Program-made: the position numbers and the translations under genes | Assembly: GCF_004138325.1 (NCBI RefSeq) | Contig: NZ_SBLB01000005.1 | Coordinates: 558,001 to 622,000 of the forward strand | Direction: 5' to 3' | DNA length: 64,000 bases | DNA from: Spirosoma sordidisoli | GTDB lineage: Bacteria; Bacteroidota; Bacteroidia; Cytophagales; Spirosomataceae | Shown here: one piece after another, positions 1-64,000 of the stretch | How the letters are laid out: every line of letters begins with the position of its first letter | How positions within the stretch are numbered: position 1 is the first letter of the stretch | The notes under the pieces: model-generated | Seen by the model: only the letters and a program-made list of their open reading frames with translations | What the model was told of the DNA's origin: nothing | Databases searched by the model: none

Positions 1-135
1 GTTAGTAAAAGCTTTCAGCAGCGTATCCTGGAGCAGGTCGTTAGCATCTTCTACGTCTTTGGTGAGCCGGAGTGCGAACGGGCGCAACGACTTGGACACT
101 TTTCCAATATGATGAGTGAATTCGAGCGCAGTCAT
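1..135 (-). CDS. RNA polymerase sigma factor, ECF type (N-terminal part)
   Basis: Only the first 45 codons lie in the window; the gene continues past the left edge. The peptide opens MTALEFTHHIGKVSKSLRPF and contains LRLTKDVEDANDLLQDTLLK, the region 2 helix pair of ECF sigma-70 factors (the D-A-x-D-L-x-Q-D-T pattern that binds core polymerase and the -10 element). The ATG at 135 is the first start in frame after an AT-rich gap. ECF factors redirect polymerase to stress or envelope genes. No anti-sigma gene is visible on this side, so the regulon cannot be guessed. Family assignment rests on region 2 only. Confidence 0.8.
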   Translation of the reverse strand, partial: MTALEFTHHIGKVSKSLRPFALRLTKDVEDANDLLQDTLLKAFTN

Positions 136-408
136 AGCTGTTTAAGTTTTATCCCTGTTGAATCAAATTTACACAGCTATTAAACAAAAAAGCAACCAGC
201 TTTGCTAAAATACTTAAGCTACTTCATCTTAGTAGTAAATACTGTTGATAATCAGACAGTTAATTGACATTAATTTTGATGCCAATTGTATATACGTTGA
301 TATGTGAACTTGTGAAGTGTGGATTTTTTCCCACATTTTGTGGAACGCACACTGTGGATATTGTTTAACAATCCCGGTTTTTGATTAAACAGAAAGGGTG
401 TTGTGTGG
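136..408. other. AT-rich intergenic region between kdsD and the sigma factor gene
   Basis: This gap of about 270 bases holds no plausible gene. It is far richer in A/T than its surroundings and should carry the sigma factor promoter on the minus strand. Two small inverted repeats are visible: TGTTTAA at 362-368 with TTAAACA at 385-391, just beyond the kdsD stop, and CCACA...TGTGG around 331-344. The first could be a weak terminator or operator, but there is no clear T-tract. I did not find a convincing TAnnTTTG box for the minus strand. Confidence 0.4.
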
Positions 409-1380
409 CTAGACAATGCCCTCCTTCAGCAGGTCATGCAGGTGAACAAAGCCCATAACCCGCTCGTTATGGGTCACTACCAACTGAGAAATGTTATATT
501 CCTGCATCCTTTTCAGTGCGTCAACGGCATAAGCGTCGGGATCAATGCATTTTGGCGAATGGGTCATGATGTCGGCCGCCGTAAGTTGCCAGAATGCATC
601 GTGAGCCGAAGCCGTCCGGCGAATATCGCCGTCGGTCACAATTCCCGCCAGTTGTCCGTTTTCGTCCACTACGGCCGTGGCACCCAGCCGTTTAGCGGAT
701 ATTTCGAAAATAATATCCCGTACTGTGGTATTGGCGTTTACCTGGGGACAGCCGTTTTGGGGAAAAATATCCGCAACTTTTAAAAACAATCGCTTGCCCA
801 GCGAACCGCCCGGATGATAGCGGGCAAAATCCTGCCGGGTGAACCCACGAGCCTCCAGCAGACTTACGGCCAGCGCATCGCCCAGGGCCAGCGCCACCGT
901 AGTACTGGTGGTAGGCGCCAGATTGAGTGAATCGGCTTCAACGGGCGCGTAGGCGTGGAGAACGTAGTCGGCCTGCCGGGCCAGCGTAGAATTCTGCTCA
1001 CTGACCATTGCTATAATACGTACTCCTTTATCGCGCAGCATAGGAAGCAGCCCTTTAATTTCGGCCGTGTTGCCACTTTTCGAAATCAGAAGCACCAGGT
1101 CGTTGGTCTGGATCATGCCCAGATCGCCGTGAATGGCATCGGCAGCGTGCATGAACAGGGCAGGGGTGCCCGTCGAGTTCATAGTGGCCACAATCTTCTG
1201 ACCGATCAGCGCACTTTTCCCCACGCCAGACACGACAACGCGGCCTGTGAGGGCCAAAATAGCCTCAACAGCCGCATCGAACTGGTCGTCGAGCCGGTCG
1301 ATCGCTTCACGGATTGCGTCGGCCTCTGCCTGCAGTACAGTACGGGCTATGCTTTTATGATTTTTTATTACTTTCAGCAT
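409..1380 (-). CDS. kdsD: KpsF/GutQ family D-arabinose-5-phosphate isomerase
   Basis: Interconverts D-ribulose 5-phosphate and D-arabinose 5-phosphate, the first step towards Kdo for lipopolysaccharide. The 323-residue protein matches the usual length. An N-terminal SIS sugar-isomerase domain (about 40-175) shows VVVSGVGKSALIGQKI and LISKSGNTAEIKGLLP, with the conserved HGDLGM segment near residue 84. Two CBS domains follow (about 205-320), including GIVTDGDIRR. A TTG 12 nt upstream is also in frame, but the ATG at 1380 gives the family's usual N-terminus. A perfect minus-strand -7 box lies 54 nt upstream. The gene stands alone, divergent from recQ. Kdo or a related capsular sugar is the likely end product. 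Confidence 0.9.
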   Translation of the reverse strand: MLKVIKNHKSIARTVLQAEADAIREAIDRLDDQFDAAVEAILALTGRVVVSGVGKSALIGQKIVATMNSTGTPALFMHAADAIHGDLGMIQTNDLVLLISKSGNTAEIKGLLPMLRDKGVRIIAMVSEQNSTLARQADYVLHAYAPVEADSLNLAPTTSTTVALALGDALAVSLLEARGFTRQDFARYHPGGSLGKRLFLKVADIFPQNGCPQVNANTTVRDIIFEISAKRLGATAVVDENGQLAGIVTDGDIRRTASAHDAFWQLTAADIMTHSPKCIDPDAYAVDALKRMQEYNISQLVVTHNERVMGFVHLHDLLKEGIV

Positions 1381-1433
1381 GGGTTTTGGCAATCAGGAAT
1401 GGTTTGCCGCGTATATTCGCTAACTTTATAAAG

Positions 1434-1441
1434 CAAAGATA
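1434..1441 (-). promoter_or_regulatory. Probable kdsD promoter -7 box
   Basis: CAAAGATA on the plus strand reads TATCTTTG on the minus strand, an exact match to the Bacteroidota -7 consensus TAnnTTTG, 54 nt before the kdsD ATG. I see no TTG at the ideal -33 distance. On the other strand TAACTTTTG (1463-1471) is a one-base-too-long version just before recQ. Confidence 0.45.
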
Positions 1442-1484
1442 CGGCAAGCACCTAAAGTGAAGTAACTTTTGTACGATTTGTAGA

Positions 1485-3692
1485 ATGATGCAGGTTGATC
1501 AGACGGTTTACACGACCCTCAAAGAACGGCTCAAAGAGATTTTCGGTTACAGCCAGTTCCGGGGCGACCAGGAAGCTATAATCCATAGTATTCTGGCGGG
1601 TCGCAATACGTTCGTTATTATGCCCACCGGCGCGGGCAAGTCGCTGTGCTATCAATTGCCCGCTATTGTGAGTGAGGGTACTGCTGTCGTTATTTCGCCC
1701 CTTATTGCCCTGATGAAGAATCAGGTTGACCAGCTGAATGCCTTTGGCGTAAATGCCCAGTTTCTGAATTCGACGCTCTCGAAAGCAGAAATGAACAAGG
1801 TAAAGAAAGATACGCTCAATGGTACATTGAAGCTCCTGTATATAGCGCCGGAGTCGTTAACGAAAGAAGAGAATTTGGATTTTTTGAAGAAAGCCAATAT
1901 CTCGTTTGTCGCCATTGACGAGGCCCACTGTATATCAGAATGGGGTCATGACTTCCGGCCGGAGTACCGCAAGATTCGGGGTATTGTCGATAACATCGGC
2001 AACCTGCCCGTCATCGCGTTAACGGCTACGGCAACGCCCAAAGTGCAGCTGGATATCCAGAAAAACCTGCAGATGGAAGACGCCAACCTGTACAAGACGT
2101 CGTTCAACCGCAAGAATCTGTACTACGAAATCCGGCCCAAAGCCGATGCCAAACGGCAGCTGATCAAATACATCAAGCAGCACAAAGGAAAATCAGGAAT
2201 CGTCTATTGCCTCAGCCGCAAAACCGTTGAAGAAATTGCCGAGCTGCTCAATGTCAATGACGTAAAGGCGCTTCCGTATCATGCCGGTCTAGATCCGCAG
2301 ACGCGGATGAATAACCAGGATGCCTTCCTGAACGAAGATGTAGACGTCATCTGCGCCACCATTGCCTTCGGGATGGGTATCGATAAACCCGACGTCCGCT
2401 TCGTTATTCACTATGACGCGCCCAAATCGCTGGAGGGTTACTACCAGGAAACAGGGCGAGCCGGCCGCGACGGGCTTGAAGGCAACTGCCTCATGTTCTA
2501 CAGCTACGACGATATCGTCAAGCTGGAGAAGTTTAACAAAGACAAGCCCGTTACCGAGCGCGACAATGCCCGCCACCTGCTGACCGAAATGGTGTCGTAC
2601 GCGAATCTGGGCGTATGCCGCCGTCGGCAGTTGCTGGGTTATTTTGGCGAGTTTCTGGATAAGGACTGTGGTTTCTGCGATAACTGCATGAAGCCCACCG
2701 AGAAATTCAAGGTACAGAACGAGGTCATCCTGGCGCTGCAGGCTGTGCTGCAAACCGATCAGCGATTCGACGTGGCGCACCTGGCCGACGTGCTGACCGC
2801 CACGGGCAATCAGTACGTAACGAGCTACGAGCATGATCGGCTCGACGTCTATGGCAAAGGCCGTGAGTTCAACGAGAACCCGGACTTCTGGTGTTCGTTG
2901 TTGAAACAGATCACGATCTACGGCTATATCGAAAAAGACGTTGACAACTACGGGATTCTGAAACTGACCCAGCGCGGGCTCAACTACATCGAAGATCCGT
3001 ATCCGGTTTCGCTCTCCAAAGACCACGACTACGATCAGCAGGAGCCCGAAAAAGAAGATCACGAGGCCGAAACCACACCCACATCGGGCGGGGCTGCCTA
3101 CGATGAAGAGCTGCTTGGTCTGCTGAAGGCGCTGCGGAAAAAAGTAGCAAAAGAAAAAAACCTGCCCCCGTACGTCATCTTCCAGGACCCGTCTATGGAG
3201 GAGATGGCCACGACCTACCCAACCACCCGCGAGGAGATGGCGCAGATCAATGGCGTCGGGATGGGGAAGGTGCAGAAATTTGGTCGGCCTTTTATCGAGC
3301 TGATTACCAAGTACGTTGAGGACAACGAAATCGAGACGGCTAAAGATGTCGTTATCAAATCGACCGTCAACAAGTCGAAAGTAAAAATCTTTATCATCCA
3401 GCAGATCGACCGCAAAGTCGACCTCGATGAGATTGCGGAAGCCAAATCGCTTTCGATGGAAGACCTGATGGAAGAAATCGAGCACATCTGCTACTCCGGT
3501 ACGCGGCTCAACCTCGATTACTACATCAACCAGGTTATGGATGAAGACCGGCAGGACGAAATATATGAGTACTTTATGCGGGCTGAAACCGATAACATTG
3601 CCGTTGCCATGCGTGAGTTCGGTGGTGACGATTTTACCGAGCAGGACCTGCGTTTGATGCGCATCAAGTTCCTGTCGGAAGTTGCCAATTAA
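1485..3692 (+). CDS. recQ: ATP-dependent DNA helicase RecQ
   Basis: A 3'-5' superfamily 2 helicase used in recombination and fork repair. The 735-residue protein has the whole family architecture: Walker A MPTGAGKSLCY (about 47-56), DEAH box AIDEAHCISEWGHDFRPEY (about 143-161), a helicase C-terminal domain with the ARG-finger motif GYYQETGRAGRDG, an RQC zinc region with the cysteines of CRRRQLL...CGFCDNC, and an HRDC domain (about 540-620) with QINGVGMGKVQKFG. The roughly 110 residues after HRDC form an extra C-terminal domain common in Bacteroidota RecQ. Two ATG codons are adjacent at the start; the first is used here. purD follows after an AT-rich repeat. Confidence 0.95.
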   Translation: MMQVDQTVYTTLKERLKEIFGYSQFRGDQEAIIHSILAGRNTFVIMPTGAGKSLCYQLPAIVSEGTAVVISPLIALMKNQVDQLNAFGVNAQFLNSTLSKAEMNKVKKDTLNGTLKLLYIAPESLTKEENLDFLKKANISFVAIDEAHCISEWGHDFRPEYRKIRGIVDNIGNLPVIALTATATPKVQLDIQKNLQMEDANLYKTSFNRKNLYYEIRPKADAKRQLIKYIKQHKGKSGIVYCLSRKTVEEIAELLNVNDVKALPYHAGLDPQTRMNNQDAFLNEDVDVICATIAFGMGIDKPDVRFVIHYDAPKSLEGYYQETGRAGRDGLEGNCLMFYSYDDIVKLEKFNKDKPVTERDNARHLLTEMVSYANLGVCRRRQLLGYFGEFLDKDCGFCDNCMKPTEKFKVQNEVILALQAVLQTDQRFDVAHLADVLTATGNQYVTSYEHDRLDVYGKGREFNENPDFWCSLLKQITIYGYIEKDVDNYGILKLTQRGLNYIEDPYPVSLSKDHDYDQQEPEKEDHEAETTPTSGGAAYDEELLGLLKALRKKVAKEKNLPPYVIFQDPSMEEMATTYPTTREEMAQINGVGMGKVQKFGRPFIELITKYVEDNEIETAKDVVIKSTVNKSKVKIFIIQQIDRKVDLDEIAEAKSLSMEDLMEEIEHICYSGTRLNLDYYINQVMDEDRQDEIYEYFMRAETDNIAVAMREFGGDDFTEQDLRLMRIKFLSEVAN

Positions 3693-3772
3693 TGTATAAT
3701 GAAAAATGAATAATGTATAATGAGCCCTGCTTGTTGCTTTTATTCATCATTGTACGTTATTCATTATACATT
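3691..3772. repeat. AT-rich intergenic repeat (AATGTATAATGA) between recQ and purD
   Basis: The 12-mer AATGTATAATGA occurs twice in direct orientation (3691-3702 and 3712-3723, 21 nt apart) and once inverted (3761-3772). The outer copies form an exact 13-bp inverted repeat, 3691-3703 with 3760-3772, spanning almost the whole gap. The first copy begins inside the recQ stop codon. A transcript could fold it into a long stem. Composition differs sharply from both neighbouring genes. It looks like a dispersed intergenic repeat unit rather than a simple terminator. Confidence 0.7.
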
Positions 3773-3779
3773 TCAATAA

Positions 3780-5063
3780 ATGAATATTCTGATTCTTGGG
3801 TCGGGCGGGCGTGAACATGCCTTTGCATGGAAGCTGGCCCAAAGCCCTTTGTGTGATACGCTTTTTGTGGCACCGGGAAATGCTGGTACGGCGCTGGTAG
3901 CCACCAACCTGACCATCGGTTACAGCGATTTTGAAGCCGTTGCAGCCGCCATCCGTGACCATCAGATCGACCTGCTCATCGTTGGGCCGGAAGAGCCCCT
4001 GGTAAAAGGCATTGTCGATTTTTTGCGGCAACAGCCCGATCTGGCCGGGTTACGGATTGTAGGGCCCGATGCCGAAGGCGCTCAGCTGGAAGGCAGCAAA
4101 GACTTCTCGAAGTCGTTCATGGCCCGGCATGGTATTCCAACCGCGGCCTCGCAAACCTTCACGACTGAAACCCTCGACGCTGGCCTGGCTTATCTGGAAA
4201 CCCATACGCTGCCGATCGTACTGAAAGCCGACGGCCTGGCAGCCGGCAAAGGGGTTATCATTACCGATACCGTAGCCGAAGCGCAGGCTACCCTGCGCGA
4301 TATGCTCGGCGGGAAATTCGGAGCGGCTGGTAACAAGGTTGTTGTCGAGCAGTTTCTGCGCGGCATCGAGCTGTCGCTGTTCGTGCTGACAGACGGGACG
4401 AACTACAAAATTCTGCCCGAAGCCAAAGATTACAAACGCATCGGCGAAGGCGATACGGGTCCTAATACGGGTGGTATGGGAGCTGTTTCGCCGGTTGTAT
4501 TTGCCAATGAGTCATTCCTGCGGAAAGTTGAAGAGAAGGTCGTGAAACCAACGCTGGCGGGTTTGCAGCGCGAGGGTATCCGTTACCAGGGCTTCATTTT
4601 TGTCGGGCTGATCAAAGTCAACGGCGAACCCTATGTGATCGAATACAACGCCCGAATGGGTGATCCAGAGACCGAGGTCGTGCTGCCCCGCATCCAGACG
4701 GATCTGGTAGAGCTGATGGTTGCTACGGCCGAGGGCGATCTGGACAGGATAACCCTGCAGGTTTCGCCCCAGACAGCGGTAACAACGGTGGTGGTATCGG
4801 GAGGGTATCCGGACGAGTACCAGAAAGGTAAAATCATTTCGGACTTGGATCGTTTAGATGATGTAACCGCGTTCCATGCGGGAACGCTGGCGCAAAACGG
4901 TCATGTACTGACCAACGGAGGGCGGGTACTGGCGCTGACAGCCCAGGCAAATTCGCTCGAAAACGCCGTCAGGAAGTCGCAGGAAGCGGCCCGGACGGTG
5001 CAGTTTGAGGGAAAACAGTACCGGAAAGATATCGGGCTCGACCTGATCCGGTACGCTGACTAG
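3780..5063 (+). CDS. purD: Phosphoribosylamine-glycine ligase (GARS)
   Basis: Second step of de novo purine synthesis: ATP-dependent ligation of glycine to 5-phosphoribosylamine. The 427 residues match the family length. The start MNILILGSGGREHAFAWKL is the PurD N-terminal signature. The ATP-grasp domain follows with LPIVLKADGLAAGKGVII, the diagnostic PNTGGMGAVSP segment, and the metal-binding IEYNARMGDPETEVVLPR. The C-terminal GARS domain ends KDIGLDLIRYAD. The gene sits alone after recQ. purN, which acts next in the pathway, is about 49 kb away in this window, so the purine genes are scattered here. Confidence 0.96.
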   Translation: MNILILGSGGREHAFAWKLAQSPLCDTLFVAPGNAGTALVATNLTIGYSDFEAVAAAIRDHQIDLLIVGPEEPLVKGIVDFLRQQPDLAGLRIVGPDAEGAQLEGSKDFSKSFMARHGIPTAASQTFTTETLDAGLAYLETHTLPIVLKADGLAAGKGVIITDTVAEAQATLRDMLGGKFGAAGNKVVVEQFLRGIELSLFVLTDGTNYKILPEAKDYKRIGEGDTGPNTGGMGAVSPVVFANESFLRKVEEKVVKPTLAGLQREGIRYQGFIFVGLIKVNGEPYVIEYNARMGDPETEVVLPRIQTDLVELMVATAEGDLDRITLQVSPQTAVTTVVVSGGYPDEYQKGKIISDLDRLDDVTAFHAGTLAQNGHVLTNGGRVLALTAQANSLENAVRKSQEAARTVQFEGKQYRKDIGLDLIRYAD

Positions 5064-5150
5064 CGACGAATACGGAGCCGGAACGGGTTGGTCTAAACAC
5101 GCCATCCGGTGCCTGTGGCTCGGTACTCATCGCTGCTAACTATATATATT

Positions 5151-6362
5151 ATGTCTTGTAAATCCTGTGCGACCGGTGGGTGTGGAACCCAGCGTGGCGC
5201 GGCTGAGGGGCCGGGCGGAGAACCGCAGAAAACGGCTACCAAAGGCTGCGGCAGCGGTGGGTGCAGCACTGGGGGGTGCAACAAACTGAATTCATTCGAC
5301 TGGCTGAGCGATGTGGCCATGCCAGGCACAAAAAAATACGATGTTGTTGAAGTAAAGTTTAAAGGAGGCCGTAAAGACTACTACCGCAACGTTCACCAGC
5401 TCGATCTGACAACCGGCGATTACGTGGTGGTAGAGATGCAGTCGGGCTACCACGTCGGGGCCGTATCGATGCAGGGCGAACTGGTGCGCCTGCAGGTGAA
5501 AAAGCGGAACGTCAAAATCAACGACGACACCCGTGTTATTCACCGGATCGCTACACCGAAAGATATGGATCGGCACGAACAGGCGGTACTGCGCGACCTG
5601 CCCGCCCTGTATCGCTCGCGCGAGATCGTGCGTGAACTGAAGCTCAACATGAAACTGTCGGACGTCGAGTTTCAGTCCGATAACACGAAAGCTACGTTCT
5701 ACTATTCGTCAGAGGAGCGGGTCGACTTTCGGGAGCTGATCAAAATGCTGGCCAGCGAGTTCAAAGCCCGCATCGAGATGCGGCAGATCAGCCTGCGTCA
5801 GGAAGCCGGTCGGCTGGGGGGCATCGGCTCCTGCGGTCGTGAACTGTGCTGCTCAACCTGGCTGACCGATTTCAAGAACATTGCCACCTCGGCGGCCCGG
5901 TACCAGAACCTGTCGCTGAATCCGGCTAAACTGTCGGGGCAGTGCGGCCGGCTGAAGTGTTGCCTGAATTACGAGCTGGATACCTACATGGATGCGCTGC
6001 GTGATATTCCGACCATCGATAAACCGCTGGAGACGCAGAAAGGCCGGGCGTGGTTGCAGAAAACCGACATTTTCCGGAAGCTCATGTGGTTTGGCTATGG
6101 CGCCGAAAGTACCTGGCACCCCCTGCCCATTGCGCGGGTGCTGGAGATCGTCGAGCTGAACAAAAAGGGTGTTATCCCGGAGTCGTTCGATGTCCTGACG
6201 CCCGTTGGCGAGAAAGAGGCCGTACCGCTGGCTGCGCTCAACAGCGATTTGCAGAAGCTGGACGCCAAATACGCCACCCGGACCAACAAGAAGAAAAAGA
6301 AAAAATCGAAGGGCGGTACCGGCAGCGCGCCGAAGCCAGCCCCCAACGGTAAAGCGCAATAA
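5151..6362 (+). CDS. PSP1 domain protein (RicT/YaaT-like) with cysteine-rich N-terminus
   Basis: This 403-residue protein is related to Bacillus RicT (YaaT), part of a cluster-binding complex that affects RNA maturation. The PSP1 core has the cysteine motifs GIGSCGRELCCSTW (Cys228, 233, 234) and CGRLKCCLNYE (Cys265, 270, 271). In front lies a Gly/Cys-rich segment with six further cysteines (3, 6, 11, 33, 38, 43). A Lys-rich tail (KKKKKKSKGG) follows. The ATG at 5151 is preferred because the upstream in-frame ATG at 5109 adds residues with no family resemblance and is followed by an AT-rich leader. In Bacteroidota this gene often precedes gldH; here gldH is 33 kb away. Metal or Fe-S binding is inferred from the cysteines. 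Confidence 0.85.
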   Translation: MSCKSCATGGCGTQRGAAEGPGGEPQKTATKGCGSGGCSTGGCNKLNSFDWLSDVAMPGTKKYDVVEVKFKGGRKDYYRNVHQLDLTTGDYVVVEMQSGYHVGAVSMQGELVRLQVKKRNVKINDDTRVIHRIATPKDMDRHEQAVLRDLPALYRSREIVRELKLNMKLSDVEFQSDNTKATFYYSSEERVDFRELIKMLASEFKARIEMRQISLRQEAGRLGGIGSCGRELCCSTWLTDFKNIATSAARYQNLSLNPAKLSGQCGRLKCCLNYELDTYMDALRDIPTIDKPLETQKGRAWLQKTDIFRKLMWFGYGAESTWHPLPIARVLEIVELNKKGVIPESFDVLTPVGEKEAVPLAALNSDLQKLDAKYATRTNKKKKKKSKGGTGSAPKPAPNGKAQ

Positions 6363-6407
6363 GCACGAACCCCGGCTGTACCTGGTACAGCCGGGGTTTG
6401 TGCTTAT
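6361..6407. terminator. Bidirectional hairpin terminator between PSP1 gene and xylA
   Basis: A near-perfect stem of about 21 bp, from 6361-6381 to 6387-6407 with a CTG loop, lies between two convergent genes. It starts within the stop codon of the PSP1 gene. It ends the 14-gene minus-strand xylan cluster as well as the plus-strand gene. Confidence 0.75.
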
Positions 6408-6424
6408 CAGGAGGATGGTAGTGC

Positions 6425-7756
6425 CTAGATGTACTGGTTCACGATGCTCTCCAGCCACTCCTGTTTGCCACTGCGCAGCTGGGGCTCGCCGTTCTCCAGC
6501 GTATAGCTCCGCAGGTCTTCGAGGGTCAGTTTGCCCTGCTCGAACTCCTGGCCTTTGCCCTGGTCGAACGACGCGTATCGCTCTTTCCGGAATGCCAGAT
6601 AATCGGAGTCTTTCAGGATCTTGTCGGCCACGATAAACGCCCGCGCAAACGCATCCATACCGCTGATGTGAGCAATGAACAGATCGTCGAAGTCGGTCGA
6701 GTTCCGGCGCACTTTAGCGTCGAAGTTGATACCGCCCGGCTTGATACCACCGGCCTGCTGAATAACCAGCATGGCTTCGGTCAGTTCGTAGAGGTTGATC
6801 GGGAACTGGTCGGTATCCCAGCCGTTCTGGTAATCGCCCCGGTTCGCGTCGATGCTGCCCAGCATGTCGGCGTCGGCGGCCACCTGCAGTTCGTGGTCAA
6901 ATGTATGACCGGCCAGGGTAGCGTGGTTTACTTCGATGTTGAGCTTAAAATCGTTTTCCAGACCGTACTGGCGCAGGAAGCCAATGACGGTAGCCGCGTC
7001 ATAGTCGTACTGGTGCTTGGTAGGCTCCATCGGCTTCGGCTCAATGAAGAACGTTCCCGTAAAGCCCTGCTTGCGGGCGTAATCGCGGGAAATGGTCAGG
7101 AACTGGGCCAGGTGCTCGACCTCACGTTTCATGTTGGTGTTCAGCAGCGACATGTAGCCTTCGCGACCACCCCAGAATACGTAGTTTTCGCCACCCAGAG
7201 CAATGGTAGCGTCGAGCGCGTTTTTAACCTGCGTACCGGCATACGCTACCACCGCAAAATCGGGGTTGGTCGATGCGCCGTTCATGTAGCGGGGGTTCGA
7301 GAACGCGTTGGCCGTTCCCCACAGCAGCTTCACGCCACTGGCCTGTTGTTTCTGCTTGGCGTACTCGACAATTGTCTGCAGCCGTTTTTCGTACTCGCTG
7401 GCCGAGTCACCTTCGTCAACCAGGTCGATGTCGTGGAAGCAGTAGTAGGGCGCCCCAATTTTGGTGATGAACTCGAACGCGGCATCCATCTTGAGTCGCG
7501 CCCGAACGTTGGCGTCGCTGTCCTGATCCCACGGAAAAATGCGGGTTCCCGGACCGAACGGATCGCCACCGGTTCCGGTGAAGGTATGCCAGTAGCTGAT
7601 AGCGAAGCGCAGGTGATCGCGCAGCGACTTGCCACCAACAATCAGCTCGGGGTTGTACCATTTGAAAGCCAGCGGATTTTTCGACTGAACGCCTTCGTAC
7701 GGAATGACGCCGATGCCTTTAAAGTATTCCTGATCACCCAGTGTGACGTTTGCCAT
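6425..7756 (-). CDS. xylA: Xylose isomerase
   Basis: Converts D-xylose to D-xylulose in the cytoplasm. The 443 residues are the length of class II xylose isomerases. Conserved catalytic segments are visible: [14 protein letters not shown] with the base His108 and Asp111, [13 protein letters not shown], and the metal-binding [18 protein letters not shown]. The N-terminus reads [19 protein letters not shown], typical of the class. It is the last gene of the minus-strand xylan cluster, directly before a terminator. A perfect palindrome 86-102 nt upstream is a likely operator for the Nudix-type regulator encoded next. No xylulokinase gene is present in the window. Confidence 0.96.
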
Positions 7757-7841
7757 GGTTCTGGAGTTGGTTACTGGTTAGTTGATAATTATGATTGATA
7801 ATCAGCTCGTTTGCAGGGGTTCTTCTTCCTGCTGATTATTG

Positions 7842-7858
7842 AGTGTAAAATTGACACT
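7842..7858. promoter_or_regulatory. Candidate operator upstream of xylA
   Basis: AGTGTAAAATTGACACT has perfect 5-bp arms (AGTGT/ACACT) around a 7-bp AT-rich centre. It lies between the Nudix regulator stop and the xylA start, 86 nt before the xylA ATG. A second half-similar stretch, ATGTAAATGTCA, follows at 7862-7873. Position and symmetry suit a dimeric pentose regulator. Binding by the neighbouring protein is inference. Confidence 0.5.
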
Positions 7859-7929
7859 TAAAATGTAAATGTCAAAACGAGAGGTATTAATTTTTAGGGA
7901 AATTAGCCTGTAAACCTGGCGATAGGGTT

Positions 7930-8634
7930 TTACCAGCTGATAGCGTCGGGGCTGGGGATAACGTTCAGCAGGGAGTGGGTCAGCTGCTGGTATCGGGGCA
8001 TGTCGACCTGGTAGAAAAAGGCCCCCCGTTTCGAGAATCCTTTCTGCTTTTCATCGAGCTTGATCAGCAGGTTGGTCGACAGGATTTTGCGGCTGAAGTT
8101 GCGTTTGTCGAACTCGGTGTTATAAATCGCGTCGTAGAGCTTTTTGAGTTGGGGAATGGTAAATTTCTCGGGCAGCAATTCGAATCCGATGGGGTGCAGG
8201 GCGGCTTTGTACCGCAATCGGCGAATGGCCAGGTCGACCATGTCGCCATGATCGAACAACAGGGGCGGCAGGTCGTAGATCGAAAACCAGCGTGCCTGAA
8301 ACGCTTCGGTCAGCTTCGACGCGTAGTCGGCTACTTTGACCAGCGAGAAATAGGCGACTGACACAGTCCGGACGATCGGGTCGCGCTGCGGGTCGCCGAA
8401 GGCGTTGAGCTGTTCGAGGTAGACGTTGGTCAGGCCGGTCAGTTCGAACAGAATACGGGTGGCTGCCTGCTCCAGACTTTCGTCGGGTTGCAGCCAGCCA
8501 CCCATGAGCGACCAGGTTTGTTCTTCCAGGCCTCGTTTCACCAGCAGCACCTTCAGGCTTTCGCCGTCGAAGCCAAAAATGATGGAGTCGAGGGCTACCA
8601 GATACGGATGCTGCTGTTTATACTGTTCTACCAT
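7930..8634 (-). CDS. Nudix-domain transcriptional regulator (NrtR/AraR type)
   Basis: The 234-residue protein pairs an N-terminal Nudix domain with a C-terminal winged-helix DNA-binding domain (about 155-225, with FTIPQLKKLYDAIYN and NFSRKILST). This is the layout of NrtR-family regulators, which in Bacteroidota include sugar-sensing pentose regulators. The Nudix box reads GWLQPDESLEQAATRILFEL, so the REUxEE catalytic core is RILFEL and has lost two of its three glutamates. That argues for ligand sensing without hydrolysis. It lies between the GH10 and xylA genes, and a palindrome lies between it and xylA. Xylose or arabinose is the likely effector. This is inference from context. Confidence 0.85.
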   Translation of the reverse strand: MVEQYKQQHPYLVALDSIIFGFDGESLKVLLVKRGLEEQTWSLMGGWLQPDESLEQAATRILFELTGLTNVYLEQLNAFGDPQRDPIVRTVSVAYFSLVKVADYASKLTEAFQARWFSIYDLPPLLFDHGDMVDLAIRRLRYKAALHPIGFELLPEKFTIPQLKKLYDAIYNTEFDKRNFSRKILSTNLLIKLDEKQKGFSKRGAFFYQVDMPRYQQLTHSLLNVIPSPDAISW

Positions 8635-8735
8635 TGATCCGGGACCGACGCGGGATAAACCGGTGCGTTCGGCTGCAAACTACGTAATTCTGGCGCTTAC
8701 TGCTGTTTTTTATCCCACCCCGTCGGGTCGACCGT

Positions 8736-9821
8736 TTAAAACGTTACGACGCTCTGATAGGCTTTTTTGGGCTGGTAATTTTCATCGAACAGCAGCGGGT
8801 GATCTTTTCGGCCCGGTACCGGAAAGTTGTCGAGCCAGGAGTACTTGTCCGACAGGTTCCAGAAGGTTACGCCGGTCAGCGTCTTTTTGTGCTTGCGGAA
8901 CAGGTCGAACAGCATTTTATACTGTGCCACCTGTTTCTGCTCCATCTCGGGCGTGAACTCGCTGACATCGGTCGGTTTCCGCGCCCGGCGTTCGTGCTCT
9001 TTCGGGTAGACCGACATGTCGAGTTCGGTAACCTGTACCTTCAGGCCGAGGCTGGCAAACCGATTGATCGACTCTTCCAGTTCCTGGGGGGTAGGCTCGT
9101 AGATAGACCAGTGGCCTTGCAGACCAACCCCATCGATAGGTACTTTTTTGTCTTTCAGCTTCTTCAGTATCTGGTAGATCCGATCCCGTTTCGATGCGTT
9201 TTCGGTGTTATAATCGTTGTAAAACAGCTGGGCACCGGGGTCGGCTTCGTGGGCGTATTCAAAGGCTTTGGCGATATAGTCTTCCCCAATGATCTCGTAG
9301 AATTTCGACTTCCGGTACAGGCTGGTACCCGTGTCGGGCACGGCTTCATTAACGACGTCCCAGGCGTAGATTTTGCCTTTGTAGCGGCCCATAACGTCGT
9401 TGATGTGCTGTTTCAGGCGAGCCAGCAACACCTCGCGGCTCACCTGCTTCCCATCGGCGTCGGTAAAGAACCAGCGGGGCGTCTGGTTGTGCCAGCACAG
9501 CGTATGGCCGCGCACTTTGATCTTGTTCTGCACCGCAAAGTCGACAATGGCGTCGGCGTCTTTCCAGAAGTACCGGTTTTCTTCGGGGTGGATAGGCCCC
9601 ATCTTCATGGCATTCTCGGGGGTGATGCTGCTGAACTGCTGCCGGACCAGGTCGGCTTCGGGGCCGGTCAGGGTGCGGGGAGCTACGGCTACGCCAATCG
9701 GGAAATAGTTTTTGTAGGCATCCCTGAGGGTTGGCTCGGGGGCCTGAACGTGCGAGGACAGGCCCGCGCCCAGCAGGGTCATACCGCCCAGCAGTACCGA
9801 CAAACGAATGGAGGTTTTCAT
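8736..9821 (-). CDS. Endo-1,4-beta-xylanase, GH10
   Basis: Cleaves internal beta-1,4 bonds of xylan. The 361-residue protein starts with a signal peptide (MKTSIRLSVLLGGMTLLGAG) and is otherwise a single GH10 barrel. The acid/base glutamate is in AWDVVNEAVP (Glu159) and the nucleophile in VQVTELDMS (Glu266). The substrate-binding segments RGHTLCWHNQTPRWF and VTFWNLSDKYSWL are intact. There is no carbohydrate-binding module or sorting domain, so it probably acts in the periplasm, or on the surface if anchored by other means. It follows the SDR gene by 49 nt within the minus-strand cluster. It should release the aldouronic acid oligosaccharides that the GH67 and GH115 enzymes use. Confidence 0.95.
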   Translation of the reverse strand: MKTSIRLSVLLGGMTLLGAGLSSHVQAPEPTLRDAYKNYFPIGVAVAPRTLTGPEADLVRQQFSSITPENAMKMGPIHPEENRYFWKDADAIVDFAVQNKIKVRGHTLCWHNQTPRWFFTDADGKQVSREVLLARLKQHINDVMGRYKGKIYAWDVVNEAVPDTGTSLYRKSKFYEIIGEDYIAKAFEYAHEADPGAQLFYNDYNTENASKRDRIYQILKKLKDKKVPIDGVGLQGHWSIYEPTPQELEESINRFASLGLKVQVTELDMSVYPKEHERRARKPTDVSEFTPEMEQKQVAQYKMLFDLFRKHKKTLTGVTFWNLSDKYSWLDNFPVPGRKDHPLLFDENYQPKKAYQSVVTF

Positions 9822-9870
9822 GGTAATGCGCTGAAAGAGAATAATGAATCTGGTTGGTCAGGACAAGGCA

Positions 9871-10710
9871 TCAGAAGCCGATCGAGTTGCCGCCATCGAC
9901 GGGGAGCGAGGCTCCGGTAACGTACCGGGCAGCATCAGAAGCCAGAAAAACAGCGGCCCAGCCAATGTCTTCGGGTTTGCCGAATTTACCCATCGGGGTC
10001 CGGCGCATGGCGCGGGCGAAGCGGTCGGGGTCGCCCCCCATGGCGGTTTTGCTCATGGCCGTCTCGATAAATCCCGGCGCAATGGCATTGACGCGAACGC
10101 CTTTGCCCGAAAACTCCGACGCCAGCACCTTAACCATACCTTCTACCGCCGACTTGGAAGCTGCGTAAGCCACCACCCGGTCAATACCGTAGTAGGCCGC
10201 CATGGACGAGATCATGATGATGGAGCCAGTGCCGCGCTCGATCATCCGGCCGGCGCACGCGCGGGTCAGCGAGAATACCGAGTTGAGGTTGGTATGAACA
10301 ATCCGGTCAAAGTCGGCGTCTGTAACTTCCAGCGCGGGTTTTTTCATGTTGATGCCGGCGTTGTTGACCAGAACATCGATAGGTCCGTAGGTCGTTTCGA
10401 TGTCGGCAACCAGTCCGTCGAGCCGATCGCGCTCGGTCACGTCGTTGACCACGTAATGGGCTGCGGGGGTAGGTCGATCGGCGGTAAGTGCGGCCACGGC
10501 GTCGCGGAGGGGTTGCTCCCGGCGGCCGGTGATGATCACAGTAGCACCAGCGTCGACCATGCAGCGGGCAATATCGAAACCAATGCCACTGCCTCCGCCC
10601 GTAATCAGGGCCAGCTTACCGGCCAGGGAGAACGCGTGGTCAAAGCGGATATGTGTATCGGCGGCCGGTTCGGCAACCTGTTGATTGGGGGTCTCTGCAA
10701 AGGATTCCAT
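9871..10710 (-). CDS. SDR oxidoreductase, probable fructuronate reductase
   Basis: A classical short-chain dehydrogenase of 279 residues. The cofactor loop is TGGGSGIG (38-44), NNAG is at 116-119, and the catalytic set is Ser168/169, Tyr182 and Lys186 (YAASK). The C-terminal PVDGG motif is present. About 28 residues precede the Rossmann fold. The locus carries UxaC and UxuA but no long-chain UxuB, so the reduction of D-fructuronate to D-mannonate has no other candidate here. Bacillus uses an SDR of similar size for that step (established knowledge). The assignment is therefore inference from pathway gap and family. A gluconate 5-dehydrogenase or KduD-like role is the main alternative. Confidence 0.7.
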   Translation of the reverse strand: MESFAETPNQQVAEPAADTHIRFDHAFSLAGKLALITGGGSGIGFDIARCMVDAGATVIITGRREQPLRDAVAALTADRPTPAAHYVVNDVTERDRLDGLVADIETTYGPIDVLVNNAGINMKKPALEVTDADFDRIVHTNLNSVFSLTRACAGRMIERGTGSIIMISSMAAYYGIDRVVAYAASKSAVEGMVKVLASEFSGKGVRVNAIAPGFIETAMSKTAMGGDPDRFARAMRRTPMGKFGKPEDIGWAAVFLASDAARYVTGASLPVDGGNSIGF

Positions 10711-10774
10711 TTTACTACCAGCTAATTAATTGATGATCCAGAATTGGGGTGTTTGAGGCAGCACTGGGCTGCGC

Positions 10775-11950
10775 TTATTTTTTCAGGGTAAGCGGCCGGG
10801 CCTGTTTCTGGGCGTTGAGTGCCAGTTCGGTGGCCAGGAAGCAATGTTCCTGCGACATAGCGGTTTCGGTCCGGTTCAGAATATCGTTTACGAGTTGCTC
10901 GCCGTAGGGCAGCGGTTCTTTGCTGCAATCGAGATAGCGGGTTTCTTTCTTGTCGGTTATAAAGAGGTGATTGCCCCCCTCGCGACCGGCCGGATCGATG
11001 TTCTTCCGAATTTCGATGAAGCCTTCTGTGCCGAGAATAGTCAGGCGGCCGTCGCCCCAGGATTTGAGTCCATCGGGGGTGAACCAGTCGACCCGGATGT
11101 AGCCCGTTCCGCCATCGCCACGCAGCATGACGTCGCCGAAATCTTCGAATTTCGGATACTGCGGATGGTGTACGTTGCCCACCTGCGACGCAACGATGTC
11201 GGCTTGGGTCGAGTTGGTGAAGAACAGAAACTGGTCGAACTGGTGCGAGCCGATGTCGCAAATAATCCCGCCGAACTTCTTTTTGTCGAAGAACCAGTCG
11301 GGCCGCGATTTCGGGGTCATCCGGTGCGGGCCGAGGCCAATGGTCTGCACCACGTTACCGATCGCCCCGGCTTTGACCAGCTCACCGGCTTTGACGGTAG
11401 CGCGGTTCTCGAACCGTTCGCTGTACATGATCGAGTAGATGCGTTTGGTTTCCTTCTGCACCTTACGCGCTTCGGCCAGTTGGGCGAGGGTGGTGATACC
11501 GGGTTTGTCGGCCATGTAATCTTTCCCGTGCCGCATCACCTGAATACCCAGCGGAGCGCGCTCTTCCGGAATTGCCGAGCTGAGAATCAGCTGAATCGAG
11601 TTGTCTTCCAGAATGGCTTTTTCATCGCTGGCCTGTTTGGCATTGGGATAGCGTTTGGCAAAGGCGGCTGCCAGGTCCGGCTCCGGTGCATAGAACGAAA
11701 CCAGCTCACCCCCGCCCCGGATAACGGCTTCGACCTGACCGTAAATATGGCCGTGGTTCATTTTAATGACCGAAAACCGGATTCGCGGTGCTTTCGGCGT
11801 CGTGATGATAGCGGGTCCCGACTGGGTGATCAGCTGGGTGGAGGCTGTCAGCGTCTGTGCAGACAGGGAAGTGCCGGTAACGAGACCAGCTGCGGTCGTC
11901 AGCGACTCCTTCAGAAAAGAGCGCCGGTTGGTATCCTGGATCTGATTCAT
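10775..11950 (-). CDS. Gfo/Idh/MocA oxidoreductase with Tat signal
   Basis: The 391-residue protein begins MNQIQDTNRRSFLKESLTTA, a twin-arginine signal, so it should fold with its NAD(P) cofactor before export. The Rossmann part follows (RIRFSVIKMNHGHIYG) and then the MocA-type C-terminal domain with GGIICDIGSHQFDQFLFF. The usual EKP lysine segment appears as MADKPGITT. The ATG at 11950 is chosen because it places the Tat motif at the N-terminus; an in-frame start 45 nt further up would bury it. It is the third of three consecutive exported Gfo/Idh/MocA genes. The substrate is unknown; an oxidised uronic or aldonic sugar is suggested only by the locus. Confidence 0.85.
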   Translation of the reverse strand: MNQIQDTNRRSFLKESLTTAAGLVTGTSLSAQTLTASTQLITQSGPAIITTPKAPRIRFSVIKMNHGHIYGQVEAVIRGGGELVSFYAPEPDLAAAFAKRYPNAKQASDEKAILEDNSIQLILSSAIPEERAPLGIQVMRHGKDYMADKPGITTLAQLAEARKVQKETKRIYSIMYSERFENRATVKAGELVKAGAIGNVVQTIGLGPHRMTPKSRPDWFFDKKKFGGIICDIGSHQFDQFLFFTNSTQADIVASQVGNVHHPQYPKFEDFGDVMLRGDGGTGYIRVDWFTPDGLKSWGDGRLTILGTEGFIEIRKNIDPAGREGGNHLFITDKKETRYLDCSKEPLPYGEQLVNDILNRTETAMSQEHCFLATELALNAQKQARPLTLKK

Positions 11951-12000
11951 TGGGTCTGAGTGGGGTTTCTGGGCTTGCCAGATTTGGCAAGCCAATCCGC

Positions 12001-13410
12001 TTACTGCGCTTTTTTAGCCAGTTCGAGCGCCTGGGTGGTAGTGTAGTATTTAGCGATCATGTTGGGGACTTCCCAGGCGGGCATCGATCCTGCTTTCAGG
12101 TACGTCAGGTATTTTTCCATGACCCGGCCGAAGTGGGCTTCGTGACCTTCCTTGTACTTCTCCGGAATAACGACCTCCCAGCCCGCGCCCGTCTTTTTGA
12201 CGTCGATGCCGGGATACGCTTTCTGAACGGCGGGTAATACGCTGTTGAGAGAGGCTTCCAGAGTGCTGTTACCGGCTACGGGCTCAATGTAGAGGGTGGG
12301 CTTGTACTGCTGCTCGGCGCCCTGCCGGATAATCAGGTTGGCCTTGCTGCCGCGCATGATCGAATAGTGGGTATCGCCGGCACCTTCGGGAGCTTTGTAG
12401 GCCCAGGTGACCGATACTTTGGCATGAACGCCCCGGAGCTGGTAGTTGATCTCGCCATTGCTGTAGACCCGCAAGACGCTGTCTTTGACCACATCCTTCC
12501 GCAGGTAGTCGGGGAAGCTGGCCTGTTTGGTGATGGCTTTGAACTGGCTCAGCGTCATGTCCGTTGTCCAGCGCCGGGCCGAGGTAAGCCGAATGTCTTT
12601 CTGGTAATCGAGCGACTGTTCCGGAAAACAGGCCCACTGAACCAGGTCGACCAGGTGGGTGGTCACGTCAACGATGCCTTCGCCCTGCTGCGCCACGTCC
12701 ATGAACCAGGCCGGTCGGGTAAGAATACTGCCCGATACGTTCTTGTAGAAGTGATGGACGCTTTCTTTCGTAACGGCCGGGTTGGCGGGGGTGCCTTTCT
12801 CCAGCGTACCGAACAGAGCCGTCTGCTGCGAAAAAGCCCGCTGGAGCATGGTCGTGATTTCGTACCGCTCCGTCATGATGTCGTATAAGAGCACGTTTTT
12901 CTGCCCGGCCGTGGCGAAGGCGTCTTTCAGCTTATCGAAGTTCGACGCGCTGATGACCATAGGCTTGTCGGCCAGCACGTTGAACCCCGCTCCAACGGTC
13001 TGCGCGATGTAATCGGTCTTCAGCCGGTTGTTGCCCGCCATCACCACCACATCGCCGGGGGTGGCTTTGGTAGCCAGCATGTTGGCCAGGAAGTCGGAAC
13101 CGCGGTACACGTCTTCTTTCCAGCGGGTGGGGTTGTCGGCCCGGCTGTTGTATCCCTGAATTTTATCGAGGTGCAGCTGCAGGTCCGACGGGCCGCTCCC
13201 CTGGCTGTCGGGGGCGTAGACGCGAACGGTCGAGTCTACGCCTTCGTACATGGTTTTCTGAACCAGGGCCGCGTGAAAATGGCCGGGGTCGAGGGTAATC
13301 AGTCGTATGGTATTCGTATCGGTACGGGTTTTATCCGTTGACTCTGAAGACTGACAGGCGGTAAATAGGGTAGCCAGGCACAGGCTGCCCAGTACTAGGG
13401 TTCGGTTCAT
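12001..13410 (-). CDS. Gfo/Idh/MocA-family lipoprotein
   Basis: The 469-residue protein opens MNRTLVLGSLCLATLFTACQ, a lipoprotein signal with the cysteine at about residue 20, so it is probably anchored in the membrane facing the periplasm. The Rossmann region reads TIRLITLDPGHFHAALVQKT, followed by GDVVVMAGNNRLKTDYI and NVLADKPMVI, which holds the conserved K-P pair. The C-terminal part matches the putative oxidoreductase C-terminal domain found in such proteins. The ATG at 13410 is favoured over an in-frame start 96 nt upstream because it exposes the lipobox. It lies 10 nt after the preceding Gfo/Idh gene and 50 nt before the next, so the three are co-transcribed. Confidence 0.85.
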   Translation of the reverse strand: MNRTLVLGSLCLATLFTACQSSESTDKTRTDTNTIRLITLDPGHFHAALVQKTMYEGVDSTVRVYAPDSQGSGPSDLQLHLDKIQGYNSRADNPTRWKEDVYRGSDFLANMLATKATPGDVVVMAGNNRLKTDYIAQTVGAGFNVLADKPMVISASNFDKLKDAFATAGQKNVLLYDIMTERYEITTMLQRAFSQQTALFGTLEKGTPANPAVTKESVHHFYKNVSGSILTRPAWFMDVAQQGEGIVDVTTHLVDLVQWACFPEQSLDYQKDIRLTSARRWTTDMTLSQFKAITKQASFPDYLRKDVVKDSVLRVYSNGEINYQLRGVHAKVSVTWAYKAPEGAGDTHYSIMRGSKANLIIRQGAEQQYKPTLYIEPVAGNSTLEASLNSVLPAVQKAYPGIDVKKTGAGWEVVIPEKYKEGHEAHFGRVMEKYLTYLKAGSMPAWEVPNMIAKYYTTTQALELAKKAQ

Positions 13411-13420
13411 GGGCAGGGCG

Positions 13421-14839
13421 TTAACGGGCTTTATTACTGGCCATAGCTTTGATGGCGTACGGGGCCCGCTGCGTACGAGAGAGCATTTTATTGGCTTCGG
13501 GGTCATTTTTGAACTGCTCTTTCTTCGGGTCCCAGTACAGTTTGCGGTTTAGCTTCATGGCGGCCTGATGGAGCAGGCAGGCACTACACGAGCGGTGCCC
13601 GATTTCGGCCGGCGCGATGGGCTCTTTCCGGCTGATCACGCTCTCCAGCCAGTTGCCGTGGTGCTCTTTGCTGACGGTCAGGTGGGTTTCGTTGGGGCCA
13701 ATGACCGACGTCAGCAGTTTGGGATCGCTGGCGTCCAGTTTTTTGGCCGCATTCTGTTTCGCCACCGGGTCGCTGGCCGTAACCGCCCCGTCGCCCCGCG
13801 ATACGAACACCCAGCCTTCGGTGCCTTCGAACCGGATACCGTTGGGAATTTCGTTGCTCACGATCATGCGAACGCCATTTTCGTACAGGGCTTCCGTGCG
13901 GAAGATCCCGTGAACATCCCAGAGGCCACTCTTCGGGAAGTCGGCTTTGCCCCAGATCTCGACCGGGCCGGTATGTTCAGTATTCATAGCCCAGTGCGCA
14001 CAGTCGATGTGGTGAGAGCCCCAGCCGGTAATCATGCCGGCGCCGAACTGTTCGCAGCGGAGCCAGCCCGGCCGGTCGTATCCCGACTGCGGATGCACCC
14101 GCTTCTCGGTGTAATAGACCTCGGGCGTAGTACCCAGCCACATGTCATAATTCAGGTTTTTAGGAACGGGCATCTGCGGCTCCTCATCGCCCGCGGGGTC
14201 GCCGGGGAGGCCGACGTACACCGTTTTCAGCTGCCCGATTCGGCCGTTGCGAACCAGCTCGGCCGCATACCGGAACTGCTCCGACGAGCGCTGCTGGCTG
14301 CCTACCTGCACAATACGGCCCGACTGTTTAACGGCATCGGCCATCATCCGGCCCTCGGCTATCGTTAGCGACGCGGGTTTCTGCATGTACACATCCTTGC
14401 CCGCCCGTACGGCATCGATCACGATGGGCGCGTGCCAATGGTCGGGGGTGCTGACCAGAACGGCGTCGATGTCTTTGTTATTCAGCAGCTCACGGTAGTC
14501 GGTATAGACCCGAACGCCGTCGTAGTCTTTGCCGGTTTTTTTGGTATAAAAGCCGTTGACGAGCGTTTTGGCTTCGTTGGCGCGTTTGCTGTCCAGGTCG
14601 CAGACGGCCATGATCAGCGCGTTGTCATACTGCCAGACACCCGGCATATCGTGGCCGCGGGAAATGCGGCCCGTGCCAATGGCGCCGATGTTGATCCGGT
14701 TGCTCGGCGCGTTTTTGCCCAGCACCGAAGCGGGCACAATGGTTGGAAATCCGCCGATGATGGCTGTCGACAGGGTTGCCTGGGCGCTGGCCTTCAAAAA
14801 AGTTCGTCTCGATAACGAGTTTTCAACGGGCTGAGTCAT
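13421..14839 (-). CDS. Gfo/Idh/MocA oxidoreductase with Tat signal
   Basis: The 472-residue protein carries the twin-arginine motif SRRTFLKASAQATLS near its start. The dinucleotide-binding segment is INIGAIGTGRISRGHD, followed by VLVSTPDHWHAPIVIDA and the catalytic-lysine segment DVYMQKPAS (Q in place of the usual E before KP). The C-terminal half has GMITGWGSHHIDCAHWAM, typical of the exported branch of this superfamily. The ATG at 14839 is used; a TTG 6 nt upstream is also open. It is the first of a trio downstream of GH67. Exported members of this family often act on glycosides or oxidised sugars; the actual substrate here is unknown. Confidence 0.87.
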   Translation of the reverse strand: MTQPVENSLSRRTFLKASAQATLSTAIIGGFPTIVPASVLGKNAPSNRINIGAIGTGRISRGHDMPGVWQYDNALIMAVCDLDSKRANEAKTLVNGFYTKKTGKDYDGVRVYTDYRELLNNKDIDAVLVSTPDHWHAPIVIDAVRAGKDVYMQKPASLTIAEGRMMADAVKQSGRIVQVGSQQRSSEQFRYAAELVRNGRIGQLKTVYVGLPGDPAGDEEPQMPVPKNLNYDMWLGTTPEVYYTEKRVHPQSGYDRPGWLRCEQFGAGMITGWGSHHIDCAHWAMNTEHTGPVEIWGKADFPKSGLWDVHGIFRTEALYENGVRMIVSNEIPNGIRFEGTEGWVFVSRGDGAVTASDPVAKQNAAKKLDASDPKLLTSVIGPNETHLTVSKEHHGNWLESVISRKEPIAPAEIGHRSCSACLLHQAAMKLNRKLYWDPKKEQFKNDPEANKMLSRTQRAPYAIKAMASNKAR

Positions 14840-14916
14840 GATCAAAAGGGGTTGGGGGTTTAGGATTGAGTAAGCCGGTCACGGGGCCGCCCTACTTGTA
14901 TGCACTCATGTCGTCA

Positions 14917-17076
14917 CTACCGGAGCAGATACGTTTCGACCGATTGTTTAACGTCATCGAGGGTCCGTTCGGGCTTTTTGAAGGGAGCCGGAATGGGCTG
15001 TTTGGCAAAGGTTTGCAGGTAAAGTACCCACGCATCGCGCCACCAGATGGCTTCCCGGTGCTGCGTAACCAGCCGGGCTGCCACGTCGGCATGCAGGGCC
15101 GGGTCGAGGGCGGGTTTTACCGCGGCCCATTCCTGCTGCATCCAGCGTACCGAGTCGGCACCGGTGTAGAACCGGTTGCAAAGCTCATCCCACAGCGTAC
15201 GGCCGGTCGACAGTTTTTTGGTCCAGGGCACGTGGTGGAACCAGAGCAGATACGGCAGTGGGCAGGTCTCGGGGTCGTTCCATTGCTGCTGTACCTCAGG
15301 TCGGTACTGCGCCAGGGCGTTACTGCCGGTGGCCGTCCGGTCGAAACCGACTCCCACCGAGTCGGCCCGGTGGTAATAAACGGCTGTCCAGTCGGGGCGC
15401 GGGCTGCGGGCCTGCCAGGGCTCGGGCGCAAAGTGAACCCCCGTCCAGGGCCGGCTCAGCCCCATCGGGGTGTTATAGTCGACGTAAATATCCCGCGATC
15501 GGAGCATCAGGTTCGCAATTCGGCTGGTGGCCTGCGGGTTGTGGGTCAGCGTCATGCCGATCCATTCGCGGGCAATGGCTTCGGCGGAGAGGGTATGATC
15601 CCAGGCCAGCCGACCAAAGGCGTACCAGTTGGCCTGCGCCATGGGGTGACCCGTCCAGTTCAGGTTCGAGCCGGTATTGGCCACCCCCGCCATCAGCGTC
15701 CTGGACGGTCCGTCGGTCCGGTAGCCGTGCAGGCTGCCGTCAATGACCCTGGCTACGGTCGAGCCTTTGCCACTGGCGTAGGTATCGGCATCCAGACATT
15801 CTTTGAAGAGGGGCGCTTCGTAGACCAGGTGGGTAGCGAAGCCGAGGTATTCCTGGGTCAGCTGGAACTCCATGCCCAGTGGCGTTTTGGGCATACTGCC
15901 GAACAGGGGCGAGAACGGCTCGCGCGGCTGAAAATCGATGGGGCCGTTCTTGACCTGAACGATCACCTTGGGGTCGAACTGGCCATCCAGGGGGGTAAAC
16001 TCTTCGTGGGCTGCTCTGAAGCGATCGGCTTTGGGGTCGGCCTTATAAACGAACGCCCGCCAGATAACGACGCCATCGTAGGGTTTCATGGCTTCGGCCA
16101 GCATATTGGCCCCGTCGGCATGGGTACGGCCGTAATCCTGCGGCCCCGGCTCACCTTCCGAATTGGCCTTAACCAGCAGACCGCCGAAGTCGGGAATAAT
16201 CTGGTAAATTTCTTTGACCTTGTCGTTCCACCATTTCCGCACCTCGGGGTCGAGCGGGTCCGATGTTTTGAGCTTACCCAGCGTTTTGGGGGCCGCAAAG
16301 TAAACCGAAAGATAAACCCGAATGCCGTAGGGCCGGAAAACAGCGGCCAGGGCGGCAACCTTCTGCAGGTATTCGGCCGTCATGAAGCGGGCGCTGGCGT
16401 TGACGTTGTTGATAACGGTACCGTTGATGCCAAGCGATGCGTTGGCCCGGGCATAGTCCCGGTAGCGCGGGTCGATTCGCTCGGGGAGTTCGTACCATTT
16501 CCAGAGCGACCCACCGGCGTAGCCCCGTTCGATGGTGCCGTCTACGTTATCCCAGTGGTTCAGCATCCGGTACTGTACTTTCGGGCTGCTCGCCAGCGAT
16601 AGCCCGTCGAGCGGCTGGCGGGTCTGCATCTGCCGCAGCAGGGCAAACGCACCGTAGAGCACCCCGGCCTCGCTCGGGCTGGAGATGGTCAGGGTGTTGC
16701 GGTCAGCGGCAATCTGGTAACCTTCGCGGTTGGCGGGCGGGGTGGCGGCTGGGGCACCTGCGCGCAGCACGATGCCGCCCGTACGGCTGCCAACGCTGCT
16801 AATGATCGGAACGGTTTTGCCCAGCAGGCCGCGCAAACCGGTCTGTAGTTCTTCGGCCGCCGACCGCAAAACCGGTCCTGATCCGGTCAGGGCAATAAAC
16901 TGAGCAGCGCGGGCATAAGCCTGTCGTTTGGCAACATCATCGATCAGGTCGTACTTCAGCCACAGCCGGTACCCATCGTCTCCGCCCGGAGGCAGGCTGG
17001 AGAGAGTCTGGGCCCGGCTACTGATCAGCAGCAGCAGACAGCCAAGTACGAAAATCGGTTTAAGGATATATGTCAT
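14917..17076 (-). CDS. aguA: Alpha-glucuronidase, GH67
   Basis: Releases (4-O-methyl)glucuronate from the non-reducing end of xylo-oligosaccharides. The 719-residue protein has a signal peptide (MTYILKPIFVLGCLLLLISS), an N-terminal GH67N domain and the catalytic barrel. The catalytic acid lies in VKANSEGEPGP (Glu307). The two base carboxylates fall at NGPIDFQ (Asp381) and LTQEYLG (Glu409), with the same 28-residue spacing known for GH67 enzymes. The substrate-contact motif HWDNVDGTIERGYAG is intact. The presence of a signal peptide suggests periplasmic action, whereas many GH67 enzymes are cytoplasmic. It sits between uxuA and the exported oxidoreductase trio. Confidence 0.95.
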   Translation of the reverse strand: MTYILKPIFVLGCLLLLISSRAQTLSSLPPGGDDGYRLWLKYDLIDDVAKRQAYARAAQFIALTGSGPVLRSAAEELQTGLRGLLGKTVPIISSVGSRTGGIVLRAGAPAATPPANREGYQIAADRNTLTISSPSEAGVLYGAFALLRQMQTRQPLDGLSLASSPKVQYRMLNHWDNVDGTIERGYAGGSLWKWYELPERIDPRYRDYARANASLGINGTVINNVNASARFMTAEYLQKVAALAAVFRPYGIRVYLSVYFAAPKTLGKLKTSDPLDPEVRKWWNDKVKEIYQIIPDFGGLLVKANSEGEPGPQDYGRTHADGANMLAEAMKPYDGVVIWRAFVYKADPKADRFRAAHEEFTPLDGQFDPKVIVQVKNGPIDFQPREPFSPLFGSMPKTPLGMEFQLTQEYLGFATHLVYEAPLFKECLDADTYASGKGSTVARVIDGSLHGYRTDGPSRTLMAGVANTGSNLNWTGHPMAQANWYAFGRLAWDHTLSAEAIAREWIGMTLTHNPQATSRIANLMLRSRDIYVDYNTPMGLSRPWTGVHFAPEPWQARSPRPDWTAVYYHRADSVGVGFDRTATGSNALAQYRPEVQQQWNDPETCPLPYLLWFHHVPWTKKLSTGRTLWDELCNRFYTGADSVRWMQQEWAAVKPALDPALHADVAARLVTQHREAIWWRDAWVLYLQTFAKQPIPAPFKKPERTLDDVKQSVETYLLR

Positions 17077-17084
17077 ATAAAGCG

Positions 17085-17102
17085 GCTTTGCTTCGGCAAA
17101 GC
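17085..17102. other. Small hairpin (TTCG loop) between uxuA and GH67
   Basis: GCTTTGC, TTCG, GCAAAGC form a perfect 7-bp stem and 4-nt loop, 9 nt before the GH67 start on the minus strand. No T-tract follows, so it is not a standard terminator. It may adjust mRNA stability or translation at the operon's mid-point. Confidence 0.4.
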
Positions 17103-17154
17103 GGTTCAGTTTGGATATGTTGATGGCTGTCAGCGAATAGGCTTTTCAGACCGC

Positions 17155-18408
17155 TCAAAGGGTATTGGCATACGTTTGGTACGATGCCTGAGCCGGTTGG
17201 TCGGCCAGGCTGCGAGTGATGCCCAGCTCCAGGCCCCGCAGCTCGGCGAGTCCGCGCAGCCGTCCAATGGCCGAGTAGCCCGGATACGTTTTCTTGTGCA
17301 GATCGTCGAGCATCTGATGACCATGGTCGGGGCGCATCGGGATGGCCGTTACGCCGGTACCGGTCCGCTCCCGGCGCTGCTGCTCCAGCACAATGGCTTT
17401 GACAACGGCGTACATGTCTACATCGCCCGCCAGGTGGTCGGCTTCGTGGAAGTTGCGCCAGCCGTCGGTGCGTTCCTGTTTCGTGGTGCGGAGGTGGACG
17501 AAGTGAATCCGGTTGCCGAAGCGGCTGATCATGCCCGGCAGGTCATTGTCGGGGCGGATACCCAGCGAGCCGGTGCAGAACGTAATGCCGTTGGCGGTTA
17601 CGGGACAGGCCTCCATCAGCCGGGCCAGATCGGACTCGGTGCTGACCACGCGGGGCAGACCCAGCAGCGGCATCGGCGGATCGTCGGGGTGGATACAGAG
17701 GTTCACGCCAGCTTCTTCGGCCACCGGCGCGACCTGCTGAATGAAGTAATACAGGTTATTCCGAAGCTCGGTATCGCCAATGGTCGCGTAGTCGTCGAGC
17801 AGGCCCTGAAACGTATCGAGGGTAAAGGCCTCTTCGGAGCCGGGCAGCCCCAGCAGCACGATGTTGGCCAGTTCGGTAACGCGGTCGGGCGTCATCTGCG
17901 CGAAGGAGCGGTGGGCCGACTCGATGAGTTCGGGTTCGTAGTCGGCTTCGGCGCCGGGGCGTTTCAGGATGCAGAGGTCGAATACCGCAAAATCTTCCCA
18001 CACAAACCGCAGCGCCCGCGATCCGTCGGGCATCTCGTAGCTCAAGTTCGTGCGCGACCAGTCGAGGACCGGCATGAAGTTGTAACAAACGGTACGGATG
18101 CCGCAGTTGGCCAGGTTGCGAATCGACGCCTTGTAATTCTCGATGTACTGCGCGCGCTCGGGCTGGCCTTTCTTGATGGCTTCGTGAACGGGCAGGCTCT
18201 CGACTACGGCCCAGTGCAGGGCCGAATACCGATCGTTGTCGGCTTCAACCAGTTGTTTGCGCTGCTCGATGGCGGCTGTTGGCCATACCTCACCGACCGG
18301 AATCTGGTGCAGGGCCGTAACCACTCCGGCACACCCCGCCTGCCGGATATCCATCAATGAAACCGGGTCGTTTGGCCCGAACCAGCGCATGGTTTGTAAC
18401 ATTCCCAT
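17155..18408 (-). CDS. uxuA: Mannonate dehydratase
   Basis: Dehydrates D-mannonate to 2-keto-3-deoxy-D-gluconate in the cytoplasm. The family N-terminus is visible ([20 protein letters not shown]), followed by [25 protein letters not shown] and FCTGSLG, which hold the metal-binding and substrate residues of the UxuA barrel. The 417 residues match the family. Two ATG codons, at 18408 and 18402, are equally possible. It follows the hexuronate transporter and precedes GH67, so glucuronate released by GH67/GH115 is the expected source. KDG kinase and aldolase are not in the window. High identity of motifs makes the assignment firm. Confidence 0.94.
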
Positions 18409-18487
18409 AAACGTACACTTTGTAAAGAGAGGACCCCGACGGTTCATGCCGACGAGGCCTCCGCATAGCTAAAAAAACACGTAAACC

Positions 18488-18502
18488 AGCACGTAACGTG
18501 CT
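18488..18502. repeat. Perfect inverted repeat between MFS gene and uxuA
   Basis: AGCACGTAACGTGCT is a perfect 7+1+7 palindrome in the 150-nt gap upstream of uxuA. It could be an operator or a small RNA hairpin; there is no T-tract. No other gene lies in this gap. Confidence 0.4.
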
Positions 18503-18558
18503 TCCTGATCCCGGCCTTTACCCGGCTGACCGATGCCAGTTTCGACTCAGCAAACTGA

Positions 18559-19902
18559 TCAGGTGGTGGCCACTTTTCGGCGGAACACAAACACGTAGAG
18601 CAGAGTCCAGGCTACCAGATACGCTAGCCCGGCTATGTAAAAAATAACGTAATATCCTTCAGATAGCTGCCCCAGCGCTTTGTAATGATCCAGAATCCGG
18701 CCAACCAGCAGGGGGAACATAGCGCCCCCCAGCGTACCGGCCATGGTGCCGAACCCAACTACGCGACTCAGCACGTGCTTCGGAAACTGATCGGCGGCCA
18801 CGGTAAAGATGTTGGCCGACCAGGCCTGGTGGGCAGCCACGGCCAGCGACAGGATGGCAATAACGGGCCACATACTGCTCAGCTGACTGATGAGCATGAC
18901 GGGCGTAACGCAGACCGCGAACAGGGCCATGGCATACTGCCGCGCCCGGGTCGGATGCCAGCCCTTCTGAATCAGCGTCGAGGAGAGCCAGCCACCGCCT
19001 ACGCTCCCGATCGTTGCGGCCAGATAGATGATGATCAGCGGACCGCCCAGCTTTTTGAGGTCGAGGTTATAGATGCTGGCCAGGTAAGACGGGAGCCAGA
19101 ACAGAAAGAACCACCAGATCGGATCGGTGAGGAGTTTGCCGCCCATGAACCCCCAGATTGCCCGGTTGGAGAAGATGGCATAAGGGGCTTTCGGCGCATC
19201 GGCAATGAGGTCGGTGGCAGCCGCATCGCCGGCCACGGTTGGGGCAACGGGCTCGTCGGTGATGTAGGCCAGCTCGGCCGCGTTGACCCGTTGGTGCCGT
19301 GCCGGCACTTCGTAATAGATCCACCAGGCCACAATCCAGACGAAGCCCAGGGCGCCCGTAACGATAAAGGCCATCTGCCAGCCCGCAACCAGCGCCAGCC
19401 AGGGTACAACGGCCGGAGCGGCCACGGCCCCGATGTTAGCCCCGGCGTTGAACACACCCACCGCCAGCGCCCGTTCTTTCTTGGGAAACCATTCGGCAAC
19501 GGTCTTGATCGAGGCCGGGAAGTTACCCGCTTCGCCAATGCCCAGCAGCGCCCGGGCTACCATGAAACCCAGCGTACCCCCCGCCAGCGCATGGCCCATA
19601 GCGGCCAGACTCCAGACCAGAATAGCGCCGATGTAGCCCAGCTTCGTGCCGATCCGGTCAATGATGTAGCCAGCCAACAGCGTACTGGAGCCGTAGAAAA
19701 ACGTAAAGACCGTTACGATATTGGCGTAGTCGGACTCGGTCCAGCTAAACTCTTTTTCGAGAATCGGCTTCAGCAGGCTGATAACCTGCCGGTCGAGGTA
19801 GTTGATAGTCGTGGCAAAAAAGAGCAGGGCTACGATGATCCATCGGTAGTTGCTCCGTTTGCCAACGGCCGAGGTCGCTGCGGGTTGAGATTGTCCGGTC
19901 AT
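18559..19902 (-). CDS. MFS transporter, ACS/ExuT-type hexuronate permease
   Basis: A 447-residue major facilitator with about 12 hydrophobic segments. The first helix region, WIIVALLFFATTINYLDRQV, and the loop ALLGIGEAGNFPASIKTVAEWFPKKERALA are the signature of the anion:cation symporter branch that contains ExuT. The ATG at 19902 gives a short cytoplasmic N-terminus (MTGQSQPAATSAVGK); an earlier in-frame start would overlap the uxaC coding end. Placed between uxaC and uxuA, it should import free glucuronate or other hexuronates across the inner membrane. Substrate is inferred from family and context. Confidence 0.88.
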   Translation of the reverse strand: MTGQSQPAATSAVGKRSNYRWIIVALLFFATTINYLDRQVISLLKPILEKEFSWTESDYANIVTVFTFFYGSSTLLAGYIIDRIGTKLGYIGAILVWSLAAMGHALAGGTLGFMVARALLGIGEAGNFPASIKTVAEWFPKKERALAVGVFNAGANIGAVAAPAVVPWLALVAGWQMAFIVTGALGFVWIVAWWIYYEVPARHQRVNAAELAYITDEPVAPTVAGDAAATDLIADAPKAPYAIFSNRAIWGFMGGKLLTDPIWWFFLFWLPSYLASIYNLDLKKLGGPLIIIYLAATIGSVGGGWLSSTLIQKGWHPTRARQYAMALFAVCVTPVMLISQLSSMWPVIAILSLAVAAHQAWSANIFTVAADQFPKHVLSRVVGFGTMAGTLGGAMFPLLVGRILDHYKALGQLSEGYYVIFYIAGLAYLVAWTLLYVFVFRRKVATT

Positions 19903-19915
19903 TCCTGGGGTCGGG

Positions 19916-21394
19916 TTAGTGTTTCCAGTCAAAAAAGGTCGAGACGTTGTGATAGGCAATGTTGGCGGTCATCTGCCCCAGCCAGGTAAGGTCTCTGGGC
20001 AGCAGGCCTTTCTCGACATCGGTACCGATGATGTTGCAGAGAATACGCCGGAAGTAATCGTGCCGCGAGAACGACAACAGGCTCCGCGAGTCGGTCACCA
20101 TGCCGATAAACCGGCTCAGCAGCCCCATATTCGAGAGAACGTTCAGCTGGGTTTCCATCCCGTCTTTCTGGTCCAGAAACCACCAGGCCGACCCCCATTG
20201 CATCCTGCCCGTCGTGGATGCGCCCGTCGTGGATACGACCGGCGTGGATACGACCGGCGTGGACTCGCCCTGGAAGTTCCCGATCATGGTGGCGAAGGTT
20301 TCGTTGTCGGCCGGGTTCAGGTTGTAGAGCACCGTTTTGGTGAGTTGCCCGCTCTGGTCGAGGGTGTCGAGAAAGCGGGCCAGCCGGGCGGTTTGCGGCA
20401 GATCATTGATGGAGTCGACGCCGATGTTGATGCCGATCTGTTTGGTGAGCCGGGTGTTGACCTGACGCAGCGCACCCAGGTGAAACTGCTGCACCCAGCC
20501 GCGCTGGTGATACATCCGACCTAGTTCGAGCAGGATGCAGCCCGTCAGCTGGTCGATCTGGTCGGGCGTAACGGTTGTCTGGCCGGCTAGCAGCTGTCGG
20601 AAAGCGGTGTCGAGCTGGCTGCTGCGGGCGGCTGCCAGCGGCATCTGCGCCAGGCCGTGGTCGGCGGCCCGGCAGCCTGTTTCGTGGAAGAAATCGATCC
20701 GTCGCTGCATCGCTTCCAGAAAGGTGTCTAGGCTCGTAATTGCCAGGCCACTGACGGAAGCCAGCTCTGCCACGCGATCGCGCCAGGCCTGGCCCGATGC
20801 CGGAAACAGCGCGTCGGGCCGAAACGTCGGCAGCATGGTCAGGTCGGTCCCTTCGTCGGCCAGCTGCTGATGATAACGCAGGTCGTCGGCCGGTTCGTCG
20901 GTGGTGCAGATGACCTGCACCTTATGCTCGGTCAGCAGGGCACGGGCCGTCCATCGCGACTGAAGTTGTTCGTTACACTGGTCGTAGATAGAGCGGGCGC
21001 TGGCTTCGTTGAGCAGATCGCCGATGCCAAACGGTTTTTTCAATTCCATATGCGTCCAGTGATAGAGCGGGTTCCGCATCGTGTACGGAACCGTATGGGC
21101 CCAGGCGTTAAAAGACCGCCAGGGGTCTGTGCTACCCGTGATGAGCGCTTCCGGAACGCCATTGGCCCGCATGGCCCGCCATTTGTAGTGGTCGCCCTGG
21201 AGCCAGATCTCGGTCATGTTGTCGTACCGTTTGTCGAGCGCCACTTCGGCGGGCGACAGGTGATTATGGTAGTCAATGATCGGCAGGTCCCGTACAAACT
21301 CAGTGTAGAGGTAACGGGCCGTTTCGGTTTCCAGGATGAAGTTTTCGTCCAGAAAATCGCGGGTGGCGGGGTGGCTGGGAGGAAGATCAATCAT
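19916..21394 (-). CDS. uxaC: Glucuronate isomerase
   Basis: Isomerises D-glucuronate to D-fructuronate (and galacturonate to tagaturonate). The metal-binding start DYHNHLSPAEVA (His43, His45) and the later segments NIGVDSINDLP, TVLYNLNPADNE and SLLSFSRHDYFRRILCN are all family hallmarks. The 492 residues slightly exceed the usual 465-475. The excess is a low-complexity insert at residues 375-395 (STPVVSTPVVSTTGASTTG), encoded by four tandem 15-bp units and placed just before the conserved MQWGSAWWF. The gene follows GH115 and precedes the hexuronate transporter by 13 nt, so all should be one transcript. Confidence 0.95.
   Translation of the reverse strand: MIDLPPSHPATRDFLDENFILETETARYLYTEFVRDLPIIDYHNHLSPAEVALDKRYDNMTEIWLQGDHYKWRAMRANGVPEALITGSTDPWRSFNAWAHTVPYTMRNPLYHWTHMELKKPFGIGDLLNEASARSIYDQCNEQLQSRWTARALLTEHKVQVICTTDEPADDLRYHQQLADEGTDLTMLPTFRPDALFPASGQAWRDRVAELASVSGLAITSLDTFLEAMQRRIDFFHETGCRAADHGLAQMPLAAARSSQLDTAFRQLLAGQTTVTPDQIDQLTGCILLELGRMYHQRGWVQQFHLGALRQVNTRLTKQIGINIGVDSINDLPQTARLARFLDTLDQSGQLTKTVLYNLNPADNETFATMIGNFQGESTPVVSTPVVSTTGASTTGRMQWGSAWWFLDQKDGMETQLNVLSNMGLLSRFIGMVTDSRSLLSFSRHDYFRRILCNIIGTDVEKGLLPRDLTWLGQMTANIAYHNVSTFFDWKH
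20211..20270. repeat. 15-bp tandem repeat inside uxaC (four units)
   Basis: Four consecutive 15-bp units, 20211-20225, 20226-20240, 20241-20255 and 20256-20270, follow the pattern GKCGTGGAYNCGMCC. They keep the reading frame and encode repeats of S-T-x-x-x. The unit length suggests slippage can change copy number without a frameshift. Confidence 0.85.
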
Positions 21395-21472
21395 GTGTCT
21401 GTTCTCGAGTACTGAATCGGATCGGGCGTTTTGCTGGTTGTAGCCAGTGAATCCCGGGTGCTCCGGTTATCG

Positions 21473-24385
21473 TTAGTTGGCGCTTGGTCGGGCTGGCGAT
21501 ACGCGTTCGGGCGGGCCGAGGTAACTGGGTTTTACGCCACCCTGATCGATCACGACTTTCTGGAAAACCACCGCCGGGTCAACCACCCAGATCTTCAGCA
21601 CGTGTTCGCCGGGCTGGCCGATCGTATGGCGGGAGGTGATCAGGCGTACGTTATTGGCTACCGACTGCTCCCATACCCTGTTGGTTTCGCTGGCGTGGAT
21701 GTCGATCACCTGGGGCGCTTCGTCGTCGAACGAAATAGCGAATCGCAGGCCTTTGTTGTCGTTAAAATTCAGCGTGGGCGAGAGGTAGGTCTGTACCTGA
21801 ACCGGTCCACTTTCGGCGATATGAACCCGGTATTCGAGCCGGGGCGATGCGCCACCCGGCTTGTCGATGCTGGCTGCGGTAACCGGCACTATGGTCATGC
21901 CCGAGCCCGTCCGGCCAATATCCGGAATGCGCAACCAGGTTGTCGACCCGGTTTCGACGGTGCGGCTGGGCAGATCGGCCTTCAGGGACGCGTAGCCGTT
22001 GCTGGCTACAAAACCCGCCAGGGCATCGGATTGGAGCCCCGCCGGATTATGTACCACTGCCTGTACCGTAATGCGTTTGCCATCCGGCCCGCTGATCGTG
22101 ATGGGCGCGCGCTGGGTGCCGGCCGGTACCCGTTTCCAATCGATGCTGACCAGCAGGCGGGTTTCCTGATCGACGCTGCCGGCCGACGACGACAGCTTCA
22201 GCCAGGGCGCGCCCGATTCGGCCGTAAAGCGAAACGGCGTCTGGCCGCGGTTAAATACGTCGATGTACGACGTTTGCTGATGAAAGGCATCGAAAGCGGG
22301 CAAAACGGCCTCGCCCGACTCGGCCGGCCACCAGGCTGCCGATCCGTCGATGGCTACGCCCATATTGGCTGGCTGGGGCAGGGTCAGCGTCTGAACGGCT
22401 GGCATTTTGTTTTTTTCGGGCTGTTGCCAGTAGGTGTAGCCGATGTGGGTCTGGTCCATCATGTGGCTCCATTTGCCCCCCGCCAGGGTGTCGTTGTAGA
22501 AGCGGCTGATCTGCGCGTCGCGCTCGAAGAGCCGTTCAACCTGTTGAGCCAGCAAGTTGGTAGCAGCCCGGCCCTGTTTGGCGTACCACTGGTTCCGGCC
22601 GGCGGCTACGTACATCTCGTTTACGGTAGCGCAGGCTTTGACGGGGTGCAATACGAGCTGGAAATAAGCGTCCTGATGCGTAGCCGGTAGCTCCCGCCCG
22701 ATCCGTTCGGCCTCGGCCAGGAGGTTGTTGTAGTCGGCCACTACGGTTTCGGCTTCCCGATAATTGGTCAGGCTGTAGGTCGTGGGCGAGAGGAGTTCGG
22801 GTTTCCGGCGGGCGTTGTACTGGGTGTAGCGGGTCAGAATCTGGGCAATCGCCGATGCGTGTTTGGCGCCGAACTGTTTTTCGGCCCAGAGCCGGGTATA
22901 GTCGGGGAGTTTGCCGGCGGGCCACCGGGCCGGGTTCCAGGCGTAATCGAGGAAAAACTCGATCGGAAACTCCATCGGTTTGATGTCGCCGACGTTGACA
23001 ATCCAGATTCGGTCGACGCCGTGTTCGTAGGCCAGGTGCATCTGCTCCCAGGTGCGCGCAATCGGGTTGGTGTTGAGCCATTTGTAGTTGCGCGGGCCAC
23101 CTACGTAGTCGAAATGGTAATAGATGCCGTAGCCTCCGCTGCGTTTGGGCGTACCTACGGCCGGTAGCTTGCGGATGTTGCCCCAGTTGTCGTCGCAGAG
23201 GAGCAGGGTAACATCGTCGGGTACGCGCATCCCCTTTTCGTAGTATTCCTGCACCTCTTTGTAGAGGGCCCAGAGCTGGGGCGTTTGCGACGGGGCCTTG
23301 CCGGTTACCTCGCCGATGATGGTCCGCTGGTCGGCCACAATCCGTTCGAGCAGGGCGGTGTTGCTTTCGCGGCTCATCGGCTCGTCGCCGTCGCCCCGCA
23401 TCCCCACGCTTATGATGCTTTCGTTGGTGCCCATGCGCCGGATGCCGGTTCGCCAGAATTCGCGCAGGGTCGAATCGTTTTTCTGGTAGTTCCAGGGTGT
23501 TTTCTGACCATAGCGTCGCCATTCGTCATGGGCCCGCATGAGGGGTTCGTGGTGGGAGGTGCCAATTACGACGCCGTACTCGTCGGCCAGCTTCGGGTTC
23601 ATGGCATCGTCGTCGTAAAACGCATTGCCCCACATGGCGGGCCAGAGGTAGTTGCCTTTCAGCCGGAGAATCAGCTCGAAAACGTGTTCGTAGAACTTGT
23701 GGTTGAAGCCGCCAAATTTCTCTTTCGACCAGCCCGAGAGGGCGGGTGCTTCGTCGTTGATGAAGATGCCGCGGTACTTGACGGCGGGCGTACCCTGCGA
23801 ATGACGGCCGGGCAGCACATATAAACTGGATTGCGGGACGGCCGGTACGTCGGCCCACCAGTTCCAGGGCGATACGCCGATCTGGGCCGAGAGGTCGTAG
23901 ATCCCGTAAATCGTACCGCGTTTGTCGCTGCCGACGATGACCAGCGCCTGATCAACGCCCGGCATGGGTTTATCGACCACCTGGGTCAGCGACGTTTCCC
24001 ACTTACCAACAATACCCGACACGTCGAGCTTACGGGCCTTTACCAGCTGATCGATCAGCGGACTCTTGCCGAGCGTGCCAATCAAGACCAGCTCTCTGGC
24101 GGAGGCCGGGTTGCCGGTCATCAGCGCTGGCTCGGCCCCGGTCACCTGCCGGATATCGGCCTGGAGGTTCCTGACGGCCCGAACAACCCCCGGAAAGTCG
24201 GTCGGGCTGGTCAGGAGCGGAGTCGACCGGCCGCCAGCAGAAAGCGCAAAGGAACCCTTGCTTTTTCGGCTGGCGACGTACGAATCGGGATCGATGGCCC
24301 AAACTGACGATGCGCTGACCAACGCCAGGAAGGCGAAAGCCAGAACTCGTTTTTGAAAAGAAAGAAACGTTGGGTAAGTCAACAT
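21473..24385 (-). CDS. Alpha-glucuronidase-type glycoside hydrolase, GH115
   Basis: GH115 enzymes remove (4-O-methyl)glucuronate from internal as well as terminal xylose residues of glucuronoxylan. The 970-residue protein starts with a signal peptide (MLTYPTFLSFQKRVLAFAFL). The central catalytic region includes KYRGIFINDEAPALSGWS, KGNYLWPAMWGNAFYDDD, VGMRGDGDEPM and WIVNVGDIKPMEFPIEFF, all characteristic of the family. The last 200 residues form the GH115 C-terminal beta domain (WLRIPDIGRTGSGM onward). The ATG at 24385 is used; a TTG 6 nt upstream is open. It is 24 nt after the enolase-superfamily gene in the same transcript. It complements GH67, which works only on chain ends. Confidence 0.93.
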   Translation of the reverse strand: MLTYPTFLSFQKRVLAFAFLALVSASSVWAIDPDSYVASRKSKGSFALSAGGRSTPLLTSPTDFPGVVRAVRNLQADIRQVTGAEPALMTGNPASARELVLIGTLGKSPLIDQLVKARKLDVSGIVGKWETSLTQVVDKPMPGVDQALVIVGSDKRGTIYGIYDLSAQIGVSPWNWWADVPAVPQSSLYVLPGRHSQGTPAVKYRGIFINDEAPALSGWSKEKFGGFNHKFYEHVFELILRLKGNYLWPAMWGNAFYDDDAMNPKLADEYGVVIGTSHHEPLMRAHDEWRRYGQKTPWNYQKNDSTLREFWRTGIRRMGTNESIISVGMRGDGDEPMSRESNTALLERIVADQRTIIGEVTGKAPSQTPQLWALYKEVQEYYEKGMRVPDDVTLLLCDDNWGNIRKLPAVGTPKRSGGYGIYYHFDYVGGPRNYKWLNTNPIARTWEQMHLAYEHGVDRIWIVNVGDIKPMEFPIEFFLDYAWNPARWPAGKLPDYTRLWAEKQFGAKHASAIAQILTRYTQYNARRKPELLSPTTYSLTNYREAETVVADYNNLLAEAERIGRELPATHQDAYFQLVLHPVKACATVNEMYVAAGRNQWYAKQGRAATNLLAQQVERLFERDAQISRFYNDTLAGGKWSHMMDQTHIGYTYWQQPEKNKMPAVQTLTLPQPANMGVAIDGSAAWWPAESGEAVLPAFDAFHQQTSYIDVFNRGQTPFRFTAESGAPWLKLSSSAGSVDQETRLLVSIDWKRVPAGTQRAPITISGPDGKRITVQAVVHNPAGLQSDALAGFVASNGYASLKADLPSRTVETGSTTWLRIPDIGRTGSGMTIVPVTAASIDKPGGASPRLEYRVHIAESGPVQVQTYLSPTLNFNDNKGLRFAISFDDEAPQVIDIHASETNRVWEQSVANNVRLITSRHTIGQPGEHVLKIWVVDPAVVFQKVVIDQGGVKPSYLGPPERVSPARPSAN

Positions 24386-24409
24386 AGTCAAGTGGGCATT
24401 CGGTCTGGC

Positions 24410-25693
24410 TTATACAAAAAATGGAACGTCTTTGGGGGCATATTTACGCATCCCTTCCTCGTTGATTTCGACCCCGATACCGGGCTTTTCGGAGAGCGGG
24501 ATGTAGCCGTCTTTCACCATCGGCCCGTCGAAGGTGACGACCTCTTTGAACATCGGCTCCTCGTGGAAATAAATCTGCCACTCCAGAATCAGGAAGTTCG
24601 GCACCGACGCACAAACGTGGCTCGACGCCATGGCGCCCAGGTAAGAGGCTACCATGTGGGGCGCAAAGGGTACGTAATACAGATTCGACAGGTTGGCAAT
24701 CCGCTGCGCTTCGCCGAGACCGCCCGCTTTTTGCAGATCGGGCATGATGATGTCGACGGCGCCGATTTCGAGCAGCTTCCGGAACCCGTGGGCGAGGTAG
24801 TGGTTCTCGCCCGCGCAGATCGGCGTGTTCGACGCTTCGCGGATCTGGCGGTAAGCTTCGGGGTTTTCGGCCGGGATCGGCTCTTCCAGAAACAGCAGGT
24901 TCAGCGGTTCCATCATCTTGGCCACGCGCCGGCCCGTGGTGACGTCGTACCGGCCGTGCATGTCGACGCAGATATCGACTTTCGGGCCAACGGCTTTCCG
25001 GACGCTGGCAATCTGGTTGTACATCCGCTCCAGTTCGCCCTGGCTGGCGGTCCAGTTGTAGGCGTCGTACTTGTTGGGGTCGTTGCGCTCGTCGATGTCG
25101 AACTTAACGGCCGTAAAACCCATGTCGACGGCTCGTTTGGCGCTTCGGCCGAAGGCGTCGGGGCTGGTGTCGGTTTCGCGGTAGGCGCCCGTATCGCAGT
25201 AGACACGGATTTTATCGCGGAATTTACCGCCCAGCAGCTGGTAGACGGGCATGCCGAGGGCTTTACCGACCAGGTCCCACAGGGCCGTTTCGATAGCCGA
25301 CAGAACGGATATATAGATACCGGCCTGCGCACCTTCGAAGAAACCCGACCGCCGAACGTCTTCGAACAGCCGGTTCACGTTGAGCGGGCTTTTGCCCTTG
25401 ATGCGCTGGCCCATCATTTTAACCAGGTGGTAGGTGCCGACCGAGGCATCGACGGCTTCACCGCAGCCCCAGATGCCCTGGTTGGTATGTACTTTCACGA
25501 AGAGGCTGTGTCCGTTTCGGGTGTAGCCGCATTTTATATCGGTTATTTTCAGGTCAGATGGGGCCGAAGACAGGGGCGCGTTATGAACCGCCGTTTCGAG
25601 GCCTTCGCCGAAGGTTGAGAACGTAGTGGCGGCCAGGGCCGTGCTGATGGCGCTCTTGGTCAGAAACGAACGCCGGGAGGTAGGTTTAGTCAT
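24410..25693 (-). CDS. Exported mandelate racemase/muconate lactonizing (enolase superfamily) enzyme
   Basis: The 427-residue protein begins MTKPTSRRSFLTKSAISTAL, a twin-arginine-like export signal, which is unusual for this superfamily. Metal ligands are visible at Asp244 (CVDMHGR), Glu270 (LFLEEP) and Glu296 (CAGENHY). An acid/base lysine is at AVKFDI (Lys197), with a His-Asp dyad at APHMVAS (His346) and IMPDLQK (Asp319). This set resembles acid-sugar dehydratases such as galactonate dehydratase. It lies 26 nt after the RraA-like gene and 24 nt before GH115. Substrate is unknown; an aldonic or uronic acid from xylan side chains is inference. The start at 25693 puts the Tat motif first. Confidence 0.85.
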   Translation of the reverse strand: MTKPTSRRSFLTKSAISTALAATTFSTFGEGLETAVHNAPLSSAPSDLKITDIKCGYTRNGHSLFVKVHTNQGIWGCGEAVDASVGTYHLVKMMGQRIKGKSPLNVNRLFEDVRRSGFFEGAQAGIYISVLSAIETALWDLVGKALGMPVYQLLGGKFRDKIRVYCDTGAYRETDTSPDAFGRSAKRAVDMGFTAVKFDIDERNDPNKYDAYNWTASQGELERMYNQIASVRKAVGPKVDICVDMHGRYDVTTGRRVAKMMEPLNLLFLEEPIPAENPEAYRQIREASNTPICAGENHYLAHGFRKLLEIGAVDIIMPDLQKAGGLGEAQRIANLSNLYYVPFAPHMVASYLGAMASSHVCASVPNFLILEWQIYFHEEPMFKEVVTFDGPMVKDGYIPLSEKPGIGVEINEEGMRKYAPKDVPFFV

Positions 25694-25719
25694 GGTTCGG
25701 TAAGGGGTAGGCGTTCGGT

Positions 25720-26664
25720 TTACCAGGTACGGGTTTTCAAATACTCCTGAATCTGCTCTTTCGGTACGGGCAGTTCGTTCACGTGGGCGTTGAGCCACTG
25801 CGAAAAGTCTTTCTCGATTTCGGCCGACCAGCGGGTGTCGATCTGGCCGGGCGTATACTTCTGCTCGCGCAGGCGCTGGTGGCCGAACATGTCGCGCAGG
25901 CGGATGATCTCCGATGTTTTTACAACCTTCTCGGCCAGGTGGGGCGGAATGAAGCAGACACCCCCGTCGCGGCCCAGTACCACATCGCCGGGCATGACCA
26001 TGACTTTACCGATGCGCGTAGGGCGGTTGATGCCGACCAGGGTGGTGTTCAGGTTTCCGTCGGGGTTGTGGTGGGAGGGGTGATAGCTGCGGAAGTAGGA
26101 CGTAAAGCCGCCAATCTCCTTCAGCCCGGCCACGTCCCGAACGGCGCCTTCGTAAACGATGCCGTTGCCCGTTTTGGCGTAGATCGAGTTGCCCAGGTTG
26201 TCGCCAATGGTCGGTCCGTCTTCGTGCATGCCAAACTGATCGACCACGTACACATCGCCTTTTATCAGCATGTCGATAGGCCAGGCGTTCTGGGACTTTA
26301 CGCGTCCATCTTTGGTATGTCCTTTTTCGTCGGTCACGCGGTGTACATCGGGTCGGCCGGGCATAAACGTGGCCGTCAGCGCCCGTCCTACCAGTACGCT
26401 GTCGGGGTTGATGGTTTGCCAGTCGCCAGTAAACTGATACCGGTAGTTTTCGTTTTTGAGCACAGCCCAGGCTTCTTCGTGGGTCACCAGCTTCATCCGT
26501 TTCAGGATGGCATCCGGCACTTTAGGTCGTCCGTCCGGAAAGCGTTCGCCTTTCCAGTCGGGCGTCAGGAAGATGAGCTCTTCGCGGGAAATCTGCTGCC
26601 CCAGCGACGCTGTTGCCCGCCCGAGGAGGCATACTAAAGCGGCTGTAACAATTGTCAGCTTCAT
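25720..26664 (-). CDS. Exported RraA-family protein, probable aldolase
   Basis: The 314-residue protein has a signal peptide (MKLTIVTAALVCLLGRATAS). The RraA/HMG-aldolase fold follows: PIDMLIKGDVYVVDQFG, TIGDNLGNSIYAKTGNG, the catalytic Arg-Asp pair in GAVRDVAG (Arg176, Asp177), and VMPGDVVLGRDGGVCFIPP. RraA proteins that inhibit RNase E lack an aldolase role and are cytoplasmic; the export signal and intact R-D pair favour a pyruvate-type aldolase or decarboxylase. It is the first gene of the 14-gene minus-strand cluster and is paired with the exported enolase-superfamily gene. A candidate LacI-family operator lies 70 nt upstream. Substrate unknown. Confidence 0.8.
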   Translation of the reverse strand: MKLTIVTAALVCLLGRATASLGQQISREELIFLTPDWKGERFPDGRPKVPDAILKRMKLVTHEEAWAVLKNENYRYQFTGDWQTINPDSVLVGRALTATFMPGRPDVHRVTDEKGHTKDGRVKSQNAWPIDMLIKGDVYVVDQFGMHEDGPTIGDNLGNSIYAKTGNGIVYEGAVRDVAGLKEIGGFTSYFRSYHPSHHNPDGNLNTTLVGINRPTRIGKVMVMPGDVVLGRDGGVCFIPPHLAEKVVKTSEIIRLRDMFGHQRLREQKYTPGQIDTRWSAEIEKDFSQWLNAHVNELPVPKEQIQEYLKTRTW

Positions 26665-26733
26665 ACAGGTAAAAAAAGGTTAAGGGGTTTGTATACATTC
26701 GGATAAACGCGGCTGTGCACTCCTTCTACCCTT

Positions 26734-26747
26734 TTCAACCGATTGAA
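26734..26747. promoter_or_regulatory. Candidate LacI-family operator before the RraA-led operon
   Basis: TTCAACCGATTGAA has perfect TTCAA/TTGAA arms around a CG centre, the usual shape of LacI-family operators. It is 70 nt upstream of the RraA gene start. Its core CAACCGATTG occurs again twice next to the LacI-family gene at 32.1-32.3 kb. Confidence 0.6.
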
Positions 26748-26781
26748 TTTCAGTTGCAGTCTTCCGTTGGTAGCTTAGGTG

Positions 26782-26817
26782 AAAAAACAGCCTTCCCGCC
26801 AGGTGGCAGGAGGCTGT
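26782..26817 (-). terminator. Rho-independent terminator, minus strand
   Basis: Read on the minus strand, ACAGCC pairs with GGCTGT at the ends of an imperfect hairpin (26787-26817) that is followed by six T residues (26787-26782). It is the second of two hairpins after SusD and separates the SusCD transcript from the RraA-led operon. Confidence 0.7.
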
Positions 26818-26846
26818 CCGGTAAACCTATAATTGCTACTGCCTTG

Positions 26847-26865
26847 TCAGTCAGGTCCTGACTGA
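26847..26865. repeat. Perfect inverted repeat in SusD/RraA gap
   Basis: TCAGTCAGG and CCTGACTGA are exact 9-bp inverted copies with one base between them. It lies between the two terminators in a gap of about 320 nt (26665-26982) that has no gene. Function unknown; it could be cruciform-forming, a transcript hairpin or an operator. Confidence 0.5.
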
Positions 26866-26931
26866 TCAGGATTACGGGTCGGCCATCTACGCTCCGCAGC
26901 GTATCGGGCCTGTCTGTTCGATGACTTCTGT

Positions 26932-26973
26932 AAAAACCGGCTGACTACCTTCTGATGCAGTAGTCAGCCAGCC
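26932..26973 (-). terminator. Terminator directly after SusD
   Basis: A perfect 10-bp stem, GGCTGACTAC (26939-26948) with GTAGTCAGCC (26960-26969), is followed on the minus strand by a T-run (26937-26932). It lies 14 nt beyond the SusD stop codon. Confidence 0.75.
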
Positions 26974-26982
26974 GGTCATGGG

Positions 26983-28728
26983 TTAGTAGCCCGGGTTCTG
27001 CGGGAACTTCGGACCGGAGGTTGTCAGGTCAATCTGCGACTGCGGGATGGGCCGAAGCAAATGATACTCCCGAAAACCCGGTGTCGGATTGTAGGTAGCC
27101 AGGCGGCTGGCCAGGGTTTTGGTCCGCACCAGGTCCTGCCAGCGGGCGTACTCGGCGTACAGTTCGCGGGTCCGTTCGGTGAGCAGGAAGTCGAGCGTAG
27201 CCTGCGCGGGGGTGATGGCCAGTGCCGTAGCCGCAGCCGCATTCTGGGCGGGGGTGTTGGTGGTTTTGTAGGCCGCCCGTTGCCGCACGGCGTTGATCAT
27301 GGCCGCGGCTTCGGCTGGTTTGTTATCCTTGATGTAAGCCTCTGCCGCCAGCAGGTAGGTATCCGCCAGCCGGAACAGGATGATGGGCCGGTACGACGAT
27401 TCGTTGACCGTAAGCCGGTTGACGGCCGTGTACTTGGTCATGGTCGGGTGCAGATCGGCCGTGTACTGCGAAGGCGAGATGATAACGCCCTTGAAGGCCC
27501 GGCGCTGGGCTTCGGTTACTTCAACACCCGGCATCCAGATGGCTGTATCCCGACCGGCTACCAGCGTACCGCGCGAGGTGGTAACGGGGGTGGTCCGGTT
27601 AAAAATCCAGGCCGACTGAAACGTTTTGAAGTAGCGCGAATCGGTGGTGCGATCGGCAAAAGCGGTGTTCAGCGTATAGTTGGTAGGCCGGAACCGGCGG
27701 AACGGCCGACCGTTGCGGGCGTCGCGGTCCATCACGGCTACCGTGTTGTTGGGCGCTCCCGGAATGCCCGCATTCACGTTGAGGGCGTTGGTATACAGCG
27801 ACACCCAGAAGAAGTTGGCGCGGTTCTCTTTATTGCCGTTCGCAATCTGGGGCGAGTTGTTGAACTGGCTTTCGGCATAGCTGGGGTCCGTATTGCGGTC
27901 AATGACGAACAGCGACTCCTTGCCGTACTCGTTGCCTTCGCGGAACACATCGGCAAAATCCTGCTCCAGCCCGACGTTATAGGTCGCCTGGTTGTCGATC
28001 AGCGTCCGGGCGGTCGTAGCGGCCATCTGGAAGTCGGTCGGCTGAGCGGCTGCCGACCAGCCCCGCTGCAGATACACTTTAGCCAGCAGGTGCAGCGCAG
28101 CCGGTTTGGTAGCGCGCCCTTTCGACTGGTTCGAGGTGTTGGGCAGCTCCTGCGAAGCCTCGGTCAGGTCTTTGATGATGGCGGCATATACGTCGGCAAT
28201 CGGTGCCCGCGAGGCCGAAGTCGTTGGTACGTCGATGAAGTTCAGCGAGAGCGGCACATCACCGAAGTTGCGCACCAGCAGGTAGTAGTAAAACCCGCGC
28301 AGAAACTTGGCTTCGGCCAGCAGGGTGGTTCGGCGGGCCGCGTCGATGTTGGCGCTGGGGCCGAACTTGAGTACCCCGTTCAGGTTGTTGATAGCCTGGT
28401 AGCTGTTGTTCCAGATCGACCCGATCGACCCTTCGGAGGGCAGAATGTTGGTGTACTGGAAGAAGGTTGTATTGCCGTCGCTGGCGCCGAGGATCGACTC
28501 ATCGGTACCCGCGTTTTCGGTATAGGTAAACCCTTCTGACCCCCAGAAGAAACGCGCAATCGAGTAGGACGCCGTAACGCCCCCCTCCAGCCCACCGGCT
28601 GTGGCAAAAAATTCGGGACCTAGTTCTGACCGGAATTCCTGTTCCAGAACGTTCTGACAGCCCGTAGCGAGGAGGGCCGTTAGCGCCAGGCTCAGACTGC
28701 CTATCTTGAGTGATTTATACATAGTCAT
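26983..28728 (-). CDS. RagB/SusD family outer-membrane lipoprotein
   Basis: Surface glycan-binding lipoprotein that forms the lid of the partner SusC channel. The start MTMYKSLKIGSLSLALTALL leads to the lipobox ATGC. About 580 residues with the SusD/RagB fold follow: AEAKFLRGFYYYLLVRNFGDVPL, RATKPAALHLLAKVYLQRGW and the C-terminal LLTERTRELYAEYARWQDLVRT. ATG codons at 28746, 28728 and 28722 are all possible; 28728 is a compromise. It follows SusC by about 40 nt and ends at a terminator. Given the xylan enzymes on both sides, its ligand is probably a xylo- or glucuronoxylo-oligosaccharide (inference). Confidence 0.93.
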   Translation of the reverse strand: MTMYKSLKIGSLSLALTALLATGCQNVLEQEFRSELGPEFFATAGGLEGGVTASYSIARFFWGSEGFTYTENAGTDESILGASDGNTTFFQYTNILPSEGSIGSIWNNSYQAINNLNGVLKFGPSANIDAARRTTLLAEAKFLRGFYYYLLVRNFGDVPLSLNFIDVPTTSASRAPIADVYAAIIKDLTEASQELPNTSNQSKGRATKPAALHLLAKVYLQRGWSAAAQPTDFQMAATTARTLIDNQATYNVGLEQDFADVFREGNEYGKESLFVIDRNTDPSYAESQFNNSPQIANGNKENRANFFWVSLYTNALNVNAGIPGAPNNTVAVMDRDARNGRPFRRFRPTNYTLNTAFADRTTDSRYFKTFQSAWIFNRTTPVTTSRGTLVAGRDTAIWMPGVEVTEAQRRAFKGVIISPSQYTADLHPTMTKYTAVNRLTVNESSYRPIILFRLADTYLLAAEAYIKDNKPAEAAAMINAVRQRAAYKTTNTPAQNAAAATALAITPAQATLDFLLTERTRELYAEYARWQDLVRTKTLASRLATYNPTPGFREYHLLRPIPQSQIDLTTSGPKFPQNPGY

Positions 28729-28767
28729 GGTTGTTGACAACGTCATATACCGGGATTATCGAATAGA

Positions 28768-31700
28768 TTAAAACTTGAGGTTTACGCCAATCAGCAGCTG
28801 GCGCGTCGCCGGCGTGGTCAGTCCAACCGTTATGGCCCGGTTGTTGACGCCGGTGCCGGCCGAAGCGCCCTGGGTGGGTACGGCACCACCCGTGCCGGTT
28901 CCTTCAGGGTCGATACCCAGACCGTTGCTCACGAAGGGCGAGTAAAGCAGGAATGGGTTTCGCGACGAGATATAGACCCGGGCCGAGCCCAGCCCCGCCT
29001 TCTTCAGCAGGCCGGTCGGAAGGGTATAGCCCAGGTTGAGGCTTTGCATCCGCACAAACGAGCCGTCGTAGTACCCCAGCGTAGAGGAGTAGTTGATCCG
29101 GTCGCCGGGCGCGGGTTGCGGAAACGCGTTGGTCGGGTTGGTCGGGGTCCAGTAGTCGAATTTGGGCTGGTTGACCCGGCCGTTGTTCAGGAAGGCGTAG
29201 CCGGTGCCGGTACCGTCAGACTGGAAATAGGTCGCTACCAGGGTGTTGCCGATCCGGGCGTTCATCGTAGCCGTCAGGTCCCAGTTTTTGTAGCTGAACC
29301 GGTTGGTCATACCGCCGATCCAGTTCGGCTGGAACGAGCCGATCACCGACCGGTCGGCATCGGTAATGCGGTTATCGTTGTTGAGGTCTTCGAGCTTGAT
29401 CTGACCCGGTACCGCGCCAAACTGAGCCGCCCGATCGGCCTCGTTGCTTTGCCAGATGCCTATTTTCTTGTAGTCGTAGATGACGTTGATCGGTTGACCC
29501 ACGAACCAGCCGTTGCCGATGTCCTGCGTTTTGGTCGGGTCTTCGAGCGCCAGAATCTCTTCGCGGTTGATGGCGAAGTTCAGGTCGGTGGTCCATTTGA
29601 ACCCGCTGCTGGTGTTGACGTTGACCGAGCTAAGCACCACTTCGATCCCTTTACCCTGGGTTTTGGCCGCGTTGGTCCAGTAGCTGTTGGCGCCGTTGCT
29701 CAGGGGCAGGTTTTTCTGCACCAGCAGGCGGTCGGTGGTTTGCTGATACAGGTCGATCGAACCCGACAGCCGGTTGTTGAACAAACCGAAGTCGACCCCT
29801 ACGTTGACGTTGCTGGTCGATTCCCACTGCAGGTCCTGGTTGCCCAGCGAGCTGACGAAGTAGCCCAGCACGTTGTTGCTGCCGAAGTTGTAGCGGTTGG
29901 TCGACAGGCTGCCCCGGGTGGCGCCCGACGGAATGCCCTGGTTACCCGTAATACCGTACCCGGCCCGCAGTTTCAGCAGCGAGATGAGGGTATTGCTTTT
30001 CAGGAACTCTTCGTTGCTGATGTTCCAGCCCACCGCAAAAGCCGGGTAGTTGAGCCAGGTGCCCTGCGGAAAGACCGACGACCCATCGCGACGGAACGTA
30101 GCCGTAAGCAGATAGCGATCGGAGTAGACGTAGTTGACCCGGGCCATGATCGATACCAGTCCGCTTCGGTTGAAGCTGTTGTTACCCCCCGCCGGCACTA
30201 CGGGCGTGCCGCTGGCCAGGTTCAGGTTGTAATACTGGATATAATCGGCAGGCAGACCCGTTGCTTCGACCCGGTTCGTGAAACCACGGTCCTGCTGAAC
30301 GCCGTACAGACCGGTAAACGTAAGGTGGTGTTTCTCGGCAAAGACTTTATCGTAGGTAACGATGTTGTCGACCGTGTAGCGGTACGATTCGCCGTTCTGT
30401 ACGGCTGCGCTGTTCTGCGTGGGCAGAGTAGAGCCCGGGTTGATGATGGTGTTGGGGCCGATGTACTGGCCGAAGTTTTCCTGGCGGAAGTCGAGCCCGA
30501 CGTTGAGCCGGTACTTCAGGCCGTCGATGATCTGCACCTCGCCGTAAAGGCTGTTGAAGGTCGTGATCCGCCGGCGACGCTGTACAATGGCGTTCTGGTC
30601 TTCGAGCGTAATCGGGTTCATACTCGACAGCTCGTCGATGGTGCCCCGCAGTGGCCGCAGGTTAGGCGTGCCGTCGGCGTTGTAGGGCGATGTCAGGGGG
30701 CTGAGTCGCAGGGTATTGTAGATGGGGTTGATGCCCTCGCCCCGCGTATAGTTCAGGTTGCTGAGGTTGGTCAGGCCCACTTTTACGCGGCTGCCCAGCT
30801 TGGTATCGATCGAGGTGCGCAGCGAAAACCGTTCGAACGACTGCCCCGTAATCACACCGGTTTCTTTGAAATAGCCACCCGAGAAGCCGTACTGGGTGTT
30901 TTCGGTGCCGCCCGACAGGCTCAGCTCGTTGCTGGTCACGAAGCCTTTCTTGTAAAGCAGATCCTGCCAGTTGGTCGAGGTTCCGGCGGCCACACCGGCC
31001 AGTTCGTCGGGTGAGTAGCCCGCGCTGTACTGCGCCAGGTCGCGCATGGCCTTGAACTCCTGTCCGTTGAGCAGGTCATACTGGCCCAGAATGGTGTTCT
31101 GCCCGGCATAGGCGTTGTAGCTGATAACCGGTTTGCCGATCTTACCCCGTTTCGTGGTGATGATCAGCACCCCGTTCGAACCCCGCGACCCGTAGATGGC
31201 CGTTGCCGACGCATCTTTCAGGATATCCATGGTCGCGATATCGTCGGTGTTGAGGTCGTTCAGGCTACCGCCGTAGGGAACGCCGTCTACCACGATCAGG
31301 GCGTCGTTCGAGCCACTCAGCGAGCGGTTTCCCCGAATGCGGAGCTGGGCACCGGCGCCGGGGGCCGTACCGGTACGGGCCAGGTCAACCCCGGCGGCCC
31401 GGCCTGCCAGCGCCTGTAATACGTTGGCTGCGGGTACTTCCTTGAGGGCTCTGGAATCGAGCGATACAACCGAACCCGTCAGGTCAGACCGTTTCTGGGT
31501 ACCGTAGCCGACGACTACTACCTCGTTGAGCTGGTTGTCTGACGGGGCCATCTGTACCCGCAGATCGGCCGTACTGTTGGAAACCGTCACCTCTTTGCTT
31601 TCGTAACCGACCAGCGACAGCACCAGGGTATTGCCGGGAGCGGCTGCCAGCGAGAACCGGCCCTCAGCGTCGGCCGATGTACCGCGCTGGGTGTTTTTGA

Positions 31701-31896
31701 TGACGATACTGACGCCGGGTAAGGGCTGACTGTTCTCGTCCAGCACCACGCCTTTCACCTGGGCTGTCTGAGCCATAACGATCGACCCGAGGCTGCTCAG
31801 GGTAAGCAGGCTAACCGACAGTGTCGGTCGAACAGCGTGTCGCAGCAGGAGAGCCAGCGACAGCGCCGTTGAGTTTAGTAATCGTGGAAATAACAT
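28768..31896 (-). CDS. SusC/RagA TonB-linked outer-membrane channel
   Basis: TonB-dependent importer of oligosaccharides across the outer membrane. Of 1042 residues, the first 42 or so form a long signal peptide ending VMAQ. A carboxypeptidase-like beta domain follows (VKGVVLDENSQPLPGVSIVI), then the plug with VVVGYGTQKRSDLTGSV, the RIRGNRSLSGSNDALIVVDG segment and the ATAIYGSRGSNGVLIITTKRG motif typical of SusC. The remainder is the 22-strand barrel. It starts the minus-strand SusCD transcript, divergent from the LacI-family gene. Candidate LacI operators lie in the shared upstream region. Confidence 0.95.
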   Translation of the reverse strand: MLFPRLLNSTALSLALLLRHAVRPTLSVSLLTLSSLGSIVMAQTAQVKGVVLDENSQPLPGVSIVIKNTQRGTSADAEGRFSLAAAPGNTLVLSLVGYESKEVTVSNSTADLRVQMAPSDNQLNEVVVVGYGTQKRSDLTGSVVSLDSRALKEVPAANVLQALAGRAAGVDLARTGTAPGAGAQLRIRGNRSLSGSNDALIVVDGVPYGGSLNDLNTDDIATMDILKDASATAIYGSRGSNGVLIITTKRGKIGKPVISYNAYAGQNTILGQYDLLNGQEFKAMRDLAQYSAGYSPDELAGVAAGTSTNWQDLLYKKGFVTSNELSLSGGTENTQYGFSGGYFKETGVITGQSFERFSLRTSIDTKLGSRVKVGLTNLSNLNYTRGEGINPIYNTLRLSPLTSPYNADGTPNLRPLRGTIDELSSMNPITLEDQNAIVQRRRRITTFNSLYGEVQIIDGLKYRLNVGLDFRQENFGQYIGPNTIINPGSTLPTQNSAAVQNGESYRYTVDNIVTYDKVFAEKHHLTFTGLYGVQQDRGFTNRVEATGLPADYIQYYNLNLASGTPVVPAGGNNSFNRSGLVSIMARVNYVYSDRYLLTATFRRDGSSVFPQGTWLNYPAFAVGWNISNEEFLKSNTLISLLKLRAGYGITGNQGIPSGATRGSLSTNRYNFGSNNVLGYFVSSLGNQDLQWESTSNVNVGVDFGLFNNRLSGSIDLYQQTTDRLLVQKNLPLSNGANSYWTNAAKTQGKGIEVVLSSVNVNTSSGFKWTTDLNFAINREEILALEDPTKTQDIGNGWFVGQPINVIYDYKKIGIWQSNEADRAAQFGAVPGQIKLEDLNNDNRITDADRSVIGSFQPNWIGGMTNRFSYKNWDLTATMNARIGNTLVATYFQSDGTGTGYAFLNNGRVNQPKFDYWTPTNPTNAFPQPAPGDRINYSSTLGYYDGSFVRMQSLNLGYTLPTGLLKKAGLGSARVYISSRNPFLLYSPFVSNGLGIDPEGTGTGGAVPTQGASAGTGVNNRAITVGLTTPATRQLLIGVNLKF

Positions 31897-32095
31897 AAAG
31901 TGTACAAAGAGTTTAAATAAGTTGACAAATCCCTGATGGTGAAGCGGCTGACTGTTAAAACCTAAAGAGTTGGTACTTTAACAAGCAATCTCTTGTAAAT
32001 CAGGAATTTAAAAAATTGATATAAGTAGCAGACAACCTATGCTATAGAAGACATAGGTGTTTTGGCTATAAAATTCCTGTTATTTTTCTAGTAAA

Positions 32096-32107
32096 GCAAT
32101 CGGTTGC
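32096..32107. promoter_or_regulatory. Candidate LacI-family operator, SusC side
   Basis: GCAATCGGTTGC has GCAA/TTGC arms and a CG centre. On the minus strand it contains CAACCGATTG, identical to the core of the sites at 26734 and 32269. It lies 200 nt before the SusC start. Confidence 0.55.
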
Positions 32108-32268
32108 ATAAAAATTTTTTATGAGAAAAATCTTATTAGGGAAAACCCTAGTGCCAGTAAATAATCTAATTTTATCCTTCTTTTGGGTAGGTATTGGTCA
32201 ATAATTACAGCGCGTTACTGATAGTTTATGCATATTTATGCCGCGAATGACGGAAACGGCTCGCTTTA

Positions 32269-32283
32269 TTCAACCGATTGCAA
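32269..32283. promoter_or_regulatory. Candidate LacI-family operator, regulator side
   Basis: TTCAACCGATTGCAA shares its first 12 bases with the site before the RraA operon. It ends 60 nt before the ATG of the LacI-family gene, a position suited to autoregulation. Confidence 0.55.
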
Positions 32284-32342
32284 ATGTAGTTTACAGGATT
32301 AAGCCGTATTTTGCCTTACCACCACCGGTAAGGAAGTTTAGC

Positions 32343-33380
32343 ATGGAGAAAGATGTAACGATCTATGACATAGCCAGACTGCTGCAGTTATCACCAGCTA
32401 CAGTGAGTCGGGCGCTGAATGATCACCCCGCTATCAATAGCAATACCAAACATATGATCGCCAGCAAGGCGAAGGAGATGGGTTACCGCTCCAATATGTT
32501 TGCCAGTAATTTGAGACGCCAGCGTACCAGCACGATCGGCGTAATTGTGCCCCGGCTCGATAGCTACTTCATGTCGACGGTGCTGGCCGGTATGGAGAAA
32601 GTAGCCAACGACGCCAACTACAACCTGATCATCAGCCAGTCGCTGGAGTCGGTCAAGAAAGAAGTCGCCAACGCCAAAACGATGTTCGACAGCCGGGTCG
32701 ACGGGCTGCTCGTGTCGCTGGCGGCCGACACCGAAAACCTCGATCACTTCAATACTTTTTTTCAGAAAGGCATCCCCATGATCCTGTTCGACCGGATCAT
32801 GCCCCAGAAAAACTGCACCAACATCGTGATCGACAACGTAAAGGCGGGTTACGATGCAACGAGTCACCTCATCGAGCAGGGCTGCCGCCGGATTATGCAC
32901 ATGACCGGCAACATAAAACGGAACGTATATGAAGACCGGCTCAAAGGCTATAAGCTCGCTCTGATGGATCACGGGCTAACCGTCGACGATGCGCTGGTGC
33001 AGCTAACCAACCTGACCCGGCAGGATGGCCTGCAGATGGCCGATCATATCAAACATATGGCATCGCCACCCGACGGGCTTTTTGTGGCCAATGATTTTTG
33101 CGCCGTAAGCTGCATGGGCGCCCTGAAAGCCAACGGATTTTCGATTCCCGGCGATATCGCCGTGGTTGGTTTCAATAACGACCCGGTCTCGCAGGTGATC
33201 GAGCCCAACCTGACAACGGTACATTATCCCGGTCAGGAAATGGGCGAAATAGCGGCCCAAAGCCTGATCAATCACCTGAACGGGCTGCTGCGCATCAATA
33301 CAACCAACACGATCCTGCTTAATTACGAGCTTGTGGTCCGGGCCTCGTCGCTACGTACTCCGCCGGCCGAATCGCGCTGA
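32343..33380 (+). CDS. LacI-family transcriptional regulator
   Basis: The 345-residue protein begins with the LacI helix-turn-helix (VTIYDIARLLQLSPATVSRA) and hinge region. A periplasmic-binding-protein-like effector domain follows, with TIGVIVPRLDSYFMSTVLAG, DGLLVSLA, and GDIAVVGFNNDPVSQVIEP near the end. The ATG at 32343 gives the standard start one turn before the HTH; an in-frame ATG 105 nt upstream adds unrelated residues and would include a putative operator. It is divergent from SusCD and followed by GH43 after 36 nt. It is the natural candidate to sense xylan- or glucuronate-derived sugar and control the locus through the three CAACCGATTG sites (inference). Confidence 0.92.
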   Translation: MEKDVTIYDIARLLQLSPATVSRALNDHPAINSNTKHMIASKAKEMGYRSNMFASNLRRQRTSTIGVIVPRLDSYFMSTVLAGMEKVANDANYNLIISQSLESVKKEVANAKTMFDSRVDGLLVSLAADTENLDHFNTFFQKGIPMILFDRIMPQKNCTNIVIDNVKAGYDATSHLIEQGCRRIMHMTGNIKRNVYEDRLKGYKLALMDHGLTVDDALVQLTNLTRQDGLQMADHIKHMASPPDGLFVANDFCAVSCMGALKANGFSIPGDIAVVGFNNDPVSQVIEPNLTTVHYPGQEMGEIAAQSLINHLNGLLRINTTNTILLNYELVVRASSLRTPPAESR

Positions 33381-33389
33381 TCGCTTTTT

Positions 33390-33402
33390 GTTTACTGTAA
33401 AC
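33390..33402. promoter_or_regulatory. Perfect palindrome between LacI gene and GH43
   Basis: GTTTACTGTAAAC is a perfect 6+1+6 inverted repeat in the 36-nt gap, 15 nt before the GH43 start. It may be an operator or a weak hairpin. It does not match the CAACCGATTG sites. Confidence 0.4.
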
Positions 33403-33416
33403 CCTATTAGTCTGAT

Positions 33417-34484
33417 ATGCGTACCAAAAATCTCGTCCAATCCCTAGTCATGAATCGGTCACTCTTGGTGGCCGCGCTGGTAGCGGCCTGTGCCAGTGCC
33501 GGGGTCTGCCAGTCGGCCAGCGCGCCGAAGCCGCTGGTTAGCCATATTTTCACCGCCGATCCTTCGGCCCACGTCTTCAACGGGAAGATCTATATCTACC
33601 CCTCGCACGATATCGAAGCCAACGTAGCCGAAGACGACGAAGGCGGACACTTCAACATGCGCGACTACCACATTTTGTCAATGGATAAAATTGGTGGCAA
33701 GGTGACCGATCATGGCGTAGCCCTCGATCTGAAAGATATTCCCTGGGCGGGGCGGCAGCTTTGGGCACCCGATGCAGCCTATAAAAACGGGACGTATTAC
33801 CTCTACTTCCCGGTTAAGGACAAGCAGGATGTGTTTCGGATTGGCGTAGCTACCAGCAAGTCGCCGACGGGTCCGTTCAAAGCCGAGCCGCAGCCGATGG
33901 CGGGTACCTACAGTATTGATCCGGCGGTGTTTACCGATACCGACGGCACTTCCTACATGTACCTGGGTGGTATCTGGGGCGGGCAGCTGCAACGGTGGCA
34001 TACGGGCAAGTACGAGGCCAACGGCTCCAAAACCGATCTGAAGAAAGATAACGAACCGGCGCTGAGCGCTAAGGTTGCCCGACTGAGTAAAAACATGCTT
34101 ACGCTGGATGAGCCCCTCAAAGATGTGCAGATTCTGGACCAGAACGGGAAGCCGCTACTCGGTGGTGATCACGACCGCCGGTTCTTTGAAGGAGGCTGGA
34201 TGCATAAGTACAAAAACAAATACTACTTCTCGTACTCGACCGGCGATACCCATTTGCTGGCCTATGCCACGGGCGATACGCCCTACGGTCCGTTCACGTA
34301 CCAGGGCGTTATCATGAAGCCCGTAACCGGCTGGACAACCCACCACTCCATTGTGGAGTTCAACGGCAAATGGTACATCTTCTACCACGATGTCGAACTG
34401 TCGGGTAAAACGCACCTGCGCAATGTGAAAGTCCGGGAGCTGCCCCGCCGGGCCGATGGGTCGATCGAGACCATCACGCCCTAG
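33417..34484 (+). CDS. Glycoside hydrolase family 43 (xylosidase/arabinofuranosidase type)
   Basis: Five-bladed beta-propeller hydrolase that removes xylose or arabinose from xylan-derived chains. The 355-residue protein carries a signal peptide (hydrophobic LLVAALVAACASAG). The three catalytic carboxylates can be placed: base Asp in TADPSAHVFNGKIYIYPSHD, the pKa-tuning Asp in YSIDPAVFTD, and the acid Glu in RRFFEGGWMHKY. A second in-frame ATG at 33450 gives a shorter signal peptide and is also plausible. It is downstream of and in line with the LacI-family gene and ends at a terminator. Specificity for xylose versus arabinose cannot be read from the sequence by eye. Confidence 0.92.
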   Translation: MRTKNLVQSLVMNRSLLVAALVAACASAGVCQSASAPKPLVSHIFTADPSAHVFNGKIYIYPSHDIEANVAEDDEGGHFNMRDYHILSMDKIGGKVTDHGVALDLKDIPWAGRQLWAPDAAYKNGTYYLYFPVKDKQDVFRIGVATSKSPTGPFKAEPQPMAGTYSIDPAVFTDTDGTSYMYLGGIWGGQLQRWHTGKYEANGSKTDLKKDNEPALSAKVARLSKNMLTLDEPLKDVQILDQNGKPLLGGDHDRRFFEGGWMHKYKNKYYFSYSTGDTHLLAYATGDTPYGPFTYQGVIMKPVTGWTTHHSIVEFNGKWYIFYHDVELSGKTHLRNVKVRELPRRADGSIETITP

Positions 34485-34541
34485 ATGAAGTCATAGTTCA
34501 GACCCGGAGCGGGGGGAGTAGCCCCGCCGGTTTGTCTTGAG

Positions 34542-34586
34542 ATACCCCGAACTGCCCGTTTGCCTAGCGCGGTTCGGGGTATTTTA
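34542..34586. terminator. Bidirectional terminator between GH43 and histidine kinase
   Basis: ATACCCCGAAC (34542-34552) pairs exactly with GTTCGGGGTAT (34572-34582) and is followed by a short T-run. It lies between two convergent genes and overlaps the last codons of the kinase. Confidence 0.65.
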
Positions 34587-36176
34587 TGTTACCTGTACCT
34601 GTGGTGTTTGTCGGGTGTGCTCGTTACCGGCGCGGTTCGTTCTGTTCTGGAGGGATTGAGCCGCGGGCAGATTGATTTTGACCAGGGTACCTGCCCCCGG
34701 TTCGCTGTAGACGATCATTTGACCCTGGTTGCGCTCGGTCAGTTCTTTCGACAGGCGCAGACCCAGCCCCGTACCGCGCTCACCCGCGGTACCTGTCGAC
34801 GAGGGAGCATTGGCAAACATGGTGGCCAACTGATCCATCGACATTCCCTGCCCCGTATCCTGAACACAAATCCAGCAGCGCTCGCCTTCCCGGTAGCTGC
34901 TTAGGGTTACGATGCCCGACGGTTTAGAAAATTTGATGGCGTTATCAACCAGGTTGCGCAGAATGACCCGCAGCTGAAGCTCGTCGGCCCAGACCTGGTT
35001 TTGAATAGGTACATTGACTTGAAAGGCAACTTGCTTACTTGCGGCCATTTCCTGCAATAGGCCCAGTACTTCGTTGACCACCTCGCGTATCGGATGGGGG
35101 GCTGGCCGTGATCTGAGTTCGTTCATCTGACCGAGCGACCAGTACAGCAGATTATCCAGGTTGCCGTAGAGCCGGTCAACGTGTTGGGATAGCCGGGCCT
35201 GTAAGGCCATAAACTGAACCCGGCTCAGGTTCTGTTGCTGCATCATCATCAGCATACTTTTCAACGAAGCGATGGGACTTCGGAGCTCATGACTTATGAT
35301 GGAAAACAGCCGGTCTTTCACCTGGTTGGACTGATTTAACTCGGTAGTTCGCTTGGCTACCTGTTGCTCAAGCCAGGCGTTCTGCTGTTCAAGTATGGCT
35401 CGCTTCTCGTCGGAGAGCGTAACCAGCTCGCCCTGGGCCAGATGAAGCAGCCGGCCTGTATGATAGTTATGGCGGGCCAGCAGGAAAAGCAACACGAAAA
35501 AGCCACCGAACCGATTCGCGAGCATCAGGCTGAGCGGAAGCGGGGCGAAAATCGTAAATGACGGCTGCTGGCTCAACTTGAGTACAACCAGGGTAGAGCC
35601 CATGCTGGCGCCTAATAACGCCAGCGCCACCAGATAGCCGCTGTAATCGCGCTGGTTGCGGCCAGCCAGAAACGCCATAACGAACGAGTCGACGAGAATA
35701 ACGGACGAAATGCCTTTACACAATGAACTGAGCCACTGTTGCTTTGTCCAGACTGCCAGCAGACCAACAAGAGTACCGACTATCCCAATGGCTGTCAGGC
35801 GTTTGAGTCGCCGAATTTTACTCCGGTTCAGCAGGTAGTATACAGTACCGGCCAGCCCTATGATCATCATCTTCTCGAAGACAACAAGCAGCACCGCGTA
35901 CAGCTCCTGATCGAACAGGTCGGGCCGGAGGAGTTGATACCAGGATAAGGTAAAAAAGCCAACCGAAGCCGTACTCGCCACGTTGAACCATTGGTAAAGA
36001 AGATCGTGGCGGTAGAGAAAACTATAGAACAGAAATAACAGAAAAAGTGTACAGGCGACTCCTGTACTGAAGGCATGAGCTGCGTTGGCTAAAACATCGA
36101 TCGGAAAACCCTGCTCTGCAGGGTTGGTGAGAGCAAGTGGTCCAAGATGATCGGATAGGCATGAAGAGGTGAACAT
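34584..36176 (-). CDS. Membrane sensor histidine kinase (orphan)
   Basis: The 530-residue protein has about seven hydrophobic segments in its first 235 residues (from STGVACTLFLLFLFYSFLY to FGGFFVLLFLLARH), a coiled-coil linker (DEKRAILEQQNAWLEQQVAKR), a HisKA domain with the phospho-acceptor motif SIISHELRSPIASLK, and a HATPase domain with NLVDNAIKFS, DTGQGM and GTGLGLRLSKEL. The 7TM input resembles 7TMR sensor kinases but lacks a recognisable extracellular domain. No response regulator is adjacent; its partner must be encoded elsewhere. It ends at a shared terminator with GH43, and nothing ties it to the xylan locus except position. Confidence 0.9.
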   Translation of the reverse strand: MFTSSCLSDHLGPLALTNPAEQGFPIDVLANAAHAFSTGVACTLFLLFLFYSFLYRHDLLYQWFNVASTASVGFFTLSWYQLLRPDLFDQELYAVLLVVFEKMMIIGLAGTVYYLLNRSKIRRLKRLTAIGIVGTLVGLLAVWTKQQWLSSLCKGISSVILVDSFVMAFLAGRNQRDYSGYLVALALLGASMGSTLVVLKLSQQPSFTIFAPLPLSLMLANRFGGFFVLLFLLARHNYHTGRLLHLAQGELVTLSDEKRAILEQQNAWLEQQVAKRTTELNQSNQVKDRLFSIISHELRSPIASLKSMLMMMQQQNLSRVQFMALQARLSQHVDRLYGNLDNLLYWSLGQMNELRSRPAPHPIREVVNEVLGLLQEMAASKQVAFQVNVPIQNQVWADELQLRVILRNLVDNAIKFSKPSGIVTLSSYREGERCWICVQDTGQGMSMDQLATMFANAPSSTGTAGERGTGLGLRLSKELTERNQGQMIVYSEPGAGTLVKINLPAAQSLQNRTNRAGNEHTRQTPQVQVT

Positions 36177-36517
36177 ACTCCGGTAAAGAACAAGCCAGTG
36201 AGTGGGTAGAGAACTACAAATGCGCAGACGTGTTGAGTAGGATTGAACCCGAACCGGATGGGTACAAGGGAGCCGGTTTGATTGCCATCAGGGAAATCTA
36301 CCCGGTTTTGTAGTACTAAATGCCAATACGATTACAAAGATGTAAGAATAGTTAAAAAGGCGCCATGAAATAAGGATTCTGCCACGTACGACGACGAAAT
36401 TTCAGGAAGAAATCAATCGGTTTCACAACACTAAACGGCCAGTTGACCGCGATCGTCCGCTAGTTCGTGCAAAGACGCAGGAAGGAGGGTGCAGGCGTAT
36501 GCTTGGCGGGTGTCTCC
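36177..36517. other. Intergenic region between kinase and M56 genes
   Basis: No gene is evident in these 341 nt. It must hold the kinase promoter on the minus strand and the end of the M56 transcript. Visible symmetric elements are TTACAAAGATGTAA (36332-36345; TTACA/TGTAA arms) and AACCGG...CCGGTT (36252-36278). At about 36412-36420 the sequence CAATCGGTT matches nine bases of the LacI candidate operator without its symmetry, probably by chance. Confidence 0.35.
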
Positions 36518-38245
36518 CTAAAAGTCGCCGGTGTAGAACGGACTGAATACGTAGTAGCTACTGTCGCGTTTGGCCCGTTTGGGGGCGGTTTTGATATGCA
36601 GCTCGAACCGGCGCTCGGGCTGATCGGGGCGAAACCAGCTTGTATAGGGACGCTCCCGTGTGCCCAGCCTGGCTACCTCGCGCACGTGTATCGTGGCTAC
36701 ATCGGCAACGGTGGCCGGCAGGTTGTTGATGAAGACGTCGACGTCATTTTTGTACTCGTCGTATACCTTCAGGTGCTCGTCGGCCGTGCGTTCGACCAGG
36801 GCGTTTTTATTATGAAAAAAGGTCGCTTCGAGCAGGGAGTTCATGGTAAACATATACGATTCGCCCCGGGGGTGCTGCGAGATGGCTGCGGCCTGCAGCA
36901 GGGCGAAAAATTCGTTCCGCTGCGCCGTGAACCGAACCGGCTTCGTGGCGGTCTGAAGCAGGATCTGGTACGGTTTGGCCTGCCTGTCGGTATCGGGTTG
37001 CCCCTCAAGCTGGTGCATGACAAACAGCTCGCTGATCGATTCCGGCGCGATCTGGCTCAGCGAATCGAGCGGCATTTCTTTTCCGTTGATATACAGAGCG
37101 GATGCGTACAGAAAGTCGTTGGCAACGGAGAACTTATTTTTCAGAATCTGTACCACCACCGGATCGCTGGCAATGGTTTCGGTACCGGATCGGGTATCGA
37201 AGAGGGCCATGTGCTGGTACCAGCTGCCCCGGGCTTCCAGTTCAACAACCAGTGCCCGGGTCGAACTAGTGGCGGGTAGTCTTTTACCGGCGTGATTTGG
37301 AATAAACCCGGACGTATCCGCCTGGGCCTGATCGCGGTGGCGGCAGGCCAGTACGCCCGCACTGACCAGCAATCCCCAGAGTGCGTATCGGCCCCAGACG
37401 GCCGGTCCTGACCGGGGGCGGTTTATCATGCGGATGCGCTGCCGCAGGGCCGACTGGCCGAACGACGTAACCAGCGGGCTGCGGCTGGCCGACAGGCTTA
37501 CCGTAACCAGGTTGTACTGATAAACCCGCTCATCGACCCCCTCGGCTACTACGGTTTGGTCGGCCGTAAACTCGAGTGTCTGGTGCAGCAGGTGCCGGAA
37601 CAGATACGCAGCCGGGTTGAACCAGAAGAGTATACAAACCAGCTCGCCCGTGATCGTGTCCAGGCTGTGCCAGCCCCGAATGTGTACGCGCTCATGGCGC
37701 AGAATGTGCTCAAAAACATCGGGCGGGTAGAGCGCCGGGTTGATTACCACCCAGCCAAAGAATGAAAAAGGCGAGGTGACGGTCTCGTTGCGGGCCAGCG
37801 TGAAATCCGTGTAGGGCTCACAAACCGACTGGCCAATAATCCGGCGCAGGGCCCATAGCCGGCTACCCAACCGAACCAGTAACACCAGCACCCCCGCCAG
37901 GTACAGCCCGGCCAGATACCGCTGCCATGGCCAGCCCGGTTGGGTGGGTGGTTGCAGTGTAGACCGGAATGTCTGACCAGTAGGATAGGTGATGGTAATG
38001 TCGGCGGGTGGAGCCAGCAGGGTTGGCGCAATGGCCTGAGCCGTTCGCTGCATCATGTGGCGCACGGGCTGCGGTCGCCAGTCGGGCAGCTCCGCGAGCG
38101 GGAGCAGCAGCACCGTTGCGAGGCCCAGCCACAGAATGACCCGGTTGACCCCAAACAGGGTTTCGCGCCGGAGGAGTGCGTAAAAGGCCAGACTGACCAC
38201 AACCAGTAGTCCGTTGGACAGGAGGATATAGTGCAACGTTTCCAT
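36518..38245 (-). CDS. M56 family (BlaR1/MecR1-type) membrane metallopeptidase
   Basis: A 575-residue membrane protein with four N-terminal hydrophobic segments. The cytoplasmic zinc-peptidase site is HERVH (184-188) in FEHILRHERVHIRGWHSLD. A further ligand is probably Glu226 in LHQTLEFTADQ. In BlaR1 systems this protease inactivates the partner repressor on signal. The C-terminal 280 residues are not a penicillin-binding sensor; they show no SxxK motif and form an unrecognised periplasmic region. It is 68 nt downstream of the BlaI-type gene in the same transcript. The inducing signal is unknown. Such BlaI/M56 pairs are frequent in Bacteroidota and mostly not linked to beta-lactamase. Confidence 0.88.
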   Translation of the reverse strand: METLHYILLSNGLLVVVSLAFYALLRRETLFGVNRVILWLGLATVLLLPLAELPDWRPQPVRHMMQRTAQAIAPTLLAPPADITITYPTGQTFRSTLQPPTQPGWPWQRYLAGLYLAGVLVLLVRLGSRLWALRRIIGQSVCEPYTDFTLARNETVTSPFSFFGWVVINPALYPPDVFEHILRHERVHIRGWHSLDTITGELVCILFWFNPAAYLFRHLLHQTLEFTADQTVVAEGVDERVYQYNLVTVSLSASRSPLVTSFGQSALRQRIRMINRPRSGPAVWGRYALWGLLVSAGVLACRHRDQAQADTSGFIPNHAGKRLPATSSTRALVVELEARGSWYQHMALFDTRSGTETIASDPVVVQILKNKFSVANDFLYASALYINGKEMPLDSLSQIAPESISELFVMHQLEGQPDTDRQAKPYQILLQTATKPVRFTAQRNEFFALLQAAAISQHPRGESYMFTMNSLLEATFFHNKNALVERTADEHLKVYDEYKNDVDVFINNLPATVADVATIHVREVARLGTRERPYTSWFRPDQPERRFELHIKTAPKRAKRDSSYYVFSPFYTGDF

Positions 38246-38313
38246 CAGATTGGTGTGGGAGGAGTGGCTGGCAGCTACTCGTGTTAGGCTGGTCGGACCG
38301 GACGCGAACCCGG

Positions 38314-38679
38314 CTATTCGTCTTTTTTCTCGATCATGGCCAGGATCTCCCGGAGTTCGTCGGCCGAAATTTTTTCGTTCCGGGCAAAGTAGCTAACCAG
38401 GTTCTTGTACGAATTGTCGAAGTAGTCGCCCACGATTTTGGTCAGCACAAACCGGTTCTGATACTGTTCTTTAGAGATGACAGCGTAGTATTCGTGGGTG
38501 TTGCCGTAGGCGCGGTGGCCTACGTAGCCCTTTTCTTCCAGGTTACGGACAATCGTAGATACGGTATTGTAGTGCAGGGGCGGGTTGCTGAAGTTAGGCA
38601 CCATGTCTTTTACATAACAGGGCTCCATGCGCCACAGCACCTGCATAACTTCTTCTTCCTTAGCGGTTAACTTTTCCAT
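38314..38679 (-). CDS. BlaI/MecI/CopY family transcriptional repressor
   Basis: The 121-residue protein has the winged-helix fold of BlaI: MEKLTAKEEEVMQVLWRM, then the recognition region HYNTVSTIVRNLEEKGYV, and a C-terminal dimerisation helix pair ending ELREILAMIEKKDE. It precedes the M56 peptidase gene, its expected inactivating partner. Its own promoter holds an inverted repeat (AAACTA...TAGTTT) between the -7 and -33 positions, which suits repression of its own operon. The divergent gldH promoter is within 100 nt, so gldH could also be touched (inference). Confidence 0.93.
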   Translation of the reverse strand: MEKLTAKEEEVMQVLWRMEPCYVKDMVPNFSNPPLHYNTVSTIVRNLEEKGYVGHRAYGNTHEYYAVISKEQYQNRFVLTKIVGDYFDNSYKNLVSYFARNEKISADELREILAMIEKKDE

Positions 38680-38683
38680 AGTA

Positions 38684-38717
38684 CAAACCTAAAACTATTT
38701 ATGTAGTTTAAAAACAA
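38684..38717 (-). promoter_or_regulatory. blaI promoter with overlapping operator
   Basis: CAAACCTA (38684-38691) reads TAGGTTTG on the minus strand, an exact -7 box just before the repressor gene. CAA at 38715-38717 gives a TTG at a slightly long spacing (23 nt). Between them AAACTA (38692-38697) and TAGTTT (38704-38709) form a perfect inverted repeat, the likely repressor site. Confidence 0.55.
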
Positions 38718-38737
38718 TCCTGCTCTTTTGTCAGCGT

Positions 38738-38768
38738 TTGAAAAGCCAGATGGGGCATCGTAGCTTTG
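38738..38768 (+). promoter_or_regulatory. gldH promoter
   Basis: TTG (38738-38740), 20 nt, then TAGCTTTG (38761-38768) match the Bacteroidota consensus TTG/TAnnTTTG. The -7 box ends 20 nt before the gldH ATG. Confidence 0.65.
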
Positions 38769-38788
38769 TGATGGATTAACTAGCCGGT

Positions 38789-39265
38789 ATGAAAAAAGTA
38801 ATGGTCTTGTTTGTCATGGCGTTAGCGGCCTTCAGCTGCGACACCAATGCGGTGTACAGCGCTTATGAAGACATCGAAGACGGCAAATGGTATGTCAAAA
38901 ATGCCCCCTCGTTTACCTTTGAGATCGACGACGCCACCATACCCTACAACATTTATTACAACCTGCGCAACAGCCTTTCCTACGGGTACTACAATCTTTA
39001 CCTGACCCGGTATCTGCGCGATGCCAGCGGTCGGGAAATCGAGTCGCGGCTCGACGAGCTGATTCTGCTCGACCCCAAAACCGGCAAACCCAACGGCGAC
39101 GGACTCGGCGATCTGTTCGATCATAAGTTTCTGATGAAGCGCAACTACCGTTTCCCCAAATCCGGCCGCTACACCATGCAGATCCGGCAGTACATGCGGC
39201 AGGACCCGCTGCTGAACATCATGAGTGTAGGAATTACGGTCGAAAAGGCAACGCCTGCCAATTAA
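38789..39265 (+). CDS. gldH: Gliding motility lipoprotein GldH
   Basis: GldH is an outer-membrane-associated lipoprotein needed for Bacteroidota gliding and linked to the type IX secretion apparatus. The 158-residue protein starts MKKVMVLFVMALAAFSCDTN, with the lipobox cysteine at residue 17. The family segments DIEDGKWYVKNAPSFTFEI, NIYYNLRNSLSYGYYNLYL and the C-terminal MRQDPLLNIMSVGITVEK are recognisable. It has its own well-formed promoter and is followed after 6 nt by the PAP2 gene. Other gliding genes are not in the window. Confidence 0.88.
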   Translation: MKKVMVLFVMALAAFSCDTNAVYSAYEDIEDGKWYVKNAPSFTFEIDDATIPYNIYYNLRNSLSYGYYNLYLTRYLRDASGREIESRLDELILLDPKTGKPNGDGLGDLFDHKFLMKRNYRFPKSGRYTMQIRQYMRQDPLLNIMSVGITVEKATPAN

Positions 39266-39271
39266 GTTAGT

Positions 39272-39916
39272 ATGCCCGCTTTGCTTCTTCTTTTTCGTAA
39301 CAATCGCTGGTTCTTTGTTCCCTACGGATGTACGTTGCTGATCGTGGGCACGTTGCAGCTGCTCTATTCGCAGACGCAGCTGATGCAGTGGGTCAACGCC
39401 CGTAACAGCCCCGAAGCGGACCTGTTTTTCACCTACGCCACGTACCTGGGCGATGGCGCTTTTTTCGTGATTACATGCGTCATCATGCTGATCTACAACT
39501 GGCGGATTGGCCTGCTGGCAGTGGCCAGTTTTGCGGTATCGTCGCTGACGTCGCTGTTTCTGAAAACGGTCGTATTTTCCGGCTCGCCCCGCCCGCTTCG
39601 TTACTTCGAACACTCTATCAACGAATACCACCTCATCGAAGGGCTGGATATTTACAGCTACAACAGCTTCCCCTCGGGCCATACGATATCGGCTTTTGCG
39701 GTGTTCTCGTTATGGGCCTTCATTGACGGGCGTAAAAACCGGGGCTGGTTCTTTCTGCTGCTGGGTATCCTGACGGGGTATTCGCGGGTATACCTGTTTC
39801 AGCACTTTGTCGAAGACGTATTCGTGGGTTCCCTGATCGGTACGGCCTCGTCGGTGCTGGTCTACTGGGGGCTTTACGAGTGGCTCCAGACCGTTCGGCT
39901 GAAGCGAAAGCTGTAA
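39272..39916 (+). CDS. PAP2 family membrane phosphatase
   Basis: A 214-residue protein with about five or six membrane segments. The three phosphatase motifs are present: KTVVFSGSPRP (motif 1), YNSFPSGHTISAFA (motif 2, catalytic His) and SRVYLFQHFVEDVFVG (motif 3, with the R, H and D residues). Such enzymes dephosphorylate lipid pyrophosphates or phosphatidic acid at the membrane, for example undecaprenyl pyrophosphate. It follows gldH by 6 nt and is probably co-transcribed with it. It converges on the BatA gene with a gap of only 18 nt. The exact lipid substrate is unknown. Confidence 0.88.
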   Translation: MPALLLLFRNNRWFFVPYGCTLLIVGTLQLLYSQTQLMQWVNARNSPEADLFFTYATYLGDGAFFVITCVIMLIYNWRIGLLAVASFAVSSLTSLFLKTVVFSGSPRPLRYFEHSINEYHLIEGLDIYSYNSFPSGHTISAFAVFSLWAFIDGRKNRGWFFLLLGILTGYSRVYLFQHFVEDVFVGSLIGTASSVLVYWGLYEWLQTVRLKRKL

Positions 39917-39934
39917 CGCCCGGTCCGACCGGCG

Positions 39935-41014
39935 TCAGTCTTCGAGTACATTGCCGAAGATGGTGTTCTTCAGCAGCAGGCCGAACAGCAGGCAGGCAAT
40001 GGCCCAGCAGAGGTAAATCCGGTAATAATCCTGCACATCCTGATACACCCGGATGCGGACCGGGGCGCGTTCGAGCCGGTTAATTTCGGCAAAAATGGCC
40101 CGGAGCCGACGCGCATCCGAAGCCCGGTAAAAGCTACCGTTTCCCGTCGTGGCAATGGTTTTCAGAATGCCTTCATCAACCGTAACGGCTTCGTTGGGCG
40201 CGGCCACCGGCCGGCCAACGGCGATGGTGTAGATTTTTATGGAGAAGGCCCTGGCGAGCCGGGAGGCCGTAAGCGGGTCCAGGTTTCCCGCCGTATTGTC
40301 GCCATCGCTCAGCAGAATAATCACTTTGCTGCGTTCTTTGGCGGTTGCCAGGCTGTCGCGTCGGGTCGTGTCGGCGACCGGGGCTAGTGGGTCGCGCATC
40401 CGAACAATGCAGCGGGCCAGCGCATCGCCAATGGCCGTTCCCGACGTGCGGACCATCTGCGCGTTCAACTCGCTCAAATACTGCTTAATCAGCGCGTAGT
40501 CGGTCGTGAGCGGACAGAGAGAGTAGGCTTCGCCCGCAAAAACGACCAGCCCGATCCGATCATTCTTGCGGCCGTTCACAAACGACTGCGCTACCCGCCG
40601 GGCCGCAGCCAGCCGGGTGGGTGGGAGGTCGGTTTCGGTCATCGAGTCAGAGACGTCCATGGCGAACATGATATCAATTCCTTCCGAGTCTTCTTCCCGT
40701 TGTTCGCGCACGATCTGGGGGCGGGCCAGCGCAATCAGGATGAAACTGACACCGATAAAAACACTCAGCGGCAACAGGTACCGGAGCAGGCGCAGTACCG
40801 ACTGGCCCAGCCGTTGCGGCCGGTTTCCGCTGAGCGAAGCGTAGAGTGGGCCGAGCGAAATGTTCAGCCGCTGCTGGGCCTGCTGATGCAAATAATAGCG
40901 CAGCAGGAATAGCAGCACCAGCGCCGGTATGCCCCACAAGGCCAGCGGATACGCAAACCGGTATTGTTGCCATTGCAGCGGGCTAAGCCAGTCGAGCGAG
41001 TACCAGGGTTTCAT
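39935..41014 (-). CDS. VWA domain membrane protein, BatA-like
   Basis: The 359-residue protein has a membrane segment at 28-44 (LWGIPALVLLFLLRYYL), a second at about 78-98, a von Willebrand A domain with the MIDAS motif MFAMDVSDSMTETD, ILLSDGDNTAGNLDP, and a final membrane segment near the C-terminus (YRIYLCWAIACLLFGLLL). This is the BatA layout from Bat (aerotolerance) operons. It is the last of three minus-strand genes after DUF58 and a membrane protein. BatB, BatC and MoxR, which usually accompany it, are not adjacent. Bat proteins are thought to act as envelope chaperone-like complexes with MoxR ATPases; function here is inference. Confidence 0.87.
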   Translation of the reverse strand: MKPWYSLDWLSPLQWQQYRFAYPLALWGIPALVLLFLLRYYLHQQAQQRLNISLGPLYASLSGNRPQRLGQSVLRLLRYLLPLSVFIGVSFILIALARPQIVREQREEDSEGIDIMFAMDVSDSMTETDLPPTRLAAARRVAQSFVNGRKNDRIGLVVFAGEAYSLCPLTTDYALIKQYLSELNAQMVRTSGTAIGDALARCIVRMRDPLAPVADTTRRDSLATAKERSKVIILLSDGDNTAGNLDPLTASRLARAFSIKIYTIAVGRPVAAPNEAVTVDEGILKTIATTGNGSFYRASDARRLRAIFAEINRLERAPVRIRVYQDVQDYYRIYLCWAIACLLFGLLLKNTIFGNVLED

Positions 41015-41044
41015 GCGGGGTGTAGTCGGGAGTCAGGTCAGACA

Positions 41045-42007
41045 TCAGGTCAGCGGCTGGGTTACCAGGTTGTGGTACTGCAAGGTGATCCGGCGCCGGT
41101 AATACGCCTGGGTGGCTATGTCGCTCAATACCTGTAAGGCTGGCTGCGATTGCGACGAGAAAGCCCCCCCGTAAATCATCCGGTCGGCTTCGCGAAGGGC
41201 TTCCGTAACGCGCTCATTGGCAATCTGCTCGGCAATTTCCGAAGTGGTCATCGACTCATACGGCCGTTGCTCCAGCGTAGTCAGGTAGGTTTTCCAGAGC
41301 ACGATGGCCTGGTTAGCCGAGTCGGCTGCGGTTATCGGCATAATATTACGACTCAGGCGATTGTAGTCGCGCAGAAAGCGAAGGTGGCGTCGGTTGAGCC
41401 GGTAAAGGCGGTATTGCCGCTCGATGGGTTGCCGGAAGAGGGCGTAAAGCAGGAGGCCCGCCAACCCCGTCATGGCCAGCACAAGACCCAGAACGGGGTA
41501 GTTGAACTGTTGCCGCAGGGGCGCCAGCCGGGTGCTGCTGGCCAGCGTCAGGCTGGCCGGTCGGCTGGCTTTGAGCTTCGACTTCAGAAAAACGGTATCG
41601 GTCTGCGTGAAAAGGGTCGTGCAGTCGGTTGCATTGATCAGGCGCACGGGCACCTGCAGGAGCTGGGCCGAATCGATCCCAAACGAAACCAGCGTATAAA
41701 CGGCGCTGTCGCGGCTGACCGCGGTCGGTCCGCTGCCCGTGGTCTCGGTCGTAAAAATAGCGACGTCCTGGACCTGGAAAGGACTGAAATGCGCGGCCGT
41801 ATCCGGAAACAGCACATCGACGGTTGGCCGGTGATAAAACGTCAGCGCGTACCGGAACGGCCGACCGATCTCGATGCTGTCGGTCAGAAACACGCCGGTC
41901 AGCCGCGACCGGGCGGGCGGTTGGGCGCCGGTGTCGATCACCAGCAGCAGGAGCATGAAAACGATGGCCGCATACCTCCGCCGGAGCAGGCCCCAGAAAC
42001 CAGTCAT
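41045..42007 (-). CDS. Bat-operon membrane protein (BatD/DUF4381-like)
   Basis: I recognise this 320-residue protein mainly from its place. It has a signal-like N-terminus (AIVFMLLLLVIDTG), an extracytoplasmic beta-rich region of about 130 residues, one membrane segment (FNYPVLGLVLAMTGLAGLLLYALF), and a cytoplasmic tail of about 110 residues rich in Arg and Tyr (RQPIERQYRLYRLNRRHLRFL). This matches the middle gene of DUF58-BatA operons. Its start codon overlaps the DUF58 stop by 1 nt (TAATG), which shows translational coupling. It probably links the DUF58 and VWA partners at the inner membrane (inference). Confidence 0.7.
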   Translation of the reverse strand: MTGFWGLLRRRYAAIVFMLLLLVIDTGAQPPARSRLTGVFLTDSIEIGRPFRYALTFYHRPTVDVLFPDTAAHFSPFQVQDVAIFTTETTGSGPTAVSRDSAVYTLVSFGIDSAQLLQVPVRLINATDCTTLFTQTDTVFLKSKLKASRPASLTLASSTRLAPLRQQFNYPVLGLVLAMTGLAGLLLYALFRQPIERQYRLYRLNRRHLRFLRDYNRLSRNIMPITAADSANQAIVLWKTYLTTLEQRPYESMTTSEIAEQIANERVTEALREADRMIYGGAFSSQSQPALQVLSDIATQAYYRRRITLQYHNLVTQPLT

Positions 42008-42870
42008 TATTTTCTGCGAATGCGAAACAGGTCAACGAGTTTAGGAACAAAGTCTTCCTGCGAATCGAGGGCCAGGTAGTTGGCGTTATATTGTTTACAA
42101 AGGCGCTCCAGCCGAAGCTGATTTTGCCGGAACGTGTCGCGCAGGCTGCTCCGAAACGAAACCGACGAGGTGTTGACCCATACCGTTCGGCCGGTTTCGG
42201 TATCGTATACCGGAATGATGCCCAACCGGGGCAGGTTTACCTCGCGCTGGTCGTACAGGTGTATAACGACCAGATCGTGTTTCTTAGCCAGCGCCTTCAG
42301 GTTATGTTCATAGCTCTGATCGATAAAGTCAGACAGCAGAATGACCACACTCCGGCGCTTAAGACTGTTGAGCGTAAACAGCAGCGCATCGGCAATGCTC
42401 GTCCGGCCCGACTCGGGTTGCAGTTTGAACAGGCTCATAATGAGCTGATAGCCCGTTTTCAGCCCGTTGCCGGGTTTGATGTATTTTTCTTTCTGATCCG
42501 AAAAGCAGTACAGGCCTACGTGGCTGGCTTCGTGAATAGCCGACAGGGCCAGTACGCCACATACCTCCTTGGTCGTCGTGAGTTTGTCGCGGTGGTGCGG
42601 CCCGACCTGTTGTGAAGCACTGACATCGACAACAAAAAAAACGGTCTGGTCTTTCTCTTCCCGAAATACTTTGACGAAGGTGCCGTGGCCTTTGGAGGAT
42701 ACGTTCCAGTCGATGGCGCGCACATCGTCGCCGTATTGATACTGACGCAGATCGGCAAACTCCAGCCCGGTCCCTTTGAAGACCGACCGGAAGCTGCCCC
42801 GCATCTGCGAGTTAACGGCTTTCCGGATTCGAATGTCGAAATGACGAAGTCTGGCCAGGAATTCATCCAT
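42007..42870 (-). CDS. DUF58 domain protein (MoxR-associated)
   Basis: The 287-residue soluble protein carries the DUF58 signature GLEFADLRQYQYGDDVRAID, then W-x-V-S-x-K and a VWA-like fold with VFFVVDVSAS and VILLSDFIDQS. DUF58 proteins occur with MoxR AAA ATPases and VWA proteins in complexes for enzyme maturation or envelope stress. It begins the three-gene minus-strand operon; a -7 box lies 64 nt upstream. A MoxR gene is missing next to it, which is unusual. Divergent from the DUF4296 gene. Confidence 0.9.
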   Translation of the reverse strand: MDEFLARLRHFDIRIRKAVNSQMRGSFRSVFKGTGLEFADLRQYQYGDDVRAIDWNVSSKGHGTFVKVFREEKDQTVFFVVDVSASQQVGPHHRDKLTTTKEVCGVLALSAIHEASHVGLYCFSDQKEKYIKPGNGLKTGYQLIMSLFKLQPESGRTSIADALLFTLNSLKRRSVVILLSDFIDQSYEHNLKALAKKHDLVVIHLYDQREVNLPRLGIIPVYDTETGRTVWVNTSSVSFRSSLRDTFRQNQLRLERLCKQYNANYLALDSQEDFVPKLVDLFRIRRK

Positions 42871-42933
42871 AGGTGATAGGTGTTAGGGTATTTTAACAGC
42901 CATGCCCGAACTTTGTGCACCGCGACTGCCTTA

Positions 42934-42941
42934 CAAAAGTA
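42934..42941 (-). promoter_or_regulatory. Probable DUF58-operon -7 box
   Basis: CAAAAGTA reads TACTTTTG on the minus strand, a full match to TAnnTTTG, 64 nt before the DUF58 start. No TTG is seen at the ideal -33 distance. Confidence 0.4.
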
Positions 42942-42960
42942 GTCTGTAATCTTTCTTTCT

Positions 42961-43341
42961 ATGCGCCGTAATCGATTTGCTGTTGTTCGTCAGGGCGTGC
43001 TGCTGCTAACGGCCCTCTGGATGATGGCCTGCGGAGTGCCGGCCGATGAGCGGCCCGATAACCTGCTCGATGAAGATCGGATGGCCGATATTCTGGTCGA
43101 GATCCATATGGCCGAAGCTCGCGTAAGTCGTATGGCGTTCTCGTCGTCCGACTCGTCCAATATTGTTTACAAGCGGCTGGAGAAACAGATTCTGCGCCGG
43201 TTCAAGACCGACACCTCGGCCTACAACCAAAGCTACAAATACTACGCATCGCACCCGCGCGATATGGAAGCGATCTATAAAGAAGTGGTTAGCAAACTGC
43301 AGAAGCGAACAGAAACCGGTAAGACCTCTGCCCGTTCATGA
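42961..43341 (+). CDS. DUF4296 family lipoprotein
   Basis: The 126-residue protein has a lipoprotein signal (VLLLTALWMMACG, cysteine at about residue 24), then the DUF4296 core: LLDEDRMADILVEIHMAEAR, FSSSDSSNIVYKRLEKQIL and YNQSYKYYASHPRDMEAIY. The family is confined to Bacteroidota and its function is unknown. Its last four bases, ATGA, are shared with the start of hemG, so translation is coupled. The coupling to protoporphyrinogen oxidase may be only operon economy. Confidence 0.87.
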   Translation: MRRNRFAVVRQGVLLLTALWMMACGVPADERPDNLLDEDRMADILVEIHMAEARVSRMAFSSSDSSNIVYKRLEKQILRRFKTDTSAYNQSYKYYASHPRDMEAIYKEVVSKLQKRTETGKTSARS

Positions 43342-44696
43342 GAATCGGTATCATTGGCGCGGGTATTTCGGGGCTGACCCTGGCCTACGAGCTGCAAAAG
43401 CGGGGTGTTGACTATCACCTCTGGGAAGCCTCGGCCGAGCCGGGGGGCTATATCCGGTCCAGGCGCGAGCTGGTGGGCAACGCGTCGTACCTGCGCGAGC
43501 TGGGTCCTAACTCACTGCTGGGTGGAGATGAGCTGCTGGCGTGGATCGACGAACTCGGCCTGACCTCCGAGTTGCTCTTTGCCAACCCCGTCAGCAAAGC
43601 CCGCTTCGTTTACCGCAACGGGCACTACCGGGCGCTGCCGTCGGGCCCGCCGTCGCTGCTGGGCGGTACGTTCTTCAGCTGGCGTACCAAATGGGCCATT
43701 GTTCGGGAGCTTTTCAACAAAACCAGATCGATCGGTTCCGAAACGCTGGGTCACTTTTTCCGGCGCCGGTTTTCCGATGAGCTGGTCGACTATGCGCTGG
43801 CGCCGTTTGTGAGCGGTATCTATGCCGGAGATCCGGATCAGCTGCTGGTGTCGGAAACCTTTCCGATGCTGCTGGCTTACGAACGCGACTACGGATCGGT
43901 ACTGAAAGGGTTGATCAAAAACCAGTCGGCGGCCGGTCGGCGGCAGTCGTTCAGCTTCCGGGATGGTATGCAGACCCTGCCCGACGCCCTGGCCGCCCGC
44001 CTGACGAAGCTGTCGCTCAACGATCCGGTCAGCCAGCTTACCCGCACGAGCAACGGCTGGCGCGTAACCAGCGTACAGGGAATAACCGAGGTCGATCAGT
44101 TGGTGCTGGCGGTCGGTGCCGATGCGGCTGCGCGGTTGGTTGCGCCTTATTACGATGGGTTGGCACAAGCCTTGCAGGCGGTTCGGTATCCGCCCATGAC
44201 GGCGGTTCATTCTGCCTACAAACGCGTTGATGTTCAGCATCCTCTCAACGGATTTGGTGGGCTGAACCCCGCCGTGGAGAAGCGGTTTGCCGCCGGGCAT
44301 ATCTGGAGCAGTTCGGTGTTCGGTACCGGGCCGGAATCGGGGCGCTGCCCGGCCGATGAGGTGCTGTTTACGTCGTTTGTGGGTGGTATGACCGCTGCCG
44401 ACAACGCCCGCCAGCCCGACGAGGTTATTTTCAGGAATATACACCAGGAGCTGGCCCGGAGCTTTGGAATTAGGGCCAGCGAGCCCGTATTTCGGGCCAT
44501 CTACCGCTGGGATCGCGCTATTCCGCAATATGATGGGCAGATTGTAGCTGTGCAGCAGCAGGTAGCTGCGGTTAAAGCGGATAAGTTACTGGTCTGCGCC
44601 AACTGGTACGGTGGCCTTTCGCTGGCCGACTGTTTGAAGAAAGCACGTAACCTGGCCGAAGAAATTGGTGCTAAATCGCTGATTAACAATTTTTAA
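43338..44696 (+). CDS. hemG: Oxygen-dependent protoporphyrinogen oxidase
   Basis: FAD enzyme that oxidises protoporphyrinogen IX to protoporphyrin IX in haem synthesis. The 452-residue protein begins with the dinucleotide fold MRIGIIGAGISGLTLAYEL. The acidic end of that fold reads WEASAEPGGYIRS, followed by ELGPNSLLG, the FAPFVSG-like segment APFVSGIYAGDPDQLLV, and the C-terminal FAD-binding stretch YDGQIVAVQQQ...LLVCANWYGGLSLADCLKKA. It overlaps the DUF4296 gene by 4 nt. The symbol follows common use for the oxygen-dependent enzyme (also called hemY). Confidence 0.92.
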   Translation: MRIGIIGAGISGLTLAYELQKRGVDYHLWEASAEPGGYIRSRRELVGNASYLRELGPNSLLGGDELLAWIDELGLTSELLFANPVSKARFVYRNGHYRALPSGPPSLLGGTFFSWRTKWAIVRELFNKTRSIGSETLGHFFRRRFSDELVDYALAPFVSGIYAGDPDQLLVSETFPMLLAYERDYGSVLKGLIKNQSAAGRRQSFSFRDGMQTLPDALAARLTKLSLNDPVSQLTRTSNGWRVTSVQGITEVDQLVLAVGADAAARLVAPYYDGLAQALQAVRYPPMTAVHSAYKRVDVQHPLNGFGGLNPAVEKRFAAGHIWSSSVFGTGPESGRCPADEVLFTSFVGGMTAADNARQPDEVIFRNIHQELARSFGIRASEPVFRAIYRWDRAIPQYDGQIVAVQQQVAAVKADKLLVCANWYGGLSLADCLKKARNLAEEIGAKSLINNF

Positions 44697-44769
44697 TGGC
44701 TTAATTGTACAAAAAGGCATAGGTTTCGTGTTGTAATAATAGATCCCTCATACTAACCTGCTCGACATC

Positions 44770-45570
44770 GTGAAAGAACGTTTGGTGGTTATTCCCACAT
44801 ATAATGAAATAGAGAACATCGAGGCTATCATCCGTAAAGTGTTCAGCCTGGCCGAGCCGTTCGACATCCTGATCGTTGACGATGGTTCGCCGGACGGAAC
44901 GGCCCGCCGTGTTCGTGATTTACAGGAAGAATTTCCCCCCAACGGTCCGGTGCAGCGGCTTCATCTGCTCGAACGGCGGGGTAAACTGGGCCTGGGTACG
45001 GCTTATATCGATGGGTTCAAGTGGGCCCTGTCGCGGGGGTATCAGTACCTGTTCGAGATGGATGCCGACTTCTCTCACAATCCCGACGATCTGATCCGGT
45101 TGTACCACGCCTGCGCGGACGAAGGGCCGCAGCGGGCCGACGTTGCGGTTGGGTCGCGGTACATCAAAGGCGTCAACGTCGTGAACTGGCCCATGGGCCG
45201 GGTACTGATGTCGTATTTTGCCGGGGTGTACGTGCGGTTCGTGACGGGCATGTCGATTATGGACCCCACGGCGGGTTTTGTCTGCTACCGGCGCGAGGTG
45301 CTGGAAGTGATTCTGCACAACCCAATCAAGTTTGTTGGGTATGCGTTCCAGATCGAAATGAAATTTACGTGCTGGAAATATGGCTTCCGGATTACCGAAG
45401 TCCCCATTATTTTCACCGATCGTACCAAAGGCGTCTCAAAAATGTCGTCCAAGATTTTCAAGGAGGCCGTTTTTGGCGTACTACAGATGAAAATCAGCAG
45501 TTTCTTTCGCCATTATATCCCGCGTCGGGAAGCGGCCGTACGAGCCGAGGAACCCGTCGATGCGGTATAG
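44770..45570 (+). CDS. GT2 polyprenol-phosphate mannosyltransferase-like protein
   Basis: The 266-residue protein is a GT-A fold glycosyltransferase that would transfer a sugar from a nucleotide donor to a polyprenol phosphate at the inner membrane. It begins KERLVVIPTYNEIENIEAII, then IVDDGSPDGTA, GTAYIDGFKWAL, and the metal-binding FEMDADFSHNPDDL. The C-terminal FQIEMKFTCWKYGFRITEVP and IFTDRTKGVSKM are typical of dolichyl-phosphate mannose synthases. There is no C-terminal membrane anchor. The start is GTG at 44770, which gives the standard N-terminus; no better ATG is available. It stands after hemG by 73 nt. The sugar could be mannose or glucose. Confidence 0.88.
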   Translation: MKERLVVIPTYNEIENIEAIIRKVFSLAEPFDILIVDDGSPDGTARRVRDLQEEFPPNGPVQRLHLLERRGKLGLGTAYIDGFKWALSRGYQYLFEMDADFSHNPDDLIRLYHACADEGPQRADVAVGSRYIKGVNVVNWPMGRVLMSYFAGVYVRFVTGMSIMDPTAGFVCYRREVLEVILHNPIKFVGYAFQIEMKFTCWKYGFRITEVPIIFTDRTKGVSKMSSKIFKEAVFGVLQMKISSFFRHYIPRREAAVRAEEPVDAV

Positions 45571-45603
45571 GGCGTTGGATCGTCGGTCGGCACCTATTTT
45601 ATT

Positions 45604-45640
45604 GCGCACCCGTTGTTGTGGGAACACAGCAGCGGGTGTT
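45604..45640 (+). terminator. Possible terminator hairpin after the GT2 gene
   Basis: GCACCCGTTGTTGTG and CACAGCAGCGGGTG can pair around a GGAA loop with two G-U pairs. Only a weak T-run (GCGTTTGG) follows, so termination is uncertain. Confidence 0.4.
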
Positions 45641-45690
45641 GCGTTTGGTGCTATTCTGACCAGTCTTGTTTCCATTAACCCGCTGCCTCT

Positions 45691-46152
45691 ATGAATTTAA
45701 TTTACCGACTGGCTACTGAAGCTGACCTGATCGAAATTGTCCGGCTGCTGGCCGACGACCCGCTGGGGGCTGCGAGAGACCCTTTTCAACTGCCTCTGCC
45801 CGAGTCGTACTACCGGGCGTTCCGGGCCATTGCGAACGATCCGAACCAGGAGCTGACGGTTGCCGAACAAAATGGCGAGATCGTAGCCACGTTTCAGCTC
45901 AGTTTTATTCCGTGTCTGACCCACCAGGGCAGTACCCGGGCGCAGGTAGAATCGGTTCGGGTTAAATCGACGTACCGGGGGCAGGGCATCGGCACTACCG
46001 TGTTTGAGTACATTATCCGGCGCGCCAGCGAAAAAGGAGCCCGTCTGCTTCAGCTCACTACCGATAAGAAACGGCATGATGCCAAACGATTTTACGCGTC
46101 GCTCGGCTTTGTCGATTCGCACGAGGGCATGAAGCTGAATTTACACCAATAA
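45691..46152 (+). CDS. GNAT family N-acetyltransferase
   Basis: The 153-residue protein has the GNAT fold. It starts NLIYRLATEADLIEIVRLLA; the acetyl-CoA pyrophosphate loop is RVKSTYRGQGIGTTVFEYII (R/Q-x-x-G-x-G), and motif B is AKRFYASLGFVDSHEGMKL. Full-length and single-domain. It transfers an acetyl group to an amine, but the substrate is unknown. The residue pattern resembles small-molecule or aminoglycoside-type relatives only generally. It is followed by a double hairpin terminator. Confidence 0.88.
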   Translation: MNLIYRLATEADLIEIVRLLADDPLGAARDPFQLPLPESYYRAFRAIANDPNQELTVAEQNGEIVATFQLSFIPCLTHQGSTRAQVESVRVKSTYRGQGIGTTVFEYIIRRASEKGARLLQLTTDKKRHDAKRFYASLGFVDSHEGMKLNLHQ

Positions 46153-46202
46153 CCCGTACTGATTCAACTGATGCGGCCGGCTACCCGCGGGCCGCATCGG
46201 TC

Positions 46203-46246
46203 GGGGCGGTGATCATACCATTGGGTATGGTCACCGCCCTTTTTTG
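46203..46246 (+). terminator. Rho-independent terminator after the GNAT gene
   Basis: GGGCGGTGA (46204-46212) pairs with TCACCGCCC (46231-46239) with a further inner ATACC/GGTAT pairing, followed by six T residues (46240-46245). A separate hairpin, GATGCGGC/GCCGCATC (46170-46198), lies just before. The rest of the gap to 46420 is A/T-rich and must hold the SusC promoter. Confidence 0.85.
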
Positions 46247-46420
46247 TATTAATCCTAGTATTTATATGGTTTGGGTTGAATTATAATATATCGTCAAATA
46301 AACAATTAGTGGTATAATTCTTATATAAAAGCCAGTAACACCAAATTTTATTCCATAAACTTCTTGGTTGACATATTAACATATTAAATTGCGAGCTGTT
46401 TTTAAGCTATAACCATCAAC

Positions 46421-49400
46421 ATGAACAGAGTTCTACAACTTATTTGTCTTCTGATAGTGGTCCTACTGAGTCAGGCTGCTATGGCCCAGGGTCAGGTAGT
46501 GACCGGAAAGGTAACAGGCGACGATGGAGCCACGATTCCGGGGGTTACGGTGCTGGTCAAAGGCACAACCCGGGGCACAACAACCAACGCCGACGGCGAT
46601 TTCCGGATCGAGGCAACGCCCGGTACCCGGCTTGTGTTCAGCTTCGTGGGCTACAAGTCTCAGGAAGTGGCGGTAGGCAATCAGTCGGCTATCTCGGTTC
46701 GCCTGGAGGCCGATGCCACCAACCTGGACGAGGTCATTGTAACGACATTCGGTACGGCCAAACGGGCTTCGTTTACGGGTTCAGCCGGTACGATCTCGGC
46801 CGAGAACCTCAAAACCCGCCCACTTACCAACGTGGGGCAGGCGCTGGCCGGAGCCGCGGCCGGGGTGCAGACAACGGTCGGTAGCGGCCAGCCTGGTTCG
46901 GCGCCGGATATCCGGATTAGGAGGTTCGGCTCGTACTCGTCGGGTAACGATCCGCTGTACGTGGTAGACGGTATTCCGTTTACAGCCAACATCAGCAACA
47001 TCAGCCCGAATGATATTGAGAGCATCACAATCCTAAAAGATGCGGCCTCAACGGCGCTGTACGGCGCCCGGGCCGCCAACGGGGTTGTGGTGATAACGAC
47101 CAAAAAAGGCGTTAAAGACCAGAGCACTATTTCGTTCCGGTATACAAAAGGGCTGAACACCCGCGCCCTGCCCGAATACGAGCGCGTCGGTCCGGCTGAG
47201 TACTACCCGCTGATGTGGGAATCGTACCGCAACAGTTTGGCTTACCGCGCTACGAGCCCGCTTTCTTTGTCGGCTGCTAATGCCGATGCCAGCAGCCGTG
47301 TGGTCGAAAATGTGGGATACAATATTTACAACGTACCTAATAACCAGCTGGTCGGTGTCGATGGGCAGCTTAATCCGAACGCGCGTCTGTTGTACTCGGC
47401 CGAAGACCTGGACTGGGCGAAGCCGCTGATGCGCCAGGGCAACCGGGATGAATACAACCTCAGCTTTGCGGGCGGACAAAACAAAACGGATTATTTCCTG
47501 TCGCTTTCGTACCTGAGCGATAAAGGCTATCTGATTCGTTCCGACTTTGAACGGTATACAGCCCGGCTCAACATCAATTCGCAGATAAAACCGTGGTTCA
47601 GAACCGGTGCCAACCTATCGGCTACCGTGTCGAACTCCAACCAGGCCGATGCCGACGGCAGTACGTCGTTCGTTAACCCGTTCTTCTTCGCGCGCACTAT
47701 GGGGCCGATCTACCCGGTCTATGCCTACGATCCGGCTAATCCGGGGCAGTTTCTGACCCTGCCCAACGGTAACCGGCGTTACGACTACGGCAACCTGACC
47801 GCACTGGGGTTACCCTCCCGTCCGCAATACGCAGGTCGGCATGCCATTGCCGAAACCGAGCTGAACCAGAATTACTTCCGCCGGAACGTGCTGAGCGGCC
47901 GGACCTACGGCGAAGTAACCTTCCTGAAAGACTTTAAACTGACCGCCAACTTCGGAGCCGACATTACCAACATCAACAACGTAACCTACGGCAACCCCGA
48001 AATTGGCGATGGGGCGCCGGCCGGTCGCGCCACGCACGAGTTCCAGAATATCAGTGGCTATAACCTGAACCAGTTACTGAACTACGACAAGTCGATCGGC
48101 AAGCACACCATAGGCGTGTTGCTGGGCCACGAGAACTTCAGCGTGACGGATAATTTTCTGACGGGCTCCCGCTCGCAGCAGGTGCTGGACGGCAATTATG
48201 AACTGGTCAATTTTACCACCACGACCAACCTGAACTCGGTATACAACGTTCGGCGGGTAGAAGGGTACTTCTCGCGTCTCAACTACGACTATGACCAGCG
48301 TTATTTCGTATCGGCATCGGTTCGGCGCGATGGTACGAGCAAGTTCTACCGCGACAGCCGCTGGGGAACGTTCTATTCGGTGAGTGGTGCGTGGCGTCTG
48401 GATCAGGAAGATTTCATTAAAAATATTCCCAGCATCAGCCTGCTGAAACTGCGCGCTTCGTATGGGCAGACGGGTAACGATGGTGGTGGTAATACGGGTA
48501 GCTTCGCTGCCAGCAACACCATCAGCTATTACGCCTGGCAGCCGCTTTTTGCGCTGAACAACAACAATGCGCTGGAAGCTGGTTCACTTCAGACCAGCCT
48601 GGGTAACCGGGACCTGGAGTGGGAGTCGAGCAACTCATCGGACGTGGCCCTGGAGTTTGGTCTGTTCAAAGGCCGCATCACGGGTACGATCGAGTACTTC
48701 AACCGCCAGTCGTCGAACCTGATTTTTGCCGTACCGCTGCCGCTGTCAACGGGGATCACGACCGTTACGCGGAACATCGGGACGATGTACAACCGGGGTG
48801 TTGAACTTGAACTGGGCCTGGAGCCGGTTCGTACCCAGGGCTTTACCTGGCGCATCGACCTGAACGCGACCCGTCTGAAAAACCAGATCACGAAGATGCC
48901 GGACGAAACTCCGGAGATCATTGACGGTACCAAAAAACTGTCGGTTGGTCATTCGATCTATGATTTCTGGCTCCGCGAATACATGGGCGTGAACCCCACA
49001 ACGGGCGAGGCTCAGTACCGGGCCAGCACCTTCGTAGCGGCCAACTCGCGCATTACCGAAGCCGGCGATACCGTAACGACCAGTATCAACAACGCCCGCT
49101 TCCATTACAACGGCACCTCGATTCCCAAACTGACGGGCGGTATCACCAACTCGTTCAGCTACAAAGGACTGACGCTGTCGGGCTTGCTGGTGTACCAGAT
49201 TGGTGGCAAAATTTACGACGGTGCCTACGCGGCTCTGATGGGATCGGGTAGTTACGGCAGTGCCAAACACGTCGATATTCTGAACCGCTGGCAATCGTCC
49301 GGTGACGTAACCAACGTACCTCGCATGGACAATGGCCGAACGGCTGACTTCGATGCGGCTTCTGACCGGTGGCTGACCAGTGCCAGCTATCTCAACATTC

Positions 49401-49606
49401 GTTCGGTAACGCTCGGGTACTCGATTCCGAACACCCTCTCGCGCCGGATATTCGTACAAAACGCGCAGGTGTACATCAGTGGCGAGAATTTCTTCCTGCT
49501 GTCGGCCCGGAAAGGGATGAACGTGCAGCAGAGTTTCGCCGGTACCACCTCCAACGTGTTCAGCCCGGCCAAAAGCCTGGTTATGGGTATTTCATTCTCG
49601 CTCTAA
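46421..49606 (+). CDS. SusC/RagA TonB-linked outer-membrane channel
   Basis: The 1061-residue protein begins with a signal peptide (VLQLICLLIVVLLSQAAMAQ). A carboxypeptidase-regulatory-like domain follows (VVTGKVTGDDGATIPGVTVL), then the plug, with VIVTTFGTAKRASFTGSAGT, RIRRFGSYSSGNDPLYVVDG and TALYGARAANGVVVITTKKG, and the barrel. It is paired with a SusD gene 14 nt downstream. Unlike the first pair, no glycoside hydrolase, sulfatase, peptidase or regulator is adjacent, so the substrate is unknown. The upstream 170 nt are A/T-rich; no exact -7 box was found. Confidence 0.94.
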   Translation: MNRVLQLICLLIVVLLSQAAMAQGQVVTGKVTGDDGATIPGVTVLVKGTTRGTTTNADGDFRIEATPGTRLVFSFVGYKSQEVAVGNQSAISVRLEADATNLDEVIVTTFGTAKRASFTGSAGTISAENLKTRPLTNVGQALAGAAAGVQTTVGSGQPGSAPDIRIRRFGSYSSGNDPLYVVDGIPFTANISNISPNDIESITILKDAASTALYGARAANGVVVITTKKGVKDQSTISFRYTKGLNTRALPEYERVGPAEYYPLMWESYRNSLAYRATSPLSLSAANADASSRVVENVGYNIYNVPNNQLVGVDGQLNPNARLLYSAEDLDWAKPLMRQGNRDEYNLSFAGGQNKTDYFLSLSYLSDKGYLIRSDFERYTARLNINSQIKPWFRTGANLSATVSNSNQADADGSTSFVNPFFFARTMGPIYPVYAYDPANPGQFLTLPNGNRRYDYGNLTALGLPSRPQYAGRHAIAETELNQNYFRRNVLSGRTYGEVTFLKDFKLTANFGADITNINNVTYGNPEIGDGAPAGRATHEFQNISGYNLNQLLNYDKSIGKHTIGVLLGHENFSVTDNFLTGSRSQQVLDGNYELVNFTTTTNLNSVYNVRRVEGYFSRLNYDYDQRYFVSASVRRDGTSKFYRDSRWGTFYSVSGAWRLDQEDFIKNIPSISLLKLRASYGQTGNDGGGNTGSFAASNTISYYAWQPLFALNNNNALEAGSLQTSLGNRDLEWESSNSSDVALEFGLFKGRITGTIEYFNRQSSNLIFAVPLPLSTGITTVTRNIGTMYNRGVELELGLEPVRTQGFTWRIDLNATRLKNQITKMPDETPEIIDGTKKLSVGHSIYDFWLREYMGVNPTTGEAQYRASTFVAANSRITEAGDTVTTSINNARFHYNGTSIPKLTGGITNSFSYKGLTLSGLLVYQIGGKIYDGAYAALMGSGSYGSAKHVDILNRWQSSGDVTNVPRMDNGRTADFDAASDRWLTSASYLNIRSVTLGYSIPNTLSRRIFVQNAQVYISGENFFLLSARKGMNVQQSFAGTTSNVFSPAKSLVMGISFSL

Positions 49607-49620
49607 ACGTCAGACAACTC

Positions 49621-51099
49621 ATGAAAAAAATAGTTTTGACAGTGCTCGTCGGGATGGGCCTGTTTGCTACCTCCTGTAAAGAATCCTATCTGGAAACCTC
49701 GCCTACGGGAAGCGTCGATGCCGGAGCTATTTACGCAACGACCAAAAACGCATCGGCCGCTATCAACGGTATTTACCGGGCCATGGTGCTGCGGTATCTG
49801 GACTCGCAGGGGCACTTTGGTCATCCGGCCATGATGATTATCCTGGACGCTATGGGCGAAGATCTGATCCTGAGCAACACCTCCAACAACTGGCACCTGG
49901 GCGAGCAGCGCTGGATTGCCCACCGGTCTGATGTCAATACCATGACCCGCTTCCCGTATCAGCTGTATTACCGGCTCATCGGAAACGCGAACCTGGCTAT
50001 TGCCAACATCGACAACGCTACGGGTTCGCAGGCCGAGCGGAATCAGGTTAAAGGCGAAGCCCTGGCGCTGCGGGCCTTTTCGTACTTCAATCTGGTTCAA
50101 CTCTATGGCAAGCGGTACGACGGAGCCGCTAAGCCAAACAGCCAGCTGGGCGTTCCGCTGGTACTAACGCCGACGACCGATGGACTGCCCCGCGCTACGG
50201 TAGAAGACGTTTACACGCAGATCAACAAGGATCTGGTCGATGCGGCCGGACTGCTAACGTCGACCCGTACCTATAAGTCGCACATCAATCTGGAGGTGGT
50301 CAAAGGGTTTCAGGCCCGTGTGGCGCTCACGCAGCAGAACTGGGCCGATGCCGCCAGGTTTGCCGCCGAGGCCCGTAAGTCGTTTTCGCTGATGAGCATC
50401 GCGCAGTATCAGGAAGGATTTTCTGACATCAATAACCCCGAGTGGATGTGGGGCTTCGATCACATTGAAGATCAGTCGGAGTTTTTTGGAGCGTTTCACT
50501 CATATATCTCCAGCAACTTCAACTCGACCAATATCCGGGTCACGCCCAAGCTGATCAATAAACTGGTGTATGATCAGATTCCGGCTACGGACGTCCGGTC
50601 GAAAATGTGGGTAAAAGCCCCGACAGCGGCTAACTCGGTTGTGCCGACGGGTGGTTTGCGGGTTGCCTACATGACTCAGAAGTTCCGGCTGCCGGGTACG
50701 CCGTCGACCAGCACCATGGGCGATATTCCGTACATGCGGGCGGCTGAAATGTACCTGATCGAAGCCGAAGCGCAGGCCCGGCTGGGCAAAACAACCGAAG
50801 CCGCCGGGGTGCTGTTCGACTACGTTAGCAAGCGTGATCCGGCCTATGTTCGGTCGACCAAAACCGGTACGGCCCTGATCGACGAAATTCTTTTCCACCG
50901 CCGTATCGAAATGTGGGGCGAAGGGGTTCGGTTTACCGATCTGAAACGGATGAATCTGCCCCTGAACCGGAACGGAGCCAACCACAACCCGGCGGTAGCT
51001 GTCATCTTCGACGTAAAAGCAGGTGATCCTCAGTGGGAGTTCCTGTTCCCGCGCCGGGAGCTGGATTCTAACAAAGCCATTGTGCAGAACCCGCTGTAA
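49621..51099 (+). CDS. RagB/SusD family outer-membrane lipoprotein
   Basis: The 492-residue protein starts MKKIVLTVLVGMGLFATSCK, with the lipobox cysteine at residue 19. The SusD fold follows, with QVKGEALALRAFSYFNLVQL, YGKRYDGAAKPNSQLGVPL, YMRAAEMYLIEAEAQARLG and the C-terminal HRRIEMWGEGVRFTDLKRMN. The ATG at 49621 is clearly right: a longer open frame reaches back into SusC, but the lipobox only fits this start. It is coupled to SusC upstream and ends before a strong hairpin. It is a surface binding protein for an unknown nutrient. Confidence 0.94.
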   Translation: MKKIVLTVLVGMGLFATSCKESYLETSPTGSVDAGAIYATTKNASAAINGIYRAMVLRYLDSQGHFGHPAMMIILDAMGEDLILSNTSNNWHLGEQRWIAHRSDVNTMTRFPYQLYYRLIGNANLAIANIDNATGSQAERNQVKGEALALRAFSYFNLVQLYGKRYDGAAKPNSQLGVPLVLTPTTDGLPRATVEDVYTQINKDLVDAAGLLTSTRTYKSHINLEVVKGFQARVALTQQNWADAARFAAEARKSFSLMSIAQYQEGFSDINNPEWMWGFDHIEDQSEFFGAFHSYISSNFNSTNIRVTPKLINKLVYDQIPATDVRSKMWVKAPTAANSVVPTGGLRVAYMTQKFRLPGTPSTSTMGDIPYMRAAEMYLIEAEAQARLGKTTEAAGVLFDYVSKRDPAYVRSTKTGTALIDEILFHRRIEMWGEGVRFTDLKRMNLPLNRNGANHNPAVAVIFDVKAGDPQWEFLFPRRELDSNKAIVQNPL

Positions 51100-51190
51100 C
51101 AAGCATCCGGTGGCGCTGCTGAATCGCCAGAAAAAGACCTGATTCAGCAGAAGCCTCGCGCCGGACGTGCGGCTTACGCTCCCCCACTAT

Positions 51191-51235
51191 GCAACGCGCC
51201 TGACTCAAACCCGAGTCAGGCGCGTTGCTGTTTAT
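51191..51235. terminator. Strong bidirectional terminator after SusD
   Basis: A perfect 16-bp stem joins 51191-51206 and 51213-51228 with a 6-nt AAACCC loop, followed by TGTTTAT. It separates convergent SusD and DUF167 genes. A second inverted repeat (CTGCTGAATC at 51116-51125 with GATTCAGCAG at 51141-51150) lies closer to SusD. Confidence 0.75.
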
Positions 51236-51265
51236 CCGATCGGTTCATGAAAGCAGCCAGTTGCT

Positions 51266-51532
51266 CTAGGGTCGGGCAATCTGGTCGGTAAACCGCGCCA
51301 CGGTCTCGGCCGAAGCGTCGATATCGACCCGTTTGTGCTGACTGGTGAAACCCGCCGTAATCGTGACACTGGCTTTGGGTATGCCCAGCTGTCTGGCCAG
51401 AAACTCGACCAGGTAAGCGTTGGCTTTACCATCCTGCGCCGGTGCTTTGATCTTGACCTGTAGCAGCCCGGCCGCGTCGTAAAACAGCGAATCGACCTTG
51501 CTGCCGGGCTTCACCTTCAGCTGTATCGTCAT
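51266..51532 (-). CDS. DUF167 (YggU) family protein
   Basis: A small 88-residue protein, starting MTIQLKVKPGSKVDSLFYD and continuing LQVKIKAPAQDGKANAYLVE, then LGIPKASVTITAGFTSQHKR. These are the conserved blocks of the YggU/DUF167 family, whose function is unknown. A longer open frame extends upstream but overlaps the reductase gene. The ATG at 51532 overlaps the reductase stop in an ATGA, so the genes are translationally coupled. Confidence 0.88.
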   Translation of the reverse strand: MTIQLKVKPGSKVDSLFYDAAGLLQVKIKAPAQDGKANAYLVEFLARQLGIPKASVTITAGFTSQHKRVDIDASAETVARFTDQIARP

Positions 51533-52437
51533 GCGGGCTGCTGAAGCTGGCTGGCCAGGGTCGCAATGCCTTCCTCGAACGAGTGGGGGGCATACCCTAA
51601 TTCGGTACGGGCTTTGTCGATAATGAAACCGGTGCGGGGTGGTCGGCGGGCCACCTGCGTAAACGTCGACGCGTCGGCCTGGGTGATGAGCGACTTGTCC
51701 AGCCCGAAATAATCGGCGGTGCGGATGGCCATTTCGTAGGGCGTCAGTACTTCTTTGCCCGAGATATTGAAGATGCCGGTGGCCTGTCTGGTAGCAATGA
51801 GCGCGCATCCACTGGCCAGGTCCTCGGCCAGCGTTGGGCTGCGAAACTGATCGGTTACGACCTTGATGGTTTTGCCGTCTTCCAGCGATTTCTTGACCCA
51901 GAGGATAATATTGCTCCGGCTCATGTCGTGCGCAATGCCGTAAACGAGCACCGTGCGGGCAATACCCCAGCGGATGCCGCTGTGCTGCACTACTTTCTCG
52001 GCGGCATACTTGCTCCAGCCGTAGAAGCTGATCGGGTTGGCCGCGGCCGACTCGTCGTACGGTCCGTCGGCTCCGTCGAAGATAAAGTCCGTCGAGACGT
52101 GGCAGAGGAACGCGCCGGTCTGTTTGCAGGCGTCAACGATGTATTCGGTAGCGGTAACGTTCTGTGCCCAGCAGGCTTCCTTGTCGAGTTCGCACTTATC
52201 CACATCGGTCATAGCGGCTCCGTGGATAACGGCCTGTGGCTGAACATCGCTGATCACGTCGAGTACCTGCTGCCGGTCGGTGATGTCCATCGAGCGATAC
52301 GTGTAGCCTTCGGTAAACGGAAGCCGGTTCTGCCCCCGGGCCGTCGCAATCAGCTCAATGTCGGATTGCTGAGCCAGTAAACCAACCAGTTTCTGCCCCA
52401 GCAGCCCATTAGCGCCGGTAATTAGGATTTTTGTCAT
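51529..52437 (-). CDS. RmlD-like NAD(P)-dependent sugar-nucleotide reductase
   Basis: The 302-residue protein is an extended SDR of the dTDP-4-dehydrorhamnose reductase family. It shows MTKILITGANGLLGQKLVGL, AVIHGAAMTDVDKCELD, CHVSTDFIFDG and the catalytic FYGWSKYAAEK (Tyr-x-x-x-Lys). C-terminal RRPPRTGFIIDKARTELGY is also family-like. The other rhamnose genes (rmlA, B, C) are not nearby, so the substrate need not be dTDP-4-keto-rhamnose. The ATG at 52437 is chosen since it begins the Rossmann fold; it overlaps the cyclophilin stop by 4 nt. Confidence 0.85.
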   Translation of the reverse strand: MTKILITGANGLLGQKLVGLLAQQSDIELIATARGQNRLPFTEGYTYRSMDITDRQQVLDVISDVQPQAVIHGAAMTDVDKCELDKEACWAQNVTATEYIVDACKQTGAFLCHVSTDFIFDGADGPYDESAAANPISFYGWSKYAAEKVVQHSGIRWGIARTVLVYGIAHDMSRSNIILWVKKSLEDGKTIKVVTDQFRSPTLAEDLASGCALIATRQATGIFNISGKEVLTPYEMAIRTADYFGLDKSLITQADASTFTQVARRPPRTGFIIDKARTELGYAPHSFEEGIATLASQLQQPA

Positions 52438-53171
52438 AAGTATTGATACCCGTATTGTTTGGTAATCTTCTTTTTCTTGACCCACGCGCCGGTCATACGC
52501 ATCCGTACATCAGCCGTGGGGCGGTCTTTCGGGTCGCGGGGCTGTTGAGCAATGCTGTCGACTACGGCCAGCCCGTGAATCACTTCCCCGAAAACCGTAT
52601 AGCTGCCGTCCAGGTGCGGGCTGCCGCCGAGGGTTTTGTAGGTCTGCTTCTGCGCATCGGTCATGACCCGCTCCGGCGCGCGGCTCCGGCTCCGTTCGAT
52701 CTGCTTTTGCAGCTCATCGTCGGGCCAGACGCGGCCCTGCACGATGTAAAACTGGCAGCCGCTCGACGCTTTGGCGGGATTATTGTCCCGGGCTGCGGCC
52801 AGCGACCCTTTCTTATGGAACAAGTTCGGTAAAATTTCGGCCGGAACGGTATAGCCTACGTCGCCATTACCCAACGGTTCGCCGGGTCTGGCCTGTTTCG
52901 AGTTGGGGTCGCCCCCCTGAATCATAAAATTTTGAATAACCCGGTGAAAGAGCAGGCTGTCGTAAAATCGCCGGTCAACGAGCTTGATGAAGTTTTCCTT
53001 ATGCTTTGGCGTCTGGTCATACAGGACGAGCTGCATGGGGCCGTAGGGCGTTTCGAGCGTAACGAGATAGTCTTTCTTTTTGCCGGGTTTACCGGGGCCT
53101 CGTGCGTTGTTGTCGGCATGGGCCTTTGACAGGAACGGAAGGAACAACAGGAGCCAGAACGCTTTTTTCAT
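52434..53171 (-). CDS. Cyclophilin-type peptidyl-prolyl isomerase, exported
   Basis: The 245-residue protein has a signal peptide (AFWLLLFLPFLSKAHAD) and a single cyclophilin domain with TPKHKENFIKLVDRRFYDSL, LFHRVIQNFMIQGGDP and YTVFGEVIHGLAVVDSIAQ. The substrate-binding Arg and Phe of the active site are in the HRVIQNFMIQGGD stretch. An insert of about 30 residues rich in charged residues (QIERSRSRAPERVMT) precedes the last strand block. It accelerates proline isomerisation in the periplasm. It starts a minus-strand set with the reductase and DUF167 genes through 4-nt overlaps. The ABC gene lies 5 nt upstream. Confidence 0.92.
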   Translation of the reverse strand: MKKAFWLLLFLPFLSKAHADNNARGPGKPGKKKDYLVTLETPYGPMQLVLYDQTPKHKENFIKLVDRRFYDSLLFHRVIQNFMIQGGDPNSKQARPGEPLGNGDVGYTVPAEILPNLFHKKGSLAAARDNNPAKASSGCQFYIVQGRVWPDDELQKQIERSRSRAPERVMTDAQKQTYKTLGGSPHLDGSYTVFGEVIHGLAVVDSIAQQPRDPKDRPTADVRMRMTGAWVKKKKITKQYGYQYL

Positions 53172-53176
53172 GAGGA

Positions 53177-53803
53177 TTAAAGAAGAACCTGATTGGCAAA
53201 TGCGTCTTTCAGGCGCTGGTCGTGGGTTACCACAATCAGGCTGGCCCCGATCTGTTCCGACTGCTGCCGAAGCAGGTCGACGACCCGCGCCGTATTTTCG
53301 TCGTCGAGGCTGGAGGTGGGTTCGTCGGCCAGTATGACGCCGGGCTGGTTCATCATGGCGCGGGCAATGCTGACGCGCTGTTGTTCGCCCTGACTGAGCT
53401 GGTTGGCTTTTTTGCTGAGATGATCACCGAAGCCGAGCTGACCGGCCAGCTCGCGGGCGCGGGCTTTGTTCTGCGGTTTTTCGGCCAGGTAGTTGGCCAG
53501 CAGCAGGTTGTCGAGTACGGACAGCGAGCTCACAAAATGCGGTTTCTGGTAGACAATACCCACGTGGCTGGCCCGGAAAGCCGCCGTTTCGGCCGGGCTA
53601 AGCTGGGTCAGTTCGGTCTGGTTCATGGTAACCGAACCGCTCTGGGGCCGAAGCAGCAGCGCCAGCAGGTGCAGAAACGTAGTTTTGCCCGTGCCTGAGC
53701 GGCCGAGAATCAGGAGCGCTTCGCGGTCGGCGCAGTAAACGTCCGGAAAAACGAACTGCCTGGACGGACCGTAGGCAAACGTAAGTTGGTTAGTTGCCAG
53801 CAT
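53177..53803 (-). CDS. ABC transporter ATPase, LolD-like
   Basis: The 208-residue ATPase has Walker A GRSGTGKTTF (34-43), the Q-loop VGIVYQKPHF, signature LSQGEQQRVSIARAM and Walker B VILADEPTSSLDDEN, followed by the switch His in VVTHDQ. Short length and pattern match the MacB/LolD group, which powers lipoprotein release or efflux. No permease gene is adjacent, so its membrane partner must be elsewhere. The ATG at 53803 starts the usual LATNQLTFAYG; a start 21 nt further upstream is also open. It is first in a probable operon with the cyclophilin, reductase and DUF167 genes. Confidence 0.9.
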   Translation of the reverse strand: MLATNQLTFAYGPSRQFVFPDVYCADREALLILGRSGTGKTTFLHLLALLLRPQSGSVTMNQTELTQLSPAETAAFRASHVGIVYQKPHFVSSLSVLDNLLLANYLAEKPQNKARARELAGQLGFGDHLSKKANQLSQGEQQRVSIARAMMNQPGVILADEPTSSLDDENTARVVDLLRQQSEQIGASLIVVTHDQRLKDAFANQVLL

Positions 53804-53823
53804 TGGATAGGGGCGAATCACCA

Positions 53824-53831
53824 CAAAAATA
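53824..53831 (-). promoter_or_regulatory. Probable -7 box for the ABC ATPase operon
   Basis: CAAAAATA reads TATTTTTG on the minus strand, matching TAnnTTTG, 20 nt before the ATPase ATG. The divergent purN box is 12 nt away. Confidence 0.45.
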
Positions 53832-53842
53832 GGTAAAAGTTG

Positions 53843-53850
53843 TATGTTTG
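53843..53850 (+). promoter_or_regulatory. Probable purN -7 box
   Basis: TATGTTTG matches TAnnTTTG exactly and lies 69 nt before the TTG start chosen for purN. It shows that an in-frame TTG at 53848 is inside the promoter and cannot be the start. Confidence 0.5.
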
Positions 53851-53919
53851 AGCCGATTGTCGTGCGTATCGGTTCGTTCAGCTGCGTTACCGACTTTCCG
53901 CTACCAACTCGTACCTACC

Positions 53920-54501
53920 TTGAAACGAATTGCTCTGTTTGCGTCCGGTTCCGGCTCCAACGCCGAGAAAATAGCCGAGTACTGTGCGGCCTACGCCGAT
54001 ATCGATGTGGCGCTCATGCTGTCTAACAACCCCAGGGCGGGCGTAATCGAACGGGCGCGCCGGTTGCATATTCCGGTGCTGTTGTTCGATCGCACTACCT
54101 TTTATAACAGCGACCGGATAACGACCCTGCTGCAACAGCAACAGATCGACCTCATCGTGCTGGCGGGGTTCATGTGGCTCATGCCGGCCGGGCTGGTGCA
54201 GGCGTTTCCGGACAGGATCATCAATATTCACCCGGCATTACTGCCTAAGTTTGGCGGAAAAGGCATGTACGGTCATTTTGTACACGAGGCCGTGGTGGCT
54301 GCGGGCGAAACCGAGTCGGGCATCACGATCCACTACGTGAACGAGCGCTATGACGAAGGCCAGATCATCGTGCAGGCGAGCTGTCCGGTCGATCCCGCCG
54401 ACACTCCCGACGATGTAGCCCGTAAGGTACAGAAGCTGGAGCATGCGTATTACCCCCGCGTTGTGGTCGATCTGCTCAACCAACTGGAAACCAGGCCATG
54501 A
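53920..54501 (+). CDS. purN: Phosphoribosylglycinamide formyltransferase
   Basis: Third step of purine synthesis: formyl transfer from 10-formyl-THF to GAR. The 193 residues match the family. The start KRIALFASGSGSNAEKI is the standard N-terminus. The catalytic site shows VLAGFMWLMPAGL, the Asn-His pair in IINIHPALLPKFGGKGM, and the loop Asp in YVNERYDEGQII. The start codon is a TTG at 53920: no ATG lies near, and the next upstream candidate (53848) falls within a -7 promoter box. The lipoprotein gene overlaps its end by 4 nt (ATGA). purD is elsewhere in the window. Confidence 0.92.
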   Translation: MKRIALFASGSGSNAEKIAEYCAAYADIDVALMLSNNPRAGVIERARRLHIPVLLFDRTTFYNSDRITTLLQQQQIDLIVLAGFMWLMPAGLVQAFPDRIINIHPALLPKFGGKGMYGHFVHEAVVAAGETESGITIHYVNERYDEGQIIVQASCPVDPADTPDDVARKVQKLEHAYYPRVVVDLLNQLETRP

Positions 54502-54899
54502 AAACACTCGGTCGTCTGTTGGTAATCGTTGGGTTAGGCGGTCTGTTAACGGGCTGTTTCCGGCCCATCGTGTATTTGCAGAACAACCCGAACTACCCGG
54601 TCGATGTCTTCTACGACAACCAGAAACCAGACCGGTCGTTCGAGCCAATCCGCGAGCTGGAATCCATCGGCGAGGTGCCGCTGACCGATCGGCAAACCCA
54701 GAACCGACGGATGCTAAGCCGGGGTAACGACATGCAGCAGAAAGAACTGCTACTGGCCCGGATGACCATGGATGCGAAGAAGCTCGGGGCCGATGCGCTG
54801 GTTGGCGTGCGCTACACCTATTTTACCTCGCAGACCACCAACGGCTACCGCATGACGGGCCTGGCCGTAAAATACCGGAAAGAATACGCCGTAGAGTAG
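54498..54899 (+). CDS. Small lipoprotein, unknown function
   Basis: The 133-residue protein has a lipoprotein signal, LLVIVGLGGLLTGCF, with the cysteine at about residue 20. The mature part is soluble. A stretch of KKLGADALVGVRYTYFTSQT resembles YbjQ/heavy-metal-binding-like domains, in which such proteins form pentamers, but I cannot confirm the family. It starts at the overlapping ATGA of purN, so it is co-translated with it. A very stable terminator follows after 10 nt. Function unknown. Confidence 0.75.
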   Translation: MKTLGRLLVIVGLGGLLTGCFRPIVYLQNNPNYPVDVFYDNQKPDRSFEPIRELESIGEVPLTDRQTQNRRMLSRGNDMQQKELLLARMTMDAKKLGADALVGVRYTYFTSQTTNGYRMTGLAVKYRKEYAVE

Positions 54900-54908
54900 C
54901 CGAACATA

Positions 54909-54955
54909 AACGCAGGAGGGGCGCATCGAACCAGTCGATGCGCCCCTCCTGCGTT
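54909..54955. terminator. Very stable bidirectional terminator
   Basis: A perfect stem of about 21 bp joins 54909-54929 with 54935-54955 around a 5-nt loop (ACCAG). It lies between convergent genes, with A/T-rich flanks on both sides (AACATAA and TTATATC). Confidence 0.75.
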
Positions 54956-54966
54956 ATATCAAGACG

Positions 54967-55188
54967 TTATTTGATCTCTTCGTAATCGACATACTCGCCC
55001 CCCTGAAAGCGCGTATCGCCCTTTGGCCGGTTGTCTACGCGCACATCGCCCTCCCGGCGGTTGCTAGTCGGGTGTTGCTTCTGTTGTTTAACCAGCTGCC
55101 GGCCAACCAGCAGATAGAATACAAACCGGCGCACCGGCGGTACAAACAGAATGATCAGGGTGATGATGAACAGATATTTGAGCAGCAT
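54967..55188 (-). CDS. DUF4834 family small membrane protein
   Basis: A 73-residue protein with one membrane segment at the N-terminus (LLKYLFIITLIILFVPPVRR) and a short hydrophilic, charged tail ending GGEYVDYEEIK. This is the form of DUF4834, found only in Bacteroidota and of unknown function. It is followed by the convergent terminator and preceded by the M28 peptidase gene with a gap of 51 nt, so they may be one transcript. Confidence 0.78.
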   Translation of the reverse strand: MLLKYLFIITLIILFVPPVRRFVFYLLVGRQLVKQQKQHPTSNRREGDVRVDNRPKGDTRFQGGEYVDYEEIK

Positions 55189-55239
55189 GTCGGATGTCGT
55201 TCGTACTGAATAAACGTCAGGGAAGCCTGATTAGTTTGC

Positions 55240-56787
55240 TTACTGACCATACAAGGCTTTTCCGGCGGCTTCATACTTATCGCCCGCTACCCATTGGGGG
55301 CGGGTAGCGCGGTCGGCAATCAGCCGGGCCATGTGCGCATACGCCTGGCAGAAGCGATGCAGGTAGCCAAAATTGATGGAGTCAGGATTGTCGATCGCCT
55401 GGTGGTAATATTTGCCGATGGCCGCGTCGAAGGCCGTAAAACCCGGGGCGATATCGGGAGCGGGTACGCCTTTGATCGCAAAATTAACGTTGTCGGACCG
55501 GTCGAAGAGGCCCTGCTCGGGGGCGGGTTCGGCAAAGATACCGAGGCCAAACGCTTTGGCACCGGCTTCTATTTCGGCTTTGGCGCCGGTTCGCTCCAGC
55601 CCGATGACCGAAATGAGCGTGGTGTCGTTATAGCCGGCCCCGTCCGTGTTCAGATCGAAGATCGTTTGTTTCAGCGGTACCAGCGGATGCTCGGCGTAAT
55701 ACCGGCTGCCGAGTAACCCAACTTCTTCACCCGTCAGGGCCAGCACCAGAATAGAGCGCTTAGGCCGTTGCTGGGTCAGCGACTTGGCCGCCGACAGCAG
55801 GGCTACCGTACCGAAGGCGTTGTCGCGCGCGCCGTTGAAGATGCTGTCCGATGGCTGGTAGGGATTGCCGCCCTGTTTGCCCACGCCAACATGGTCGAAG
55901 TGCGCCGACAGCACAACGTACTCGTCTTTGAGTTTGGGGTCAGTGCCTTCAATAATGCCGGCTACGTTGGCCGACGGAGCCGTTGAGCGGGGTCGTCCCG
56001 ACGTACGCAGCGTAACCGACTGGCCGGGCTCTTTCAGTTGTTTATACTGGTTGTTGGTATTGTTGACCCACAGATGAGCCACCGGGGCACCCCCATCGGC
56101 CGGAGCAGGCAGGCTGACCTGTTCGCGACTGAAATACTGGTTAACGAATCCCCACGGAATAGACTCGGCATACAACTCGATCAGGGCCGCTGCCCCTTTT
56201 TCGGTAGCCAGCTGGCGCTTCCGGTTCGACGCCCGGAAGATTTCGCCCGGTCCTTTGGCCTCCGGAGAGCCACCCTGCGCCACGACAATACGACCTTTCA
56301 CGTCGCGGCCTTTGTAGCCATCTTCGGCATCGGTCAGACCGTAACCGACGTAAACGACCTCGCCCGACAGGGTAGATGGCCCACCGGCCATCACGACCAG
56401 TTCTTTCCCGAGCCGGAGCGTATCTTTCCCCAGCGTCAGCGTGGCCATCGTGGCCGACCCGACCCGCTCGAACGCGATGGGCTGAAAATAATCGTTTCCT
56501 TCACCAGCGGGCCTGAGGCCTAGCAGCCGAAACTGCTCGGCAATGTAGCGGGCGGCAATCCGGTTGCCGGGTTCGCCGGTGCGCCGACCCTGTAGTTCGT
56601 CAGAAGCCAGGAAGCGGAGGTGTGTTTCGGGTTCGGTACGGGGGAGCCGTTGTTCGGGGAGGAGGGCCGATGGTGCTGCGTTTCTGGCTTTGGCAGGTGG
56701 TGCTTTGGCCGGGCGTGGCTGAGCCGTTACGCTGGTGGTAGCGACGTACAGGCCCGTCAGCAGGGCAAGTAACGAATGCGTTTGCAT
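55240..56787 (-). CDS. M28 family metallopeptidase, exported
   Basis: The 515-residue protein has a signal peptide (SLLALLTGLYVATTSVTAQP), a protease-associated domain (about 135-250), and the M28 zinc aminopeptidase domain. The metal ligands are in VVLSAHFDHVGVG, IFNGARDNAFGTVALLSAA and LALTGEEVGLLGSRYYAEH; the last includes the catalytic Glu. Such enzymes remove N-terminal residues from peptides in the periplasm or outside. It is preceded by the LysR gene (gap 83 nt) and followed by DUF4834. Nothing ties it to a specific pathway. Confidence 0.92.
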   Translation of the reverse strand: MQTHSLLALLTGLYVATTSVTAQPRPAKAPPAKARNAAPSALLPEQRLPRTEPETHLRFLASDELQGRRTGEPGNRIAARYIAEQFRLLGLRPAGEGNDYFQPIAFERVGSATMATLTLGKDTLRLGKELVVMAGGPSTLSGEVVYVGYGLTDAEDGYKGRDVKGRIVVAQGGSPEAKGPGEIFRASNRKRQLATEKGAAALIELYAESIPWGFVNQYFSREQVSLPAPADGGAPVAHLWVNNTNNQYKQLKEPGQSVTLRTSGRPRSTAPSANVAGIIEGTDPKLKDEYVVLSAHFDHVGVGKQGGNPYQPSDSIFNGARDNAFGTVALLSAAKSLTQQRPKRSILVLALTGEEVGLLGSRYYAEHPLVPLKQTIFDLNTDGAGYNDTTLISVIGLERTGAKAEIEAGAKAFGLGIFAEPAPEQGLFDRSDNVNFAIKGVPAPDIAPGFTAFDAAIGKYYHQAIDNPDSINFGYLHRFCQAYAHMARLIADRATRPQWVAGDKYEAAGKALYGQ

Positions 56788-56870
56788 GATGATTGGGTTT
56801 GGGCGGTAAAACTACGAAAAAGGGAGCGAGGCCAGGCAGAACAAGGGATGATCGGTTGGCCGTCGGGGGG

Positions 56871-57770
56871 CTAGTCCCGGCGTTTGTAATGCTGGCGCGC
56901 AAAGCGCATGAACGTATCGGGCAATCCTTCGCTGACGCCCTGCAACTGGATGGAATAGAACTCGCGGTTAATGGTCAGGTTCTGCACGTCAACGATCTTG
57001 AGCGTACCGGCCCGTAGTTCTTCCTGAACCGCAAATACCGACACAAACGCGATGCAGCGCGAATAGCTAAGGTAGGATTTGATACCTTCGGTGCTGCCCA
57101 ACTGCATCTCGATGGTGAGGTCAGTCAGTTTGATGCCCTGCCCCCGGAGCGCGTGTTCGATCACTTCGAGCGAGCCCGAACCGCGTTCGCGCAGCAGAAT
57201 AGGAGTAGCCTTCAGCTCATCGAGGGTGATCTCGTCGCGGTCGGCCAGCGGGTGGTCGGCGCGGCAGATCAGTACCAGTTCGTCTTTGACGAACGGGGTA
57301 TAGCGGATGTCGCTGTGGTGGGTTCGGCCCTCTACCAGCCCCAGGTCGATATCGTTCCGGAGCAGCGCCTGCTCGATCTGTTCGGTATTGCCGTTCAGCA
57401 GCGAAATGCTGACATCGACCGACTGTTCATGAAAGCGGGCCAGGATAGGTGGGATAACATATTGGGCTACGGTCGTACTGGCGCCGAGCCGAAGCGCACC
57501 GCCCGGTTCGCCTTTGAGCGCGTTCATGTCGAACTCCAGCTGTCGGTAGGTAGCCATAATGGTTTCGGCATGACGCAGCAGCAGGCTACCGGCGGCCGTC
57601 AGGCTGATTTGGTTACCGCGCCGGTCGAACAGGGCCGTACCGAACTGGTGCTCCAGCTCCTGAATGTGTTTGGTTACGGCGGGCTGCGTCACGTACAGCT
57701 CGGCCGCAGCTTTGGTAAAGCTGAGCCGCTTGGCAACGGTATAAAAAACGTTCAGGCGAAAGTCGAGCAT
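56871..57770 (-). CDS. LysR-family transcriptional regulator
   Basis: The 299-residue protein begins with the LysR winged helix: LNVFYTVAKRLSFTKAAAEL, YVTQPAVTKHIQELEHQFGT. The effector-binding domain follows, with GALRLGASTTVAQYVIPPIL and DLGLVEGRTHHSDI, resembling the CysL/CysB-type branch. Its start is 1 nt after the stop of the DUF3226 gene, so the two are very likely co-transcribed. That is unusual, because LysR genes commonly stand divergent from their targets. Whether it regulates the ATPase/DUF3226 pair is inference. The downstream M28 gene could be another target. Confidence 0.92.
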   Translation of the reverse strand: MLDFRLNVFYTVAKRLSFTKAAAELYVTQPAVTKHIQELEHQFGTALFDRRGNQISLTAAGSLLLRHAETIMATYRQLEFDMNALKGEPGGALRLGASTTVAQYVIPPILARFHEQSVDVSISLLNGNTEQIEQALLRNDIDLGLVEGRTHHSDIRYTPFVKDELVLICRADHPLADRDEITLDELKATPILLRERGSGSLEVIEHALRGQGIKLTDLTIEMQLGSTEGIKSYLSYSRCIAFVSVFAVQEELRAGTLKIVDVQNLTINREFYSIQLQGVSEGLPDTFMRFARQHYKRRD

Positions 57771-57771
57771 G

Positions 57772-58425
57772 CTATGGGGTGTTGAACAGTCGGTTCAGCC
57801 AGGCAACGAAGCGCAGGCAGAGATCGGCGTCATGGTTAAGATACGTTGCCGTTATCGCTGTTCCCATCGGTTTGCCGGGCTCCTCCTGCCAGGCGAGCCA
57901 GGTATGAATAAGCGCTTTTTTTTGATGAATGAGCGGGTAACGGTTTATACCCTGTTGCTCGATGGTAGCTATAATTTGTTGAGCATGTACGTGTAGACGG
58001 TCATCGGCAGGAATCAATCGCTCCACAAAGTGCTCCAGCATACCGGGGGTGGTTACGTTGTCGGGCATCAGCCAGATGCCAATTGTCGGATTTCGGCCAT
58101 CGCCCGTAATCAGGGTCCCATTCGAGTTGGGTGAAGCCGTTACCTGATACGATTTGCCAAGCAGGACCTGACGTATGCTATCCCAGCGTGCCTGCAAATC
58201 AGCGTCTGCATCGAGCAGGACCCCAATCACATCGACGGTAGGTCGCTGCCGCAGGATCTGCGCGGTAAGTTGATCGGCTATCTTGTCGACGCCCTGACAG
58301 TCGATGATCTCGAAATTATCATCCAGGCGGTGTTTGTCCCGAATGCTGGCTACAACGAATAAATCATCTTTGCCTTCAACGAGCAGTTTGAACGGAAGTT
58401 TTTTGCGGTCAATATACGTACTCAT
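57772..58425 (-). CDS. DUF3226 Toprim-like protein (putative nuclease subunit)
   Basis: The 217-residue protein shows a Toprim-type site: the glutamate in LLVEGKDD (Glu17) and the acidic triad GVLLDADAD (Asp72, 74, 76). It then has the DUF3226 blocks TIGIWLMPDN, GMLEHFV and KALIHTWLAWQEEPGKPMG. The Toprim site coordinates metal for DNA or RNA cleavage in OLD nucleases, RNase M5 and the AriB subunit of PARIS. It overlaps the AAA ATPase gene by 4 nt (ATGA), which shows tight coupling. The pair has the layout of OLD/PARIS-type defence systems, but DUF3226 is a different Toprim family from the described partners. Nuclease activity is inference. Confidence 0.8.
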   Translation of the reverse strand: MSTYIDRKKLPFKLLVEGKDDLFVVASIRDKHRLDDNFEIIDCQGVDKIADQLTAQILRQRPTVDVIGVLLDADADLQARWDSIRQVLLGKSYQVTASPNSNGTLITGDGRNPTIGIWLMPDNVTTPGMLEHFVERLIPADDRLHVHAQQIIATIEQQGINRYPLIHQKKALIHTWLAWQEEPGKPMGTAITATYLNHDADLCLRFVAWLNRLFNTP

Positions 58426-59489
58426 CGGGGGTCAACCTGAACGCGGGTGGTAGCCTGAATATCGTCGGCATCATAAACGGTTGCCACAATGTTGTCTTCA
58501 TAGTTTTCGAGCCGGATCATGGTACCAGAGTCGGGGGGCAGCGACCCGGCGTTGAGGACGGCTGAGAAAGCGTCAACGCAGTCGAGACTATGCGTCGTGG
58601 CAAAAACCTGGATGTTGAGCCGCTCAGCCAGCGAAAAGATAACTTCCCACAATTTCTCCTGAACGGAATAATGCAGGCCATTTTCAAATTCGTCGATCAG
58701 CAGGTATCCGTTTTCGCAATTAACCATGGCAAGAATGATTGCCAGAATTCGGTTGATACCATCGCCCATTGAGCGGAGAGGAAGTTGCTGATTGCTATCT
58801 TCCAGCCGCACTATTGGATACCGCTTATTGCTCACAATATCGGTTCTGAAGTTTAGTTTGCTAACTCTGGGGTCAATGATCCTGAGTGCGTATATAACCT
58901 CTTCTTCCCAATCAGTTGTGGCAATTTCGTCGTAGAGGTGCCCTACGTTTACGGTGTTGATTTCGTTCGAGCGGATGAACTGGGTTTTGATGTCTCGAGG
59001 CTGCAGAAACGAAAAATCGCTTCGCGTTTTGGCATCGAGTATGTGGTAAGGCTGTATGATATTGTGATCTGCGTCAGAGTCTACTTCAAAAAATAACAGC
59101 TTCCTGGTCGGTGTTATCTCTACTTCCGAAGGGGCTGGCTCCATCAGACGCAGACTAAGCGTTAACTGACTTTTTATACCGTTCCGGTCAGTGGTAATCT
59201 GAGCTGAATCTTCTTTTGTACGGCTTACGCGGTTGGTAAACAGGGATGCCAGCAGCGCCTGAGCGCGTAGTTGCGGATCTTCAGATGTTGATTCAAACGT
59301 GCCATCTCTGGTTTCCAGTATCTCATATATAGTCTGGAACCGCCCGTAGTTGGCCCATACATAAATTGCCTCCAGTACCGACGTCTTACCCGTGTTGTTC
59401 TTGCCAACCAGCAAGTTTACCCGCCCTAGCTTCCCGATGGTCAGGTGACGCAGGTTGCGGTAGTTTCGGATGTCGAGAGAGCGTAACAT
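58422..59489 (-). CDS. AAA ATPase (OLD/AAA_15-AAA_21 type)
   Basis: The 355-residue protein is an ABC-like SMC-type ATPase: LDIRNYRNLRHLTIGKLGRV, Walker A GKNNTGKTS (29-37), a signature-like LRSMGDGINRI (about 238-248), Walker B YLLIDEFENGLHY (Asp266, Glu267) and switch His in ATTHSLD (His300). The length fits stand-alone ATPases of OLD-type systems, whose nuclease domain here would be the separate DUF3226 protein. It starts the minus-strand set ATPase-DUF3226-LysR. The coding stretch looks more A/T-rich than the GC-rich genes around it, which hints at acquisition by transfer. A role in sensing phage or damaged DNA is inference. Confidence 0.9.
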   Translation of the reverse strand: MLRSLDIRNYRNLRHLTIGKLGRVNLLVGKNNTGKTSVLEAIYVWANYGRFQTIYEILETRDGTFESTSEDPQLRAQALLASLFTNRVSRTKEDSAQITTDRNGIKSQLTLSLRLMEPAPSEVEITPTRKLLFFEVDSDADHNIIQPYHILDAKTRSDFSFLQPRDIKTQFIRSNEINTVNVGHLYDEIATTDWEEEVIYALRIIDPRVSKLNFRTDIVSNKRYPIVRLEDSNQQLPLRSMGDGINRILAIILAMVNCENGYLLIDEFENGLHYSVQEKLWEVIFSLAERLNIQVFATTHSLDCVDAFSAVLNAGSLPPDSGTMIRLENYEDNIVATVYDADDIQATTRVQVDPR

Positions 59490-59562
59490 GGTTGTTAATG
59501 TTAATACCAGTCAAAGTACGGGTTAATACGAATACGAACAAAAAGCAGCACCTACTGGCTTC

Positions 59563-60594
59563 TCAGGTAGCCGTTCCGGTGTCGCGTCGCCAGATGAATC
59601 CGTCCAGTACGTAATGCGTTGCCTGCGGAAGGGCCAGCAGCGGAACCAGTAACGCGAGCAGCCAGTCGCTCTGAACGGTCGGCAGCGCCTGGAAGCTGCC
59701 GAATACAGCCCCGTGTTCGCGCCAGACCAGCCCGTCCCAGAAGCCTTCTTCCAGATACGCCAGCCCGATCACGACGCCCAGAAAAAGGACCAGACGCAGC
59801 CATACGCGCTGCGCCAGCGCCGACCGGCGCCTGAACCGGGGCGGGTTGGTGAGCCAGATCAGGGCCAGATACGGAATGCCGTGCGATACGACGTTGAGCA
59901 GGGTAAACGCCAGATCGCCGTTGAGGTAAACAATACCGACGTACCACGACAGGGCTGTACCGAGCACCAGCAGGTTGCGGGGCAGGTTAACGGTGCCGTA
60001 TCGGAAACCCGTGACCAGCTCTTTCGCCAGATACAGGCCGAGCAGACCCACGTACAGAAGCGTAGCTACCGCCCGACCCAGGGGCCAGTCGATCTGCCAG
60101 AAATCGCCGTCGGTAAACCAGTTGAAATTGCGGTCGGGTGTCAGGTGCCAGATCAGCAGCGGATAAAGCGTGGCAGCATAGATCGTTATGGCGTCGAGCC
60201 AGGCAAATCGACCCGATTCGGTACGGGCATAGAGCCGTAAAAAGCCGTACTGCTGCCGGACGAAATGGAAAACCGCCAGATAGGCCAGCGCCCGCCAGAA
60301 TACCCCCGCGCCCAGGCTGTGCAGCCCAACGCCGATGAGATAACAGATGACCGGTACCCCAACGAACAGCCACCGCTGCCGCCGAAACCGCGCCCGGTCG
60401 AAGTAGGTGCGAAACAGGGTGCTGTATACATGCGCCACATCGATCAGGACGACGAGCAAGAACCAGCTCACCACCGGCATGTCGGTGGTGGTCCGGTAGC
60501 GGTCGGGCAGGAGCGCTACGATCAGCAGGGCTATAAACGGCGGCATCAGGATGAACACACCATCGTAGCGCGGAGAACGAATCCAGGGTTGCAT
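59563..60594 (-). CDS. Unrecognised polytopic membrane protein
   Basis: The 343-residue protein has about eight or nine hydrophobic segments, for example VFILMPPFIALLIVALLPD, WFLLVVLIDVAHVYSTLF and LALIWLTNPPRF just after a loop. Histidines recur within or next to the membrane: IDVAHVYST, AVFHFVRQQYGFLRLY, VVSHGIPYLAL and PQATHYVLDGFIW. This pattern suggests a metal- or haem-binding or lipid-modifying membrane enzyme, but I do not recognise the family. It follows the FAD oxidoreductase by 6 nt and is the last gene of the spermidine-synthase-like operon. Confidence 0.8.
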   Translation of the reverse strand: MQPWIRSPRYDGVFILMPPFIALLIVALLPDRYRTTTDMPVVSWFLLVVLIDVAHVYSTLFRTYFDRARFRRQRWLFVGVPVICYLIGVGLHSLGAGVFWRALAYLAVFHFVRQQYGFLRLYARTESGRFAWLDAITIYAATLYPLLIWHLTPDRNFNWFTDGDFWQIDWPLGRAVATLLYVGLLGLYLAKELVTGFRYGTVNLPRNLLVLGTALSWYVGIVYLNGDLAFTLLNVVSHGIPYLALIWLTNPPRFRRRSALAQRVWLRLVLFLGVVIGLAYLEEGFWDGLVWREHGAVFGSFQALPTVQSDWLLALLVPLLALPQATHYVLDGFIWRRDTGTAT

Positions 60595-60600
60595 GGGCCG

Positions 60601-62277
60601 TCAGACGGGGTTGGTGGATGGGTGCAGTGCCTGAACTATTTCGCGGGCGGCCCGGATGCCCTGATAAAAGGCTTCTTCAAACAGAGATACCCCGCTCAGG
60701 TCCGAATGGGCGAAAAACAGCTGCTTGCCGATCGGACGCATGGCCTGCTGCCGTGCCTCTCCCCAGACGAAGCCGGGCGTGGGCGCCACCATGCCATGCC
60801 CCCATAGCTGCACATCGACCCGCTCAACAGAGGGCGTAACGCCGGGGTGTAGCGTCTCCAGCTCGGCCAGCACCTGCTGAACCCAGTCTGCGTAGGTCGA
60901 CTGGTAGGCGCGTCGGCGGGCTTCGTGGGGCGGGGCGTCGGTAAGGGGCCAGTAGAGGGTTATAACCCGTTTGGGCTGGTCGCTCACGTCCTGATGGTTG
61001 GCGGTGATATAGCCTACCGAGGCCGTATTGTAGCCGACGTTATCCCAGCAGAGAGGCATACCGCCACCCTGAGGGAGGCTGTTGACGGTCAGGTTGGCTA
61101 CCAGCCAGGGCGCGTTATGGACCCGATCGGCGAAGGCGGCCCGGTCGGGAGCCAGGGACCTGAGCAGTGATTTCGTTACAAACTGCGGAGTGGCCAGCAG
61201 CACCGCCTTCGCCCGGATGGCGATAGTCTGTTGGGCGGTCACGTCATAGCACAGCACCCGAACCTCGTCCTGCTGAGGCTGAATAGCATAGGCCAGATGA
61301 TGAGTCAGCAGGTTCGGCTGTTCCGGTGGGCTGTCGACGGACTGGCGGAGGTGGTCGAGCAGAAAGCCGTTTCCCTGGGGCCAGGTCAGCACATCGCTGG
61401 ATGCAACGAGGCCTCCCGTCTGCGTACGGCCCTGGCCTTTCCGGGCGGCAAAATAATGCAGCCCGGCCCAGGCCGATACCGTTTCGGGGGTGGCGCCGTA
61501 GTCGTCACGGCATGCATAGGTCAGGTACCAGCGCAGATAGGGCGAGGTGTACCCGTGCTGGTCGAGGTAATCGGCGAAGGTGACGGTATCCAGCGCCCGA
61601 AAAGTAAGGTCGGCCGATGATTGGTCGAGCGGAATGGCAAACGCATCGCGACCATCCTGCCCTTTGGCCTGTTTCAGGGTGTCGATGAGGGCGAAGAAGC
61701 GCGCCAGCTGCGCCCGGTCACTGGCCGGAACCCCCCGCTCCGGCACCAGCCCTTCCTGCCAGTGCCCGTCAATGAGCAGTCGTTCCTGTGGGTCGTGGCA
61801 GAGGTGGTATTCGTTGTAGATGGGCTGACCCTGGTCGGTATGTCCCGTTATGGTGCCGGTGTCGCGCAGAAAATCGATCAGTTCGGTGTTGCGCGGATCG
61901 GGTATGGGCAGGTAGTGCGCCCCCCAGGGGTAAGCCGATACGGTGTTCTGGCCGTGGCTCGAATTACCGCCGGTTTGCTCGTCGAGTTCAACCAGCAGCG
62001 TATCGGAAAGCCCCTGCCGGTGCAGCCACCGCCGGGCCGACAAACCGGCTATACCACCGCCTATGATCAGCACATCGACAGTTCGGTTGCGGGTGGGTGC
62101 CGGAAACGTCATGCCTCCGCGCAGCAGGTGACCGACCGCCTGGTTGGCGCCACGCAGCTGACCCGCTATGGGTACCCGGGCAGTAGTCGACCGGCAGCTT
62201 TCCAGGGCCCAGGGGCCGGCCAGCAGGCTCGCCAGGCCAAGCCCCGTCTGCTGCAGAAAAAATCGGCGGGTTGGCAT
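60601..62277 (-). CDS. Exported FAD-dependent amine oxidase-like protein
   Basis: The 558-residue protein begins MPTRRFFLQQTGLGLASLLA, a twin-arginine signal followed by a possible lipobox (ALESC). The FAD fold is VDVLIIGGGIAGLSARRWL, then ELDEQTGGNSSHGQN, and the C-terminal flavin segment LFFAHSDLSGVSLFEEAFYQG. The family is the flavin-containing amine oxidase/NAD(P)-binding Rossmann type. The ATG at 62277 is preferred since it avoids overlap with the upstream gene and puts the Tat motif first. It sits between a spermidine-synthase-like gene and an unknown membrane gene, so a polyamine-related substrate is possible but unproven. Confidence 0.85.
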   Translation of the reverse strand: MPTRRFFLQQTGLGLASLLAGPWALESCRSTTARVPIAGQLRGANQAVGHLLRGGMTFPAPTRNRTVDVLIIGGGIAGLSARRWLHRQGLSDTLLVELDEQTGGNSSHGQNTVSAYPWGAHYLPIPDPRNTELIDFLRDTGTITGHTDQGQPIYNEYHLCHDPQERLLIDGHWQEGLVPERGVPASDRAQLARFFALIDTLKQAKGQDGRDAFAIPLDQSSADLTFRALDTVTFADYLDQHGYTSPYLRWYLTYACRDDYGATPETVSAWAGLHYFAARKGQGRTQTGGLVASSDVLTWPQGNGFLLDHLRQSVDSPPEQPNLLTHHLAYAIQPQQDEVRVLCYDVTAQQTIAIRAKAVLLATPQFVTKSLLRSLAPDRAAFADRVHNAPWLVANLTVNSLPQGGGMPLCWDNVGYNTASVGYITANHQDVSDQPKRVITLYWPLTDAPPHEARRRAYQSTYADWVQQVLAELETLHPGVTPSVERVDVQLWGHGMVAPTPGFVWGEARQQAMRPIGKQLFFAHSDLSGVSLFEEAFYQGIRAAREIVQALHPSTNPV

Positions 62278-62281
62278 CGGC

Positions 62282-63847
62282 TTAGTGGCTGTAGGGGCCC
62301 CAGTCATCGTCAAAATAACGAACCAGCGCCTGGTTGTTGAGTCGGTTAATGTCGGTGGGGAGTTCGGCCATGTCGGTGGGGAAGTGGGTCAGGTCGGCCA
62401 GGGTTCGGACGTTGATATAGCGCAGCCCGGCCGGAAGCCTGACGGCGCGATGAACCGGCGATAGCGGCCGGTTTCGGGCGGCCAGCACATAGCCCCACTC
62501 CCCAAACGACGGTACGTAGGCATGGTAGGGCAGGGTCCGGAACCCAACGGCCCCGAGGGTATGTGCAATACACCAGAACGAGCGCCGGGCTACGTAGGGT
62601 GAGGTCGACTGAACCACCACGACGCCGTTTGCCGACAGAAGCTTGTCGAGCTCGCTGTAGAAAGCGGTGCTGTACAGTTTACCGATCGAATAGTTGGCCG
62701 GGTCGGGAAAGTCGACCACGATCAGGTCGTAGCGGCTGGTGTCCTGCCGAACGAACAGAAACGCATCGGCATTGAGCACCTGCACCTTCGGCGACAGCAG
62801 CGACCGCTGGTTCAGCGCCAGCAGCATCTCGTTCTGCTGAAACAGCTGCGTCATGCCGGGGTCAAGGTCAACGAGCCGGATGGCATCGAGTTGCGGATAT
62901 TTCAGCAGCTCCCGTACCGCCAGCCCGTCACCACCGCCCAGTACCAGCACCCGCCGGGCCGACGGATTTTGCTGCATGGCCGGATGAATAAGGGCTTCGT
63001 GGTAGCGATACTCATCGGCCGACGAAAATTGCAGGTTGCCGTTCAGGAACAGCCGCCATTCGCGGGCGTTGCGCGTCAGCACAATGCGCTGGTACTGGGT
63101 GGTTTTACTATAGATGACCTTGTCCTGAAACGCCAGGCTTTCGGTATAGGTCATGATCCGGTCGGCTCCCACGAACCCGACCAGCATCAGCCCCGACGCG
63201 ACGATCATAGTCAGGGTGAAGCTGCGCCGGTAGGGCCGCGTTTCCTGAAATCGGTACAGTACCACAGCCGCCACCGCCAGGTTGAGCAGTCCGAAAAACA
63301 GCGAGGTACGCACCAGACCCAGCTGCGGCACCAGCACCAGCGGAAAAATCAGCGAAGCCAGCAGCGCCCCGATGTAATCGAAAGTAAACACGCGCGAAAC
63401 CAGATCTTTAAAGGCGTACCGGCCTTCCAGAATCCGCATGAGCAACGGAATCTCCAGGCCGACCAGCACCCCCGTCAGCCCCACCAGCGCGTAGAGGACC
63501 ACCCGGAACGACTGCACGTATTCGAACAGCACAAACAGCAGCGGGGCCGACCAGCCGCCGACCAGGCCGACCAGTATCTCGATTCGGATAAACCACTTCA
63601 GCAGCGCTCCGTCGAGGTATTTCGAGAGCCACGAGCCAATGCCCATCGCAAACAGATAGGTACCGATGATGGTCGAAAACTGGGTAACGGAATCGCCCAG
63701 GAGGTAGCTGGCCAGCGTACCGGCAATAAGCTCGTAGATGAGTCCGCAGGTAGCAATTACAAACACCGACACCAGCAGCAGCACCGGCAGCAGGTCGGGC
63801 CGGGATGCGTTGCCGCGCGTTGATCGGGGTTGTTCTTCGCTAACCAT
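62282..63847 (-). CDS. Membrane spermidine synthase-like protein
   Basis: The 521-residue protein has about seven membrane segments (20-230), the first including ATCGLIYELIAGTLASYLLG, and a C-terminal aminopropyltransferase/methyltransferase domain with VLVLGGGDGLAVRELLKYPQ, RLVDLDPGM, ADAFLFVRQ and YDLIVVDFPDP. These are the SpeE-type motifs for decarboxylated AdoMet and putrescine binding. Such fused proteins occur with DUF350 and related membrane genes. The start overlaps the DUF350 stop by 8 nt, and the FAD gene begins 4 nt after its end. Whether it makes spermidine or modifies another amine is not known. Confidence 0.9.
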   Translation of the reverse strand: MVSEEQPRSTRGNASRPDLLPVLLLVSVFVIATCGLIYELIAGTLASYLLGDSVTQFSTIIGTYLFAMGIGSWLSKYLDGALLKWFIRIEILVGLVGGWSAPLLFVLFEYVQSFRVVLYALVGLTGVLVGLEIPLLMRILEGRYAFKDLVSRVFTFDYIGALLASLIFPLVLVPQLGLVRTSLFFGLLNLAVAAVVLYRFQETRPYRRSFTLTMIVASGLMLVGFVGADRIMTYTESLAFQDKVIYSKTTQYQRIVLTRNAREWRLFLNGNLQFSSADEYRYHEALIHPAMQQNPSARRVLVLGGGDGLAVRELLKYPQLDAIRLVDLDPGMTQLFQQNEMLLALNQRSLLSPKVQVLNADAFLFVRQDTSRYDLIVVDFPDPANYSIGKLYSTAFYSELDKLLSANGVVVVQSTSPYVARRSFWCIAHTLGAVGFRTLPYHAYVPSFGEWGYVLAARNRPLSPVHRAVRLPAGLRYINVRTLADLTHFPTDMAELPTDINRLNNQALVRYFDDDWGPYSH

Positions 63848-64000
63848 GAATGGCCGAACTGATGATCAGGGCTACGGACAGCATGAACGCAGCCGCCACG
63901 ATAGCCAGCGCGGTATTGTGCTCCTCCATGATCTCTTTCCAGAGCGTTTTGGGCGTGAGCTTGTCGAAGATGTAAAAGCTGACGACCAGAATCAGGATGC
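63840..64000 (-). CDS. DUF350 family membrane protein (C-terminal part)
   Basis: Only the last 52 complete codons are in the window; the gene continues past the right edge. The peptide includes VVSFYIFDKLTPKTLWKEI, EEHNTALAIVAAAFMLSVAL and ends IISSAIHG, the conserved C-terminus of DUF350 (YjfL-like) proteins: small membrane proteins with repeated two-helix units. It overlaps the spermidine-synthase-like gene by 8 nt, so the genes are coupled. DUF350 genes are often linked to envelope-stress and polyamine genes (established association). Confidence 0.8.
   Translation of the reverse strand, partial: ILILVVSFYIFDKLTPKTLWKEIMEEHNTALAIVAAAFMLSVALIISSAIHG

Follow-up and report, generated by a model that had tools for sequence, protein, structure and literature searches.

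An ATPase-DUF3226 gene pair with replaceable segments in Spirosoma and other bacteria, a candidate sensor-effector immune system

The stretch of DNA analysed here, referred to as the window, comprises 64,000 nucleotides of a 634-kb contig within the 7.4-Mb genome of Spirosoma sordidisoli. It carries an ABC-type ATPase gene followed by a gene for a DUF3226 protein and by a LysR gene (Table 1), with a 4-nt overlap between the first two open reading frames and a 1-nt gap before the third. These positions and spacings had been given in an earlier note on the sequence and are exactly as the ORF calls show. The short intergenic stretch 5' of the ATPase gene holds an element similar to the CGTATTTTG element that precedes most copies of the pair in the genus, and it likely includes a putative promoter of the pair, read against what we take to be the Bacteroidota consensus. 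Further 5', at 59563-63847 on the same strand, lie genes for an unnamed membrane-type protein, a FAD-oxidoreductase-like protein and a spermidine-synthase domain protein; among the loci compared the three are common at this site only to the window and genome G007, and the first of them has homologues of 60-62% identity in G004, G013 and G015.

Table 1. Features of the ATPase-DUF3226 locus, with positions counted within the window.
Feature	Positions	Strand	Basis or remark
LysR gene, core-genome neighbour outside the system	56871..57770	-	ORF of 299 aa; Pfam
DUF3226 gene, PDC-M38B, predicted Toprim fold, proposed nuclease effector	57772..58425	-	ORF of 217 aa; Pfam, PADLOC, model
Replaced block, window versus S. 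lacussanchae (L057)	57801..58600	-	41-71% nt identity
DUF3226 N-half, aa 1-100, catalytic residues, exchangeable	58126..58425	-	window/L057, L192/L193, L137/L171
ATPase gene, ABC-type (OLD/AriA/AbiLi-like), PDC-M38A	58422..59489	-	ORF of 355 aa; Pfam, PADLOC
ATPase C-terminal tail, aa 301-355, proposed docking tail	58425..58589	-	types match DUF3226 N-half
ATPase anchor 2, aa 235-300; MGDG, Walker B LLIDE, H300	58590..58787	-	alignment
Exchangeable middle module of ATPase, aa 45-234, putative sensor of the trigger	58788..59357	-	locus comparisons
ATPase anchor 1, aa 1-44, Walker A GKNNTGKTS	59358..59489	-	conserved in genus
Short intergenic stretch 5' of ATPase, TTTTTG ... TACTTTG element	59490..59562	-	resembles CGTATTTTG element

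The G+C content varies along the locus, being 0.52 for ATPase codons 1-44, 0.47 for both codons 45-234 and codons 235-300, 0.57 for the ATPase tail, 0.51-0.53 for the DUF3226 gene, 0.58 for LysR and 0.61 for the peptidase gene. The ATPase gene had been described as more A/T-rich than its surroundings, which is real but uneven, with codons 45-300 low and the tail high. Across the 12 genus- and order-level copies compared, the ATPase middle and DUF3226 have a lower third-position G+C than LysR wherever LysR is present.

The ATPase scores 105.7 bits against the Pfam family AAA_15 and 76.6 bits against AAA_21. Among PADLOC models its best match is PDC-M38A (PDLC04611; 320 bits, residues 1-353), with AbiLi second (PDLC02336; 215 bits, residues 1-355) and AriA below both at 101 bits. 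In alignments of relatives from several phyla, with 69 rows for the ATPase and 70 for DUF3226, the residues G29, K35, D266, E267 and H300 are invariant in all 69, which bears out the Walker A, Walker B and switch histidine read earlier from the single sequence. Anchor 1 is 80-100% identical at the amino acid level among 11 Spirosoma-type rows and 59-66% identical to the L080 row. Arginine occupies the very last position in 68 of the 69 relatives (codon 58425-58427 in the window), and since all six arginine codons are used across relatives and the gene overlaps differ, it represents a constraint on the protein.

The second protein matches Pfam DUF3226 with 233.6 bits and, among PADLOC models, best matches PDC-M38B (PDLC04624; 187 bits, residues 8-215). 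Its residues E17, D21 and D74 are invariant in 70 of 70 relatives and D72 is present in 69, while position 76 is aspartate in just 49. As read from this alignment, the conserved acidic core is E17/D21/D72/D74; of the catalytic set proposed earlier, Glu17, Asp72 and Asp74 stand and Asp76 does not. The structure predicted for the single protein has a Toprim-like fold with the conserved Glu and DxD, in agreement with the earlier Toprim-like assignment. When solved structures were searched by sequence, no confident DUF3226 relative was found: AriB chains appeared at E about 1, and a match to one engineered protein, at E 2e-5 across just 36 residues, was taken as chance. PH0156 of Pyrococcus horikoshii (PDB 2p62), a hypothetical protein counted among the nearest known counterparts, shows 17% identity and was missed by the profile search at E <= 1.

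The pair is already catalogued in PADLOC-DB as the computational candidate PDC-M38A/B and is not new as such: both proteins match those models best, and the genes are likewise two adjacent ones. It had been called uncharacterised, and this holds as to experiments but not as to its listing. PADLOC-DB gives models only, and no module exchange, tail types or locus history were seen there; in open-licence papers DUF3226 was not named, PDC-M38 was not found together with PADLOC, and no description of module exchange in DUF3226 pairs was found.

A likeness to the gene layout of PARIS and AbiL-type systems, noted earlier, is upheld by the split arrangement of an ABC ATPase and a predicted Toprim partner. 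The pair fails membership of PARIS on its partner family. At E <= 0.1 the DUF3226 protein matched three PADLOC families, with no AriB or AbiLii among them, and in Pfam no DUF4435, which we take to be the AriB family; the view that DUF3226 differs from the PARIS and AbiL partners is thus supported. For AbiL, listed among ABC ATPase plus Toprim systems (in an extract of PMC12409363), the ATPase is of the AbiLi type, second to PDC-M38A, but its partner gave no AbiLii match at that cut-off. In OLD classes 1-3 the ATPase and Toprim are fused, and Gabija GajA and OLD nucleases are one fused protein, whereas there are two ORFs here, in the window and at the surveyed loci, and the pair corresponds to the split OLD, or class 4, systems of the review literature (in an extract of PMC10568477), the class of PARIS too.

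Scanning 84,980 species genomes yielded 285 DUF3226 relatives, and the locus analysis covered the 80 best of them. In 76 of these 80, DUF3226 is preceded within 200 nt by an ATPase ORF of the same orientation, the usual overlap being 1 or 4 nt, and DUF3226 is thus found mainly with an ATPase partner, as the earlier reading of a pair supposed. In L100 and L162 the DUF3226 ORF is shortened and lies 356 and 332 nt, respectively, from the ATPase ahead of it; in L126 the DUF3226 gene begins 153 nt into its contig, and no ATPase could be detected at L141. For a second, more distant DUF3226 branch the ATPase overlaps by 4 nt in seven of seven loci, and it is also present in two more copies from distant branches, L203 and L204. 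Wherever the examined locus is intact, separate genes encode the ATPase and the Toprim protein. Among the hosts of the listed relatives are Bacteroidota, Cyanobacteria, Chloroflexota and Planctomycetes. Within the window genome's own family, a DUF3226 match occurs in 42 of 222 genomes and 14 of 36 genera, and within Spirosoma the main-branch pair occurs in 12 of 36 genomes, rising to 16 when both branches are taken together. Interrupted copies were seen in Runella, Siphonobacter, Dyadobacter and others, with an interrupted DUF3226 gene beside an open ATPase gene in L199/L100, L202 and L162, and the reverse in L195.

Ten of the 12 main-branch Spirosoma pairs occupy one syntenic block, those of G017 and G030 lying elsewhere. 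The 5' part of the block carries genes for dnaN (seen in G007, and past the window end in the window genome), DUF2480, an ABC-transporter ATPase, an M1-peptidase-domain protein, cytochrome c and a 150-aa protein, after which come the pair, LysR, DUF6044 and an M28 peptidase (Pfam names). The LysR protein matches LysR_substrate with 156.6 bits and HTH_1 with 75.4 bits. Its gene is abutted by the pair in six of the ten genomes, with gaps of 1, 1, 6, 3, 2 and 3 nt (G000, G007, G024, G028, G026 and G011), and is separated from it by 9.3-12.3 kb in G004, G027 and G020. LysR is gone from G016, where the pair adjoins DUF6044 and the best LysR match is 47%, and none was present within the stretches retrieved around the G017 and G030 pairs. 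A LysR ortholog (79-100% identity) was found in 24 of the 25 Spirosoma genomes searched, 17 of them without a main-branch pair, and a similar LysR lies near DUF3226 in three of the best 80 of 285 loci, all from Spirosoma. LysR is therefore a core-genome neighbour, its closeness being set by the insertion site of the pair, and its earlier description as a coupled third member has to be given up. Where the genes abut, the short gaps suggest that LysR is probably co-transcribed with the pair. In three genomes (L072, L078, L068) a sigma factor/TonB-receptor set separates the pair from LysR, and the same site therefore takes non-defence inserts.

Spirosoma lacussanchae, the nearest relative of the window genome in the set, has LysR 99% and peptidase 98% identical. 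Between the two loci (window and L057) the flanking DNA is mostly 87-99% identical to the ends compared, the lowest 100-nt block being at 80-81%, and it encloses a replaced block that covers the tail of the ATPase and the greater part of DUF3226. At the protein level the ATPase middle is kept (95% identity), while the tail is at 24% and the DUF3226 N-half at 35%. It is the ATPase middle that is replaced, at 21% identity, between S. spitsbergense and S. luteum (L066/L079), with LysR at 97%, the tail at 87% and DUF3226 at 92-98%, and, at 22%, between G004 and G027 (L068/L078), with LysR at 99%, the tail at 91% and DUF3226 at 98%. Likewise, in Siphonobacter, the middle of L202 is unalignable (28%) with those of L192 and L193 within 80-88% flanks; between L192 and L193 themselves the middle is 99% and the tail 93% identical, and the DUF3226 N-half 48%, with a nucleotide identity of 0.44-0.72 over the first 300 nt of the gene. 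Among distant-branch copies, L203 and L204, from two genera, have replaced middles (40%) within aligned DNA of 84-88% on both sides, and their outer flanks do not align.

For L137 and L171, from gut Bacteroidales, most 100-nt blocks of the cassette are about 95-100% identical and the flanks are unrelated, with a patch of about 200 nt at 58-68% covering DUF3226 codons about 33-100. Near-identical 2-kb cassettes occur in L137, L135 and L171, from Parabacteroides and two MAGs, L135 and L137 being identical MAG copies that were counted once. By its sequence, this cassette has undergone recent horizontal transfer with replacement of one DUF3226 patch. Swap-free pairs exist too, for example L142/L144 and L147/L172.

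These alignments of near-identical copies demonstrate bounded replacement of the ATPase middle, of the DUF3226 catalytic half, and of the C-terminal tail together with most of DUF3226. To judge from the aligned loci, replacement is seen repeatedly, in Spirosoma, in Siphonobacter and in gut Bacteroidales, and so is no local oddity. In a survey of 78 systems (3003 pairwise comparisons; high, at least 60%; low, below 40%), the tail and DUF3226 N-half were high with the middle low in 31 comparisons, the reverse pattern occurred in one (window/L057), and all three were high in eight.

In AU tests on ten sequences the trees of the ATPase middle, the tail, the DUF3226 N-half and the C-half were mutually rejected (p <= 0.012) with one exception, the N-half tree not being rejected by the tail data (p 0.061). 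For a set of 65 non-redundant pairs spanning several phyla, identity in the tail correlates with DUF3226 N-half identity (rho 0.51), compared with 0.23, 0.31 and 0.24 for the tail against anchor 1, middle and anchor 2 of its own ATPase. The partial correlation is 0.47 between tail and N-half and 0.13 between middle and N-half, with a bootstrap difference of 0.34 (0.20 to 0.47). Finer cuts are less clean: the tail gives 0.38, 0.45 and 0.28 against DUF3226 residues 8-32, 33-65 and 66-100, and 0.34 against ATPase residues 171-234. As proof of contact the covariation is weakened by this blurring, and by the confounding fact that tail and N-half are neighbours in the DNA. Contact is kept as a lead because anchor 2, which equally adjoins the tail, tracks the middle (0.63) and not the tail (0.24).

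In PARIS, a hexamer of AriA senses phage proteins and sequesters and then releases AriB, which when freed cleaves host tRNAs (PMC11455837; also an extract of PMC12409363); defence requires AriB K60 and K64, for which an action on the anticodon loop is predicted (extract of PMC12409363). Reasoning by analogy, we consider it rather likely that the ATPase and DUF3226 protein form a PARIS-like, though not PARIS, sensor-effector immune pair, diversified by recombination and with LysR as a bystander; the pair is probably an anti-phage alarm together with its weapon. From this comparison we infer a role in defence, sensing by the middle module, docking by the tail and a target for the nuclease. The ATPase head, comprising anchors 1 and 2, would support ATP-dependent assembly, the middle module would recognise an infection cue, and the arginine-ended tail would hold the Toprim-fold DUF3226 protein inactive until the cue frees or activates it. 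The active protein would then cut nucleic acid, tRNA or DNA, so that the infected cell is stopped, and the replaced DUF3226 patch may set the target. Recombination at the conserved anchors would allow the sensor and the dock-plus-cutter to be replaced independently.

The neighbourhood of the pair was scanned with PADLOC, counting families (each in one or two genes) and leaving out large and Spirosoma core genes, and yielded 56 families when 121 of the 277 near neighbours, from 35 loci, were scanned, versus 14 in 121 of 135 controls; enrichment in defence islands is not claimed on these counts. DUF3226 was found in none of 50,697 phage records, the ATPase likewise in none at 1e-10, and DUF3226 occurs on nine of 72,556 plasmids and on five viral contigs, where the ATPase always precedes it. 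These counts weakly support mobility, and carriage by phages or plasmids was rejected on them as the main vehicle in Spirosoma.

Other explanations must be weighed against a PARIS-like mechanism. A persistent ATPase-DUF3226 complex could cut invading DNA with no release step, as an immune or anti-plasmid system of the Gabija/OLD-like kind; we regard this as unlikely, given two genes at every intact locus and PADLOC matches of the ATPase in which AbiLi and AriA outrank GajA, and a similarity in fold is silent on the target. Somewhat less probable still is a housekeeping or stress function, for example in DNA repair or growth control. The chromosomal core-gene block and the few phage or plasmid copies would fit it, and a role in the cell cycle is described for one OLD-family protein (in an extract of PMC12796447); against it are the patchy occurrence in genus and family, the broken copies, the near-identical L137/L171 cassette in unrelated flanks and the replacement of modules between close genomes, which is unexpected for housekeeping genes. 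Literature searches found no housekeeping function of the pair.

That the apparent swaps reflect fast divergence under selection, or assembly and binning artefacts, in place of recombination is very improbable. The DUF3226 N-half and ATPase middle are indeed variable everywhere, but the boundaries are sharp within about 100 nt between flanks of 80-99%, the module trees reject each other, and several independent assemblies are involved, some of them single-contig. Moreover, the replaced segment of L057, so distant from that of its near-sister, the window, is nearer to those of L077, L068 and L078 (tail 67-71%, N-half 65-76%). We give least credence of all to a three-gene unit with LysR as its dedicated regulator, a reading that the six abutting copies out of ten might invite; it is at odds with the orthologs in pairless genomes, the long intervals in three genomes, the G016 pair lacking LysR, the two pairs elsewhere and the scarcity of LysR near DUF3226 among the best 80 loci.

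Within the PARIS-like reading we tentatively put forward a form of cassette shuffling, in which, at one chromosomal site, the anchors recombine, the sensor and dock-plus-nuclease modules swap independently across species, and the C-terminal arginine marks a silencing peptide; of this we are less confident than of the immune pair itself. Were it true, it would generate combinations of what is sensed with what is cut, by a logic close to that by which restriction systems exchange recognition domains. For ATPase-Toprim pairs, the parts that sense and those that control the nuclease are as a rule assigned structure by structure. The near-sister genomes provide a natural experiment, with the same flanks and nuclease and a different ATPase middle, or the same middle and a different tail and nuclease, and their alleles therefore make sensor and effector specificity directly testable. 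PDC-M38, a listed but unstudied candidate family, thereby gains a concrete proposed mechanism.

Some traces of the history of the site are visible beside LysR. In G010 (L074) a remnant just 5' of LysR consists of the promoter-like region of the pair followed by the DUF3226 end, scoring 59 and 43 versus 29 and 22 for the best of 200 shuffles, and on this sequence the pair has been lost there by deletion, the sole remnant among the 17 pairless LysR sites. A similar remnant at G017 (L064) was rejected, with a promoter-like score of 39 versus 24 but a DUF3226-end score of 18 versus 23 (200 shuffles). By an eye count, six of the 17 pairless LysR genes (L059, L065, L069, L070, L071 and L075) carry TAANTTTG no more than about 12 nt from the start, and three more have it with one change. 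It overlaps the stop codon of the preceding gene and is absent from the copies that the pair abuts (57771 region in the window). Given what is presumably the promoter consensus, TAANTTTG is possibly LysR's own putative promoter, replaced by that of the pair where the two abut.
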